Below, one piece after another: positions 1 through 48,757 of a stretch of 48,757 nucleotides of DNA. The notes below the pieces were generated by a model. The model was given only the letters and a program-made list of their open reading frames with translations, was not told where the DNA came from and ran no database searches. The stretch spans positions 1-48,757 of the forward strand of contig NZ_VMNH01000014.1 in NCBI RefSeq assembly GCF_007625115.1, given 5' to 3'. The position numbers and the translations under genes were made by a program. The first letter of the stretch is position 1, and each line of letters opens with the position of its first letter. The stretch comes from Sedimenticola selenatireducens (GTDB taxonomy: Bacteria > Pseudomonadota > Gammaproteobacteria > Chromatiales > Chromatiaceae).

Positions 1-458
1 CGTTACTATTGATCATGAGGGTTACCTCTTTGTGTTTCGATTGAAAGTTCGCACTTCCATCAAAACTGGTAACCCTCTCTTTTTCAAGCGAAGTGTCAGA
101 TCAAGTCTGAACTACTACATATCACTAATGTTGAAAAGCAAAAACTCTATGTATTTCTAACCGAAAGTGGCAGTTTCATAGCCGTTAACTACACAGGCAA
201 ATGAGCCTGAGCTATCAAGCATTGGGTAGCATTAAATATCTTCGATTAACCCGATGGTGGTTATGATATCTTTATCGGCCATTCAGTAATTGCACACCAT
301 CGAATCTACCTTTTAGCATTACTTGCCATGCAATTTACGATGACCTGATTATTCCCTGCAATTATTCGAAATTACCGATCTTGTTTTACCGCCATTTGAC
401 GCTTACTACAAAACCAAACTGGATTGTGTATTTGGTTAACCATAAAGCCAGGTGAAGC
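1..458. other. Leading segment without an assignable gene
   Basis: I find no complete gene on either strand here. A short open stretch on the plus strand (about 70-201) ends in the residues LTESGSFIAVNYTGK and a stop, but it has no start or recognisable domain. It may be the degraded 3' end of a gene. The rest is AT-rich and interrupted by stops in all frames. Confidence 0.5.
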
Positions 459-797
459 TTATGCCTTTAAGGTACCGGTTTGTTGAATGGGTATCGGTTG
501 ATCTTCCGCTTCTTTGTCAGATGCTTCCTCATTCTTAGCTTTCGTACTACAACAAGAACGATTGCTCTCTTCAGCTTTATTGTCCCGGTTCATCATATAC
601 ATCATCCCCACCATACCTATCGGACATATAACAGCAATTAGTGTTTCAAGTGATGGAGAGCTGATACCTAAAAAACCTATTGCAACAAAACCAATAATGG
701 GTAGTGCACAACAGGCAACCATCATCCACATGTGATTAGAATGGGCATGTCCACCCCGTTTTTTATTATCAGTCTCTTGTTTATTGGAATTCATCAT
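459..797 (-). CDS. Small two-helix membrane protein with Cys pairs, unknown function
   Basis: A 112-residue protein with a His/Lys-rich N-terminus, a first hydrophobic segment (about residues 22-46, containing ACCALPI), a second one (about 50-69, ending in a Met-rich MVGMMYMM stretch) and a charged C-terminal tail with another Cys pair (SCCSTK). The layout resembles the short DUF2933-like or MerT-like membrane proteins often found in metal-resistance clusters, but I cannot assign a family with certainty. It is the last gene of the minus-strand operon starting at the MerR-type promoter near 6050, about 100 bp after the cytochrome gene. The Cys pairs and Met-rich helix suggest a role in handling soft metal ions at the inner membrane; this is inference from composition and context only. 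Confidence 0.7.
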   Translation of the reverse strand: MMNSNKQETDNKKRGGHAHSNHMWMMVACCALPIIGFVAIGFLGISSPSLETLIAVICPIGMVGMMYMMNRDNKAEESNRSCCSTKAKNEEASDKEAEDQPIPIQQTGTLKA

Positions 798-896
798 ATA
801 GGCTCATATATTTTTTGTGTTAGATTTCTATATTGCTACGAGCATGTGAATGTCAAGGTATTACTCACACACCTGAGGCCGTCATTTATTACACGT

Positions 897-1316
897 TCAA
901 TAAATTCCATTCTCTTTCTGTAACCAACGAATGAACGGAATTATTTTATCGACATCTTTTCTAGTTGCGCCTTCTACTTTCGGCATATCGCCAAACGTCC
1001 AATGATGCGCCCTGACGCCTTCGCGTGCCGCCCGGTAAAAGGCATCATCAGAATGATGGGTGGGTATATAGAAAGCGTGCAATAATGGGGGACCTTGCTC
1101 TGTCCCATCGCCCCATTTTCCATGACACCCTGAACACAAGGAACGAAATTTATTCATCCCTAAACCGTATTTAAAGGGCACACGAGGCGTCTTTAAATTA
1201 AGCTTCTCCTTGCTATTGCCCATCTGATGCCCCGCCATTCCGGCATTTTGTTGGGCATTTGCAGTAAAAGATAAAGCGAGCAATGACAAGATAAGAGTAA
1301 ATAATAAGTTCCGCAT
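897..1316 (-). CDS. Monoheme cytochrome c, HHW subfamily
   Basis: A 139-residue exported c-type cytochrome. The start is an ATG with a GAGAA element about seven bases upstream; an in-frame ATG four codons earlier (1328) has no visible ribosome site. A signal peptide ends near ANA. The heme site is CSGCH, followed by a pattern (GPPLLHAFYIPTHH, then GVRAHHWTFGDMP) that contains HH and HHW pairs and the likely axial Met. The same pattern occurs in two further cytochromes at 41345-41740 and 42657-43088, so this is a third paralogue about 40 kb away. It lies downstream of copA and a TVP38 gene and is probably co-transcribed with them. Role: periplasmic electron carrier; the donor and acceptor cannot be told from sequence. 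Confidence 0.9.
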   Translation of the reverse strand: MRNLLFTLILSLLALSFTANAQQNAGMAGHQMGNSKEKLNLKTPRVPFKYGLGMNKFRSLCSGCHGKWGDGTEQGPPLLHAFYIPTHHSDDAFYRAAREGVRAHHWTFGDMPKVEGATRKDVDKIIPFIRWLQKENGIY

Positions 1317-1385
1317 CGATATTCTCATAATTATTTAGTTTCAATGTAATGTGGCGTTGTGTGTAATAGGTGTAAAAACCTTTAG

Positions 1386-2093
1386 TTAGGTGCGCTTTAA
1401 ATAAGTCATAATGGCTATGGGGAGAATAGTAACGCTCCCCACAATCAACAAAACTATCATCGCATCATTCAGATTGGCAGCAGCCATTTCCCCACCAAAA
1501 TGCGTGAGCAGAAAACTTGCTGGAACAAGACCCATAACTGTCGCCAGTATAAAGCGCCATGTCTTAATTCGAGTCAATCCTGCGCCATAGCTGACTAAAT
1601 CAAAGGATAAAAAGGGTATCAATCGAGAAACAAAAACCAATCCCATCAGAATGTTTTGTGAGCCTAGCCAACCCAACATGATCTTTTTTCCAAATACCCT
1701 GATGAGTAATTCCTGGCCCACTGATCGGGCGATCAAGAATGCGCCTACCGCCCCAATAGTAGCGCCAGCTACAACATAAAGCGTACCCCAGCTGTGGCCA
1801 TATACAGCACCTGCTGCTAAGGCAATTGGCGCACTGGGAATAGGATTGATAATAACCGCAATGGCCATTATGGCTATAATTATCACTGGGCCAACATACC
1901 CCAGATCATTTACCCATGACTTTAGTTTGTCCGCATCTGTAATAAGCGAAAGTACTCCGCGTTCTTGTAGAAAATAATAGATTGCTACGAGTGCCAGCAC
2001 AAACAGCATCAGCAAGCCAATTCGTATAGGCAAGGCGTTACTGTGGGAATTCAGCTTATCCAAACGAGCATTTATAATAGATTTATCAGTCAC
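1386..2093 (-). CDS. TVP38/TMEM64 family membrane protein
   Basis: A 235-residue polytopic inner-membrane protein of the SNARE-associated/DedA-like (VTT) family. Visible family signatures are the glycine-rich re-entrant segment AAGAVYGHSWGTLYVVAG followed by ARSVGQ, and the second hallmark RLIPFLSFDLVSYGAGLT. About five to six hydrophobic helices are present. The start is a GTG whose G is also the last base of the upstream TAG stop, so translation is coupled to the HMA-like gene. Family members are implicated in lipid scrambling or membrane homeostasis, and TVP38 genes often sit in mercury and copper islands; the specific role here is unknown. Confidence 0.9.
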   Translation of the reverse strand: MTDKSIINARLDKLNSHSNALPIRIGLLMLFVLALVAIYYFLQERGVLSLITDADKLKSWVNDLGYVGPVIIIAIMAIAVIINPIPSAPIALAAGAVYGHSWGTLYVVAGATIGAVGAFLIARSVGQELLIRVFGKKIMLGWLGSQNILMGLVFVSRLIPFLSFDLVSYGAGLTRIKTWRFILATVMGLVPASFLLTHFGGEMAAANLNDAMIVLLIVGSVTILPIAIMTYLKRT

Positions 2094-2446
2094 TATTTTG
2101 GCGACTTATTGCAACAGGCCGGAGGTGGTGCCTTAGCGTTCTCACGTGCATTGGTATCGGAATATTGGTAGATACCACCTTTAAATCGCGTCCACCAGTT
2201 ATCTGCCGGCGGAAAACCCATTGCAGTTAATACCTCAACTATCTCCTGATAGTTCACCTGGCTGGCATCGTACAGAACCCATAGTTTCTGAGCATTGACT
2301 TCTACTGCAATTTCATTAACACCGGGCAACTCATTAATCACCTTTTCTACTTCGTAGTTATTCTTGATACTGCTTAGTGCGGGAACCCTAATGCGCCGAA
2401 GAACCTCCCAAGTGCCAGTAGGCTTCAATGTATGTTTAAGTTTCAT
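2093..2446 (-). CDS. HMA-like (ferredoxin-fold) protein lacking the CxxC motif
   Basis: A 117-residue cytosolic protein. Residues about 33-80 read like a heavy-metal-associated beta-alpha-beta fold (INELPGVNEIAVEVNAQKL, then YQEIVEVLTAMGF), but the CxxC metal site of CopZ/MerP is absent. A Cys pair appears instead in a proline-rich C-terminal tail (PPPACCNK). It lies between the SHOCT gene and the TVP38 gene in the copA operon and shares one base with the next gene. It might be a degenerate metallochaperone or a protein-protein interaction module for CopA; the fold call is by pattern only. Confidence 0.75.
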   Translation of the reverse strand: MKLKHTLKPTGTWEVLRRIRVPALSSIKNNYEVEKVINELPGVNEIAVEVNAQKLWVLYDASQVNYQEIVEVLTAMGFPPADNWWTRFKGGIYQYSDTNARENAKAPPPACCNKSPK

Positions 2447-2461
2447 CGTATCTTCCTTACG

Positions 2462-2683
2462 CTAGCTATTTAAATCTTTGCGCATCCGCTCAAATTCTTC
2501 TCGATCAATCTCTCCTTTTGCATAACGCTCCTTCAGAATCTCCTCTGCGGATTTCGGTTCTTTATCCTGACTACTGCTATTGCCCAGAAATGTTTTAACC
2601 ATAAAAACAATGGCTATAATGACGACAACCCAAAATAACCACATAAAGCCCCATCCAAAACCAAACATGTGTCCATCGTACAT
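2462..2683 (-). CDS. SHOCT domain small membrane protein
   Basis: A 73-residue protein with one N-terminal helix (MFGFGWGFMWLFWVVVIIAIVFMV) and a C-terminal SHOCT domain (EILKERYAKGEIDREEFERM). I chose the ATG at 2683 because a GGAGG lies about five bases upstream; a GTG seven codons earlier would overlap the copA stop. Such SHOCT proteins are common next to copper ATPases. The aromatic- and Met-rich helix fits a membrane partner or accessory of CopA, but no biochemical role is established. Confidence 0.88.
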   Translation of the reverse strand: MYDGHMFGFGWGFMWLFWVVVIIAIVFMVKTFLGNSSSQDKEPKSAEEILKERYAKGEIDREEFERMRKDLNS

Positions 2684-2696
2684 TTCAGCCTCCACA

Positions 2697-5189
2697 TTAA
2701 ACACGGATTCGTTTAAGTCTTAATGCATTACTGATCACCGACACTGAGCTAAAGCTCATGGCCGCCGCCGCAATCATTGGCGAGAGTAACAACCCAAATA
2801 CGGGGTACAAAACACCCGCTGCAACCGGCACACCCAATGCATTGTAGATAAAGGCAAAGAATAGGTTCTGGCGAATATTGCGCATTGTTCCCCTACTTAA
2901 CCGCCTGGCCTGCACAATACCGCGAAGGTCACCCTTTACCAGGGTTATTCCTGCACTCTCCATCGCCACATCCGTACCCGTACCCATTGCAATACCGACA
3001 TGCGATTGCGCTAAAGCAGGTGCATCATTAATACCATCACCGGCCATCGCCACAATGTGTCCCTCTGCCTGTAGCTTTTTAACAATTTCTGCTTTTTGAT
3101 CAGGTAAAACTTCTGCCTCAACTTGATCAATTCCAAGTTTCCCAGCTACTGCCATCGCGGTAGTCCGATTGTCACCGGTTAGCATGACTACCCTTACACC
3201 CTCGTCATGCAAATCCTGAATAGCTTGAGCAGTGGATGCCTTGATAGGATCGGCTACACCAATGATTCCAGCAGCCTTGTCGTCAATGGCCACAAACATA
3301 ACCGTCTGCCCATTGCCACGACCGATTTCCGCCATGTCGGGTAAATTTCCCGGATCAATTGATAGCTCGTCAAACAACTTAATATTCCCAAGCGCTACCT
3401 TGTGCCCTTTTATTGAGCCGGTCACACCTTTTCCAGTGATGGAGGCAAATTGATCGGTCGAGGACAATAGAATCCCCTGCTCTTCTGCACCACGGACAAT
3501 GGCCTCCGCCAGTGGGTGTTCACTGGCCCTCTCCAGGCTGGCAGCAAAGCGCAGGACGTCACCTTCCCTAAAACCCGGTGCAGTCTGTACTGAGATCAAC
3601 TTTGGCCTTCCCTCGGTCAGGGTGCCCGTCTTGTCAACAACCAGTGTGTCGACCTTCTCCATGATCTCCAGTGCTTCGGCATTCTTAATCAGCACACCCA
3701 GAGTCGCCCCCTTACCAGTACCCACCATGATGGACACCGGGGTTGCAAGACCCAGTGCGCAGGGACAAGCAATAATGAGTACAGCAACGGCATTTATAAT
3801 GGCGTGTGCCAGGCGTGGTTCCGGTCCATAGAAGCCCCATACGATCAGCGTGATTACAGCAATTATTACGACGACGGGCACAAAATAACCGGCGACAATG
3901 TCCGCCAGTTTTTGAATAGGTGCCCGCGAACGCTGCGCTTCGCTGACCATGCGCACGATCTGGGCAAGCAAGGTATCGCTACCCACTTTTTCTGCACGCA
4001 TCAGCAAGCTACCTGTCCCGTTTACCGTTGCGCCGATCAGAGATTCGCCTTTCATTTTTTCAATTGGAATCGGCTCACCGGTGACCATTGACTCATCCAC
4101 CGCACTGTTGCCATCAATGACCACACCATCCACGGGTACCTTATCCCCAGGCCGTACGCGCAAGATGTCACCCGGCATTATGGATTCCATGGGCACATCC
4201 ATCTCCGTGCCGTCTGGATAAACGATGCGCGCGGTATTGGGTGCCAAACCCAGGAGTAATTTTATCGCCTCATTGGTACGACTACGTGCTCTGAGTTCCA
4301 ACACCTGACCGAGTAACACCAGGGCCGTAATCACCGCTGCGGCCTCAAAGTAGACTGGCACTGTCCCACCTTCGTGGAGCATGTTGGGTGGAAAGAGACC
4401 AGGAAACAATAAAGCAATGACGCTGTAAATCCAGGCCACAGCCACACCCAACCCTATCAGGGTAAACATGTTCAGATTCCAACTCACCACTGATTGCCAT
4501 CCGCGCACGAAAAATGGCCAACCACCCCACAGCACGACCGGTGTTGCGAGTAAAAACTCAATCCACTGAACGGTTTTCATGGAAAGGCCATCCGGCAGCC
4601 AAGCAGGTATAAGATCTGCCACCATAGCCAACAGAAAGACTGGAAAGGCCAGTACAGCGCTCACCCAGAAGCGCCAGCTCATATAGTCCAGTTCTTCGTT
4701 GCGTTCTTCCACGTCGATAGTGCGAGGGTCCAAAGCCATGCCGCATTTAGGGCAACTGCCTGGATGATCCTGAATGATCTCCGGGTGCATCGGGCAGGTA
4801 TATTCAGTGCGTGTTGCGGCCACGGGTTCACCCATAGGTTCAAGTGCCATGCCGCACTTTGGACATGGCCCCGGCTTGTCAGACTGAACTTCAGGATGCA
4901 TTGGACAGGTATAGGTAGCGCCGCTTATAGGCTGTTTAACGCTGTCATTAGCGGCATGCTTGCCATGACATTTTTCACCCTGTTGATGCTCTTCCTCTAT
5001 ATGCGATTCACTGTCACTTAAATAGTGAGCAGGATCAGCGGTAAATTTCTTTAAGCAGTGTTCACTGCAGAAGTAATAATCCGCACCTTCATGATGGGTT
5101 TGATGGTCACTTTTTTCCGAAACCGTCATGCCGCAGACCAGATCGATATCTGCTGGTGAACCAGGATGCTTTGTGGGATGTGTCATCAT
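2697..5189 (-). CDS. copA: P1B-type copper-exporting ATPase with YHS and two HMBD domains
   Basis: An 830-residue inner-membrane pump that uses ATP to export Cu(I) (or Ag(I)) from the cytosol. The N-terminus has a YHS domain (residues about 15-55: DLVCGMTV ... [12 protein letters not shown]) and two heavy-metal-binding domains of the YTCPMHPE ... CPKCGMAL type (about 92-118 and 129-156) instead of classical HMA domains. Transmembrane metal motif CPC (about 474-476), phosphorylation motif DKTGTLT (about 518), the TGE loop, HP (SEHPLAEAI) and [10 protein letters not shown] are all intact. It follows the MerR gene by 30 bp and is the core of a MerR-controlled operon. The domain layout resembles SilP/CopA2-like pumps, so silver or slow, high-affinity copper loading are alternatives. 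Confidence 0.97.
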
Positions 5190-5219
5190 AGTCTCCTGGC
5201 GATCTCTTTTAAGTGTAGA

Positions 5220-5636
5220 TCAAGTGTCATCAGTTTCGATTGTTTCAATGAGATGGCAGATACTCGAACCTGTAGGCTCGCCATTGGGCATCAGTTTCCA
5301 TAGCTCTAATGCCTCCTCCATACGGGCTTGCAGCTTCAGCATCTCTTCAATCTTGATGCGATTTTCCATAATCCGATGTTGGATAATCTCTCTTACATCA
5401 TCACAAGGTGATTCACCCACAGCTGCATGTTGTAAAATCTGCTTGATCTCGTTTAAGGTAAACCCAAGATGTTTAGCCATGCGTATAAATCGAATGTGGA
5501 TTACTTCTTGCGCAGCAAAAAGACGATAGCCATTATCTTGCTGATCGGCAGGTAAGATCAGACCAATGCGTATGTAATAACGCACCACGTGGGGAGGTGT
5601 ATCACTCTGGATTGCCAGTTCATTAACGGTCAGCAT
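5220..5636 (-). CDS. MerR family metal-responsive regulator
   Basis: A 138-residue regulator: N-terminal winged helix-turn-helix (MLTVNELAIQSDTPPHVVRYYIRIGLI), long dimerisation helix (about 80-120) and a short metal-binding tail. Two cysteines are placed like metal ligands: one before the dimer helix (ESPCDDV, the Cys79 equivalent) and one near the end (SSICHLIE). The CueR signature of two Cys separated by seven residues is absent, so a ZntR-like or other divergent sensor is possible. It is encoded between the Met-rich gene and copA in the same direction and probably regulates the distorted-spacer promoter at 6033-6063. The near-identical operator at 31519-31549 is likely a second target. 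Confidence 0.93.
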   Translation of the reverse strand: MLTVNELAIQSDTPPHVVRYYIRIGLILPADQQDNGYRLFAAQEVIHIRFIRMAKHLGFTLNEIKQILQHAAVGESPCDDVREIIQHRIMENRIKIEEMLKLQARMEEALELWKLMPNGEPTGSSICHLIETIETDDT

Positions 5637-5663
5637 CGCTCTGTCCTCCTGCCGATCTATCGG

Positions 5664-5984
5664 TTATTTCTTCTGCAATTCAACCAACTGCTGCAATAAC
5701 TTTTCCATGTTGGCCATATGCGCCTCCATCTTTGTCATATGGGCTTGCATCATGGCATGCCGCTCTTCCATCATTTTCATCATAGGCATGTCTTTCATGT
5801 TGCCACCCATCATGGGCATTTGCCCATTGGCCATTGGCATTTGTCCATTTGCCATTGGCATGGAGGACGACGATGCTTTTGCCTCCGCCTCTTCAGGATG
5901 ATGCCCAGAGTCAGCCATTACTGGAACTGAAACTGTTGCAACTAAAAGCGCCATGGACAAAGTTTTCGTCATATTCATTTTCAC
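5664..5984 (-). CDS. Methionine-rich periplasmic metal-binding protein
   Basis: A 106-residue protein with a clear signal peptide (about residues 1-24, ending VMADS). The mature part starts with a His/Glu patch, followed by tandem repeats of MANGQMP and a stretch where Met is about every second or third residue (MMGGNMKDMPMMKMM), then a His/Met-containing amphipathic helix (MQAHMTKMEAHMANMEKLLQQL). Met- and His-rich extracytoplasmic proteins bind Cu(I)/Cu(II) or Ag(I), so a periplasmic copper buffer is likely. It is the first gene after the MerR-type promoter at 6033-6063 and precedes merR by about 28 bp. No homologous family name is claimed. Confidence 0.85.
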   Translation of the reverse strand: MKMNMTKTLSMALLVATVSVPVMADSGHHPEEAEAKASSSSMPMANGQMPMANGQMPMMGGNMKDMPMMKMMEERHAMMQAHMTKMEAHMANMEKLLQQLVELQKK

Positions 5985-6032
5985 TACCTCGTTAACAATA
6001 GAGTATTGTTGAAATCTGTTTCTCTGCTTTAA

Positions 6033-6063
6033 ATGTACAACCTATGTGTTACGCATAGGTCAA
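6033..6063 (-). promoter_or_regulatory. MerR-type promoter/operator of the copA operon
   Basis: On the minus strand a -35 TTGACC (6058-6063) is followed by a 19-bp spacer and a weak -10 (GTACAT, 6033-6038). The spacer carries a perfect dyad, ACCTATG-N7-CATAGGT (6040-6060). A 19-bp spacer with a dyad between -35 and -10 is the hallmark of MerR-family activated promoters. It lies about 50 bp before the Met-rich gene and should drive the whole operon down to 459. Confidence 0.85.
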
Positions 6064-6145
6064 GTATTATTCTTTCTTGGTTTGTCGGTAATAGTTCCTC
6101 CATTTAGAGTCCAGCGCACAAAAGTGAAATGTCCTCAATGAAATA

Positions 6146-6844
6146 TCAGAACCAGATTCGAATACCGGCAACAAGCTGTACATCACTGGCATCTTCACCT
6201 TCAGCTTTAGCATAATCAGCTGTCTGGCCAAATTTCCTCGTCCAGTTCACACCGATATACGGTGCAATCTCTCGTCGAATCTCATAACGTAATCGCAGAC
6301 CTAACTCCATATCAGAAAGGCCCGAGCCAATACCTACTTCTGCATCATTTTGGCTATAGAGATTCACCGCTACTTCGGGTGATAAAATGAGCTTTTGCGT
6401 AAGCATATATTCATATTCCGCATCCACCCGAGCATTTACTTGCCCTGATTCACCAATAAACAATCCTGCATCAACCTCAAATTGATACGGGGCCAGACCT
6501 TTGAATCCAAGTGCCAGGTAGTCACGTGTTGGCTTGGGTTTAATATCGTGCCGCCATCCGACTTGGAAGTCCCAAAAAGGAGCAACGGCACGGCTATAGA
6601 GAAATTGCAGTTCTGCTTCTTCTGTATTTCCGTTGACTCGCTCCACATCCGTTTTAATCCAGAGTTTGTTGAGGTCATAGCCAATCCAGGCATCTGCCTC
6701 CAGAACCAGTGCATTGGGACCATTAGCGTTTCTGAGTTCCAATTTGTCGACCATCACTTTGTAAAGCAGCGGGTCATCTTCCCCACCGGCTAACGCCGCT
6801 GAAGAGAGACCGGCAAACATCATTACAGCTACTATGCTTTTCAT
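6146..6844 (-). CDS. copB: Outer-membrane copper resistance protein CopB/PcoB
   Basis: A 232-residue outer-membrane beta-barrel of the CopB family. Evidence: a signal peptide ending ALAGG, alternating beta-strand pattern (VDKLELRNA, LWIKTDVER, FWDFQVGWRHDIKP), and the characteristic closing region (RLRYEIRREIAPYIGVNWTRKFG ... LVAGIRIWF with terminal Phe). The Met/His-rich N-terminal extension found in many CopB proteins is missing, so this is the compact form. It follows the multicopper oxidase gene by 12 bp and works with it in periplasmic copper handling. CopB is thought to bind or transport copper at the outer membrane. Confidence 0.94.
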   Translation of the reverse strand: MKSIVAVMMFAGLSSAALAGGEDDPLLYKVMVDKLELRNANGPNALVLEADAWIGYDLNKLWIKTDVERVNGNTEEAELQFLYSRAVAPFWDFQVGWRHDIKPKPTRDYLALGFKGLAPYQFEVDAGLFIGESGQVNARVDAEYEYMLTQKLILSPEVAVNLYSQNDAEVGIGSGLSDMELGLRLRYEIRREIAPYIGVNWTRKFGQTADYAKAEGEDASDVQLVAGIRIWF

Positions 6845-6856
6845 TTTATTGATTCC

Positions 6857-8845
6857 TCAACTTACGATGACGGTGCGGAACATGCCCAACATGTGATAAA
6901 GAAGATGGCAGTGATATGCCCAGCCACCTTCCGCATCGACGGTCACGCGATAACTGATACGCGAGCCAGGTTGCACAATCACCGTATGTTTACGGGGCAA
7001 GTAATTATTGTCTCCGGTCTCCAGATCGCTCCACATACCATGAAGATGCATCGGATGATTCATCATAGTGTCATTCACAAATGTGATGCGTAGGCGTTCT
7101 CCAAGTTTCCAGCGCAACGGTTCGGCATCACTGTGCTTTACCCCATTGATAGACCACATATAGCGGCCCATATTTCCCGTCAGGTGAAGTTCCAGCTCGC
7201 GATCAGGTTCACGATGATCATAAGTGGTGCGCAAGTTGCGTAGATCGGAATAAGTTAAAACACGCCGCCCGTTATTTCGTAGACCGACGCCGGGATCATC
7301 AAGACGGTACTGTGGTCCTTCTGACCGCATATCGACATGGGGGCCATATTCAGTCGAGGCATGACTCACAGGCCCCGCAGCAAAATCAGAGAGGTTGGGT
7401 TTAAGTGGCTGTGTTCCCATCTGACCACCCCCCGTCATCTGATGCTGACCTTGCCCCATACCAGGCATCATGCTGCCGTCGGGCATCTGGTGTTGACTGT
7501 GATCCATCCCGGTCATCATCCCAGCAGCCGGCATCTGCTGCTCTTCGTGTTTCATCCCAGGCATCATTTGCCCACTGCCCATCTGATGTTGGCTGTGATC
7601 CATGCCGGGCATCATTGTTCCCGCAGGCATTTGATGCTGAGTGCCGTTCATGCTTGCCATATCATGCTCAGCACCCATCATGTTCATATTCATACCCATG
7701 TCACCATGTCCCAGGTTGGGTACGGGGTCTATCTCAGGAACATCAGCTGTCAGTGAGGTATCTGGCGTCAGGGTTCCCCGGGCAAATCCCGAACGGGCAA
7801 TATCCTGAGCAAAGATGGTGTAGGCCCTATCATCCTTCGGTTCGACAATCACGTCATAGGTTTCAGCCACGCCCATACGAAATTCATCAACTGAGACCGG
7901 TTCGATATTTTGACCATCTGCCGCGACCACCGTCATTTTCAAGCCGGGAATACGGACATCAAAAAAGGTCATGGCCGACCCGTTAATAAAGCGAAGACGC
8001 ACTTTTTCGCCTTTATTAAACAGTCCGATCCAGCCATCAGTCGGCGTCTGTCCATTGGTCAGAAAGGTATAGGTATGCCCCGTCACATCAGAAAGATCAC
8101 GTTGGCTCATGCGCATCTGGTTCCACATCTTTCGATCGCTCCAGGTGGCAGCCAGACCCTTCTCATTAAGGTCTTTCATCAACTCTTTGTGTGTACGCTC
8201 ATTAAAGTTGTAATAGTGACTAAGCTTCTTCAGTTTGGCGTATACCGCGTTTGGATCTTCATCCGTCCAGTCAGAAAGCAGCACCACATAGTCACGATCA
8301 TAGGTGAAAGGATCGGGTACTTTTGGATCAATGATGATAGAGCCATATAGGCCTGTCTGTTCCTGAAAACCGGAGTGGCTGTGGTACCAGTAGGTGCCAC
8401 TTTGTGTGACGGGAAATTGATAGGTGAAGGTCTCACCTGGTTTTATTCCAGTAAAGCCATTTGCAATACCGGGAACACCATCCATAGCACTCGGTAAAAT
8501 AATGCCATGCCAATGGATGGAGCTGGTCTCTGGTAACAGATTGGTCACTCGCAATGTAACCCTATCGCCTTCACGCCAACGCAAGATTGGTGCTGGCAAA
8601 GAACCATTGACGGTTGTGCCAATTCTAGGTGTACCGGTAAAGTTGATGGCCTGTTGGCCAATGGTCAAATTGAAATCTGTGCCACGTAGAGTTTGTGGCC
8701 CTTGCTGTTTCAGCGCGGTAGCCAGCACAGTACTGGAACCCAATCCCAGGCCTGCGAAGGCACCTCCCATAGCCAATCCTTGTACAAATCGGCGGCGCGT
8801 CAGCGTGACGCCCCCCTTATATTGGGGGTCATTATTATCAAACAT
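6857..8845 (-). CDS. pcoA: Periplasmic multicopper oxidase CopA/PcoA
   Basis: A 662-residue multicopper oxidase exported by the Tat pathway (RRRFVQG near residue 18). Copper ligands are visible in the N-terminal cupredoxin (SSIHWHGI and YWYHSHSGF) and at the C-terminal type-1/trinuclear site (NHPMHLHGM and YHCHLLYHMLGMF). Between them, about residues 378-478, is a Met/His-rich region built of imperfect repeats of the form MMPGMDHSQHQMP, probably binding additional Cu(I). It oxidises Cu(I) or otherwise detoxifies periplasmic copper together with CopB. It lies 110 bp after the CopL-like gene, and this leader region contains two small hairpins. The name follows the plasmid pco/cop systems and must not be confused with the ATPase copA at 2697. 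Confidence 0.96.
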   Translation of the reverse strand: MFDNNDPQYKGGVTLTRRRFVQGLAMGGAFAGLGLGSSTVLATALKQQGPQTLRGTDFNLTIGQQAINFTGTPRIGTTVNGSLPAPILRWREGDRVTLRVTNLLPETSSIHWHGIILPSAMDGVPGIANGFTGIKPGETFTYQFPVTQSGTYWYHSHSGFQEQTGLYGSIIIDPKVPDPFTYDRDYVVLLSDWTDEDPNAVYAKLKKLSHYYNFNERTHKELMKDLNEKGLAATWSDRKMWNQMRMSQRDLSDVTGHTYTFLTNGQTPTDGWIGLFNKGEKVRLRFINGSAMTFFDVRIPGLKMTVVAADGQNIEPVSVDEFRMGVAETYDVIVEPKDDRAYTIFAQDIARSGFARGTLTPDTSLTADVPEIDPVPNLGHGDMGMNMNMMGAEHDMASMNGTQHQMPAGTMMPGMDHSQHQMGSGQMMPGMKHEEQQMPAAGMMTGMDHSQHQMPDGSMMPGMGQGQHQMTGGGQMGTQPLKPNLSDFAAGPVSHASTEYGPHVDMRSEGPQYRLDDPGVGLRNNGRRVLTYSDLRNLRTTYDHREPDRELELHLTGNMGRYMWSINGVKHSDAEPLRWKLGERLRITFVNDTMMNHPMHLHGMWSDLETGDNNYLPRKHTVIVQPGSRISYRVTVDAEGGWAYHCHLLYHMLGMFRTVIVS

Positions 8846-8901
8846 GAAGCATACTTCCTCTGCAAATCGGCGACATAGGTAAAACCGCCAACAACTATTG
8901 A

Positions 8902-8940
8902 ACGAGTGAGTCTCGTCAGATAATTCCTGAGTATTCAGGA
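8902..8940 (-). promoter_or_regulatory. Two tandem hairpins between copL-like gene and pcoA
   Basis: Two short inverted repeats occupy the 110-bp gap: ACGAG-N5-CTCGT (8902-8916) and TCCTGA-N4-TCAGGA (8925-8940). They sit just downstream of the small CopL-like gene and upstream of the pcoA start. They could form RNA structures that affect pcoA expression or mRNA processing. There is no T-tract, so they are not simple terminators. Confidence 0.4.
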
Positions 8941-8955
8941 GTTACGATAGAGGAA

Positions 8956-9327
8956 TCAGGATTTGGGCGGCCGAAAAAGAGAGGCCGTAGGCTGGCTTAT
9001 AAAGCTTCGGCCCACTTGAAGCAGTAAGGGTTTTGATATGTAGTTTGTAGAAAAGATTGATGTCTGAGTTATTACCAGTGCGCAAGACGCACAATGTCCC
9101 GATGAGCAATTATGATTTGTGCTGCTAGTGTCAGTACTATATTCGCCAGAATTTTGGGTTAGCTGGCCATCCTCAATACCCTTATCACTCTGCAAATCCA
9201 CTAACTGATGCGCATGCCCCATTGATTGGGACGACGAGGACATTTCCTCCACAGCACCTAGCACTGGGGATAGACTCAGAAGCAGTGTCAACAGAATCGC
9301 TAGAAGCTTTTTAGATAGAAAGCACAT
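8956..9327 (-). CDS. CopL-like small secreted metal-binding leader protein
   Basis: A 123-residue protein with a signal peptide (LLAILLTLLLSLSPVLGA), a Ser/His region with MGHAHQL, and a Cys/His cluster (NHNCSSGHCASCAL), ending in the motif LFRPPKS. The position immediately upstream of a copA/copB pair, the size, the Cys/His cluster and the terminal RPP match what is known of CopL leader proteins, which are needed for copper-induced expression of copAB in xanthomonads. Similar small proteins ending in RPP occur at 16968-17288 and 37952-38329. The CopL assignment is by position and pattern, not by a domain hit. Confidence 0.75.
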   Translation of the reverse strand: MCFLSKKLLAILLTLLLSLSPVLGAVEEMSSSSQSMGHAHQLVDLQSDKGIEDGQLTQNSGEYSTDTSSTNHNCSSGHCASCALVITQTSIFSTNYISKPLLLQVGRSFISQPTASLFRPPKS

Positions 9328-9434
9328 ACAGGACTACAGTACGGTTCATAATTCTTACTCAATGGTGTCTGTTTGGTCGCATCTTAGTGAAATAGTTCAA
9401 CTTCCACATGAACATTCACCAAGACTTAGATATT

Positions 9435-10505
9435 TTACCGGCTAACAACACCCATTTCGTGCCCTTCTCCACGTATCGTGATTTCACCCAGTACAGTTAG
9501 GGTTTGCTGATCAAGCACCCAAATCTTGGGGGATTTTCGACTTGAGACATAGACCTTTCCAGTACCCCGGACTGTTGTGATGTGATATGGCGCTGGGGAT
9601 AATGTAAGCGACTTCATCTCACCACTCGCCAAATTGTAGGCAACCACCTTGTCATCTTTCTTACTAGACGCATAAAGCAGTCGGCCGTCATCCGACAGGT
9701 CTACCCCATGGGGGTCAGCTCCAACGGTAAAAAGAGTTTTTACCGCTGCACTATCAATATCAACTTGAGACACAGTACCACTTGATGGGTTGGCGGCGTA
9801 TAGCAGGCGCTCATCTGGAGAAAGCACTAAATGCTCTGGCGTTTTTCCCGCAGGCAAATTCCGAAGTACGGTCCAGCTCTGGGTGTCTATTTCACTTATA
9901 TTTCCATCACCTGCATTGCTTACGTAAATACGACTACCATCCCGCTTAGATACAATATAATTCGGTGTAACCCCGGTAGGTAATTCCTTGAGCAATTGTT
10001 TGCCTGGAATATCGACTACACTAATACTTCCTCGCCCTGGGTGAGTAAATATCGCAAAGCGACCATCAGGAGTAATCAAAGCATGATGTATGGCTCCTGG
10101 TACATCGATTTGGCGTAACAGTTGTTGAGTTTTTACATCTATTAGATAGGCAGTGCCTACCATTTCAGCTTGGCTACTCTTCTCTGGGCCCGGTTTACTT
10201 TGGTTACTGTGGTGGGCGGCATGATCCTCTTCTGACATTTCCTGCGGTTTAGGTGGAGCAGCCCCTTTGGGGCGTTCCAGTAAACTCCCAGCTAGTAGTA
10301 ATTCTCCATCCATTGATACAGCTAACCCGTGACTGGCATTAATACCAGGTATCTCTGATATGACCTTATTGGTATCGGCATTGATCACGGCAATTGCATT
10401 AGCGCTACCTAGGGGAACATAGACTTCGGTGCCAGCGAAAAGGGTCAAAGGTAATAGCGTCAATAAGCCTAGGCAATAGACTTTTACACATTTTTTGTTA
10501 TGCAT
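9435..10505 (-). CDS. Secreted YncE-like beta-propeller protein
   Basis: A 356-residue exported protein. I chose the ATG at 10505 because a GGAG lies upstream and a signal peptide follows directly (VKVYCLGLLTLLPLTLFAG); an upstream in-frame start would add 29 residues without signal character. The mature protein has six to seven propeller blades of the form DGRLLYASS ... VVAYNLASG, SPDERLLYAANPSSGTVSQVD and DGSRIYVSNAGDGNISEID. A His/Glu/Lys insert near residue 95 (EEDHAAHHSNQ) may bind metal. YncE-type propellers are structural or binding proteins without a known enzymatic activity. It lies just upstream of the CopL-like gene in the same direction. Confidence 0.88.
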   Translation of the reverse strand: MHNKKCVKVYCLGLLTLLPLTLFAGTEVYVPLGSANAIAVINADTNKVISEIPGINASHGLAVSMDGELLLAGSLLERPKGAAPPKPQEMSEEDHAAHHSNQSKPGPEKSSQAEMVGTAYLIDVKTQQLLRQIDVPGAIHHALITPDGRFAIFTHPGRGSISVVDIPGKQLLKELPTGVTPNYIVSKRDGSRIYVSNAGDGNISEIDTQSWTVLRNLPAGKTPEHLVLSPDERLLYAANPSSGTVSQVDIDSAAVKTLFTVGADPHGVDLSDDGRLLYASSKKDDKVVAYNLASGEMKSLTLSPAPYHITTVRGTGKVYVSSRKSPKIWVLDQQTLTVLGEITIRGEGHEMGVVSR

Positions 10506-10588
10506 TAACAATCTCCAGTAAAATAGTATTGGTTTTTCATCCAGTGTCGATCCATGTATAGGAGCGAAGGTAAAAACAGGAGGCTCAA

Positions 10589-10720
10589 TCATCGTCTAAG
10601 CAACGTTATGACAAATCCAACGAGTGCAATTGCCACAATGACCCAGACGATTAAGCCAGCCCAGCTTGCCCCAGGATGGAACGGAATCCAGCCAGCTGAA
10701 TAAAACCCTTCGTGCATCAT
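10589..10720 (-). CDS. Tiny single-helix membrane protein
   Basis: A 43-residue protein starting MMHEGFYSAGWIPFHPG and ending with one transmembrane helix (WAGLIVWVIVAIALVGFVITLL) and RR. The ATG at 10720 has a GAGGG about ten bases upstream; a longer frame starts at 10771 without a good site. The N-terminal Met/His residues and the helix resemble the first half of SHOCT-type proteins near copper genes, but no SHOCT domain follows. It precedes the propeller gene by 83 bp. Function unknown. Confidence 0.6.
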   Translation of the reverse strand: MMHEGFYSAGWIPFHPGASWAGLIVWVIVAIALVGFVITLLRR

Positions 10721-11015
10721 CGCACTGCCCTCATTAAGATCTTGGTTTGCTATGTGCAAGTGCCGAGCCAAAAATACGAAATCGTATTATGTGATTGATT
10801 TCATTGGGATAGCTAATAGAGCAGAGGAAGCGGCAGCGGGAGTGTTCAGTTTCAATGATCAAAACATTAGATTATTTAACGAAACGTTAAACTAATGATA
10901 CGTGAAGTTCGATATTATTATTAGCGAATGTTATTCAAATACAAGATTCTTTGCTTCTATACAAAACCCCATAATGCTGAAATAATAGCGCCTAATATTC
11001 AGAAGGTCGGTATAT

Positions 11016-11396
11016 ATGCGAGTACAAAACACATTACTATTGTTATTAGTTTCTTCACTTTCAAACCCATCATTCGCTGGATTTGACGAAGGAATTAAAG
11101 CCTATGACCAAGGTAACAAGCCACTTGCTTTTCAAGAATATAAAGGTGCTGCTAGAGAAGGAGATGTGCGCGCTTATGGAAAGATTGCAGGCATGTATCT
11201 TTACGGTGCTGGCGTAGAGAGAGATTACTTAGAAGCCTATGTTTGGTTTGGCCTAGCTTCACTGACTGGAGATAATAACGCTGAACGCTTTCAGAAAGCG
11301 GCTTCGTCCGCTATGACACTTGGGCAAGTAGAAAGGGCAGAGGCCATACTGAAAGAGCGTGCAAACGAACTAGGACTGCTCAATAAGATGGAGTAG
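11016..11396 (+). CDS. Secreted Sel1-repeat-like protein
   Basis: A 126-residue exported protein: signal peptide (LLLLLVSSLSNPSFA), then TPR/Sel1-like helices including DEGIKAYDQGNKPLAFQEYKGAAREGDVRAYGKIAGMYLYGAGVERDYLEAYVWFGLAS, a textbook Sel1 pattern with A-x-G-x-G and W-x-x-x-A. It stands alone on the plus strand with an AT-rich upstream region and a terminator behind it. Sel1 proteins are adaptors in envelope stress or secretion; the partner here is unknown. Confidence 0.9.
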   Translation: MRVQNTLLLLLVSSLSNPSFAGFDEGIKAYDQGNKPLAFQEYKGAAREGDVRAYGKIAGMYLYGAGVERDYLEAYVWFGLASLTGDNNAERFQKAASSAMTLGQVERAEAILKERANELGLLNKME

Positions 11397-11401
11397 TTCA
11401 G

Positions 11402-11431
11402 GCGGGCTGTTGAAAAACTGCCCGCTTTTCT
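11402..11431 (+). terminator. Rho-independent terminator after the Sel1 gene
   Basis: Stem GCGGGC / GCCCGC (11402-11407 with 11420-11425), 12-base loop, followed by TTTTCT. It starts six bases after the stop codon. Confidence 0.8.
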
Positions 11432-11536
11432 CTGACTAGCAAATCATCTAATGCGCTTACCGCTCAGCTACCTTTGAAGGGAATTCAAAGCAACACTTGT
11501 AATTCTAATTTCCAATATAAGCGGATAAATCCTCAA

Positions 11537-11671
11537 CGCTACTACCCACTTAAAGTTTTGCGTCAATGCCGTCAGATGGAATTGGATTGTCGAATTCGAC
11601 ATTTATCGATTGATGATGATACATCAATATTAATGACAACAGATCACTCGCTGGGGTGCAAGGTGTCTTAA
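11537..11671 (+). pseudogene. Possible remnant of a MerR-family (CadR/PbrR-like) regulator
   Basis: The frame reads RYYPLKVLRQCRQMELD, then RIRHLSIDDDTS and later LGCKVS. This resembles the second helical part of CadR/PbrR-type regulators (R-F-I-R-x-C-R-x-x-x-x-x-L-x-E-I-R-x-L-L-x-x-x-D ... C-G-E-V) with several small deletions. There is no start or DNA-binding helix. It could be coincidence; the call rests on spacing of the Arg/Cys/Ile residues. Confidence 0.3.
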
Positions 11672-11702
11672 AGTATTCCGAACCACAGTAATTCGGTGCT
11701 CA

Positions 11703-13163
11703 CTATTTCTGTGGCAAATATTTCCTGATACCTTCTACCATCTGCTGTGCAGAGATTCCATGTGCGAACTTGGTGATAAACTCCCCATCAGGTGCCATCA
11801 GAAAAACACTAGAAGAGTGATCCATGGTGTAAAGATTAGGATCACCTCCTTCAGGCAATACTTTCTCATACTTGACTTTGAATTGCTCCGCCACACGCCC
11901 AATCATAGCTACCGTACCCGTTAGGCCAACAAGATCCTTGTTAAAGTACTCCACATAATTGCTCATGACTTTTGCATTGTCGCGTTCTGGATCTATGGTG
12001 ATAAAATACGGTTTGAGGAAGGTCGCTTTATCGCCTAGCATATCCAAGGCTAAAGACATTACCTGCAATGATGTTGGACAGATGTCTGGGCAAAAGGTAT
12101 AGCCAAAATAAATCAGCTGATATTTTCCTTGCAAATCTTTTTCAGTGACCAAGTTACCTTTGTGGTCAATGAGCATGAATTTACCACCAATACTAAGTGC
12201 TGCCGGTATATCTTGATTCTTAGTAATGATTTTTTCAGATTTCCCACTATATTGAAGACATTGTTTTATTGTATCCGTATTATCTTTCATTAATTCAAAA
12301 TAAAGGTCAGGCCCAGGATTTAACTTTGTTCCGAAACTATCGAGTTGGCCGATATTTATACTAATACCTTCCGTTAATAATGGCAGCTCTGGCATGGGCA
12401 TCCCATACTCTGTTAGCAGGCAAGTATAATATCCCTCTTTGAGCTTAACCCGGCTTAGCAGTAACTTGCTGGCCTGAATAGGGGTTTCTGGTGACTGAGT
12501 CATCACTTCCCTAATTTTAAGTGCATAAGCCTGCTCAAAATATTGGAGTGTATCATAGTAGGTCATTCCAATTCCGCTTTTCAGTCCCCGGTATCCATAC
12601 TCAAGCTGCCTATCCAGTTCAGCTACTCTGGCGAGTACTTTTCCGCGGTTTCTACGATAAAGATGAGCTCTTCCTGCATCGACTTCCATTAGTATTTTGG
12701 CGAGTTCATCAACCAAAATTAGGGTATTACGGCTATCCATCCATATGTAAGGATCACGCGATAATGCTTTCTCATCCTTGGTCCAACGTGAAGGTAAAAC
12801 CTTTATCTGAATATTATCAAGTAAAGTGAAAACCTGAACACCCGCCTTCCTTGCAACTTCTACAGGTTCTATCATAAATCGTTCCAGCTCTGGTCCAATC
12901 CAGATAATCACATCGGCTGCTGAAATATCAGCATTTTGCTTTTCACTTAGGAAATATCCGAATGGTATAGCATCACTATTAACAAGTAGTTCAGGCCCCT
13001 CTGTTCCGTCCATCAGTCCGGCAAGAATCGAATGGATCGGCTTGATGGTAGTAATTACTCGAAATGAGTTTTCCGCATAGATAAGAGGACTATTCAGCAT
13101 GAAGATCATGCTTGCCAGTACGGCAAGATAATGAAGTGGGAAATAACTAATTCTCGTATTCAA
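11703..13163 (-). CDS. ZnuA-like domain fused to SCO1/SenC thioredoxin domain
   Basis: A 486-residue exported protein. After a signal peptide (to about residue 30) the first 290 residues follow the metal ABC transporter substrate-binding fold (FRVITTIKPIHSILAGLMDG, SAADVIIWIGPELE, then GQLDSFG near the end). The C-terminal part (from about 320) is a SCO1/SenC domain with the copper-site cysteines in FCPDICP (about 358-362) and the ligand His in MDHSSSVFLM (about 448). The ZnuA half lacks the histidines expected in its family: PH is replaced in AIPFGYF, DPHIWMD by DPYIWMD, and the third site reads TYYDTLQYF. SCO proteins deliver copper to, or reduce, the CuA site of cytochrome oxidase. The fusion suggests a copper-delivery or thiol protein with a binding-protein platform. 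It is the last gene of the minus-strand group and follows a small secreted protein by 24 bp. Confidence 0.9.
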   Translation of the reverse strand: MNTRISYFPLHYLAVLASMIFMLNSPLIYAENSFRVITTIKPIHSILAGLMDGTEGPELLVNSDAIPFGYFLSEKQNADISAADVIIWIGPELERFMIEPVEVARKAGVQVFTLLDNIQIKVLPSRWTKDEKALSRDPYIWMDSRNTLILVDELAKILMEVDAGRAHLYRRNRGKVLARVAELDRQLEYGYRGLKSGIGMTYYDTLQYFEQAYALKIREVMTQSPETPIQASKLLLSRVKLKEGYYTCLLTEYGMPMPELPLLTEGISINIGQLDSFGTKLNPGPDLYFELMKDNTDTIKQCLQYSGKSEKIITKNQDIPAALSIGGKFMLIDHKGNLVTEKDLQGKYQLIYFGYTFCPDICPTSLQVMSLALDMLGDKATFLKPYFITIDPERDNAKVMSNYVEYFNKDLVGLTGTVAMIGRVAEQFKVKYEKVLPEGGDPNLYTMDHSSSVFLMAPDGEFITKFAHGISAQQMVEGIRKYLPQK

Positions 13164-13187
13164 GCCATCAAACCTTATGTTACATTT

Positions 13188-13538
13188 TTATTTTTGTTGG
13201 TACTTGAAAGCCCTATCCAGGGCAATGATAGCTTGATCAACGTCTATGCTAAGCCGATCTTCAGCAGGACAACTAGACTTCTGCTCGATGAATTTGAGAA
13301 ATGCAGTATTTGTCTCCGTATCAAATGCCTCACCAAACTGGCGGATTTTTGGAAGCGCTGCTACCAGCGCCTTTTTCATTCGCTGAGTCTCGTTCAGATA
13401 GCGACAATTTAGTGCAATGCCATTTAGATCACCCATTTTTTTTATCACGCTGTACTGCTGCTCTGTGATCGATTCTGCATTCACTGTAAAAGTAAAAAGT
13501 AATGCCAGCAAACATGATTTATGCCATTTATATCGCAT
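13188..13538 (-). CDS. Small secreted protein, unknown function
   Basis: A 116-residue protein with a signal peptide (LLALLFTFTVNAES) and a mostly helical mature part containing two cysteines (LNCRYLNE and KSSCPAED), which may form a disulfide. No family recognised. It lies 24 bp upstream of the ZnuA-SCO fusion gene and 117 bp downstream of the dsbA-like gene, so it may be a substrate or partner of these redox proteins. That role is inference. Confidence 0.75.
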   Translation of the reverse strand: MRYKWHKSCLLALLFTFTVNAESITEQQYSVIKKMGDLNGIALNCRYLNETQRMKKALVAALPKIRQFGEAFDTETNTAFLKFIEQKSSCPAEDRLSIDVDQAIIALDRAFKYQQK

Positions 13539-13655
13539 TCCGTGATTATCCTCATGAAATATAATATTATAAATAGGGTTGAAAGTATTAATTAGTCATA
13601 AGACAAAGAAAATGTTCTGAATCAAAGAAATGGTTATTGGCCGCATCTATGCTGA

Positions 13656-14306
13656 TCAATAATTTCTACGGATCTCAGATTCAACCAGTTCTTGGAGTTG
13701 CTTATAACCAAACTTCACAAGCGGCTTGCCGTTAACAAAAAAACCCGGTGTTTTACTGACTTGGAGATTCTTGGCATCTTCAAGATCCTGCTGCACACGC
13801 TCAATAATAATACTATTTGCCATATCCTCTTTTACTTGCGCAATATTGAGTCCAACCTTGCCAATCCGCATCCATAATCTTTCAGGCTGCGGATCTCCAT
13901 GTGCCGCCCATACGGGTTGTGCTGCATATGTCGCATTAAGAGTTTCCCAGAATTTACCCTGCATTTTAGCCGACTCAAGGATCTTCACAACATAATCAGA
14001 TCCTTGATGTAATGGCAAATAGCGCATCACCAGCTTAATCTTACCTGGATTGGAATCCATCAGATTCTTGACAAATGGATGAAACGCTTTACAAGTCTCA
14101 CAAGCAGGATCGAAAAACTCTACAATAGTAACTTTTGCTTCTGCATTGCCAATTGTTGGTGAATAATCTCGAACAAGCAAGGAAGCATTATCCAACGCCT
14201 TTTCTGCCAACTCATTATATACGTTATTATTATAGATAAAAGCTGCGACAACAAAAGTTGCAGTCAATATCCCCCCAGCCATTAGTACAACGTATTTATT
14301 TTTCAT
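13656..14306 (-). CDS. DsbA-like thiol:disulfide oxidoreductase, membrane anchored
   Basis: A 216-residue thioredoxin-fold protein with an N-terminal membrane segment (YVVLMAGGILTATFVVAAFIY) and a periplasmic domain. Active site CETC in VEFFDPACETCKAFHP; the cis-Pro loop is KTPGFFVNG. The ATG at 14306 overlaps the end of the dsbB-like gene, so the two are translationally coupled. The pair resembles the two-gene thiol oxidase modules (BdbC/BdbD-like) in which the DsbB-like partner reoxidises the DsbA-like protein. Its likely role is disulfide formation in periplasmic metal-resistance proteins. Confidence 0.92.
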   Translation of the reverse strand: MKNKYVVLMAGGILTATFVVAAFIYNNNVYNELAEKALDNASLLVRDYSPTIGNAEAKVTIVEFFDPACETCKAFHPFVKNLMDSNPGKIKLVMRYLPLHQGSDYVVKILESAKMQGKFWETLNATYAAQPVWAAHGDPQPERLWMRIGKVGLNIAQVKEDMANSIIIERVQQDLEDAKNLQVSKTPGFFVNGKPLVKFGYKQLQELVESEIRRNY

Positions 14307-14751
14307 CAACGAACCTTTTTTTAAAAACATAGAGCAGCACGACGATAGCCGTGTATGAAAGTATGGAAAGCATTGGTATGGTAATGAAGCCAAGCAATTC
14401 CAAATTAGTATCAGAACAAGATACTCCCTGGCTGCAAGGCTGGAGATCTTCAGGTATATAGCCTAAATAAAGAAGATAATGGTATACCGCAAAACACCAC
14501 CCAATTACTGCCAATGGAAGAGCGTACTGTATGACCTTTTTGTCGAGCGGAAAAAGTCCAATGAGGAAAATAACAACCAGTGGATACATAAATATTCGCT
14601 GATACCAACACAACACGCAAGGCGGAAACCCCATGATCTCACTAAAAAACAAACTACCGAGGGTGGCAACTGATGCTATTAGCCAGCAGAAAAATATCAG
14701 ACCCCAACCGGTCTGACCCAATGAGGTATTATCTGTTGATGATGCTACCAT
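14296..14751 (-). CDS. dsbB: DsbB-family disulfide bond formation protein
   Basis: A 151-residue inner-membrane protein with four helices. It carries both DsbB cysteine pairs: CVLC in PPCVLCWYQRIFMYPL and a periplasmic pair in LQPCSQGVSCSD. It passes electrons from the partner DsbA-like protein to quinone. Its stop lies inside the first codons of that partner. The methyltransferase gene ends 34 bp upstream. It is a short BdbC-like member of the family, different from the housekeeping DsbB expected elsewhere in the chromosome. Confidence 0.93.
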   Translation of the reverse strand: MVASSTDNTSLGQTGWGLIFFCWLIASVATLGSLFFSEIMGFPPCVLCWYQRIFMYPLVVIFLIGLFPLDKKVIQYALPLAVIGWCFAVYHYLLYLGYIPEDLQPCSQGVSCSDTNLELLGFITIPMLSILSYTAIVVLLYVFKKRFVDEK

Positions 14752-14785
14752 TATTTATATGGGTACTATCAATCTGAATATATCA

Positions 14786-15454
14786 TTAGTTTACACCTAC
14801 CTTGCTAGCAAGGTCCTGTTTGGTCGCAGTATCTTCAGTAGATTTTATTGCCGTAACCGTTCTAAATTCCCCATTGAGCATGGCCGGCTTATCTTTCACA
14901 ATGCGTAGACCTGCAGATTCAATCAAAGGTTCCAAGTGTCGTGTAATATCGGTAAAAAAAGCATTCGTAAACAAATTTAATAACTTTCTTGCTAAAGTAA
15001 TATCCTCGCCATCGGGAACGAATTTATCAAAAATAGATATCCGCCCATTTGGCTTGAGTACCCGCGCAGCCTCTTTAATACATGCTATAGGATCAGGAGT
15101 GACAGCCAGTATGAGATGTAATACTGCCACATCAAACAGCTCTGATTCCAGATCTAAATATTCCGCATTCATTACACGTGCATCAACAGATAGTCCAAGC
15201 AAGCGGCCTCTCTGTGCGGCTCTAGTTACCATCGCGCGTGAAATATCTATAGCCACCACATCAATCCCTTTTGAAAAGTACTCAAGATCCATGCCTGTAC
15301 CACATCCAATCAGAATGATGCGCTCACCTGGTATGGGTGCAATTTGAGTTATGGCCTGCTTTCTAGCTTTTCTAAGTATTTTTTCACTCAAATCGCTAAA
15401 AGGCGCATACAATGAATAGCGTAAGCGATTCCATGCAACGGTATTTACGGGCAT
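14786..15454 (-). CDS. Class I SAM-dependent methyltransferase
   Basis: A 222-residue cytosolic methyltransferase. The SAM-binding motif I is ILIGCGTGMDLEYF, the acidic residue of motif II is in VVAIDISRAMV, and motif III-IV region reads FDVAVLHLILAVTPDP. The overall layout is like phosphatidylethanolamine N-methyltransferase PmtA or small-molecule methyltransferases in metal(loid) islands. The substrate cannot be read. It is 14 bp downstream of the CDF gene, hence probably under the same MerR-type promoter. Confidence 0.9.
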   Translation of the reverse strand: MPVNTVAWNRLRYSLYAPFSDLSEKILRKARKQAITQIAPIPGERIILIGCGTGMDLEYFSKGIDVVAIDISRAMVTRAAQRGRLLGLSVDARVMNAEYLDLESELFDVAVLHLILAVTPDPIACIKEAARVLKPNGRISIFDKFVPDGEDITLARKLLNLFTNAFFTDITRHLEPLIESAGLRIVKDKPAMLNGEFRTVTAIKSTEDTATKQDLASKVGVN

Positions 15455-15468
15455 AAATTCACCTTTTT

Positions 15469-16134
15469 TCAGGGTTCAGGCTTACTAGTTCCTGGATCAT
15501 GGGCGTCTCCCTGTTCTATGCGTAATTCACTCAGGGCCTGTCGAATAATTAACGTAGCTGAATGTAGGAAAAGGAACGCCATCAAGAATGCAACAACCAG
15601 ATCGGGCCACTGGGTCTGGGTCATGTACACGATGCCTGCTGCGACCATGACGGCTAGATTGCCAATGGCATCATTGCGACTACAAAGCCACACAGAACGT
15701 ACATTGGAATCCCCATTGCGATATTTAAGCAAGAGCAGTGCACTGATGACATTAGCAGCGAAAGCCAGCAAGGCGATAGCTCCCATGATGAATTCGTTTG
15801 GTACCCCAAGTATAAATACACGGTATATGGTGGATCCCAGCACCCACAGTCCCATTACAGACAGCGTCAGCCCTTTAAACAATGCTGCTGAGGCTCGCCA
15901 ATGAAGCGTGTGACCGATAGCCAGTAAAGTAAGGCTGTAGGTTAAGCTGTCACCTAAAAAATCGAGTGCATCAGCTTGTAAAGCCATTGATTGCGCGGTA
16001 ATACTTGCACCTGATTCCACTAGGAACATGAATGCATTAATGGCAATAATTACCCACAAAACAATTTTATAAGATCTTGATATACCGTCGAATTTCAGAT
16101 TATTACCGCACTCACATCCAGTCATATTCATCAC
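15469..16134 (-). CDS. Cation diffusion facilitator (CDF) metal exporter without C-terminal domain
   Basis: A 221-residue inner-membrane transporter with six helices. Helix 2 carries the D-x-x-x-D site (LQADALDFLGDSLTY) and helix 5 the equivalent NDAIGNL. The cytosolic N-terminus has CEC, a possible metal hook. The usual 80-residue cytosolic C-terminal domain is missing, as in the short CDF subfamily. It exchanges divalent metal ions (zinc, cadmium, cobalt or iron) for protons. It is divergent from the MerR gene at 16210 and has a MerR-type promoter in the shared gap. Confidence 0.93.
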   Translation of the reverse strand: MMNMTGCECGNNLKFDGISRSYKIVLWVIIAINAFMFLVESGASITAQSMALQADALDFLGDSLTYSLTLLAIGHTLHWRASAALFKGLTLSVMGLWVLGSTIYRVFILGVPNEFIMGAIALLAFAANVISALLLLKYRNGDSNVRSVWLCSRNDAIGNLAVMVAAGIVYMTQTQWPDLVVAFLMAFLFLHSATLIIRQALSELRIEQGDAHDPGTSKPEP

Positions 16135-16165
16135 CTAGAGTTAACATTACTCTCATTATTAGGTA

Positions 16166-16196
16166 AGTTTACAACCTACAATGACTGTAGGTTCAA
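16166..16196 (-). promoter_or_regulatory. MerR-type promoter for the CDF gene group
   Basis: On the minus strand a -35 TTGAAC (16191-16196), 19-bp spacer and -10 TAAACT (16166-16171). The spacer holds the dyad ACCTACA-N5-TGTAGGT (16174-16192). Long spacer plus dyad is typical of MerR/ZntR/CadR targets. It should control the CDF gene and the genes behind it. Confidence 0.85.
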
Positions 16197-16209
16197 GAGG
16201 GGCTTGTAA

Positions 16210-16644
16210 GTGAGTCAACAATATTCCATTGGCAAAATGGCTAAAGCAGGAAACTGTAGGGTTCAGACCATACGTTATTATGAGCAAATTGGCCTATTAG
16301 CTTTGCCAGAAAGAACAGAAGGCAATCAGCGCATCTATTATCAGGAGCATATGGATAAACTCCGCTTTATCCGCCACAGCCGTGAGTTAGGATTTTCACT
16401 GGATCAAATTAAGGAAATATTAACTTTAAGTGAGGATCCCTTTCATTCTTGCGAGGAAGTTGATCAGATCGCACATTCCCATCTGCAAGATGTGGAATCA
16501 AAAATTAAAAGACTCCAAAGTATGCGAAAAGAGCTTAAACGCATGATTACTCAATGCGCAGGTAAACAAGTTGCTGATTGCCGAATTATTGAAGTTTTGT
16601 CGAATCATACTCTTTGTATATCACAACAACATCCGAAGCCTTGA
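16210..16644 (+). CDS. MerR family regulator (Zn/Cd/Pb/Hg-type)
   Basis: A 144-residue regulator with GTG start and an AGGGG about ten bases upstream. Helix-turn-helix in YSIGKMAKAGNCRVQTIRYYEQIGLL; coiled dimer helix about 85-115. Likely metal ligands are the Cys in HSCEEVDQ and the pair in QCAGKQVADCRIIEVL (seven residues between), a pattern seen in MerR, ZntR and PbrR groups. It is transcribed away from the CDF gene and overlooks the dyad promoter at 16166-16196. The metal specificity cannot be fixed from sequence. Confidence 0.94.
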   Translation: MSQQYSIGKMAKAGNCRVQTIRYYEQIGLLALPERTEGNQRIYYQEHMDKLRFIRHSRELGFSLDQIKEILTLSEDPFHSCEEVDQIAHSHLQDVESKIKRLQSMRKELKRMITQCAGKQVADCRIIEVLSNHTLCISQQHPKP

Positions 16645-16967
16645 GGAACAACAATAGAGTTGGTGTTATAGATAAATTAGGCAAATAATGCACTATCCTA
16701 TTGAATAGGATTATTACACTTATCTCGAGCCAAATTGGATGCAACTCTTTACTGTCGTAGTCATACAAAAGCATCTACATTATATGGACACCGTGAGTAT
16801 AAAATACTGATCATATTTGATTATTAAGATATAAGCTTGCCGTGCCGACCATTGTGAATAGTAAGCATCAATATATAACTCTTGCCATTTAATTACATCC
16901 ATACTAGACTCCCGCCCGGTTGTTTTTTGTTTGCAGGCGCCCCATAATTATTGGGTCAAAGTGTAGT
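16645..16967. other. AT-rich intergenic region before the czc operon
   Basis: About 320 bp without a supported gene. It must contain the promoter for the CzcI-like/czcCBA operon, but I see no clear -35/-10 pair or dyad that I would assign to one regulator. Confidence 0.5.
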
Positions 16968-17288
16968 ATGTATTACCGTCTTTTTATCGTGCTTCTGATT
17001 CTATCTATCCTTGGATATGGGATGGTGCTGTCTGCTGGTACGCATAATGAGATCATTCAAATGGATCAAAGCACTCAGATAATGCCGGATGACCACTTTC
17101 CGACAAATCCCTCAGATCATCTGGTAGACGGCGGACATGGTTGTCACGGTATTTCACACATTCTTGGACTTTTCTGCCATGAAATAAAACTGCCTGTAGT
17201 CAACAACCTACTCTTTTTTGATAGCTATACTGAACGTTTCGAATTCCCCACTTATCAACCCGCTTTTCGCCCGCCAATAGCCATCTAA
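16968..17288 (+). CDS. CzcI/CopL-like small secreted protein
   Basis: A 106-residue protein with a signal peptide (YRLFIVLLILSILGYGMVLSAG), a His/Asp-rich middle (DDHFPTNPSDHLVDGGHGCHGISH) with HGCHG, another Cys-His in GLFCHEIK, and an end FRPPIAI. The ATG at 16968 begins directly at the signal peptide; an upstream TTG frame is unlikely. Small proteins of this size and layout directly upstream of czcC are called CzcI in czc systems and may regulate or buffer metal. It shares the terminal RPP with the CopL-like proteins at 8956 and 37952. Confidence 0.75.
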   Translation: MYYRLFIVLLILSILGYGMVLSAGTHNEIIQMDQSTQIMPDDHFPTNPSDHLVDGGHGCHGISHILGLFCHEIKLPVVNNLLFFDSYTERFEFPTYQPAFRPPIAI

Positions 17289-17352
17289 TCTCTGTCATGC
17301 ATGCTGCCTTTAATATGGCGGCACATTGTTGTAGACCGACGGAATTTAAAAC

Positions 17353-18615
17353 ATGAATATACTTTCTTACCTGCGCATAGGTATGCTTGCCTATGCGTCG
17401 ACAGTGGCGCTGTGGCAGTCACCAAGCGTAGCTATGGGGCAGCCAAACACCTCAAACACAGATCAACTAATAACTATTCTTGGGCAAGCTATGATATCTA
17501 ATCCCGATATCCTAGCCGCTGAAGCCGCCATAAAGATAACTCAGGCACAGCTTGAAGGTGCACGCCTACCTTTAAATAATCCTGAGTTAGAGTTCGAGAC
17601 CGAACGTGCGGAGGGAAATAGCTATACCATTGGCGTTAAGCAAACGCTGGATTGGCACGACAAGCAAGGTTCGTATCTGGAAGTTGCTCAGACTAGACTG
17701 AATGCCGCACAGCAAGCTCTGATGGCGTTAAAACTTCGCAAAGCAAGCGAATTACTGGATGCCATTGGTAACATCAGCACCCAGAAGCGTATCAATGAGT
17801 TGGCTAAACGCCGTAGTGAAACATTGTCACGTTTTGTACTGTTGGCCGAAAAACGTCATTCGGTCGGGGATATTTCGATTGCTGAACTGGAATTGGCACG
17901 TCTTTCCAGAGCTGAGGCAATCATGCAGCAAGTTAAAAGTGGCGTTGATCTGATAAAAGCTAATAGTGCTTTCTTTGCTTTAAGTGGCGTGCAGCTTCCC
18001 GGTAATATTAGTTTGCCAGCTCGCCTTGAACTCAAGCAACAGCGAGCCATAGATGATGAAACCACCATCCGAAATCATCCAAACGTTCAAGCGGCTCACA
18101 ATATGGCGCAAGTTGTCAGACAGAAAATTCGTCTTGTCGATCAAGAACGAAAGGCCGACCCGACTTTTGGACTGTCAACGGGGCGCACAGGAAACGAAAA
18201 CTTAGTCTCCCTATCCGTCTCCATACCTTTACAGATACGCAACAATTTCCAAAACGATGTAGACGCAGCTAGAGCTGAATCACTACAGAGTGATCATGAA
18301 GCACAGGTAATGTATAGAAATAGCTTTGCCAGACTGCAGGCAGCACGGGCACGATACAAGCTGATAGACGGAACGTGGATGATGTGGATGTCCCTAGGTG
18401 AAGCCAGCCTCCAACAAAGCCTTATACTGCTAGAAAAACAATGGCAAGCCGGTGAAACAAATACGACGGATTACCTACTGCAGATGAAGCAATCCCTGGA
18501 AACAAGCATTGCAGGCGCTGAACTGCAGGGTGAGCGCTGGAGCGCATGGATCGAATGGCTAAGTGCTTCTGCATACCTCAATGACTGGCTATATGGCGCC
18601 ACGAAGGAACAATAG
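17353..18615 (+). CDS. czcC: Outer-membrane efflux protein CzcC (TolC family)
   Basis: A 420-residue outer-membrane factor. It has a signal region ending near SVAMGQ, then two TolC repeats with long coiled helices (about 30-215 and 230-415); the repeat signature NPELEFETERA and GVKQTLDW are typical for CzcC/CusC-type factors. It forms the exit channel of the tripartite efflux pump with CzcB and CzcA encoded directly behind it. There is only a 3-bp gap to czcB. Confidence 0.93.
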   Translation: MNILSYLRIGMLAYASTVALWQSPSVAMGQPNTSNTDQLITILGQAMISNPDILAAEAAIKITQAQLEGARLPLNNPELEFETERAEGNSYTIGVKQTLDWHDKQGSYLEVAQTRLNAAQQALMALKLRKASELLDAIGNISTQKRINELAKRRSETLSRFVLLAEKRHSVGDISIAELELARLSRAEAIMQQVKSGVDLIKANSAFFALSGVQLPGNISLPARLELKQQRAIDDETTIRNHPNVQAAHNMAQVVRQKIRLVDQERKADPTFGLSTGRTGNENLVSLSVSIPLQIRNNFQNDVDAARAESLQSDHEAQVMYRNSFARLQAARARYKLIDGTWMMWMSLGEASLQQSLILLEKQWQAGETNTTDYLLQMKQSLETSIAGAELQGERWSAWIEWLSASAYLNDWLYGATKEQ

Positions 18616-18618
18616 ATC

Positions 18619-19773
18619 ATGATAAAATCACATACCCCTATTCTTTTACTTCTATGTCTTTTACTGACCAATCCTTTGCAAGCCAAAGATGGGCATGAGA
18701 AGTTAGAAGATACAAGCGTGAAGGAAGATGCCAGTGAACATGCAAGCGAGGAAGAAAGCGGCATTCGATTAAACGCCGAGCAGCGTCGTATTGCCGGTAT
18801 TATAGTGGAAGAAATCACCGCAGAACCAATCGTTGTTGAAATTGAGGCACCAGGCGAAATTCTTCTTAATAGCTATGCTACTCATCAACTTACTCCACGA
18901 ATTGAAGCGCAAGTAATCGAGCGCCATGCACGCCTTGGCGACAAGGTAAATAAAGGCCAGCTACTGGTCACACTATCTAGCGTCACCATGTCGGAGGCGC
19001 AAGGTCAGCTACTGGTTGCAGAAAATGAGTGGCAACGTGTCCGTAAGCTTGGCCGTGAGGTAGTATCCGCACGGCGTTACCAAGATGCACGGATTGCTGC
19101 TCAACAAGCACGAGCCAGCCTATCTGCCTACGGAATGACGCAGTCCCAAATCGACCAACTTGCCAGCAGCGATACAATTGAAAATGCCAATGGACGTTTT
19201 GGCCTGTTTGCACCACTTAGTGGCACAGTGATTCGTGATGATTTCATCACGGGCCAAATGGCACAGGTGGGTAGTCTATTGTTTGAGATTAGTGACGAAA
19301 CAACCCTGTGGGTTGAGGCCAAATTAGCCCCAGGTTCGGCTAACAGTATACAAGTAGGTAATCCTGCCCAAATAATGATAGATGGCAACTGGATGCCCGG
19401 AAAGGTTATCCAGGTGCACCATACGCTCGACGAAACTACTCGAACCCTTGCCGTACGTTTGGAAGTTTCAAATCCGAACGACCGCCTTCATACCGGCCAA
19501 TTTGTTACTGCAAGAATTCAGAATGGAAGATCAGAGGAAAGAGGAATGGTTTTACCGCTGAATGCTTTACTGCGTAGTGCTGATGGTGATTGGCAAGTAT
19601 TCGTGGAGCATGAACCAGGAGAATTTGAGCCCAAAGAGGTAGAGATTGTTCGCCATATGGGAGGGAGGGTGCAAATTGAGGGCCTTGAGTCAGGCAGCCG
19701 CGTAGTCACCCAAGGTGCCTTCTTTGTTCAGTCCGAACTGGCTAAGTCCGGTTTTGCCGTACATAACCACTAG
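18619..19773 (+). CDS. czcB: Periplasmic adaptor CzcB (membrane fusion protein)
   Basis: A 384-residue RND adaptor. Signal peptide (ILLLLCLLLTNPLQA), an acidic/His N-terminal stretch (GHEKLED, EHASEEESG), barrel-sandwich/lipoyl parts (IEAQVIERHARLGDKVNKGQ and FGLFAPLSGTVIRDDF), hairpin, and a beta-barrel plus membrane-proximal domain (LHTGQFVTARI). It links CzcA in the inner membrane with CzcC. There is a 9-bp gap to czcA. Metal may be funnelled via the His/Asp/Glu-rich N-terminus. Confidence 0.94.
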   Translation: MIKSHTPILLLLCLLLTNPLQAKDGHEKLEDTSVKEDASEHASEEESGIRLNAEQRRIAGIIVEEITAEPIVVEIEAPGEILLNSYATHQLTPRIEAQVIERHARLGDKVNKGQLLVTLSSVTMSEAQGQLLVAENEWQRVRKLGREVVSARRYQDARIAAQQARASLSAYGMTQSQIDQLASSDTIENANGRFGLFAPLSGTVIRDDFITGQMAQVGSLLFEISDETTLWVEAKLAPGSANSIQVGNPAQIMIDGNWMPGKVIQVHHTLDETTRTLAVRLEVSNPNDRLHTGQFVTARIQNGRSEERGMVLPLNALLRSADGDWQVFVEHEPGEFEPKEVEIVRHMGGRVQIEGLESGSRVVTQGAFFVQSELAKSGFAVHNH

Positions 19774-19782
19774 GAGACAGCC

Positions 19783-22700
19783 ATGATAAATCGATTGATC
19801 GATTGGTCGGTAACCAACCGGCTATTAGTGGTGCTTGGTCTTGTAGTTCTGTTAGGCGCTGCCACTACGCTTATTCCCAAGCTAAATATGGATGCATTTC
19901 CAGATGTAACTAACGTACAAGTGCAAATCAATACCGAGGCCCAGGGCCTAGCCGCTGAAGAGGTGGAGCAACTTATAACCTATCCCATTGAGGCAGTGAT
20001 GTATGCCCTACCCGATGTTCAGGAGGTGCGTTCTATCTCTAAAACTGGGTTGTCCGTCATTACCGTAGTGTTCAAAGAGGGCACGGATATATATTTTGCC
20101 AGACAGCTTGCATTTGAGCGGCTACAGGATGCTAGAGAACAGATTCCTGTCGGTGTTGGAACCCCTGAAATGGGACCAAATACCTCAGGATTGGGACAAG
20201 TATATCAGTACATCCTGAGGTCAGCCGACTCAGAAAAGTACGATGCCATTAGTCTGCGCAGCCTTAATGACTGGGTTGTAAAGTTGTTACTTCTACCTGT
20301 GGACGGCATTACAGATGTGCTCTCCTATGGCGGTGAAGTGAGGCAGTATCAAGTACAGGTAGATCCCAACAAGTTACTGGCATATGGAATCACCTTAGAC
20401 GAAACAAGGGAAGCCATTGAGAACAATAACCGTAATGCAGGTGGCTGGTATCTGGATCGCGGTGCTGAACAACTGGTAATCCGCGGAGTTGGTTGGGTTC
20501 GCGCAGGTACAGATGGTTTACATGATATCGCCAACATCCCACTTAAGGATAATGATGGCACAATCGTGCGTGTAGAAAACATAGCGCAGATTAATTTTGG
20601 TGGAGAAATTCGCCAAGGCGCAGTGACTATGACTCGGCGTAATAGCGAAGGAGAACCTGAGCAACTAGGAGAAGTGGTAGCTGGCATTGTACTAAAAAGA
20701 TTAGGTGCAAACACGAAAAGCACAATAGACGCAGTGAAAGACCGGCTACCAGCTATCCAGCAGGCCTTACCTAACGGGGTGACAATTGAACCATTTTACG
20801 ATCAGGGTGGATTGGTCGAGCAAGCAGTGGAAACAGTTAGCCGGGCACTAATAGAAGCATTCGTGTTAATTGTGGTGGTATTGCTTCTTTTCTTACTCAA
20901 TATCCGCGCAGCACTGCTGGTGTTGATCTCTGTACCTCTATCAATTGGCCTAGCGCTAACAGCAATGAGTTACTGGGGGCTCTCTGCAAATTTGATGTCC
21001 CTCGGCGGCTTGGCAATAGCCATCGGCATGATGGTAGATGGCTCAGTTGTGATGATGGAAAATATCTTTAAACATCTTTCCCATCCCGACCCCAGTCATG
21101 AAGCACATGCCAAACAAGAACTGGCACCAGGTGATGACGACCCTTACGACTCCAGTCATGATGATCATGGCATACGGCTTCGTATACAAATGGCTGCAAA
21201 AGAGGTTGGCAGGCCTGTTTTCTATGCTGTCATTATCATTGTGGTTGTATTCACGCCACTATTTGCTTTAGAAGGAGTTGAAGGTAAGCTCTTCCAGCCT
21301 ATGGCAATATCCATTGTCCTTGCCATGTTAACTTCGTTACTTGTCGCCTTGGTGGTAATGCCTGCGCTTGCCAGTTATGTCTTTCGACGTGGTATTAAAC
21401 ATATCAATAGCCCGGTCTTTCTTCCTCTCGAATGGCTTTATCGTCACTTACTAAAAGCAGCCATGAAAGCAAAGTGGATTGTAGTGTTGATTTCCCTTGG
21501 CTTGTTTGTTGGATCATTAATGCTAGTACCACAGCTGGGCACAGAGTTTGTACCTGAGTTAGAAGAGGGAACAATCAATATCCGTACTACATTGGCACCC
21601 ACTGCCAGCTTAGAGACTGCGCTGAAAGTTGCTAGTAAATTGGAACGACAATTGATGCAGTTTCCGGAAGTACTCTATGCCTCAAGCCGTGTAGGACGCC
21701 CCGAACTTGGCGGCGATCCAGAGCCTGTCTCAAACGTGGAAATCTATGTGGGATTGAAGCCCATTGGAGAATGGGTAAGTGCCAAAGATCGGTTTGAGCT
21801 ACAACAAAAATTTGAGCAGGTCTTGTCAATACATCCAGGCCTACTCTTTACCTTTTCACAACCTATTGCTACACGGGTTGATGAACTTTTGTCCGGTGTT
21901 AAGGCGCAACTTGCAATTAAACTTTTTGGTCCTGATCTTGATGTGTTAGCAGATAAAGGAAAAGAGATTGAAGTCCTTACTCGTAGTATTGAGGGAACTA
22001 TTGGTGTTGAAATGGAGCAGATAGCTGGTGAAGCTCAGCTAACTATCCGTCCACGACGTGATGTGCTCGCTCGCTATGGCATTTCGGTAGCGCAAGTCAT
22101 GGATTTGGTATCAGATGGCATAGGTGGCAACGAAGCAGGTCAGGTAATTCAGGGTAATGAGCGTTACGATATATATGTTCGTTTGGCGAAGCCTTATCGC
22201 AAGGATATTGAGACGATAAAGCAGCTGTTACTAAAATCTCCGGGTGGAGCTTGGGTGAAATTGGGCGAGGTTGCTGATGTGGCAATTGAAGTGGGTCCCC
22301 CGCAAATTCGACGTGATGATGTGCAGCGGCGTGTGGTTATACAAGCCAACGCAAATGGACGTGACATGGGCGGATTGGTAACTGAATTGCGCGGAAGAAT
22401 AGAAAAGGAAGTTGATCTTCCACCAGGCTATTCTGTGGTGTTTGGTGGTCAATTTGAAAATCAGAAACGAGCACAGCAAAGACTGATGATTGTAGTTCCA
22501 CTATCCCTCGGTCTAATCTTTCTATTGCTTTACTTTGCATTTCATTCCATGGGTCAGGCACTCCTTATAATGCTTAATGTTCCACTGTCTTTGATCGGTG
22601 GTATCGCAGCGCTTTACTGGACTGGACAGTATCTTTCCGTACCGGGCTCCATAGGTTTCATAGCATTGTTTGGCGTTGCCGTTCTTAATGGAGTGGTTAT

Positions 22701-22977
22701 GGTCAATGCAATTAATCAAAATATCACTGCTGGCGAGCCTATTTCCAACGCAATATATCATGGCGCTCTTTCACGCTTGCGCCCCGTCCTTATGACTGCT
22801 GCCATTGCAGCACTTGGACTTATACCGATGCTGCTATCAGCTGGGGTAGGTTCAGAGGTGCAACGACCTCTGGCGACGGTAGTAGTAGGCGGACTAGTAT
22901 CAAGCACACTGCTGACTTTGTTCGTGCTACCTGCCCTTTATCGAGTTTTTTCGAAAGAAATTATATCGAACTCATGA
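19783..22977 (+). CDS. czcA: HME-RND heavy-metal efflux pump CzcA/CusA family
   Basis: A 1064-residue inner-membrane proton/metal antiporter with twelve helices and two large periplasmic loops. In helix 4 the proton-relay region reads AIAIGMMVDGSVVMMEN: the second acidic residue (D419) and the Glu (E426) are kept, while the first Asp of the CzcA triad (DFG) is Ala413. The loop between helices 4 and 5 carries an acidic/His stretch (HLSHPDPSHEAHAKQ, then DDDPYDSSHDDHG). The change in helix 4 is seen in HME subgroups other than the classic Co/Zn/Cd pumps, so the metal may differ from that of CzcA. It is the third gene of czcCBA and is followed by a lipoprotein gene after 28 bp. Confidence 0.95.
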   Translation: MINRLIDWSVTNRLLVVLGLVVLLGAATTLIPKLNMDAFPDVTNVQVQINTEAQGLAAEEVEQLITYPIEAVMYALPDVQEVRSISKTGLSVITVVFKEGTDIYFARQLAFERLQDAREQIPVGVGTPEMGPNTSGLGQVYQYILRSADSEKYDAISLRSLNDWVVKLLLLPVDGITDVLSYGGEVRQYQVQVDPNKLLAYGITLDETREAIENNNRNAGGWYLDRGAEQLVIRGVGWVRAGTDGLHDIANIPLKDNDGTIVRVENIAQINFGGEIRQGAVTMTRRNSEGEPEQLGEVVAGIVLKRLGANTKSTIDAVKDRLPAIQQALPNGVTIEPFYDQGGLVEQAVETVSRALIEAFVLIVVVLLLFLLNIRAALLVLISVPLSIGLALTAMSYWGLSANLMSLGGLAIAIGMMVDGSVVMMENIFKHLSHPDPSHEAHAKQELAPGDDDPYDSSHDDHGIRLRIQMAAKEVGRPVFYAVIIIVVVFTPLFALEGVEGKLFQPMAISIVLAMLTSLLVALVVMPALASYVFRRGIKHINSPVFLPLEWLYRHLLKAAMKAKWIVVLISLGLFVGSLMLVPQLGTEFVPELEEGTINIRTTLAPTASLETALKVASKLERQLMQFPEVLYASSRVGRPELGGDPEPVSNVEIYVGLKPIGEWVSAKDRFELQQKFEQVLSIHPGLLFTFSQPIATRVDELLSGVKAQLAIKLFGPDLDVLADKGKEIEVLTRSIEGTIGVEMEQIAGEAQLTIRPRRDVLARYGISVAQVMDLVSDGIGGNEAGQVIQGNERYDIYVRLAKPYRKDIETIKQLLLKSPGGAWVKLGEVADVAIEVGPPQIRRDDVQRRVVIQANANGRDMGGLVTELRGRIEKEVDLPPGYSVVFGGQFENQKRAQQRLMIVVPLSLGLIFLLLYFAFHSMGQALLIMLNVPLSLIGGIAALYWTGQYLSVPGSIGFIALFGVAVLNGVVMVNAINQNITAGEPISNAIYHGALSRLRPVLMTAAIAALGLIPMLLSAGVGSEVQRPLATVVVGGLVSSTLLTLFVLPALYRVFSKEIISNS

Positions 22978-23005
22978 CCCTGATCAAACAAGCGAGGAAT
23001 AAAAT

Positions 23006-23419
23006 ATGTTGGTTCGATATTTATATATGACGAAGTTTATAACAGTTGTGGCTCTTGTCATGGGGCTTACAGGATGCGCTACCTTATCTAATGATCCTTC
23101 TTCAAGTAACACATTGACTGTGGAGCACGTAGATTCCAATGCGGTGCAAATATCCAACATTACTGTGCGCCAGGAAGGGTCAGGGTTAAAAGTTAGCGGT
23201 AGTCTACGCATTCGATTCAATAAGCGGCGGATAGATCGAGGTCATCTGCATATAGAGATCTTTGGTGACAATGGCGCGCAATTATTTGAGGTATCTCGCA
23301 AGTACAGACCGAATAATACCAGTCTACGGCGGTGGGCCTTTGTCGAAACATTACCTGTACAGTTTGAGAAAGTGGTAATGGTTAGAGTGCAGCACCATCC
23401 AGTTCCACATCACACATGA
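23006..23419 (+). CDS. Small lipoprotein, unknown function (czc operon tail)
   Basis: A 137-residue protein with a lipoprotein signal: LVMGLTGCATLS, with Cys as the lipid attachment site. The ATG at 23006 has GAGGAA about eight bases upstream. The mature domain is beta-rich (VQISNITVRQEGSGLKVSGSLRIRF, LHIEIFGDNG) and ends in a His-rich tail (QHHPVPHHT) that may bind metal. It is 28 bp behind czcA and probably belongs to its operon. Confidence 0.85.
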   Translation: MLVRYLYMTKFITVVALVMGLTGCATLSNDPSSSNTLTVEHVDSNAVQISNITVRQEGSGLKVSGSLRIRFNKRRIDRGHLHIEIFGDNGAQLFEVSRKYRPNNTSLRRWAFVETLPVQFEKVVMVRVQHHPVPHHT

Positions 23420-23643
23420 GACAACACTCCAGAAATAAATTATGAGCTATTCTTCATACTATGGGAGTACGTAGAATTCGGATACTGAACCACACTAAGC
23501 TTTAAACCCTCACAGGGTTGACTGTCACGCCAATCCTGTGAGTGTTAACGTGGTCAACAATTTTATTACACCAAGTTAAGCCGATTTCTTTCTATCCGAA
23601 CATTTCAGTTCAATAACTCTCAGCCGGCATTTGATAAACTACT

Positions 23644-23905
23644 AACCGCGAATTTGACGTGACGCAGCCAGACCGGGTTTATGCGGCGGATCTTGCCTAT
23701 ATATGGACGCAAGAGGGCTGGTAATACCTTACAATGGTGATCGATCTGTGTTCGCGCCGGATGGAGGGCTAGAGCATGCGTTCGTTGATGAAGGCCAGGC
23801 TGGCTCATGAGCTTTACTGATGTCCATTTGACAACGCCTGCCAGAGGCTGGATTGATCCATCACTCGGACCGTGAGTCGCAATATGACAACAAGGCTATC
23901 CTATT
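23644..23905 (+). pseudogene. Decayed IS3-family transposase (orfB) fragment
   Basis: One frame reads TQPDRVYAADLAYIWTQEGW, stop, YLTMVIDLCSRRM, with further stops, and after a frameshift the other frame gives EAGLIHHSDRESQYDNK. DLxYIxTxEGW, VIDLxSRR and IHHSDRGSQY are the DDE-domain signatures of IS3-family transposases. Several stops and one frameshift make it inactive. No inverted repeats were located, so only part of the element remains. Confidence 0.85.
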
Positions 23906-24134
23906 GAATTTGATTATTAGGTAAGTCGGGACAATATTGGAACTCACCCTGTCACAGTTGGCGATACGTTTTGAAGGGCGGTTGGATGGCCACATGGCAC
24001 TATGAGACGTGGTTGCCGCAATGTTTTATCTACAGTCTCCTGCGTGGGCGAAGATCTCCGTTCTTTCTTATTTATATCTGCCTGTCCTTCGCCATTGCTT
24101 CAATAATAAGCAGTTACACAGCTTTATCGACAGT

Positions 24135-25523
24135 CTAAGTTAGATAATTTACCGGGAGAATTAATGTAATTATCGTGCCTCGTTCAGTATTACTTTGCAG
24201 TTTGACTGAACCTCCATGCTCTTCCATAACGCGCTTTACCAATCCTAATCCCAGTCCAGTACCCTTCGGGCGGGTCGTAAAGAATGGCTCAAAGGCCTTT
24301 TTAAGCACTATCTCATCCAACAGATCCCCCTGATTGCCAATTTCTATCTTTAAGACATTTCCTTCTCTGCCTACAGAGGCCTCAATTACCCCGCCTTGCG
24401 GGCTGGCCTCTATCGCATTTTTGACTATGTTCAGAATTACCTGATGCATTTGTGCCTGATCCACTCTCATCGCAGTACAATCTGTGCACTCTGTGTACTG
24501 AAGCGTTATGCCATATTCTTCTAACACCGGTTTTTGTTGTTCAATCACTTTTGTAACCAACTGGTTCATATCAACGGGTATTTCAGATAGTTTTACAGGC
24601 CTTACATAATCCAATGTCTCTGACAACAGATCATCCAATCGATCGACTTCCCCAAGCACCAGCGCCACTCTTCTCATCTCCCTCTCAGTAAGCGATTCAG
24701 ATCCCTTCAATCCAGAGAGGGCTAACTTTATTGAGGCGAGCGGGTTCCTCATCTCATGAGTGAGTAGTGATGCGGTCTGCCCTATAGTCGCTAGTCGAGT
24801 CTTAAGCAATATATCCTCATAGGCCGCCTCTAGTTCTTGTGTTCGATCACTAACTTTAGCTTCAAGGCGTCGCTCATAGATCCTCCCAATACTGCGCATT
24901 GCAAAATACCCGAGCAGCGTGATTAAGGCATAAGTAAGAAGCAACACGGCATCAAGGTGCCAATGGAGGTCACCCATGAAATCAATCATAACGGATTGAT
25001 CTTTTGCAATTCCGAGCACCCACCGATTAGGTTCAGTGGTATTTAATTTCTGTACCCAGAAAAGCGTTGGATGCTGCTGGTCTCCTAGCGCACGCCTTTT
25101 ACCACTAGAAGACAGTGTCAGCGCATCTGACAAAATAGTAGTCCCCGCATGTGATAACCAGCTCTCATTGATGGGGAGCGGTGAATCAAGTTGCATACCA
25201 CTGTCAAATACAATGGATCTATTTTTAATGTCTACAACAAAGACTCTAAAATCATAAATATTGTAATCCTCCAAACTACTTGTCATGTGACTCGCTAGGT
25301 CTTGCGATTTTCCCATTAATACTTGTTCAAGCTTCGGTGCCAGAGCTTTCGCAATCTCCTGATTGTGTTCTATTCCATGCTCGAGCAGCCGATCCTGTAA
25401 ATAGTTGACTACATGAGCCGACCCAGAAAGCCCAATACCAGCAACAATTAAACTCATGAGTGCAAAACTCAACCAAGACACTGTTGATGGCTTCCACGAG
25501 ATATTTTTATAGAATGAAATCAT
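24135..25523 (-). CDS. Sensor histidine kinase (NtrB/AtoS-like)
   Basis: A 462-residue inner-membrane kinase. Two membrane segments (about 16-38 and 190-210) flank a periplasmic sensor of about 150 residues. A coiled linker (RRLEAKVSDRTQELEAAYEDI) leads to the phosphoacceptor helix LTHEMRNPLASIKL (His near 253) and an ATPase domain with NIVKNAIEASP (N box) and GTGLGLGLVKRVMEEHGG (G box). It is divergent from the sigma-54 response regulator gene at 25640, its evident partner. The signal sensed is not known; the position beside czc and a small periplasmic His/Met protein suggests metal or envelope stress. Confidence 0.94.
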   Translation of the reverse strand: MISFYKNISWKPSTVSWLSFALMSLIVAGIGLSGSAHVVNYLQDRLLEHGIEHNQEIAKALAPKLEQVLMGKSQDLASHMTSSLEDYNIYDFRVFVVDIKNRSIVFDSGMQLDSPLPINESWLSHAGTTILSDALTLSSSGKRRALGDQQHPTLFWVQKLNTTEPNRWVLGIAKDQSVMIDFMGDLHWHLDAVLLLTYALITLLGYFAMRSIGRIYERRLEAKVSDRTQELEAAYEDILLKTRLATIGQTASLLTHEMRNPLASIKLALSGLKGSESLTEREMRRVALVLGEVDRLDDLLSETLDYVRPVKLSEIPVDMNQLVTKVIEQQKPVLEEYGITLQYTECTDCTAMRVDQAQMHQVILNIVKNAIEASPQGGVIEASVGREGNVLKIEIGNQGDLLDEIVLKKAFEPFFTTRPKGTGLGLGLVKRVMEEHGGSVKLQSNTERGTIITLILPVNYLT

Positions 25524-25639
25524 TGAACGATTCTACTCGAAGATGTCAAATATGAATATCCGATTAGTTCTTACTGTCAACTCTGTGGTTAATGGGAGAG
25601 AATATCAACCATGAAACAGCTTTATCTAGGTATTTAAAT

Positions 25640-26998
25640 ATGGCCAACGTTCTTATTATTGAAGATGACCAAGTTTTTAGTGAACTGCTCGTGATGCACT
25701 TGGAGGATAAGAATCACCAAACACAGACGGCCAGCACACTGAAGCAAGCCAGGGCACACCTCGCCCATACACTTCCTGACGTCATCCTATTAGACCAACA
25801 ACTTCCGGATGGTTTCGGCATCGATATACTAAAAGAGATAACAAATTATAAACCACATCCACCAGTAATAATGATCACGGGCGTGAGTGATAATTCACTT
25901 GCTATAGAAGCAATGGGGTTAGGCGCACATGATTTTATCCGAAAACCAATGGATGAAATAGAACTGGATACAACGCTAATTAATGCACTTAAAACGCATC
26001 GCCTATCACGTCAAGTAACCGCGCTTACACATACGGATGACTATCAAATTAGTATTGGTCAAATAGTAGGCGATAGCCCCTCTATTTTAACTATTTGTAA
26101 AACAATTGGAAGCGTTGCTGCGACGAGCGCCCCTGTTTTGATAACGGGTGAAAGCGGGACGGGTAAGGAGGTATTAGCAAGAGCGCTCCATCATCATTCA
26201 AGGCGCCAGGGTTTATTCTTGCCTATCAACTGTTCGGCATTGTCTGAGAATTTATTAGAAAGTGAGTTGTTTGGGCATGAAAAAGGCAGTTTCACCGGCG
26301 CCGATCGTCAAAAAATAGGGAAATTTGAACAGACTATCGATGGAACACTCTTTCTTGATGAACTGGGTGACATGCCGGTACTTTTACAGGCCAAATTATT
26401 GCGAGTGCTTCAAGAAGGTAGTTATGAACGGGTTGGAGGGACTCAGACACTATTATCGAATGCACGCATTATTGCGGCAACAAACCGTGATCTAAAATCG
26501 ATGATTAATGCCGGGCTTTTTCGTGAGGACCTTTTTTATCGATTGAATGTAGTCCATATACATATACCTCCCCTGCGTGAACGAATGGAAGATTTACCTC
26601 TTCTCATTAATCACCTTCTTGCCAAAATAAATCTCAAACAAAAAACATCTGTAAAGCATATTGCTGAAAGTGCTTGGCGAAGGATGAGAGATTATCAGTG
26701 GCCAGGAAATATCAGAGAGGTAGAAAACACCCTCACACGTGCAGCGGTCATGGCACGTACCGATACAATAACGGAGGATCTACTCTTATTGCCTGGAGAG
26801 CGTGAAGAAACATCTGATGATACAGACGATCTTAGTGAAGCAGGCTCTCCCCGATTGATTTCTCTCGATACACTTGAGCAAGAACATATTCAGGGTATTC
26901 TGGAATACAGCCGTTGGCATAAAGGAAAGGCCTGTGAAATATTAGGGATCTCCAGACCCGCGCTTGAACGAAAAATTAAAAAGTACAGCCTTGCTTAA
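25640..26998 (+). CDS. Sigma-54-dependent response regulator (NtrC family)
   Basis: A 452-residue regulator: receiver domain (ANVLIIEDD, phospho-Asp at 52 in LLDQQLPDG, Lys in IRKPMDEIE), AAA+ domain (Walker A GESGTGKE, the sigma-54 contact loop ELFGHEKGSFTGADR, Walker B GTLFLDELGDM) and a C-terminal Fis-type helix-turn-helix (CEILGISRPALERKIKKY). The sigma-54 loop reads GSFTGA, an accepted variant of GAFTGA. I start at 25640, where the receiver fold begins; an upstream ATG at 25592 would add 16 unlikely residues. It should activate the sigma-54 promoter at 27507-27523. Confidence 0.95.
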   Translation: MANVLIIEDDQVFSELLVMHLEDKNHQTQTASTLKQARAHLAHTLPDVILLDQQLPDGFGIDILKEITNYKPHPPVIMITGVSDNSLAIEAMGLGAHDFIRKPMDEIELDTTLINALKTHRLSRQVTALTHTDDYQISIGQIVGDSPSILTICKTIGSVAATSAPVLITGESGTGKEVLARALHHHSRRQGLFLPINCSALSENLLESELFGHEKGSFTGADRQKIGKFEQTIDGTLFLDELGDMPVLLQAKLLRVLQEGSYERVGGTQTLLSNARIIAATNRDLKSMINAGLFREDLFYRLNVVHIHIPPLRERMEDLPLLINHLLAKINLKQKTSVKHIAESAWRRMRDYQWPGNIREVENTLTRAAVMARTDTITEDLLLLPGEREETSDDTDDLSEAGSPRLISLDTLEQEHIQGILEYSRWHKGKACEILGISRPALERKIKKYSLA

Positions 26999-27054
26999 GT
27001 ACCAACTGCTATCCTCGCACTGCAATCGCCCTCTGTCTTTAGTATTCGCAATGT

Positions 27055-27088
27055 CCGACGAATTGCACAATTAATTGCAATTCGTCGG
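27055..27088. terminator. Strong hairpin between convergent genes
   Basis: A perfect 13-bp stem (27055-27067 with 27076-27088; CCGACGAATTGCA) with an 8-base loop lies between the convergent regulator gene and the 111-residue secreted protein gene. It lacks a clear T-tract on either side, but its position fits a bidirectional terminator or mRNA 3'-end structure. Confidence 0.6.
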
Positions 27089-27103
27089 GTAAACTTAGAT
27101 CTC

Positions 27104-27439
27104 TTATGACCCGGTATGCTTAACGTTATCGTGATACATAATATCCGTTGCTGTCTCACTGTTATCACCGTGTCGCACATCAGGCACCGTGCTAGAGTCA
27201 GCGTGCATTGCCTCCATATGCTCACTCATCTGATGGATTGCATCCGTTTCCAAACCATTTGGATCAGAATGTCCTCGAGTTGCCGCTTGGTTTCCTTTTG
27301 ATCTCATCGCTGAATTTTGTTGAGTGTATTTATGTCCATACATCATGTCAGTTTCGAGTTGTGAATTCACATTATCAGCCGCAGCAATTCCAGATATCAG
27401 CATGGAAGAGAGAATCGCGCTACCTATTAATTTTTTCAT
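27104..27439 (-). CDS. Small secreted His/Met-containing protein under sigma-54 control
   Basis: A 111-residue protein with a signal peptide (SAILSSMLISGIAAAD). The mature part has three loose repeats: LETDMMYGHKYT, LETDAIHQMSEHM and TATDIMYHDNVKH. They combine Asp, Met, Tyr and His in a way that suggests metal binding. No family recognised. Its upstream region has a very good sigma-54 promoter and it is convergent to an NtrC-type regulator, so it is likely the induced output of that system. Confidence 0.8.
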   Translation of the reverse strand: MKKLIGSAILSSMLISGIAAADNVNSQLETDMMYGHKYTQQNSAMRSKGNQAATRGHSDPNGLETDAIHQMSEHMEAMHADSSTVPDVRHGDNSETATDIMYHDNVKHTGS

Positions 27440-27506
27440 GTTTATCTCCGTTGTATAGTTACTTAGTAATTAAACCAAGGTTTATCATGCTTGGTGCCTA
27501 AGTAAG

Positions 27507-27523
27507 TGCAACAGGTGTGCCAA
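27507..27523 (-). promoter_or_regulatory. Sigma-54 (-24/-12) promoter
   Basis: On the minus strand TTGGCACACCTGTTGCA matches the sigma-54 consensus TGGCAC-N5-TTGCA, with exactly ten bases between GG and GC. The start of transcription should lie near 27496, about 57 bases before the ATG of the 111-residue secreted protein. Confidence 0.85.
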
Positions 27524-27678
27524 TAACCATGGCATCGATTAATATACTAACTTTTCAATAAGATAGGTTAATATTTCGTCAGTGCATGAAAGCAAATACT
27601 TTCGAACGAAAAATACACTTCGTTAAAAATATTATCGTTTTGTAGTTTCTATCAATATAGATAATTTTACTCATGCAT

Positions 27679-28530
27679 CTATTCTCTACATGAGACCGCG
27701 TTTCGCCTCATGTAAGAAAGCAAAATAAGCGTAAGGCCGCCGAAGATCATGGGTGCACTCAGTAATTGGCCCATGGTAAACCAGTCGAATGCAAGATACC
27801 CAATATGGGCATCGGGCAAGCGAACAAACTCTATAATAAAGCGTATCACTCCGTACCCTGTCAGAAACAGACCAGAAACCGCCATTGCTGGACGAGGCCT
27901 TGATGAGTATAGCCATAAGATAATAAAGAGTAATATCCCTTCCAATAGTGCTTCGTATAGTTGGTTGGGATGAAGTGCCTGACTCATAAGGGTTCCCTCG
28001 GCCAGATTGAGTGTATCGAAGCACACAGATGGAAAATCTTTACAGTTAATCTGAAAACCCCACGGGAGTGATGTCGGGCCACCCCAGAGTTCACCATTAA
28101 TAAAGTTTCCTATACGACCTGCACCCAGACCCAGCGGGATAAGTGGCGCAACAAAATCAGTGCATTCAAAGAATGTGCGGTTGAAGCGTTTTGCAAATAG
28201 CATGAGGGCCACCATGACACCTAACAACCCTCCATGGAAAGACATGCCGCCCTCCCAAACTCTAAAGAGACTCAGGGGATCCCGTATAAGATTATCAAAG
28301 CCATAAAAGAGGGTGTAACCGATGCGCCCGCCAAGAATAATACCCAGTGCCATATAGAACAGTAGATCGTCAATATCATCAGCCTTCCAGCCTGAATCAG
28401 GACGTGCTGCCCGCACTCGGCCCAGCCACCAGCCCCCAATAAATGCAACCATGTACATAATACCGTACCAGTGGATACTAATAGGCCCTACCGAAAGAGC
28501 AACAGGATCGATATTTGGATAGATCGGCAT
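27679..28530 (-). CDS. lgt: Prolipoprotein diacylglyceryl transferase
   Basis: A 283-residue inner-membrane enzyme with about seven helices that transfers diacylglycerol to the lipobox Cys of prolipoproteins. Key motifs are intact: FHGGLLG, ECTDFVAPLIPLGLGAGRIGNFINGELWG, and the C-terminal GYGVIRFIIEFVR. A chromosomal copy is expected elsewhere, so this one may be an accessory copy that came with the island, which itself encodes lipoproteins (23006, 41345). It stands alone on the minus strand between the sigma-54 gene and the YHS operon. Confidence 0.95.
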   Translation of the reverse strand: MPIYPNIDPVALSVGPISIHWYGIMYMVAFIGGWWLGRVRAARPDSGWKADDIDDLLFYMALGIILGGRIGYTLFYGFDNLIRDPLSLFRVWEGGMSFHGGLLGVMVALMLFAKRFNRTFFECTDFVAPLIPLGLGAGRIGNFINGELWGGPTSLPWGFQINCKDFPSVCFDTLNLAEGTLMSQALHPNQLYEALLEGILLFIILWLYSSRPRPAMAVSGLFLTGYGVIRFIIEFVRLPDAHIGYLAFDWFTMGQLLSAPMIFGGLTLILLSYMRRNAVSCRE

Positions 28531-28772
28531 AATATTATTACCATAGAGGAATTAAAAAAGAGGCTTTTAGTGGCATTTGCTAGTTGAAATACAGAGAGGC
28601 ATGACGCCTAACCAACCTATTCGTAATGCCCAGCTCTGGGGTCACTATCAAGTGATCAACTAAACAACTATTTCACACTATCGACTGATTACTCTTCACC
28701 ATAATTTAAGGCGTACATTAACTTGCCTGCTATGGATTTATTCATCAGCTAGTACTTCTTTAAGTTATAATT

Positions 28773-29522
28773 TCAACATACTGATTTTCCCTCCGACAAG
28801 GGTTCTATACAGAAACAGGAAGGCCGGCGATAATGTCTTTCACTGTAGATTTTCAGCATTTCTTCTATCAGGACTTTGGGGTCAGATTCGTAGACCAGCA
28901 ATGCGCCAGTATCCTTACCTATGCGCCGCACCAAGTCAGGAAGTTCGTCAGTAATACCCCCGCTGCCTTTCAACACGCCAATCAACTTACCCTCGTCATA
29001 GGCAATGGCAAATTCACCCAGGGTTCCGGAACGCCCACCTAGTATGATCACCATATCACTGGACAGGATGTTGGTGACCTCACGCCCCATCAGTCCGCTG
29101 CCGGTATAGATCAGGATGTCGAAGGCATCTGCCGGTGAGTGGTATTTATGGAGATGCTCATCGAGACTCAGGGCGGGCGAGATACCCACCGACAATCCTC
29201 CTCGTGCACGTGCACCGCTGGCGCACTCGTACGGGAGTCCGGGACAGGCACCAGTAATCAGGATCAAGCCATCATTTGCAATCGTTTCGCCCAGAATCCT
29301 GGCACGGTTGGACACCGCTTGATCAGAATCAGAGTCAGCCGAGCCCATGACTCCGACAGTCAAACGTTCAGCACGGGCATTCCCGAGGTATATTTCAGGT
29401 TTGGCAATAAACTTCTGTTTGCAGTTGTCACTGCAAAAGTACCAAGAGCGACCCTTATGCACGGCCATGGCACCGGCCCTCCGCATATCCAGTTCCATCC
29501 CGCAGACAGGATCGTTGATCAT
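28773..29522 (-). CDS. YHS domain - SLOG (LOG/TIGR00725-like) fusion protein
   Basis: A 249-residue protein. Residues 1-47 form a YHS metal-binding domain (INDPVCGMELD ... WYFCSDNCKQKF). Residues about 55-230 form a Rossmann-like SLOG domain: VGVMGSADSDSD, ILITGACPGLPYECASGARARGG, and the hallmark GGRSGTLGEFAIAYDEGK. SLOG/LOG proteins bind or hydrolyse nucleotides. The C-terminus has an extra Cys-rich tail (SCFCIEP). It overlaps the upstream nuclease-like gene by four bases (ATGA), which implies coupled translation. It is the last gene of the five-gene operon from 31469. The YHS domain might gate the SLOG domain by metal; this is inference. Confidence 0.92.
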   Translation of the reverse strand: MINDPVCGMELDMRRAGAMAVHKGRSWYFCSDNCKQKFIAKPEIYLGNARAERLTVGVMGSADSDSDQAVSNRARILGETIANDGLILITGACPGLPYECASGARARGGLSVGISPALSLDEHLHKYHSPADAFDILIYTGSGLMGREVTNILSSDMVIILGGRSGTLGEFAIAYDEGKLIGVLKGSGGITDELPDLVRRIGKDTGALLVYESDPKVLIEEMLKIYSERHYRRPSCFCIEPLSEGKSVC

Positions 29523-30136
29523 GATGGTCTCCGTTTTATAGCATCTCGACGGGCCTTCTCCAGTATCATGAACAGGCCGAGGACAGGGTGTTTAAACTGG
29601 GCATGCCGCAACACCTCCCAGTGCAGGTCAAGATATTCCGCTATAAAATCGGCGATGTGTCCCAAGGTCAGCGTTGTGTAGCCACTCTGTGGCGAAGCTC
29701 CGCCGCTGGAACCGAATGCCATTAGACGTACTCGATGTCCCGTGTGTGCGACTGCTTCGCCTGTGTTGAGCAATTGCTGGACGGTATCACCCACCTCGTG
29801 CAGAGAACAGCAACCGAACCGTGCAAGGACCGTACGCAAGACGTCCGGATTCCGTGCATTGCGATTCAGTTTCGCGCGACCTTCCTTGACCTCGCCGATC
29901 AACATATCGGCGGTATTACCGTCAATACCCAGTGCCGGGTCTGGAGCAAACAGGCTGGTGCCATCGCGTCCCGTTATCAAGCGGCCAGCGCCTGGAAATC
30001 GGAACGCAAGGATGTCGAGGTCAGTTTCAACCCGGTAGCGCTGTTTGCCATAAGACTCAATTACCGGGTACTCGGCGACCGTGAAGTACCCGTTGATCTG
30101 CAGATAGGCCTCTACCAGTGCAACGGCGTGATCCAT
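29519..30136 (-). CDS. Putative PD-(D/E)XK nuclease-like protein
   Basis: A 205-residue cytosolic protein with a GGGAGG ribosome site in front of the ATG. The N-terminal half reads like a PD-(D/E)XK fold: VEAYLQINGYFTVAEYP (helix with Glu), TDLDILAFRFPG (acidic residue on a strand) and MLIGEVKEG (E-x-K). The C-terminal half (about 105-205) is helical with no motif I recognise. The catalytic pattern D...EVK is what restriction-type and repair nucleases use, but the fold is my pattern reading, not a domain hit. It is translationally coupled to the YHS-SLOG gene. Confidence 0.85.
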   Translation of the reverse strand: MDHAVALVEAYLQINGYFTVAEYPVIESYGKQRYRVETDLDILAFRFPGAGRLITGRDGTSLFAPDPALGIDGNTADMLIGEVKEGRAKLNRNARNPDVLRTVLARFGCCSLHEVGDTVQQLLNTGEAVAHTGHRVRLMAFGSSGGASPQSGYTTLTLGHIADFIAEYLDLHWEVLRHAQFKHPVLGLFMILEKARRDAIKRRPS

Positions 30137-30192
30137 GCATACCTCCCAGGTTCATCAGTAACCGAATGTAGTCCTCGATGCATAACGACCAA

Positions 30193-30462
30193 TCAGTCTG
30201 CAATCTTTGTGCGTACTGCAAAGAAGTTATAGATCGGCACCCAGATCAATGCGAAGAACCAGCCATATCCCCAGGCCTCGATCAGACCAATAAAGAAGCT
30301 CTTCCAGTTCAACCACTCAAAACCAGGTAACAGTGAACGCCAGGAGGAATACATCGCATACTCAGGCAGGGCCAGATCCCACACGACGCACAGCGTGAAG
30401 GTGATAGCCAGAAACAAACTGGTTGCATGACCAACGGCAAGCAGCGGGACACCGGTCTTCAT
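30193..30462 (-). CDS. DUF5676 family membrane protein
   Basis: An 89-residue protein with two membrane helices: VGHATSLFLAITFTLCVVWDL and SFFIGLIEAWGYGWFFALIWVPIYNFF. The central LLPGFEWLNW and the terminal PIYNFF are family signatures. The start overlaps the stop of the YHS membrane gene (ATGA). DUF5676 proteins are regularly found with YHS and copper genes, but their function is not known. Confidence 0.9.
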   Translation of the reverse strand: MKTGVPLLAVGHATSLFLAITFTLCVVWDLALPEYAMYSSWRSLLPGFEWLNWKSFFIGLIEAWGYGWFFALIWVPIYNFFAVRTKIAD

Positions 30463-30749
30463 GATCCACCTCCGCTAGTTTGCAAAGACTGCTTCAGATA
30501 TTTTTTAGGATCAACCTCGAATTGGTCCAGACATTTCCTGGAACAGAAGCGGTATAAAAGGCCTTCATGCATTTTTCCATAACCCTGCTTAATATCTACC
30601 TCCATCCCGCAGACAGGATCGATGTTGTTTCCCGCACTATCCTTGCCATGTTTGCCATGACCTCCGTGAGCCATGTGCGCGCCACAACCGTAACGCATCA
30701 TCAGAAAGAACAGGCCACCAAATAATAAAAACGACAATAAACCTTCCAT
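30459..30749 (-). CDS. Membrane-anchored YHS domain protein
   Basis: A 96-residue protein with one N-terminal helix (LLSFLLFGGLFFLMM), a Gly/His/Lys linker (GCGAHMAHGGHGKHGKD) that may bind metal, and a YHS domain (NIDPVCGMEVDI ... LYRFCSRKCLDQFEVDPKKYL) with the two Cys pairs expected for metal coordination. It overlaps the DUF5676 gene by four bases and follows the methyltransferase gene by 39 bp. It is one of four YHS-type sequences in the window. Confidence 0.92.
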   Translation of the reverse strand: MEGLLSFLLFGGLFFLMMRYGCGAHMAHGGHGKHGKDSAGNNIDPVCGMEVDIKQGYGKMHEGLLYRFCSRKCLDQFEVDPKKYLKQSLQTSGGGS

Positions 30750-30788
30750 TGTTACCTCCTTACCGACTGAACGTCGGTACTCATATAT

Positions 30789-31469
30789 CTAGCCATGTGC
30801 CCTATTTCCAGGTTTTCCCTGCGAATTTGTCGTAAAGAAGGCCTTCCATTGATTTAATGGTGGAAAAAAGGCCGGTATTCGATGCATATAATCCACATAC
30901 GGCTCACCAATTTGCTTCGACATACGGCGCTCTTCAGAGCGCGCCAGGTGCACATAGGAATAAAGTAAGATAGGTGCCATCAATACGGTCAGCAGTGTCG
31001 GCCATTGCACCAGGAAGCCTGTAATGACCAGAAACAGACCGGTGTACTGTGGATGCCTCACATAGGCATAAAGGCCATCTGTGACCATGCGCCCGTGGGC
31101 ATCATAAATCTGCCTCCAGCCGTTCTTAAGCAGTACGTAACCCGCCACCATCAGAATTAGGCTACTACCCATCACCAGTGCCCAAACCAGCCACGAACCC
31201 CCAAATACAACCACCCACAGGTGACCGAACTTGTGGTTAAAAGGTTGTAGGACAGGATAGGCATCCCCCAGCCAACCCGTGAGCAAGTAAATAGTCAGTG
31301 GAAAGCCGTACATCTCGCTGAACAGTGCTACCAGAAATGCGGTGGCCACTCCCAGGTTGCGCCATTCCGCGAAACCCTTTGGCGGTAGAAAACTCATGAA
31401 GAAAAACAGAAACAATCCGACGTTGAACGCCGCAATCACCCACATGCCGTAAGCATACTCCTGTGTCAT
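30789..31469 (-). CDS. Isoprenylcysteine carboxyl methyltransferase (ICMT)-like membrane protein
   Basis: A 226-residue polytopic membrane protein with about five helices. The C-terminal part has the ICMT/PEMT signature: DGLYAYVRHPQYTGLFLVITGF and LARSEERRMSKQIGEPYVDYMHRIP. Family members methylate carboxylates or phospholipids; in bacteria the substrate is usually unknown. It is the first gene of the YHS operon and lies about 50 bp after the MerR-type promoter at 31519-31549. Confidence 0.92.
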   Translation of the reverse strand: MTQEYAYGMWVIAAFNVGLFLFFFMSFLPPKGFAEWRNLGVATAFLVALFSEMYGFPLTIYLLTGWLGDAYPVLQPFNHKFGHLWVVVFGGSWLVWALVMGSSLILMVAGYVLLKNGWRQIYDAHGRMVTDGLYAYVRHPQYTGLFLVITGFLVQWPTLLTVLMAPILLYSYVHLARSEERRMSKQIGEPYVDYMHRIPAFFPPLNQWKAFFTTNSQGKPGNRAHG

Positions 31470-31518
31470 GACTGCACCTCCACATCGAAACCATGAATAA
31501 CTTCTTCTCTGATTATTA

Positions 31519-31549
31519 GCCTACAACCTGTGCGTTAGACACAGGTCAA
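31519..31549 (-). promoter_or_regulatory. MerR-type promoter/operator of the YHS operon
   Basis: On the minus strand -35 TTGACC (31544-31549), 19-bp spacer, weak -10 (GTAGGC, 31519-31524; TAGGCT with one more base). The spacer has the perfect dyad ACCTGTG-N7-CACAGGT (31526-31546). It has the same arm layout and arm-to-arm distance as the copA-operon site at 6040-6060 and differs by one base per arm. Confidence 0.85.
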
Positions 31550-31733
31550 GTTATTTATGAGTATCAAGCGGGTTGCAAACCTGGCTAGCAGAATGAGGCC
31601 CGGTTGCCTCAACAGATGTTGATACCCCGTCGGTGTGATGGGACGGTTTACATAACGTCCCTGATCCAACAGTAGCGGTAGATGATTTCAATCTACCCCT
31701 GTTCAGTACAACTGTGCTGGTCGTACGCAAGCA

Positions 31734-32897
31734 TCACTGATCTATCCGTCGCTCATGGATATGCAGCAAGGGGGTGAGCAACAACGGGCCAACCAGCGCA
31801 GCTCCTATTGTCATCAACACCAGCGCAACCAGCATGTGATGGCTGATATGAGCCTGTTCGAAACCAAGACCGGCAATCACCAGTGCGACCTCGCCACGCG
31901 GCACCATACCCACTCCAATCATCAGTGGACGCATGAATCCGCCACTTCCCAATGCGCCAAGGAGTCCACCTAACACCTTGCCCCCGATCGCCACCACCAG
32001 AAGTGCCGCAATCAACAACGGCATCCCCTGGTCAGCCAGGACACGCCACTCAGCACGACTGCCGATTAACACAAAGAAAAATGGCACCAGCAACAGCACC
32101 ATCCGCTCGACCTGTACTGCAAGCCGTTCCCGCTGCGGCTTGGACAATCCCTCACCGAGCCCCAGCCCGGCAAAGAAACCACCAACCACCAGCGAATAAC
32201 CCAATTCAGCCGTCAGCCATGCAAGAACAATAATCAACAGAACGCTAACTGGCCAGATAACGGCAGAGGTCTTTCGGGCTAGGCGCTGTAGCACGGTCAG
32301 GGCAAACCACTTGCATCCAAGAAAAATGGCAGTCAATATCAGCGCAGCCAGTATTGCAGATCCCAGCAACTGGCTGGCGGCAAAGTCCTCACCCAAGATT
32401 CCATGTGCGAGCGCCAGGAGATACAGCGCCACTACATCATCGACAATGGCGGCTGCAACAACGATCCGGCCGATTGCGTGATCGATCAAACCGAATTGCT
32501 GCAGGACCTGCACACTGATACCGATACTGGTGGCCGTCATGGCCGTACCTACATAGACTGCCTCTTCATGAGATGAACCCCAGACGATTGCCAGCACATA
32601 GCCACCTGCCAGACAAAATGCCATCCCAAGCAAGGCCACCCAAAGACCGGGCCAACCAGCACTGACGAGCCGCCTCAGTCCCAGATGCAGACCCGCCACA
32701 CCGAGCAACAGAACGACACCAATTTCTCCCAGCAAGTTGAGTGTCTCACCGGGATTGATCCAGCCAAGAACCGGCGGACCGATGACAATTCCGAGTAGCA
32801 CCTGGCCGATGACAGCGGGCAGACCCACACGCGTAGCAATCCAGCCAACGGTTACCCCAAGCAACAGGATGAGTATGATGTCTGGCAGCGGCGACAT
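31734..32897 (-). CDS. CPA2 family cation:proton antiporter
   Basis: A 387-residue inner-membrane protein with about twelve helices, of the KefB/NapA type. Signatures: LPAVIGQVLLGIVIGPPVLG in the first helices, TATSIGISVQVL and VVAAAIVDDVVALYLL (paired Asp for ion and proton transport), and GVGMVPRGEVALVIAGLG near the end. The cytosolic TrkA-N regulatory domain of KefB/KefC is missing. It probably exchanges sodium or potassium for protons. It follows a broken YHS gene by 12 bp and its GC content is visibly higher than that of the region beyond 33.4 kb. Confidence 0.93.
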   Translation of the reverse strand: MSPLPDIILILLLGVTVGWIATRVGLPAVIGQVLLGIVIGPPVLGWINPGETLNLLGEIGVVLLLGVAGLHLGLRRLVSAGWPGLWVALLGMAFCLAGGYVLAIVWGSSHEEAVYVGTAMTATSIGISVQVLQQFGLIDHAIGRIVVAAAIVDDVVALYLLALAHGILGEDFAASQLLGSAILAALILTAIFLGCKWFALTVLQRLARKTSAVIWPVSVLLIIVLAWLTAELGYSLVVGGFFAGLGLGEGLSKPQRERLAVQVERMVLLLVPFFFVLIGSRAEWRVLADQGMPLLIAALLVVAIGGKVLGGLLGALGSGGFMRPLMIGVGMVPRGEVALVIAGLGFEQAHISHHMLVALVLMTIGAALVGPLLLTPLLHIHERRIDQ

Positions 32898-32909
32898 ATC
32901 GATTTCACG

Positions 32910-33052
32910 CTAGCCTGAATAGGTCTTGTCAGCGTATTGCTCCAGCTGCGCCGTGAATCGCTTAAGACAACGTTCTGAACAGAACATATGTTTCGCACCT
33001 CCATATTCCGAGCTGGCTACTGCGGTCCGTTCGTCCACAGGCATACAGGATC
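32910..33052 (-). pseudogene. Frameshifted YHS domain gene
   Basis: The minus strand encodes MPVDERTAVASSEYGGAKH then MFCSERCLKRFTAQLEQY and a stop, clearly the body of a YHS domain. The expected beginning DPVCGM is broken: GATCCTGTATGC runs directly into CCTGTGGAC, as if about seven bases between two ATGC copies were lost. Translation could still start at the ATG at 33044 and give a 44-residue half-domain lacking the first Cys. It stands directly upstream of the antiporter gene. Confidence 0.7.
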
Positions 33053-33487
33053 ACGTAACCAGGAATGCGGATAATTTACCCGGTAGTGCCTGCCGTCGCG
33101 GTCCGAGATCCGGCTGTTCTAACAACCTGTTGGTACGAGCTGTGTCATATTTATGCTGACCACCCTCAGTCACTAATTCAAGCTGTGTGACTGACCTATG
33201 TCAACGAAGCTCTCGGCCTCGAACAGTACAACACGGCTTGTCCACATGACGCCGCAACTATTGATTTTTGTCTATCTGTTTTTCATGGGCATACTTCCGA
33301 CAAACCAAAGCTTCCGTCAAATCAGATACGCTGCTCGATCTGCGTAGGGATTGGAAATAAAATGCCATTTATTTGAGTGCAATCTGCAATAGGGGCTTTG
33401 GTAGAAATAGATCGCACAGAAAATTCTTCTTCATATCTACAAACAAAATAAGGCGCTACGACAGGCGTAGATTTAATCTCAAATCTC
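33053..33487. other. Intergenic region without a supported gene
   Basis: About 435 bp with no convincing reading frame. It marks a change from GC-rich sequence (29-33 kb) to AT-rich sequence (33.4-35 kb). No clear terminator or promoter is seen. Confidence 0.5.
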
Positions 33488-33970
33488 TCAGATTAGGTTA
33501 ACATTATTATCACTCTCATTATGAGCGGTCAGAAGTTTTCTGACGCGTTGATAATCCACCTCATCTGATATGTTATTCTTTTTCTTCGTTTGTGTGAGAA
33601 TGATTAGAAACATCAAAGTTATTCCACCACCTAATAATAGATAAGGGCCGATCCAAAGCAGAATAGTAGTGTTTTTAAACGGTGGGCGAAAAAGCACAAA
33701 GTCACCATACCGGCGCACCATATAATTGACAACATCATCATATGTGGAACCAGATTTAACCATCTCTAATGTCTTGCGACGCATGTCTTGCGCAAGCTCT
33801 GCATTTGAATCCGCAAGATTATTATTTTGACAAACCAAGCACCGAAGCTCGTTAATCAACTTCATATAAAGCTGTTCCTTTGCAGGTTCTTCAAACTCTA
33901 TTATTTCAATCGAGGCTGAACTCATTGCTGGCAAGAATAGGGTAGCTATCAGGAGAAATGACTTGAACAT
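33488..33970 (-). CDS. ccmH: Cytochrome c maturation protein CcmH
   Basis: A 160-residue membrane-anchored thiol protein: signal peptide, heme-ligation motif LRCLVCQNNNLADSNAELA, three-helix bundle and a C-terminal membrane helix (ILLWIGPYLLLGGGITLMFLIIL). It reduces apocytochrome CxxCH or forms mixed disulfides during heme attachment. It shares one base with the end of the ccmG gene. The short (one TM, no TPR) form is usual. The other ccm genes are not in the window. Confidence 0.95.
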   Translation of the reverse strand: MFKSFLLIATLFLPAMSSASIEIIEFEEPAKEQLYMKLINELRCLVCQNNNLADSNAELAQDMRRKTLEMVKSGSTYDDVVNYMVRRYGDFVLFRPPFKNTTILLWIGPYLLLGGGITLMFLIILTQTKKKNNISDEVDYQRVRKLLTAHNESDNNVNLI

Positions 33971-34500
33971 TATTCGGCCTCCAGCTGTTTAATAAGAGGT
34001 CGTAAATCTTTTTCCCATACGCTGTCATAGAGTGGCCCTGTATGTTTTTTGCGGATCACCCCCTTTTTATCAATCACAAAGGTTTCTGGTGCGCCGTAAA
34101 CACCCCAGTCCATAATAGCGACGCTCTCAGGATCGAAACCTACAGCAATAAAGGGGTTTCCTTTGTCTTTTAGAAACTTCTTTGCAGCTTCTGCATCATC
34201 ACGCCAATTGACCCCGACCATCTGCACCCCTTCCTCTGATGCAATGTAATTTAGAAATTCATGCTCTCGCCAACACTCGGGACACCAAGTCCCCCAGATA
34301 TTAAGCAGCCACACCTTACCTAGCAGACTTTCCGAATTGACCATCTTGTTAGGTTCGAATAGATCAGGCAGTAATAGTTTTGGTGCTTTCTGCCCAATCA
34401 ATACTGAAGGTACATCACGCGGATTGAGTGTTAATCCAATCCCAAGCAAGACAGTCATAAGAAGGAAGATACCCAGGGGAATTAAAAAACGAACTTTCAT
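33970..34500 (-). CDS. ccmG: Thiol:disulfide interchange protein CcmG/DsbE
   Basis: A 176-residue membrane-anchored thioredoxin-like protein. N-terminal helix (FLIPLGIFLLMTVLLGIGLTL), active site WGTWCPECWREH and cis-Pro loop VYGAPETFVID. It supplies reductant for cytochrome c maturation and works with CcmH encoded directly behind it. CcdA (41821) could supply it with electrons. An accessory copy outside a full ccm operon is likely. Confidence 0.95.
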   Translation of the reverse strand: MKVRFLIPLGIFLLMTVLLGIGLTLNPRDVPSVLIGQKAPKLLLPDLFEPNKMVNSESLLGKVWLLNIWGTWCPECWREHEFLNYIASEEGVQMVGVNWRDDAEAAKKFLKDKGNPFIAVGFDPESVAIMDWGVYGAPETFVIDKKGVIRKKHTGPLYDSVWEKDLRPLIKQLEAE

Positions 34501-34766
34501 GAGAGTCCTGTAGTTAATAACACGCGTGACGATTAATCACTTTCAAAATCGAACACTGTCAATAGCAAATGAAAAATAATCACCCACTTATCATATGGAT
34601 GTTACGTACTAGAGTATTCAAAATTGGGAAAGTTCAAGGCAGCGATGCACAAATTGACAATATTACTAAACATTAGATAGGCCTTATAAATTAAATATAT
34701 TTCTAATTACTTAACAAGGTGTTTCTGTAGCCCGTTTTTTATATCAAAATAATTAAACCTAAATTA

Positions 34767-34790
34767 GGGGCAGGCAATACTGCCTGCCCC
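34767..34790 (-). terminator. Hairpin terminator after the Spy-like gene
   Basis: A perfect 10-bp GC-rich stem (GGGGCAGGCA with TGCCTGCCCC) and 4-base loop lies ten bases after the stop of the Met-rich gene. In the minus direction it is followed by TAATTT, a weak T-tract. Confidence 0.75.
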
Positions 34791-34800
34791 GGGACAATGA

Positions 34801-35457
34801 TCAACCAAAGCAACCTTGGCCTAACAGTGCTTGGGCCTTCTGTTGTTGTGCAGGTGTCAGTACAGCACGCAGATTCTTCTGAGCATTACCGACTTTCTCC
34901 CGCGATTCCCACATGGCTTGACGGAGATTATTGTGTGAAGCGCCTACCCCCTCGCCCTGTGATGACCACATGGCCTGATGGCTGGCCTGACCTAGAGCTA
35001 CATGACCCTGTAAGGCTGTAGCATAATTGTTCCAAGCCGCCTCCTGATCCTGGGTGATACCCAGTTCAGTCTTAACTGAATTTAGATTCTCTGTAGCATT
35101 CGCTCCCATCTGCCCCATCATTCCAGGCCCCATGGTCCCGCCTTGCATCATTCCTGGACCACCCATCATTCCACGACCCACAGGAGACTGAGTTCCAGAA
35201 CCTTGCTGCATCATCCCTGGGTTTCCATATCCTCCATTCATCATGCCTGGGCCACCCATCATTCCAGAGTTACCATATCCCATGGGGTGTCCACCGCCAT
35301 ACCCCTGCTGCATCATAGTAGGATTGCCGTACCCACCGTTCATCATACCGGGGCCTCCCATATAACCGTTGGGACCGTGAGCGAGCAGTGCACCGGTAGC
35401 AGCAAGACCGACGCCAAGACCTGTAACAAGGACTAAAGTTTTCGTGATAGTTTTCAT
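34801..35457 (-). CDS. Spy/CpxP-like periplasmic protein with Gly/Met-rich repeats
   Basis: A 218-residue exported protein. After the signal peptide (LVTGLGVGLAATGALLAHG) residues about 28-118 consist of imperfect repeats such as MGGPGMMNGGYGNPTMMQQG. The C-terminal helical domain (about 120-218) has the LTxxQ signature (LTPAQQQKAQALL) of Spy/CpxP proteins, an ATP-independent chaperone and envelope-stress family. The Gly/Met repeats probably bind copper. It is divergent from the two-component system at 35665, which probably controls it. Confidence 0.9.
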   Translation of the reverse strand: MKTITKTLVLVTGLGVGLAATGALLAHGPNGYMGGPGMMNGGYGNPTMMQQGYGGGHPMGYGNSGMMGGPGMMNGGYGNPGMMQQGSGTQSPVGRGMMGGPGMMQGGTMGPGMMGQMGANATENLNSVKTELGITQDQEAAWNNYATALQGHVALGQASHQAMWSSQGEGVGASHNNLRQAMWESREKVGNAQKNLRAVLTPAQQQKAQALLGQGCFG

Positions 35458-35588
35458 GTCAATCTCCTTACTCTTAAGTTAACCAAGTGAGCTATTGCGC
35501 TCTCTTGTGTGTTATTAAACCACCGCCATGTAGCACTATTGTTTCTATTTGGTCTACTTCGGTAACGAACTCTTTCATCACCTAAAAA

Positions 35589-35607
35589 CTGTTACACTTT
35601 GATACAA
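35589..35607. promoter_or_regulatory. Candidate response-regulator binding repeats
   Basis: Direct repeats TTACA (35592) and ATACA (35602) with a ten-base period lie in the gap between the Spy-like gene and the OmpR-type regulator gene. OmpR-family regulators often bind ten- or eleven-base direct repeats. The match is short, hence low confidence. Confidence 0.3.
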
Positions 35608-35664
35608 AATAACGGTAGCGACCGATGCTATAACTACAGTCAGAGATACAATTGGTAATCTGTA

Positions 35665-36381
35665 ATGGCACAAATTGATCATATATTGGTAGTGGATGAT
35701 GATCCTGAGATCCGCGAACTCCTGTCCACTTTTTTAACCAAGAGTGGCTACAGGGTTTCGGGTGCCCGTGATGGTAAGCAGATGTGGCGCGAGTTTGAGC
35801 GCAATCATATTAATCTGGTAGTTCTGGATGTAATGCTCCCCGGCGATGATGGCTTGACACTCTGTCGAAACTTACGAAGCAGATCCAACGTACCCATCAT
35901 TATGCTCACTGCTCGCGGTGAAGAGATGGATCGCATACTGGGTCTGGAGATGGGAGCAGATGACTACCTGCCGAAGCCGTTTAATCCTCGGGAACTACAG
36001 GCTCGGATCAAGGCTGTACTGTGGCGCGCCAGAGAGTTATTGGACAGCCGGCCAGAAACAGGTGAACGGCTACATTTCGCAGGATGGACACTGGATACCT
36101 CGGCACGCCATCTGATTGCTGAAGATAAGGTCATCGTTTCACTCAGCGGTGGTGAATATAAATTGCTGCGGCTATTTCTCGATAGTCCACTCAGGGTTCT
36201 TTCCCGTGATCAACTGATGGCGCAGATGGAAGGCCGGGACTGGACACCTGATGAGCGTGCTATCGACATCCAAATAAGTCGCCTGCGTAAAAGACTTCGG
36301 GAGGATGCCCGTGAACCTCAGTTGATTAAGACAGTCCGGGGAGAAGGTTACGTGCTTTCAGCCAAGGTTGAAAAACGATGA
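35665..36381 (+). CDS. OmpR-family response regulator
   Basis: A 238-residue regulator with a receiver domain (VVDDD at 9-13, phospho-Asp at 55 in VVLDVMLPGDDG, Lys in YLPKPFNPRE) and a winged-helix DNA-binding domain (SLSGGEYKLLRLFLDSPLRVLSRDQL ... IDIQISRLRKRLRED ... IKTVRGEGYVL). Its last four bases overlap the kinase gene start. It most resembles the OmpR group. Likely targets are the divergent Spy-like gene and the cytochrome operon downstream. Confidence 0.95.
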   Translation: MAQIDHILVVDDDPEIRELLSTFLTKSGYRVSGARDGKQMWREFERNHINLVVLDVMLPGDDGLTLCRNLRSRSNVPIIMLTARGEEMDRILGLEMGADDYLPKPFNPRELQARIKAVLWRARELLDSRPETGERLHFAGWTLDTSARHLIAEDKVIVSLSGGEYKLLRLFLDSPLRVLSRDQLMAQMEGRDWTPDERAIDIQISRLRKRLREDAREPQLIKTVRGEGYVLSAKVEKR

Positions 36382-37799
36382 AGTGGCTACCCCACCCGCA
36401 CAGCCTGTTTAGCCGATTAGTGTTGATCCTACTGTTTGGTTTAATTTTGGCTGAAGCGATCACTGCATTGGTACTAACCCGGGACCGGGGTGAAGCGATA
36501 CAAAGAGCCGTAGGAATTCACAGTGCCCAACGTATTGCAGGCATTGTAAAGATTCTTGAGCGGATGCCCCCTGATCAGCGCCAGGAGACCGTTAAAGCCC
36601 TTGATGCACCTGGAATGCGCATCAGCTTAGCTATCCCTCCTCAAGCCGAACAGAAAAGCACATCCACTACTGACAGCGCGCTCTTTCTGGGTGTACTTCA
36701 CTACTATCTTGAAGATAAGCATGCGATTCGCATCAATCTGGCAGGCAGTACCGCACGACAACATTTCAGTTCAACTGATAATTTTCCCATGCGGATGGGT
36801 AACGGTCCCGGTATGCACGACATGATGCAAAAACATATGGCTGAAGCGGGACTGATTTTACCTTCAGAGGGCACAAATCTGATTCAGGTCGCATTAAAGG
36901 ATGGCCAATGGGTCAGCTTTGGCGAACAACTGCCTGAGGAGATGACCGCTTGGCCCCTTCGAGTAATTCTGGTACTGGGCCTCGTGCTCATCATACTGGG
37001 ATTGGTTGCACTTCTCGCTGTCCGGTGGATCACTCGCCCACTCGCCTATCTGGCAGATTCCGCGCGTGAACTCGGTAAAGATCTACAGCGTCCACCGCTG
37101 GCTGAAGAAGGCCCGGAAGAGGTCCGGAGCACACTCCGTGCCTTTAATGCCATGCAAGATCAAATACGCCAGTTTGTTGATGAACGCTCCCGATTCCTGG
37201 CGGCAATCTCCCATGATCTCAAGACCCCGATTACGCGATTGCGATTACGCTGTGGATTGCTTGATGACAATGAATTACAGGCAAAATTCGAGCGAGATCT
37301 GAGTGATATGGAAGGCCTTGTACATGGCACACTTCAGTTCATGCGTGATGAGCCTAGAAATGAACAGAAACAAGCGCTGGACATCAACGACTTGCTGGAA
37401 ACCATGCAAATTGATGGGGAGGAGACCGGCGCAAAGATCTCACTTAGAGGTCGCGCCGAGAGTGCCTTTATATGTCACCCTGTATCCCTAAAACGAATGA
37501 TAGGCAATCTGGTAGACAATGCCCTCAAATATGGTGGACAAGCGGATATTAGCATTGAAGACTCCAAACGGTACCTGACTATACGTATAGCAGATAATGG
37601 GACGGGAATCCCTGAGTCTCAAATAGATCATGTATTTGAACCTTTTACACGACTTGATGAGTCACGCAGTAAAGAGACCGGCGGTACAGGACTGGGGCTC
37701 TCGATTGCCAGAAATATTGCTGTTGCACATGGTGGTAAACTGGCCTTGGAAAACCGGAAAAATGGCGGACTTCTCGCGACCATTACCTTACCTAGATAA
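36378..37799 (+). CDS. EnvZ-type sensor histidine kinase with Met-rich sensor loop
   Basis: A 473-residue inner-membrane kinase. Two helices (about 11-32 and 195-220) enclose a periplasmic sensor. Its last part contains MRMGNGPGMHDMMQKHM (about 138-154), a Met/His cluster well suited to bind Cu(I) or Ag(I). Then a HAMP domain (RWITRPLAYLADSARELGKDL), phosphoacceptor helix AAISHDLKTPITRLRLR (His near 279), N box NLVDNALKYGG and G box GTGLGLSIARNIAVAHGG. It is coupled to the OmpR-type regulator by a four-base overlap. Copper sensing is inferred from the Met cluster and the context. Confidence 0.95.
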   Translation: MKWLPHPHSLFSRLVLILLFGLILAEAITALVLTRDRGEAIQRAVGIHSAQRIAGIVKILERMPPDQRQETVKALDAPGMRISLAIPPQAEQKSTSTTDSALFLGVLHYYLEDKHAIRINLAGSTARQHFSSTDNFPMRMGNGPGMHDMMQKHMAEAGLILPSEGTNLIQVALKDGQWVSFGEQLPEEMTAWPLRVILVLGLVLIILGLVALLAVRWITRPLAYLADSARELGKDLQRPPLAEEGPEEVRSTLRAFNAMQDQIRQFVDERSRFLAAISHDLKTPITRLRLRCGLLDDNELQAKFERDLSDMEGLVHGTLQFMRDEPRNEQKQALDINDLLETMQIDGEETGAKISLRGRAESAFICHPVSLKRMIGNLVDNALKYGGQADISIEDSKRYLTIRIADNGTGIPESQIDHVFEPFTRLDESRSKETGGTGLGLSIARNIAVAHGGKLALENRKNGGLLATITLPR

Positions 37800-37951
37800 T
37801 GGTTATACCCATCTCCTCAAGATAGTTTGATAATGAATCTGAACTAATTAGCGAACTCTAGGTCTGAATTTCTCGAGAACAATGACAGCGATTCAATAGA
37901 TAAACCTTTAGCCCTTGACACATCATAAAAGAAAATGAGATCGTCCGATTC

Positions 37952-38329
37952 ATGATACCTCTGTCCCGAATGATTACCGCATACGTGCTGGCGTTAACGC
38001 TGGTCGTACTGCCGTTTTCAACCAGTTTCGGGTTTTTTATGACGGATTCTAATTTTTCCATGGTGAGTGGACACACTGACTCCGTAGAGTGCAGCGACCA
38101 AACCACCGACTCCTCGTGCAATCAGCTGTCTGATCAACAGCAGCATGCAGAGACAGATGATGAGTGTTGCAGTGATCATTGTAACTCCTTTAACGGCGCA
38201 CAAATCTGCACGGATATTACACAAGCATCAGACATCCCCTTAACTGATGATTATATTGCGACCCTATCTCCCCGGGTCACAGACTTGATACCCTCACAAA
38301 TATTACGCCCCCCTCTCCACGTTTCATAA
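37952..38329 (+). CDS. CopL-like small secreted protein
   Basis: A 125-residue protein with a signal peptide (ITAYVLALTLVVLPFSTSFG), a middle region with Cys/His pairs (CNQLSDQQQHAETDDECCSDHCNSF) and an end QILRPPLHVS. The layout and the terminal RPP match the other two CopL/CzcI-like proteins at 8956 and 16968. It stands between the two-component system and the cytochrome operon. It may be a metal-binding leader or sensor for the genes behind it; this is by analogy to copL. Confidence 0.72.
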   Translation: MIPLSRMITAYVLALTLVVLPFSTSFGFFMTDSNFSMVSGHTDSVECSDQTTDSSCNQLSDQQQHAETDDECCSDHCNSFNGAQICTDITQASDIPLTDDYIATLSPRVTDLIPSQILRPPLHVS

Positions 38330-38558
38330 TCCTATAGCTATCCCTATTGACGGCCATCACTGGCTGGTGGATTGAGTTACCTCTATCCGAAATAGGAACC
38401 CCTGTATCAAGACCTATCCCAAATGGGATTGTTTAATTCTTCAATTAAACAGCATGATTTATCTATGCGCGGCTTCGATACTAAAACAATAGATTGTATG
38501 TGAGTCACTGCTGGCCAATAAAATCCAGCAAACCTTTACTCTTTTGTGGAGAAACCGT

Positions 38559-39044
38559 ATGAAAACAACGTTTAACACGCACCTTTTTTCCAAACAGGCC
38601 CTATCGGCACTTTTCATTGTTGGCACTATTTTCACCGGGACCGTCTTTTCTCATGGCGGAGCCACAGGCGTAGTTAAAGAGCGCATGGAACTGATGAAAG
38701 AAGTAGGTGACAACATGAAACAAGTCGGTGCAATGGTTAAGGGACAAGCCCCTTTTGATTCGATGACGATCGCGAAGAATGCCAAGTCAATCAGTGATGC
38801 CGGGCCGCACATTACTAAACTATTCCCAAACGACAGTTTACATAAACCCTCTGAAGCACTTCCAGCGATCTGGGAAGAGTGGGATCAATTCTCTGCGCTC
38901 TCCGATAAATTGAGCGATGAGGCCAATAAACTTCAGGAGGTTGCCCAAGGTGGAGATAAACGGGCCATCACAATGCAATTCGCCAAGTTAGGGAAAGTCT
39001 GTTCAGGCTGCCACACCGACTATCGGAAAAAAGAAGAGAAATAA
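38559..39044 (+). CDS. Cytochrome c' (class II c-type cytochrome)
   Basis: A 161-residue exported protein. The start is the ATG at 38559 with GGAG in front; a TTG five codons earlier is unlikely. Signal region up to VFSHGG, then a four-helix bundle (VVKERMELMKEVGDNMKQVGAMV, LPAIWEEWDQFSALSDKL) and the C-terminal heme site KVCSGCHTDYRKK, as in cytochromes c' and c-556. The protein may bind NO or serve as an electron carrier. It is the first gene of the cytochrome operon. Confidence 0.94.
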   Translation: MKTTFNTHLFSKQALSALFIVGTIFTGTVFSHGGATGVVKERMELMKEVGDNMKQVGAMVKGQAPFDSMTIAKNAKSISDAGPHITKLFPNDSLHKPSEALPAIWEEWDQFSALSDKLSDEANKLQEVAQGGDKRAITMQFAKLGKVCSGCHTDYRKKEEK

Positions 39045-39055
39045 GGAGTGGTGCC

Positions 39056-39925
39056 ATGAAGCCTTCAACGCTTAAAGCGCTAACGATATTATCTTCAATG
39101 CTTATATCCCCTATTACCTGGGCAGATAAAGATACGCCAGAGGTCTCTGACCCAGTAAAAAGTGGCGAGTATATCTTTAACATGGGTGGATGTTCCTCCT
39201 GCCATACAGCTAAAGAAGGTAAAGCACTTGCGGGCGGACTTGCCATGGAGACCCCTTTTGGGGTCTTTTATACGCCCAATATCACACCTGATAAAGAGAC
39301 CGGCATTGGTGACTGGAGTGATGAAGATTTCATACGCGCCATGACCAAAGGTGAGGCGCCCGATGGCAGCCACTACTATCCTACCTTCCCCTATACGTCG
39401 TACAGCAAGATGTCACGCCATGATCTACTTGCACTCAAAGACTACCTCAATCAACAAACACCCGTCGTTTCAGAAAATAGGCCACATGATTTGTCATTCC
39501 CTTTCAATCTCCGGTCTCTGATGGGTTTCTGGAAAATGGTGAATTTCGATGAAACGCCCTTTGTACCCGATAAAGATAAATCACAAGTCTGGAATCGGGG
39601 CGCTTACATCGTAAACGGCCCAGGTCACTGTGGTGAGTGCCATTCACCGCGTAATTTAATAGGTGGTGTTAAGTCAGAAGAAGCATTAGCGGGTAATTTA
39701 GAAGGTCCTGAAGGCGAAAAAGTACCGGGTTTGACTATGGCTAAAGAGAACCGAGTCAGTCAATGGAGTGATGAAGATTTGCTGTTTTCTATTCAGATTG
39801 GCATGACCCCTGATGGCGATTTTCTTGGTGGATCAATGGGACACGTAATCGAAAATTCTACTGGCAAGCTATCACAAGAAGACCTAAAAGCGATCATCGA
39901 ATATCTACGGGATTCAGAAAGTTAA
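39056..39925 (+). CDS. Diheme cytochrome c
   Basis: A 289-residue exported protein with two class I cytochrome domains. Heme sites are CSSCH (about 46-50) in MGGCSSCHTAKEGK and CGECH (about 194-198) in GHCGECHSPRN. The internal pattern TPNITPDKETGIGDWSDEDFIRAM is typical of the cytochrome subunits of membrane-bound alcohol/aldehyde dehydrogenases. No dehydrogenase subunit lies in the window, so another donor must be used. It is 11 bp behind the cytochrome c' gene. Confidence 0.95.
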   Translation: MKPSTLKALTILSSMLISPITWADKDTPEVSDPVKSGEYIFNMGGCSSCHTAKEGKALAGGLAMETPFGVFYTPNITPDKETGIGDWSDEDFIRAMTKGEAPDGSHYYPTFPYTSYSKMSRHDLLALKDYLNQQTPVVSENRPHDLSFPFNLRSLMGFWKMVNFDETPFVPDKDKSQVWNRGAYIVNGPGHCGECHSPRNLIGGVKSEEALAGNLEGPEGEKVPGLTMAKENRVSQWSDEDLLFSIQIGMTPDGDFLGGSMGHVIENSTGKLSQEDLKAIIEYLRDSES

Positions 39926-39932
39926 ACCTATG

Positions 39933-39963
39933 GGAAACACTGTATTCACTCGGCAGTGTTTCC
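39933..39963 (+). promoter_or_regulatory. Intercistronic hairpin in the cytochrome operon
   Basis: A 10-bp perfect stem (GGAAACACTG with CAGTGTTTCC) and an 11-base loop lie eight bases after the diheme gene. There is no T-tract. It may stabilise the upstream mRNA or cause partial termination. Confidence 0.5.
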
Positions 39964-40002
39964 ACAAAGGTCTTTGTTTTAAATTTTCGATAGGACACAC
40001 AC

Positions 40003-40416
40003 ATGCTTAAGTTTTGCATAGCCATCATCTCATTGCTTGTTAGTACAGGACTGCTGGCTGCTACGGGAGAACGATCTGATCCAGAATCTGTACTCGCTGG
40101 AAAGAAGCTCTACGTGCAATATTGCCAGGCCTGCCATCAAAAAGATGGCGTAGGTGAAAAACCCATACCTGCCTTTTTAGCACAACCGGGTTATCTCACG
40201 GCCATGCCACTGAATGAGACCTCGCATGCCTGGCATCATACCGATGAGCAGATCATTCATACCATCATGAACGGTCTTAAACGAACAAAGAGAATGCCCG
40301 CATGGCAAGGCGTGATAAATGAACAACAAGCTGGCCAGCTACTGGCTTATCTGAAGAGCCTTTGGAGTGATCGCATTCTAGGTTGCCAAGGACCCAAGCA
40401 CATGAGTTGCATGTAA
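40003..40416 (+). CDS. Monoheme cytochrome c
   Basis: A 137-residue exported class I cytochrome: signal peptide (FCIAIISLLVSTGLLAA), heme site CQACH in YVQYCQACHQKDGVG, and probable axial Met in TKRMPAWQGV. A short tail with two more Cys (ILGCQGPKHMSCM) follows, which could form a disulfide or bind metal. It stands between the diheme gene and the DsbA-like gene in the same direction. Confidence 0.93.
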   Translation: MLKFCIAIISLLVSTGLLAATGERSDPESVLAGKKLYVQYCQACHQKDGVGEKPIPAFLAQPGYLTAMPLNETSHAWHHTDEQIIHTIMNGLKRTKRMPAWQGVINEQQAGQLLAYLKSLWSDRILGCQGPKHMSCM

Positions 40417-40481
40417 ACGCTTTTGGATAATGAGTTAACCACTCAACATTAGATCTCATCTTACACGCAAGGAAAAAGTCA

Positions 40482-41345
40482 ATGACTCATTCACATATGA
40501 TGCATTACCTGAAGCACTACCTATCCGCATTTATGGTCATAATCTTCATGACTATTTTTCAATCTGCCCACGCAGAATCGAATTTATCAGCGCCTGATCG
40601 AGAGGCCATCGCTAAAGAAGTAAGATCAGAACTCAATCGCCTCATCAATCAGGAAGGCATTTTAGATAAGGCGATTGAACGCGGCATCATTAATTTCGTA
40701 AACAAGCAGCAGGCATTAGCACAAAAGCAACAACAGTCTGCAGGTTCACTTAAGGCTAAAAATGTCCGCGTTGTTTCGACCAGCAATGATCACATTCGCG
40801 GAAATCCAGAGGCTACTATTAGTCTTGTTGAATACTCTGACTTTGAATGTCCGTTCTGTAAGCGCTTCCATCCATCGGCTGCACAACTTATCGAAAACAA
40901 CAAAGGCGAAGTCAATTGGGTGTATCGACATTTCCCTTTAGATTTCCATAATCCAGGTGCTCAGAAACAGGCCGAAGCTTCAGAGTGTGCGACCAAACTA
41001 GGAGGCAATGAAGCGTTCTGGCGTTATTCCGATCTTATCTATGCCCGTACAACCTCAAACGGCAATGGCTTTCCTATCGTTAATCTTGTGCCACTTGCAG
41101 TAGAAATAGGTCTGAATGAATCACAATTCAAGCAATGCCTTGATAGTGGAGAAATGCGTGAACGCGTTCAGCAGGACTATGAGAATGGCGTCAAGTCAGG
41201 TATCACCGGGACACCCGGTAACATCTTCATCAATAACAAAACCAGACAAGTCATCGCTGCATCTGGCGCACTCCCTGTTGAACGTCTACAGCGAATCGTT
41301 GATGGGTTACTAAAAAGTGATACACCTCAATCTGAAGCGAAATAG
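40482..41345 (+). CDS. DsbA-family thioredoxin-like protein
   Basis: A 287-residue exported thiol protein with AAGGA before the ATG. After the signal region (AFMVIIFMTIFQSAHA) comes a helical N-terminal extension (about 35-95: EAIAKEVRSELNRLINQEG) and then a DsbA-like domain with active site CPFC (SDFECPFCKRFHP) and cis-Pro loop TGTPGNIFINN. The layout with an oligomerising N-terminal helix resembles ScsC/DsbG-like isomerases, which protect proteins against copper-driven mis-oxidation. It overlaps the next cytochrome gene by one base. Confidence 0.93.
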   Translation: MTHSHMMHYLKHYLSAFMVIIFMTIFQSAHAESNLSAPDREAIAKEVRSELNRLINQEGILDKAIERGIINFVNKQQALAQKQQQSAGSLKAKNVRVVSTSNDHIRGNPEATISLVEYSDFECPFCKRFHPSAAQLIENNKGEVNWVYRHFPLDFHNPGAQKQAEASECATKLGGNEAFWRYSDLIYARTTSNGNGFPIVNLVPLAVEIGLNESQFKQCLDSGEMRERVQQDYENGVKSGITGTPGNIFINNKTRQVIAASGALPVERLQRIVDGLLKSDTPQSEAK

Positions 41346-41740
41346 TGCCTATGAAAAAGTATCTACTCTTCGGCTTCATTCTTATCTTAACGGGTTGTGA
41401 AGCACCTGACCCTGAAGCACGACGCGCTGCACTTCATTTACCTCCGCCAGGATTTATAGGTAATCCAGTCCAGGGCAGTGGTCTCTATGTTTCAAACTGC
41501 TCATCATGTCACGGCAACAATGGCAGGGGTACTGAACAGGGTCCGCCACTCATTGATCAGGTCTACCGCCCTGCTCACCATGCGGATTTTGCCGTGCATA
41601 TGGCTGTACGTGACGGTGTAAGACAACATCACTGGGGATATGGGGATATGCCCGCTGTACCTCATATCACGCCAGAAGAGACAGCCCATATCATCGCTTA
41701 TATACGACAAGAGCAGTCAAAGGCTGGCATCACCAACTGA
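41345..41740 (+). CDS. Lipoprotein cytochrome c, HHW subfamily
   Basis: A 131-residue monoheme cytochrome with a lipobox (LILTGCEAP). Heme site CSSCH in VSNCSSCHGNNGRGTEQGPPL, then VYRPAHHADFA and GVRQHHWGYGDMPAV, the HH/HHW/Met pattern shared with 897-1316 and 42657-43088. The start may be the GTG at 41345, whose G is the last base of the upstream TAG, or the ATG at 41351; both keep the lipobox. Location: periplasmic face of a membrane. Confidence 0.93.
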   Translation: MPMKKYLLFGFILILTGCEAPDPEARRAALHLPPPGFIGNPVQGSGLYVSNCSSCHGNNGRGTEQGPPLIDQVYRPAHHADFAVHMAVRDGVRQHHWGYGDMPAVPHITPEETAHIIAYIRQEQSKAGITN

Positions 41741-41820
41741 TTTACCCCACATGTATCAGAGGAACATTTACAACATGTCTATTCTTCATTGCAACATCAC
41801 CACCATGACAGGGTGGTGGC

Positions 41821-42564
41821 ATGTTTGAACTCTCAGGCATCAGCATCATCTCTGCATTTGGAGCAGGGCTTGTCTCGTTTCTCTCTCCTTGCGTCTTACC
41901 GCTCGTCCCTGGATACCTTTCTTATATAGGCGGACAGTCCCTCGATGAGATCAAGAATTATGGACCAACCTCAAAAGAGACGTTAGTCATTCTCGGCTTG
42001 AGCCTCTCATTTGTACTGGGATTTTCAACTGTCTTTATAGCCTTTGGCGCCAGCGCCACAGCATTGGGACAAATTCTTCTCAGCTACAAATACGAAGCCA
42101 ATATTATTGGTGGGGTCATTATCATTATATTCGGCTTATTCATGACCGGATTGCTTAAGTTTAATATGTTGCAACGCGATATACGGGTACACAGTGAGCT
42201 TCCCGGGGGAAAGGCACTCTCTTCCTACTTGCTTGGCCTTGCTTTCGCTTTTGGTTGGACGCCATGCATCGGCCCTATTCTTGGTGCCATTCTTACAGTC
42301 AGCGCTACATCTGGAGTAGCCAGCAATGGCATCGGACTATTGGCCATATACTCACTCGGATTAGGTGTTCCTTTTGTAGTCGCTGCACTCTTTACGGACC
42401 AATTCCTCCATCATGCAAAAAAGTTCAGAAAGCATGGCCCTCTTATCCATCGCGTCGCTGGCATTATTCTCATCATTATGGGTATCGCCATGATAACCGG
42501 GTATCTAAGTCGCTTCTCATTTTGGCTACTTAAGACGATCCCCTGGTTTGGTAGCGTAGGGTAA
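41821..42564 (+). CDS. ccdA: CcdA/DsbD-type thiol-disulfide transmembrane protein
   Basis: A 247-residue inner-membrane protein with six helices. The two redox cysteines are in LVSFLSPCVLPLVPGYLSYI (helix 1) and AFGWTPCIGPILGAIL (helix 4), the CcdA signature. It carries electrons from cytosolic thioredoxin to periplasmic thiol proteins, here most likely CcmG (33970) and the DsbA-like protein at 40482. It lies inside the cytochrome operon. Confidence 0.95.
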   Translation: MFELSGISIISAFGAGLVSFLSPCVLPLVPGYLSYIGGQSLDEIKNYGPTSKETLVILGLSLSFVLGFSTVFIAFGASATALGQILLSYKYEANIIGGVIIIIFGLFMTGLLKFNMLQRDIRVHSELPGGKALSSYLLGLAFAFGWTPCIGPILGAILTVSATSGVASNGIGLLAIYSLGLGVPFVVAALFTDQFLHHAKKFRKHGPLIHRVAGIILIIMGIAMITGYLSRFSFWLLKTIPWFGSVG

Positions 42565-42656
42565 TGATGTTTTTCCCGCACAAGAAATCAGCATTGACAG
42601 CCCGCTTATAGGCTAACCCGAAAAAGTATTTAATTATTTTCACAGAGTGTATCGAT

Positions 42657-43088
42657 ATGAGAACAACTGAAATCGTACAAATTGCCGTTATAGGTTTAGC
42701 ATTGGTTGGAGGCACTGCCGTGATAGCCTCAAAAATCATGGGACCCAGTGAAAAAGAGGTATCCGTTGCAGTCACGATACCGGAACTCTCACCCACCGCA
42801 GTAAAAGGAGAGACATATTATGATAAGAGTTGTATCTCTTGCCATGGCGATAATGCCAGTGGTACTAAAACTGGTCCACCGCTTATTCATGATGTCTACA
42901 ACCCAGGACATCATGGAGATGAAGCGTTTTATCGCGCAGCAACGCTAGGCGTCAAACAGCACCATTGGCCCTATGGTAATATGCCTCCCAGACCTGAATT
43001 GTCCAAGAAAGAAATTTCTTACATCATCGCTTATGTACGTGAACTACAAGAGGCGAATGGTATTGTCTATAAACCACACCGCATGTAG
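42657..43088 (+). CDS. Monoheme cytochrome c, HHW subfamily
   Basis: A 143-residue cytochrome anchored by an uncleaved N-terminal helix (VQIAVIGLALVGGTAVIASKI). Heme site CISCH in YDKSCISCHGDNASGTKTGPPL, then VYNPGHHGDEAFYRAATLGVKQHHWPYGNMPP. It matches the cytochromes at 897-1316 and 41345-41740 in every conserved position but differs in its anchoring mode (helix, as against lipid or soluble). Last gene of the cytochrome operon, before the large palindrome. Confidence 0.93.
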   Translation: MRTTEIVQIAVIGLALVGGTAVIASKIMGPSEKEVSVAVTIPELSPTAVKGETYYDKSCISCHGDNASGTKTGPPLIHDVYNPGHHGDEAFYRAATLGVKQHHWPYGNMPPRPELSKKEISYIIAYVRELQEANGIVYKPHRM

Positions 43089-43107
43089 AGTTGCTTTCTT
43101 TATTACA

Positions 43108-43165
43108 CTAGGGCCTGTTAACACTATTTGCGGAAAAATACGCGAATAGTGTTAACAGGCCCTAG
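43108..43165. repeat. Near-perfect palindrome with 25-bp arms
   Basis: Arms 43108-43132 and 43141-43165 match at 24 of 25 positions around an 8-base loop; the ends read CTAGGGCCTGTTAAC. It starts 19 bases after the last cytochrome gene. It can form a very strong RNA hairpin and may act as terminator. The clean ends with CTAG also fit a miniature mobile element with fused terminal repeats. Confidence 0.85.
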
Positions 43166-44612
43166 AACAGCACCATTGCTGAGATGCACCCCCGCAATAC
43201 GAAACTGACTTAAGATGAGGATACCAAACAATTCATCCCACTTTATCTCTGCCTACAATCCGCCAACACAGTTCCTTGTCGGTTAAGGAATTCAAGTTCA
43301 AAAGTGCTATTGCGGCTTAGGTAGAGAAGACGCCCACACAAAGTGTGGGCGCCAGATATGGGCTGGCCAGACCCATGAATCAATGGCCAAATAAACAAAA
43401 TCAGTATCCTCCTTTGCTACAAAAAGCATTCAAAAAAAGTCGCCGGAAACCACTCCGACCAGCGACGCATTTCCCGGCACCACCCGCAGGATACGTCGCT
43501 CTTTACTCACCATTTGAGGCTCCCGCCTCAGTCACATTTCGCATGTACTTAGTGCTTTCGACATTGGGATACCACTCCCAATTGACCATCGTCTCACCCA
43601 TGACTTCGACTGAATCGCCAATGAGTTTTATCGTCTAATCACACCGCTCCCAGCCTTGGAACTCACCCCGTACCACCGGGGTTCACAGTTCTGTAGGCCT
43701 TCCCGCGTTAGACTTAAATGTCGATTGATTAGCCTGCGCCTCATATTCATATCGTGATGTTTTCCATCTCACCGTTCGGTTTTCGGGGGACCGAGATTCC
43801 AAAGCATCTCCCTTACCGTTATGAATACTTCCAGCTTCAGTCATCTGCTCACTAAAGGAGCAAACACTGGCATCATCGTTCTGACCTGACAGCATCCTCT
43901 TCGGACGCCGTTACTGGCTTAAGCTATGCATCGATCCACCCAGGTTACCCCGGTTGGTACCAGTCGTTCCAGATTTCTCCTTACGACCTCATATTGGTTT
44001 CCCAATATGCGTGAAGCCCACCAGTCAGGTTTGAGTTAGACCCTCTCGAGCCTCCCTCAATGGGGATTTTCACCCCTTCATTTAAGACAGGAATCCTCCG
44101 GTTTCAGCGCATTGGCCTCCCCCTTTGGTCCGTTTCCGCGTCGCCCAATCTTCAGTTTCAATGACAAATTGGGTCGAACGGGACATTGCAGCCCCGAGCG
44201 CCCGTTGCAGCGCAGCGAGCCCCATTACGGGCACTCCGCTACGGCACATGCTCGGCTGAGGTAGGTACTCTCAACCTGATCGGATTGGTGATCCGATCCT
44301 GGCTTTTCGGCCATGTGACAACGGTGATGGAGGCTTGGTAGGCCCCCACAAATGGTGATGAGCCAGGCCTCCAGGAATGTTTGTTTGTGCAACAAATATT
44401 CACTGTTGTCCTACCTCGTATAGCGACTGTGGGTGCATATATACCCCCTCACTCGGAATCTCTAGTAGTTTTCAGTGAATTTCTCTTTGAGAAATTCACT
44501 TCAAGCTTCTGCATCAGTCACTTAGCCGTGCCTGATGATTTTGAAATTTCGGATTCGATTAATCTGCCATTGCGTTACCTATACCAAGCATGTCTGTCAT
44601 TTCGGAGTTGCC
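43166..44612. other. 1.4-kb non-coding segment with structured elements
   Basis: I find no supported protein gene here. A perfect 9-bp hairpin with 3-base loop (CGCCCACAC / GTGTGGGCG, 43331-43351) is present, along with several smaller inverted repeats on the minus strand. One open stretch on the minus strand (43683-43895) has no recognisable domain. The composition and the many short helices in the minus direction would fit a structured RNA or the ORF-less remains of a retroelement such as a group II intron, but I cannot identify a domain V, so this stays open. Confidence 0.4.
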
Positions 44613-45317
44613 ATGTTTGATCCCCCTGTACATACCCACAAGACCGTCGTGATGCAGCGCATACTGGATGCTGCCAGTCGAGGCTACTGTTATCACACCT
44701 CGGGTACGTTGCCGTTGCACAAGGCCGGCAATCTGGCTGGCAAGTTTGCAGAGCACTATCAGGTGCACCACAACGCCAATCAACGCGCCTATGCCAAGCG
44801 CCTTGGTAGAGCCAGTACGCGCCTCTTTCTTTACCAACGTTCAAATCAGGATTTGATGTGGTGGCTATTGGCGACACATGGAAGTGGCCAGGTGCACCAA
44901 TTGGAACACCTGGATCACCTGCTGGACCAACGCAGGCGTTTGCGCTTAGAAGATGACTACGAAGTCGTGCGAGTTACACGAAGAAGGGAGCATGGTGGTG
45001 GCACGGTATGGACCTGGCGCATGACGCACATTTGCTACGCACAGTGGCAGGAACGCGTGAACCAGGTGTGTCGCGGCAATGACGCGCTAAAGGCCACCCA
45101 GATGTTAGGTTCGCTGTATCGCACTCCTGGCTTCTCAGGTGTACGCCGCCAGGTCGGAAAGTTGACTGCTTTAGCACGCAGGAAGTGGCGTCGGTACCAT
45201 GGCGACCTGTCGCAGTTCCAGTTGCCACCTAAGTTGCCTTATCTTGAGCGACTACCTGACACTACGGTTGCCCTGTCTGTTCTCCAGCAAGTTAACCACC
45301 TACACATGCCAACTTGA
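44613..45317 (+). CDS. Basic protein of unknown function in the mobile module
   Basis: A 234-residue cytosolic protein; start ATG at 44613 with GGAG in front (longer frame from 44535 lacks a site). It is rich in Arg, His, Leu and Trp (YAKRLGRASTRLFLYQ, MWWLLATHGSGQVHQLEH, RRRLRLEDDYEVV, RTPGFSGVRRQVGKL) and predicted mostly helical, compatible with nucleic-acid binding. No family recognised. It lies near the repressor and integrase, so it is probably a gene of the integrative element itself, for example for replication, transfer or element control. Confidence 0.8.
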   Translation: MFDPPVHTHKTVVMQRILDAASRGYCYHTSGTLPLHKAGNLAGKFAEHYQVHHNANQRAYAKRLGRASTRLFLYQRSNQDLMWWLLATHGSGQVHQLEHLDHLLDQRRRLRLEDDYEVVRVTRRREHGGGTVWTWRMTHICYAQWQERVNQVCRGNDALKATQMLGSLYRTPGFSGVRRQVGKLTALARRKWRRYHGDLSQFQLPPKLPYLERLPDTTVALSVLQQVNHLHMPT

Positions 45318-45420
45318 AATTACTCTGATCCATCGCCTGCAACGTTTCGCACGGTTGCACGTTCGCCCCTGGATAATCGATCTTCTAATCGCTCTGCATA
45401 CGCATGACACCCGCCCCATG

Positions 45421-45981
45421 CTATGGCCTTTCTCGGTACTGTTTGTCAAATATCGCTTCAAGCACGAGCCACTCGCCCCTCAGCCCATCAATCACGCGCT
45501 TGCACCAATCGCTGTACTCCTGGCATCGCTGGAGCGACCAGTCAGGTGGTGGCGTTTTTATGACATCACGCAAGTTGCTGATCTTATCCGCCAGCTTCAC
45601 CGCTCTGGCTTGAGTGCTTAAATACGGCGCATGGGCAACCTGGGCATCTTTGCGGTCTTGTTTGGGCAGACTCTTATCATCGGTAACTTCAAGAACAATT
45701 TTTGTCACACGCTCTCCGAAAGCAGCAGTAAGCTCCTCGGGAGTGGTCTCCGTATCTTCGATGGTGTCATGTAGTATTGCTGCGCAGAGTATTTCAACAT
45801 CGGTAACCCCGCACTCGCTGGCTAGGATATCGGCCAAGGCGACCGGATGGTTGATATACGGTGTTGCACCCGCATCCTTGCGTCGCTGGTCTTTGTGCTT
45901 ATGGGCGGCGAATGCCACTGCCTTAATGAGCACTTCTATATCGGGTTTAGGCATACTGCGACTCACATTCTCCAAACTCAT
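45421..45981 (-). CDS. HD-domain hydrolase, MESH1/SpoT-like
   Basis: A 186-residue cytosolic protein with the RelA/SpoT-type HD fold: AAHKHKDQRRKDAGATPYINHPVALADIL, then the metal site ILHDTIEDTETTPEELTAAFG, EVTDDKSL and AVKLADKISNLRDV. It lacks synthetase and regulatory domains, like the small alarmone hydrolases (MESH1), so it probably hydrolyses (p)ppGpp or a related nucleotide. It is convergent with the 44613 gene and lies 36 bp downstream of the next minus-strand gene. Confidence 0.93.
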   Translation of the reverse strand: MSLENVSRSMPKPDIEVLIKAVAFAAHKHKDQRRKDAGATPYINHPVALADILASECGVTDVEILCAAILHDTIEDTETTPEELTAAFGERVTKIVLEVTDDKSLPKQDRKDAQVAHAPYLSTQARAVKLADKISNLRDVIKTPPPDWSLQRCQEYSDWCKRVIDGLRGEWLVLEAIFDKQYRERP

Positions 45982-46017
45982 ACGGATAAGGCGAGAACAT
46001 CTCTGATTAGGTGTGAA

Positions 46018-46443
46018 CTAGAATTTGAAAAGCACGCTTTCTCTGTACTCGCCGTTTTCCGTCGTTGTTGGTGGATAGCGGTATGAATTTCCGTTCTTCA
46101 TTTTGAAAACCACGTATTCCATTCCTGTTTCAAGATGTACCGATTGAGCGATTTCATTTACGGTTTCCATGGCCCAGTACCCACTACCGTTCATATGGTC
46201 CGGCGTAACAAGACCTACTTCTTTGATGGTCAGGTGCGGATTGGACGCCAGGCCATTCAGTTCCTCCATGCCGCCAATCATAAACATCCTTAACTGAACA
46301 TCTCCATTTTTATTGGTCAACACCGTGGCCACATGAAGCCAAAACCGGTTCAGGTCATTGATAATGCAGTCCCAGGCATGCCATCCATCCGAGCAAATAC
46401 CCGGGTGAATAGGCACTTCGTCTTTTGTATGGGTAAGAAACAT
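46018..46443 (-). CDS. Protein of unknown function next to the repressor
   Basis: A 141-residue protein. I choose the ATG at 46443, because an earlier in-frame ATG (46476) lies inside the operator repeat. It is an alpha/beta protein with no signal peptide and sequences such as WHAWDCIINDLNRFWLHVATVL and LETGMEYVVFKMKNGNSYRYPPT. No family recognised. It is divergent from the XRE repressor gene and shares its regulatory region. Confidence 0.75.
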   Translation of the reverse strand: MFLTHTKDEVPIHPGICSDGWHAWDCIINDLNRFWLHVATVLTNKNGDVQLRMFMIGGMEELNGLASNPHLTIKEVGLVTPDHMNGSGYWAMETVNEIAQSVHLETGMEYVVFKMKNGNSYRYPPTTTENGEYRESVLFKF

Positions 46444-46455
46444 CGTCGTAAACCC

Positions 46456-46503
46456 TTGTACCTGAATTGGGTACAATCTATCACGTCCCTAAAATGGGTA
46501 CAA
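46456..46503. promoter_or_regulatory. Probable operator with three GGTACAA half-sites
   Basis: An inverted repeat TTGTACC-N7-GGTACAA (46456-46476) and a third half-site GGTACAA (46497-46503) that ends two bases before the repressor start codon. Such an array in the gap between divergent genes beside an XRE gene is typical of autoregulation. Confidence 0.65.
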
Positions 46504-46504
46504 G

Positions 46505-46747
46505 ATGCGGAAATCAATCACCTCACCCGAATACAAGGTACTACTTGCTTGGCTGCGAAAGTCACGGGAAGCGCATGGCCTGTCCATGCGCGATCTGGCC
46601 CTGCGGATCGATGAACCCCATTCGTTTATCGGAAAAATAGAGACTGGTGAGCGCCGCCTGGATGTGGCTGAGTACGTCGAATACTGTAGAGCTTTGCAGG
46701 TCGATCCTTTTGAAGGGATCGACCTGCTCCGCAAAGGTATTTTATAG
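46505..46747 (+). CDS. XRE-family transcriptional regulator
   Basis: An 80-residue protein consisting almost only of a Cro/CI-type helix-turn-helix (LLAWLRKSREAHGLSMRDLALRIDEPHSFIGKIETGERRLDV). Similar single-domain repressors occur in integrative elements. The ATG lies two bases after a GGTACAA half-site, so the protein probably represses itself. It may also control the divergent 46018-46443 gene or the element. Confidence 0.94.
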   Translation: MRKSITSPEYKVLLAWLRKSREAHGLSMRDLALRIDEPHSFIGKIETGERRLDVAEYVEYCRALQVDPFEGIDLLRKGIL

Positions 46748-46819
46748 CCTTCAAATCCAGCTCGACTCCAACCGATCGATTGACAAATCGTCTAGCGACA
46801 TAAGACACCTATTAAGGCG

Positions 46820-48487
46820 TCACTGCCTTTTTTCGCGGTGATCAGCGATTAGCAGTTTATACGAAGGAATCACCAGGTCCGGGTAGTCGATCTTCTTCAT
46901 CGCCAGGTCAAGCACACGCAGAGAGTGACCCAGGCCGTAATGGCCGCCCATGCTGTCATCCTTATGACCCATCAGCCGGTTGGCGACCATGACATCAATC
47001 TCAGCCTCCCGCATGGCATCTTTGAAGGTATGCCGGAAGCTATGGAAGGTCTTAAGCTTGCTTCCAACACCGATCCTGCGCCGGTAGCGAGACCACCATT
47101 TGGAAAAATTACCGGTAATATCACCTTTGCAATCCGCCTTGAGTAGCGGAAACAGACGGGTGTGTTTCTCTGCCTTTATCGCTGCAAGATAATCCAAAAA
47201 ACCAGTCTGAATTAGTTGCGGATGCAGGGGGATATTGCGCCGTGCGCTGGGAGATTTAAGTCGCTTCGGATGACTTTGCTTAAGGACGTCATTCTCAATA
47301 ATGTCGGTAATATCCAGATACCAGATTCCCTTCTCTCGTTTCACATCGGTTACGTAAAGTTGGCCCAGTTCTTCAAGTCTCGCGCCGGTAAAGAGTGATA
47401 GCAGCGGTAACCAATAGGCAGCTGCCCCGCCCCCGCCACGCTTCATGCCGCTTTGCTGAAACACCGTTGATGCAAAGAGAGTTTTCAAGTCATCATGTGA
47501 AAGTGGCAATCGCCTAACTTTGTAGACATCCAGCCCCGGCACTTCAATTTCCGAGAACGGATTGCCGGACAGTTTTAGTCGTTTCTTGGCAGCGTTGAAG
47601 ATAGACCGCAGGAAACCGATGTTTTTGGCAATGGTATGCGGATCGTGTTCGCCCTGTTTCAGCAGATTATCGATATACGCGTAAACGCACTCTTCACTAT
47701 AGTCTGAAACCACCTTAGTGCCGGCAAATGAGATGAAGCCTTCAAGGGCAGCCCAGTAAGCCGCAACGGTTTTTTGCGGACGGTTGGCACGCCGGTCTTT
47801 CCACAACTCGAAGCAATCCTTGAGCGTTTTGCCTCTTATACTCCCCGCGCGTCCCTGTGGTACCAGACTCTCAGTTTTCTTGCCAATGCGAATATGGGGG
47901 GCTGGTGGTGTCGCCACTACTTCACCGTGATCCCGTTGCATCACAGCCAGATGGGTATCAATGACGGCTTCCAAAAACGTCCATGCAAGCTTGCGTTGGT
48001 CTTCAGGATCACCGCAAAACTCTACACCGATAAGCGCGAGAAACTGGCTTAAGGCAGGCTGTATTCGCTCCAGACGACCTTTCGCAAGTATCTCTCGAAG
48101 AGATTCGATTGTCTGGGCATGATCAGCCTGACGCTGCTCATACTCATCATCAGTGAATCCTTGTATCCGGTACCAGACATCCCCTTCAAGACACTGATAT
48201 CGCCAGAGATCACAAATACCCCCGACGGTAGCTTCGTCCAGAACTGTGAGTTGTTGGTTCGCTGGTTTGATCGGTTTCTGAATCGTCTCGAATTCAGCAT
48301 CCAACTTGGCTGAAGCTTGGCGCACAAGTCTACTAGCTTCCTGTCGGTCTTTGGTACGCAGGGAGTAAACAATCTCTTTTTTGCCGAAATGAGCCTGGAG
48401 CGGCTTTGGGATCATGGCTCGAAAGTAGTAGGTTGAGCCACGCTTTGAAAGGCGGGTTTGTGTATACATACTTGGCGCTGACTCCAT
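46820..48487 (-). CDS. int: Tyrosine site-specific integrase
   Basis: A 555-residue recombinase. The N-terminal part has the SAM/arm-type start RGSTYYFRAMIPKPLQAHFG (DUF6538-like), then a core-binding domain (about 215-310) and the catalytic domain with R in LFTGARLEELGQL (about 369), H-x-x-R in HSFRHTFKDAM (about 484) and LMGHKDDSMGGHYGLG with the nucleophile Tyr (about 517). I take the ATG at 48487, which has GAGGG eight bases upstream; earlier in-frame starts exist (48493, 48526). It lies about 100 bp from tRNA-Ser and probably inserts the island into the tRNA 3' end. Confidence 0.95.
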   Translation of the reverse strand: MESAPSMYTQTRLSKRGSTYYFRAMIPKPLQAHFGKKEIVYSLRTKDRQEASRLVRQASAKLDAEFETIQKPIKPANQQLTVLDEATVGGICDLWRYQCLEGDVWYRIQGFTDDEYEQRQADHAQTIESLREILAKGRLERIQPALSQFLALIGVEFCGDPEDQRKLAWTFLEAVIDTHLAVMQRDHGEVVATPPAPHIRIGKKTESLVPQGRAGSIRGKTLKDCFELWKDRRANRPQKTVAAYWAALEGFISFAGTKVVSDYSEECVYAYIDNLLKQGEHDPHTIAKNIGFLRSIFNAAKKRLKLSGNPFSEIEVPGLDVYKVRRLPLSHDDLKTLFASTVFQQSGMKRGGGGAAAYWLPLLSLFTGARLEELGQLYVTDVKREKGIWYLDITDIIENDVLKQSHPKRLKSPSARRNIPLHPQLIQTGFLDYLAAIKAEKHTRLFPLLKADCKGDITGNFSKWWSRYRRRIGVGSKLKTFHSFRHTFKDAMREAEIDVMVANRLMGHKDDSMGGHYGLGHSLRVLDLAMKKIDYPDLVIPSYKLLIADHREKRQ

Positions 48488-48543
48488 AGTCATGCCCTCG
48501 CTGATCGTAATGGTTAATCGTAACAATCAGGTATGTATAGCTA

Positions 48544-48582
48544 CTGAAACGGCGCTAACTAAGCGCCGTTTCAGGTTTTTTT
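48544..48582 (+). terminator. Hairpin with T-tract between integrase and tRNA-Ser
   Basis: A 13-bp perfect stem (CTGAAACGGCGCT with AGCGCCGTTTCAG), 5-base loop and a run of seven T on the plus strand (48576-48582). It ends plus-strand transcripts running towards the tRNA, and lies within the presumed attachment region. Confidence 0.75.
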
Positions 48583-48589
48583 CTAAATA

Positions 48590-48680
48590 TGGCGGAGAGC
48601 GAGGGATTCGAACCCTCGATACGCTATTAACGTATATACCCTTAGCAGGGGCACGCCTTCAGCCACTCGGCCAGCTCTCC
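48590..48680 (-). tRNA. tRNA-Ser (anticodon GCU), CCA encoded
   Basis: The minus strand gives acceptor GGAGAGC paired with GCTCTCC, discriminator G and encoded CCA (48590-48592), anticodon loop CTGCTAA (GCU, Ser), a long variable arm (ATATACGTTAATAGCGTAT) and a T loop GGTTCGAATCC. The 3' half next to the integrase is the likely attachment site of the island; I see no second copy of this 3' end in the window, so the other boundary is outside it. Confidence 0.95.
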
Positions 48681-48757
48681 TAATTTGTTCCCGCGTTTTA
48701 ATGATCCTTACGGATCATGCAGGGGCACGCGTTATTCGGTGCTTCGCACCTCACCCC

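Follow-up and report, generated by a model that had tools for sequence, protein, structure and literature searches.

Nitrous-oxide reductase (NosZ) destroys the greenhouse gas nitrous oxide, and its Sec-type form is a major biological sink of this gas; we take the Sec-dependent enzymes captured by model TIGR04246 to be those known as clade II. In zinc- and manganese-binding proteins of the ZnuA fold, the metal ligands are three histidines and one aspartate or glutamate. SCO proteins classically serve the CuA centre of cytochrome oxidase (PMC7558416), and NosL serves CuZ (PMC6530538). In P. denitrificans, mutants of senC2, pcuC and Pden_4445 reduce less nitrous oxide when copper is scarce, a defect that copper rescues in the senC2 and Pden_4445 mutants (PMC7558416). 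The nos region of Bacillus azotoformans carries a senC/SCO1 gene upstream of nosC (PMC3475470). In these sources, work on NosZ assembly concerns the TAT-type enzyme.

The window analysed here, a whole stretch of 48,757 nucleotides from Sedimenticola selenatireducens, encodes a ZnuA-like/SCO1 fusion on its minus strand (11703..13163) as a single 486-aa frame with a TTG start. Its N-terminus contains a hydrophobic stretch that, judged by eye, reads as a Sec signal peptide. It is followed by an ex-ZnuA domain (residues 36-302; 12258..13058, minus strand) and a SCO1 domain (residues 326-462; 11778..12188, minus strand) carrying C358, C362 and H449. Both halves score well over their Pfam gathering cut-offs (PF01297, E 4.8e-32, 111.9 versus 29 bits; PF02630, SCO1-SenC, E 4.3e-47, 159.9 versus 22.8 bits), in agreement with the initial annotation, which had described a ZnuA region and an intact SCO domain in one frame. 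The ZnuA half stays below the NCBIfam equivalog cut-offs for AztC (84.2 of 350) and ZnuA (83 of 268), and its closest fold is that of E. coli ZnuA (2osv; Foldseek E 2.4e-18). For the SCO half, the nearest solved relative is Bradyrhizobium ScoI (4wbj; profile match E 8.6e-52, also found by Foldseek). How the domains of the fusion are arranged is not fixed by its AlphaFold model (pLDDT 79.5, pTM 0.58, linker below 50). The SCO site C358/C362/H449 is intact in 18/18 sequences that reach it (20 rows, 2 of which end before the site), a pattern that fits the copper or thiol chemistry proposed earlier for this domain.

The fusion is present in many other genomes, and the idea of an assembly-specific artefact was rejected on this ground. 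Full-length fusions occur in 7/369 genomes of the class sample, with two in the source genome, and one further fusion, cut by a contig end, lies in G208; at most four candidates were scored per genome, so absences are soft. A contig scan of named genomes, in which the loci listed represent 80 of 578 confirmed stretches, yielded family members at L049-L068 among the matches listed. Their hosts are Saanich Inlet Gammaproteobacteria, Sedimenticola, Candidatus Thiodiazotropha, a Ctena symbiont, a Lamellibrachia symbiont and one MAG labelled Alphaproteobacteria; L069-L128 match as ordinary ZnuA-like proteins only. On plasmids, 471 records match part of the fusion and none covers 80% of the query.

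Within the family, we compared 28 ZnuA halves as rows of an alignment, leaving out L055 and L060 (the same loci as L041 and L039) and keeping the close kin L053 and L054. The fusion forms a single ORF in 24 of these rows, and the ZnuA half is free-standing in L041, L043 and L062. In the Lamellibrachia symbiont MAG (L066:9929-11361), the ZnuA half and the SCO domain are two adjacent ORFs before nosZ, either because the gene is really split or because of an error in the sequence. A 57-row tree that also took in 29 ordinary relatives, 20 of them drawn from the 60 loci L069-L128 and 9 others, unites the family in a single clade with support of 100/100 and a stem of 1.34. L041 branches from within the fusions and has therefore become stand-alone secondarily. 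The source genome has three PF01297 genes: the window fusion, a second fusion (L034) that is 70% identical to it, and an ordinary ZnuA (L048), a long branch in the tree, which has the Asp and two of the three His (the second and the third) in place, its first ligand being either misaligned or Glu.

Alignment with ordinary ZnuA-like relatives places the four former ligand positions of the window protein at F68 (AIPFGY; codon 12960..12962), Y139 (DPYIWMD; 12747..12749), Y203 (TYYDTLQYF; 12555..12557) and D275 (GQLDSFG; 12339..12341), all on the minus strand. The full ligand set is thus absent, as the initial annotation had noted in claiming that three His had given way to aromatics with the Asp kept. 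Histidine ligands at shifted positions were considered and rejected, because the His columns of the alignment fall directly on F68, Y139 and Y203. Across the 28 rows, the first position is Y16 F7 L3 Q1 W1, with His in none; the second is F18 Y7 L1 H1 W1; the third is Y12 F8 H5 L2 D1; and the Asp position is D24 N4. Every row keeps at most two of the four ligands. The triple-aromatic pattern holds for the window protein but is not universal in the family, since His persists at the third position in 5/28 rows and at the second in 1/28. A further loss is that of the His-rich segment ahead of the second ligand, with 0-2 His in the 28 family rows versus 3-6 in 5 ordinary rows. His-3 is found in L043, L062 and L067, which belong to the small earliest-splitting branch, in L049 and L057 at other places of the tree, and also in L152 and L154 from another class. 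Its retention in the first-splitting branch and in L152/L154 indicates that His-1 and His-2 were probably lost earlier.

These residues bear on whether the ex-ZnuA half might still bind a metal or small ligand, through the remaining His-3 and Asp, through new residues or at a site of the Fe-Tyr type, and donate metal to the SCO domain. The Asp kept in 24/28 rows would suit such a role, as would the His-3 residues, which occur mainly in branches that are deeper or more diverged, as well as in L152/L154. So would the strong conservation of the His-2 and His-3 loops: positions near the four ligands are modestly more conserved than the rest (0.663 versus 0.581, p 0.009; 27 rows, the near-duplicate L054 being dropped), and the excess stems from these two loops, the His-1 loop lying below average and the Asp loop at average. 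We nonetheless consider metal donation by this half quite improbable, because Tyr and Phe interchange at the three former His positions, Asp is replaced by Asn in 4 rows, the His-rich loop is lost and new metal-type residues could not be pinpointed as a constant set. The free exchange of Tyr and Phe makes a conserved metal-binding hydroxyl unlikely, and an Fe-Tyr site was rejected for the same reason.

Upstream of the window fusion lies a small gene on the same strand (13188..13538, minus) for a 116-aa protein with four predicted helices and two invariant cysteines, as seen by alignment and AlphaFold. A gene of this kind (about 115 codons) stands directly upstream of the fusion or ZnuA half, within 200 bp or overlapping, in 24/28 loci, and it overlaps the downstream gene by 4 bp in 10 loci. 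In L061 the tail of the small gene sits at the contig edge, in G014 and G319 the gene is elsewhere in the genome, and a profile search of the genome of L062 gave no match to the small protein. Two copies on different contigs occur in the Sedimenticola selenatireducens genome of L063. An alignment of 18 sequences has eleven invariant columns, of which two are Cys, and the AlphaFold model (pLDDT 90.6) comprises four helices after a signal-like helix. Searches found the protein to be without a Pfam, NCBIfam or PDB relative: up to E 10, the fold search of the PDB gave 46 matches, none better than E 3.7; the 9 matches of the PDB profile search reached E 0.5 at best; and in Pfam two families were hit at chance level, each by one member of the 18. 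In G319, the small protein and SCO form a single 297-aa protein and the ZnuA half is separate; in G125 and G713, the small gene adjoins SCO and no ZnuA half was seen. Taken together, these three genomes make the small protein and SCO look like the core and the ex-ZnuA half like an addition, which in view of G125 and G713 is dispensable.

Such genomes, along with the loss of the ligands, are what would be expected if the ZnuA half were a decaying passenger on a working SCO protein. The family as a whole makes this very unlikely. The full ZnuA domain is kept in 28/28 rows, and its invariant positions include new ones. In the two fusions of the source genome, the ZnuA halves are 70% identical with a dN of 0.23, the SCO halves have a dN of about 0.13-0.15, and synonymous change is saturated; a formal dS is available for the SCO half only (dN 0.15, dS 2.05; YN00). 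The single clade, the conserved His-2 and His-3 loops and the mostly synonymous divergence of the paralogues support the initial proposal that the domain has been repurposed.

The small gene and the fusion of the window are preceded by genes for a DsbB-like protein (14296..14751, minus strand) and a DsbA-like thioredoxin with a CETC motif (13656..14393, minus strand; its start may be an inner ATG), both assigned by Pfam, so that DsbB, DsbA, small gene and fusion run in one direction in that order. The DsbA is 44% identical to the DsbA adjoining the fusion in L152, where a DsbB-like gene holds the equivalent place, and the four-gene order is repeated in G448, which belongs to another class (fusion 37%, DsbA 44% identical). 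The presence of dedicated disulfide enzymes beside SCO agrees with thiol handling at a CuA-type site. Among ten window neighbours, Pfam found no ABC ATPase or permease. Elsewhere in the window we observed a periplasmic-looking beta-propeller protein (9435-10592) with weak matches to AztD and to a lactonase-type NosZ model, a YHS metal domain joined to a SLOG cluster 4 (LDcluster4) domain (28773-29522), and a phage-type integrase with a DUF6538 domain (46820-48526), a possible end point of a mobile island.

The region 2697-22977 of the window also contains a P-type ATPase, two MerR regulators, CopB, a multicopper oxidase, a cation efflux gene and an RND pump. The window fusion is a second, copper-island copy in its genome, linked with its own DsbA/DsbB pair. 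This setting, together with the recurrence of the DsbB-DsbA-small-fusion order in another class, could mean that the fusion is a general periplasmic SCO protein for copper stress or resistance, dealing with surplus copper or thiol repair, and that any link to NosZ merely follows copper-rich or low-oxygen niches. Among the loci annotated with a fixed set of reference genes, however, copper-resistance genes lie beside the module in the window only, and the distribution across genomes described below runs against this explanation too, which we regard as unlikely.

To follow the module across genomes, we scored its presence by the small-protein profile, with at most 12 candidates per genome, so that absences are soft. 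It is present in 11/369 genomes of the class sample. NosZ (PF18764) occurs in 58/369 of these genomes and in 11/11 with the module (Fisher p 6e-10), and Sec-type NosZ (TIGR04246 over its cut-off) in 21/369 and 10/11, respectively (p 3e-13). The association persists when counted by taxonomic family (p 1e-8; family labels up to f182): 7 families have the module, all of them among the 16 with Sec-type NosZ. Put differently, the module is found in 10/21 genomes with Sec-type NosZ versus 1/37 with the other type, and in 0/311 NosZ-less genomes of the class sample, which is difficult to reconcile with a general role in copper resistance. The one genome that has the module with the other NosZ type only, G208, is 87% complete and in 510 contigs, and its congener G084 has both types. 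In a phylum sample, 4/398 genomes have the module, the source genome included, and the three others all have Sec-type NosZ, as do 7/8 further family genomes chosen for this purpose; no NosZ was found in the genome of L064. Since its relatives occur almost only with Sec-type NosZ, the fusion probably helps to load copper into this enzyme. It is not generally needed for it, given that 11/21 Sec-type NosZ genomes are without the module.

Gene neighbourhoods give a mixed picture. In 6/28, nosZ lies directly downstream (L037, L053, L054, L058, L066 and L068), and other nos genes are nearby in 4/28 (L038, L039, L059 and L065). In G713, the order is nosF-like, nosL-like, nosY-like, small, SCO and cupredoxin, where the nosF and nosY labels derive from gene order and general ABC families; one NosL, at L153, falls below its cut-off. 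A pentapeptide-repeat protein is encoded near the small gene at L037 (L037:8514-9254) and also at L038, L053, L054, L058, L065 and L068. At 14/28 loci, the window included, neither nos nor nir genes appear in the available stretch, in part a consequence of short contigs. In the source genome, nosZ is on contig C22 and the fusions are on C11 and C9, neither copy being near nosZ, and another SCO gene lies about 10 kb from nosZ; a different SCO gene is likewise found inside the nos cluster of G014 and G125. At the remaining four loci (L035, L036, L050 and L056), the neighbours are nirS or the NapC/ethylbenzene-dehydrogenase-like and cupredoxin genes that accompany it. Together with the classical service of SCO proteins to the CuA of cytochrome oxidase, these four loci would fit an assembly factor for that oxidase, for a cupredoxin donor or for a cd1/NapC-type cluster, in which case NosZ would simply accompany the module. 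The direct adjacency of nosZ in six loci and the preference for Sec-type NosZ genomes noted above both argue against this alternative, and we think it rather improbable.

Function is better informed by the small partner and by the association with nitrous-oxide reductase, neither of which the initial annotation mentions, than by the lost ligands. On balance, we favour the reading in which the fusion is a SCO copper/thiol assembly factor for Sec-type NosZ and its ex-ZnuA half a metal-free docking part; with similar, moderate confidence, and by analogy, the module would most likely serve the CuA centre of this enzyme. In such a scheme, the fusion would be periplasmic, with an N-terminal half that derives from a ZnuA-like solute-binding protein and has lost zinc binding, and it would act with the small two-Cys protein in the maturation of Sec-type (clade II) NosZ. 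The SCO half may hold Cu(I) or reduce the cysteines of the target. The ex-ZnuA clamshell, with its aromatic-lined cleft, could dock a partner, be it NosZ, the small protein or a donor; we infer this metal-free docking role from the loss of ligands, the aromatic fill and the conservation of the sequence, and copper delivery and the CuA target are likewise inferred. More tentatively, the whole may be described as a module devoted to the maturation of Sec-type (clade II) NosZ, with the small protein and SCO as its core, a grafted and metal-emptied docking clamshell, and sometimes a DsbA/DsbB pair of its own. As the module tracks Sec-type NosZ across distant bacteria, it offers a named, testable candidate for the copper loading of this enzyme, and it is a clear example of a protein once used for metal uptake that now serves, free of metal, as one component of a copper chaperone.

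Chaperones of the SCO type and ZnuA proteins are both known, and the emptied fusion with its small partner was not found in the literature searched, which was mostly non-subscription; within this coverage, no paper joined ZnuA and SCO1 with nitrous oxide reductase or with the term periplasmic. With ZnuA and AztC (PF01297), the ex-ZnuA half shares the full-length fold (2osv, TM-score by target 0.86) and the two kept Cys, but it differs in being fused to SCO and in having neither the His ligands nor the His-rich loop. In Bacillus azotoformans, a SCO gene likewise lies within the nos cluster, whereas neither a ZnuA half nor a small partner is mentioned in the available part of that report (PMC3475470). 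P. denitrificans SenC2 is, similarly, a SCO protein implicated in NosZ maturation (PMC7558416); it is a separate SCO protein, and its host has a TAT-type NosZ. With ScoI, SenC and SCO1 chaperones in general, the fusion has in common the SCO fold, the CxxxC motif and the distal His, and its SCO half is 42% identical to Bradyrhizobium ScoI (4wbj) in the Foldseek alignment. Unlike these proteins, its SCO domain sits behind a ligand-less ZnuA domain, is paired with a small two-Cys protein and is linked to Sec-type nosZ.
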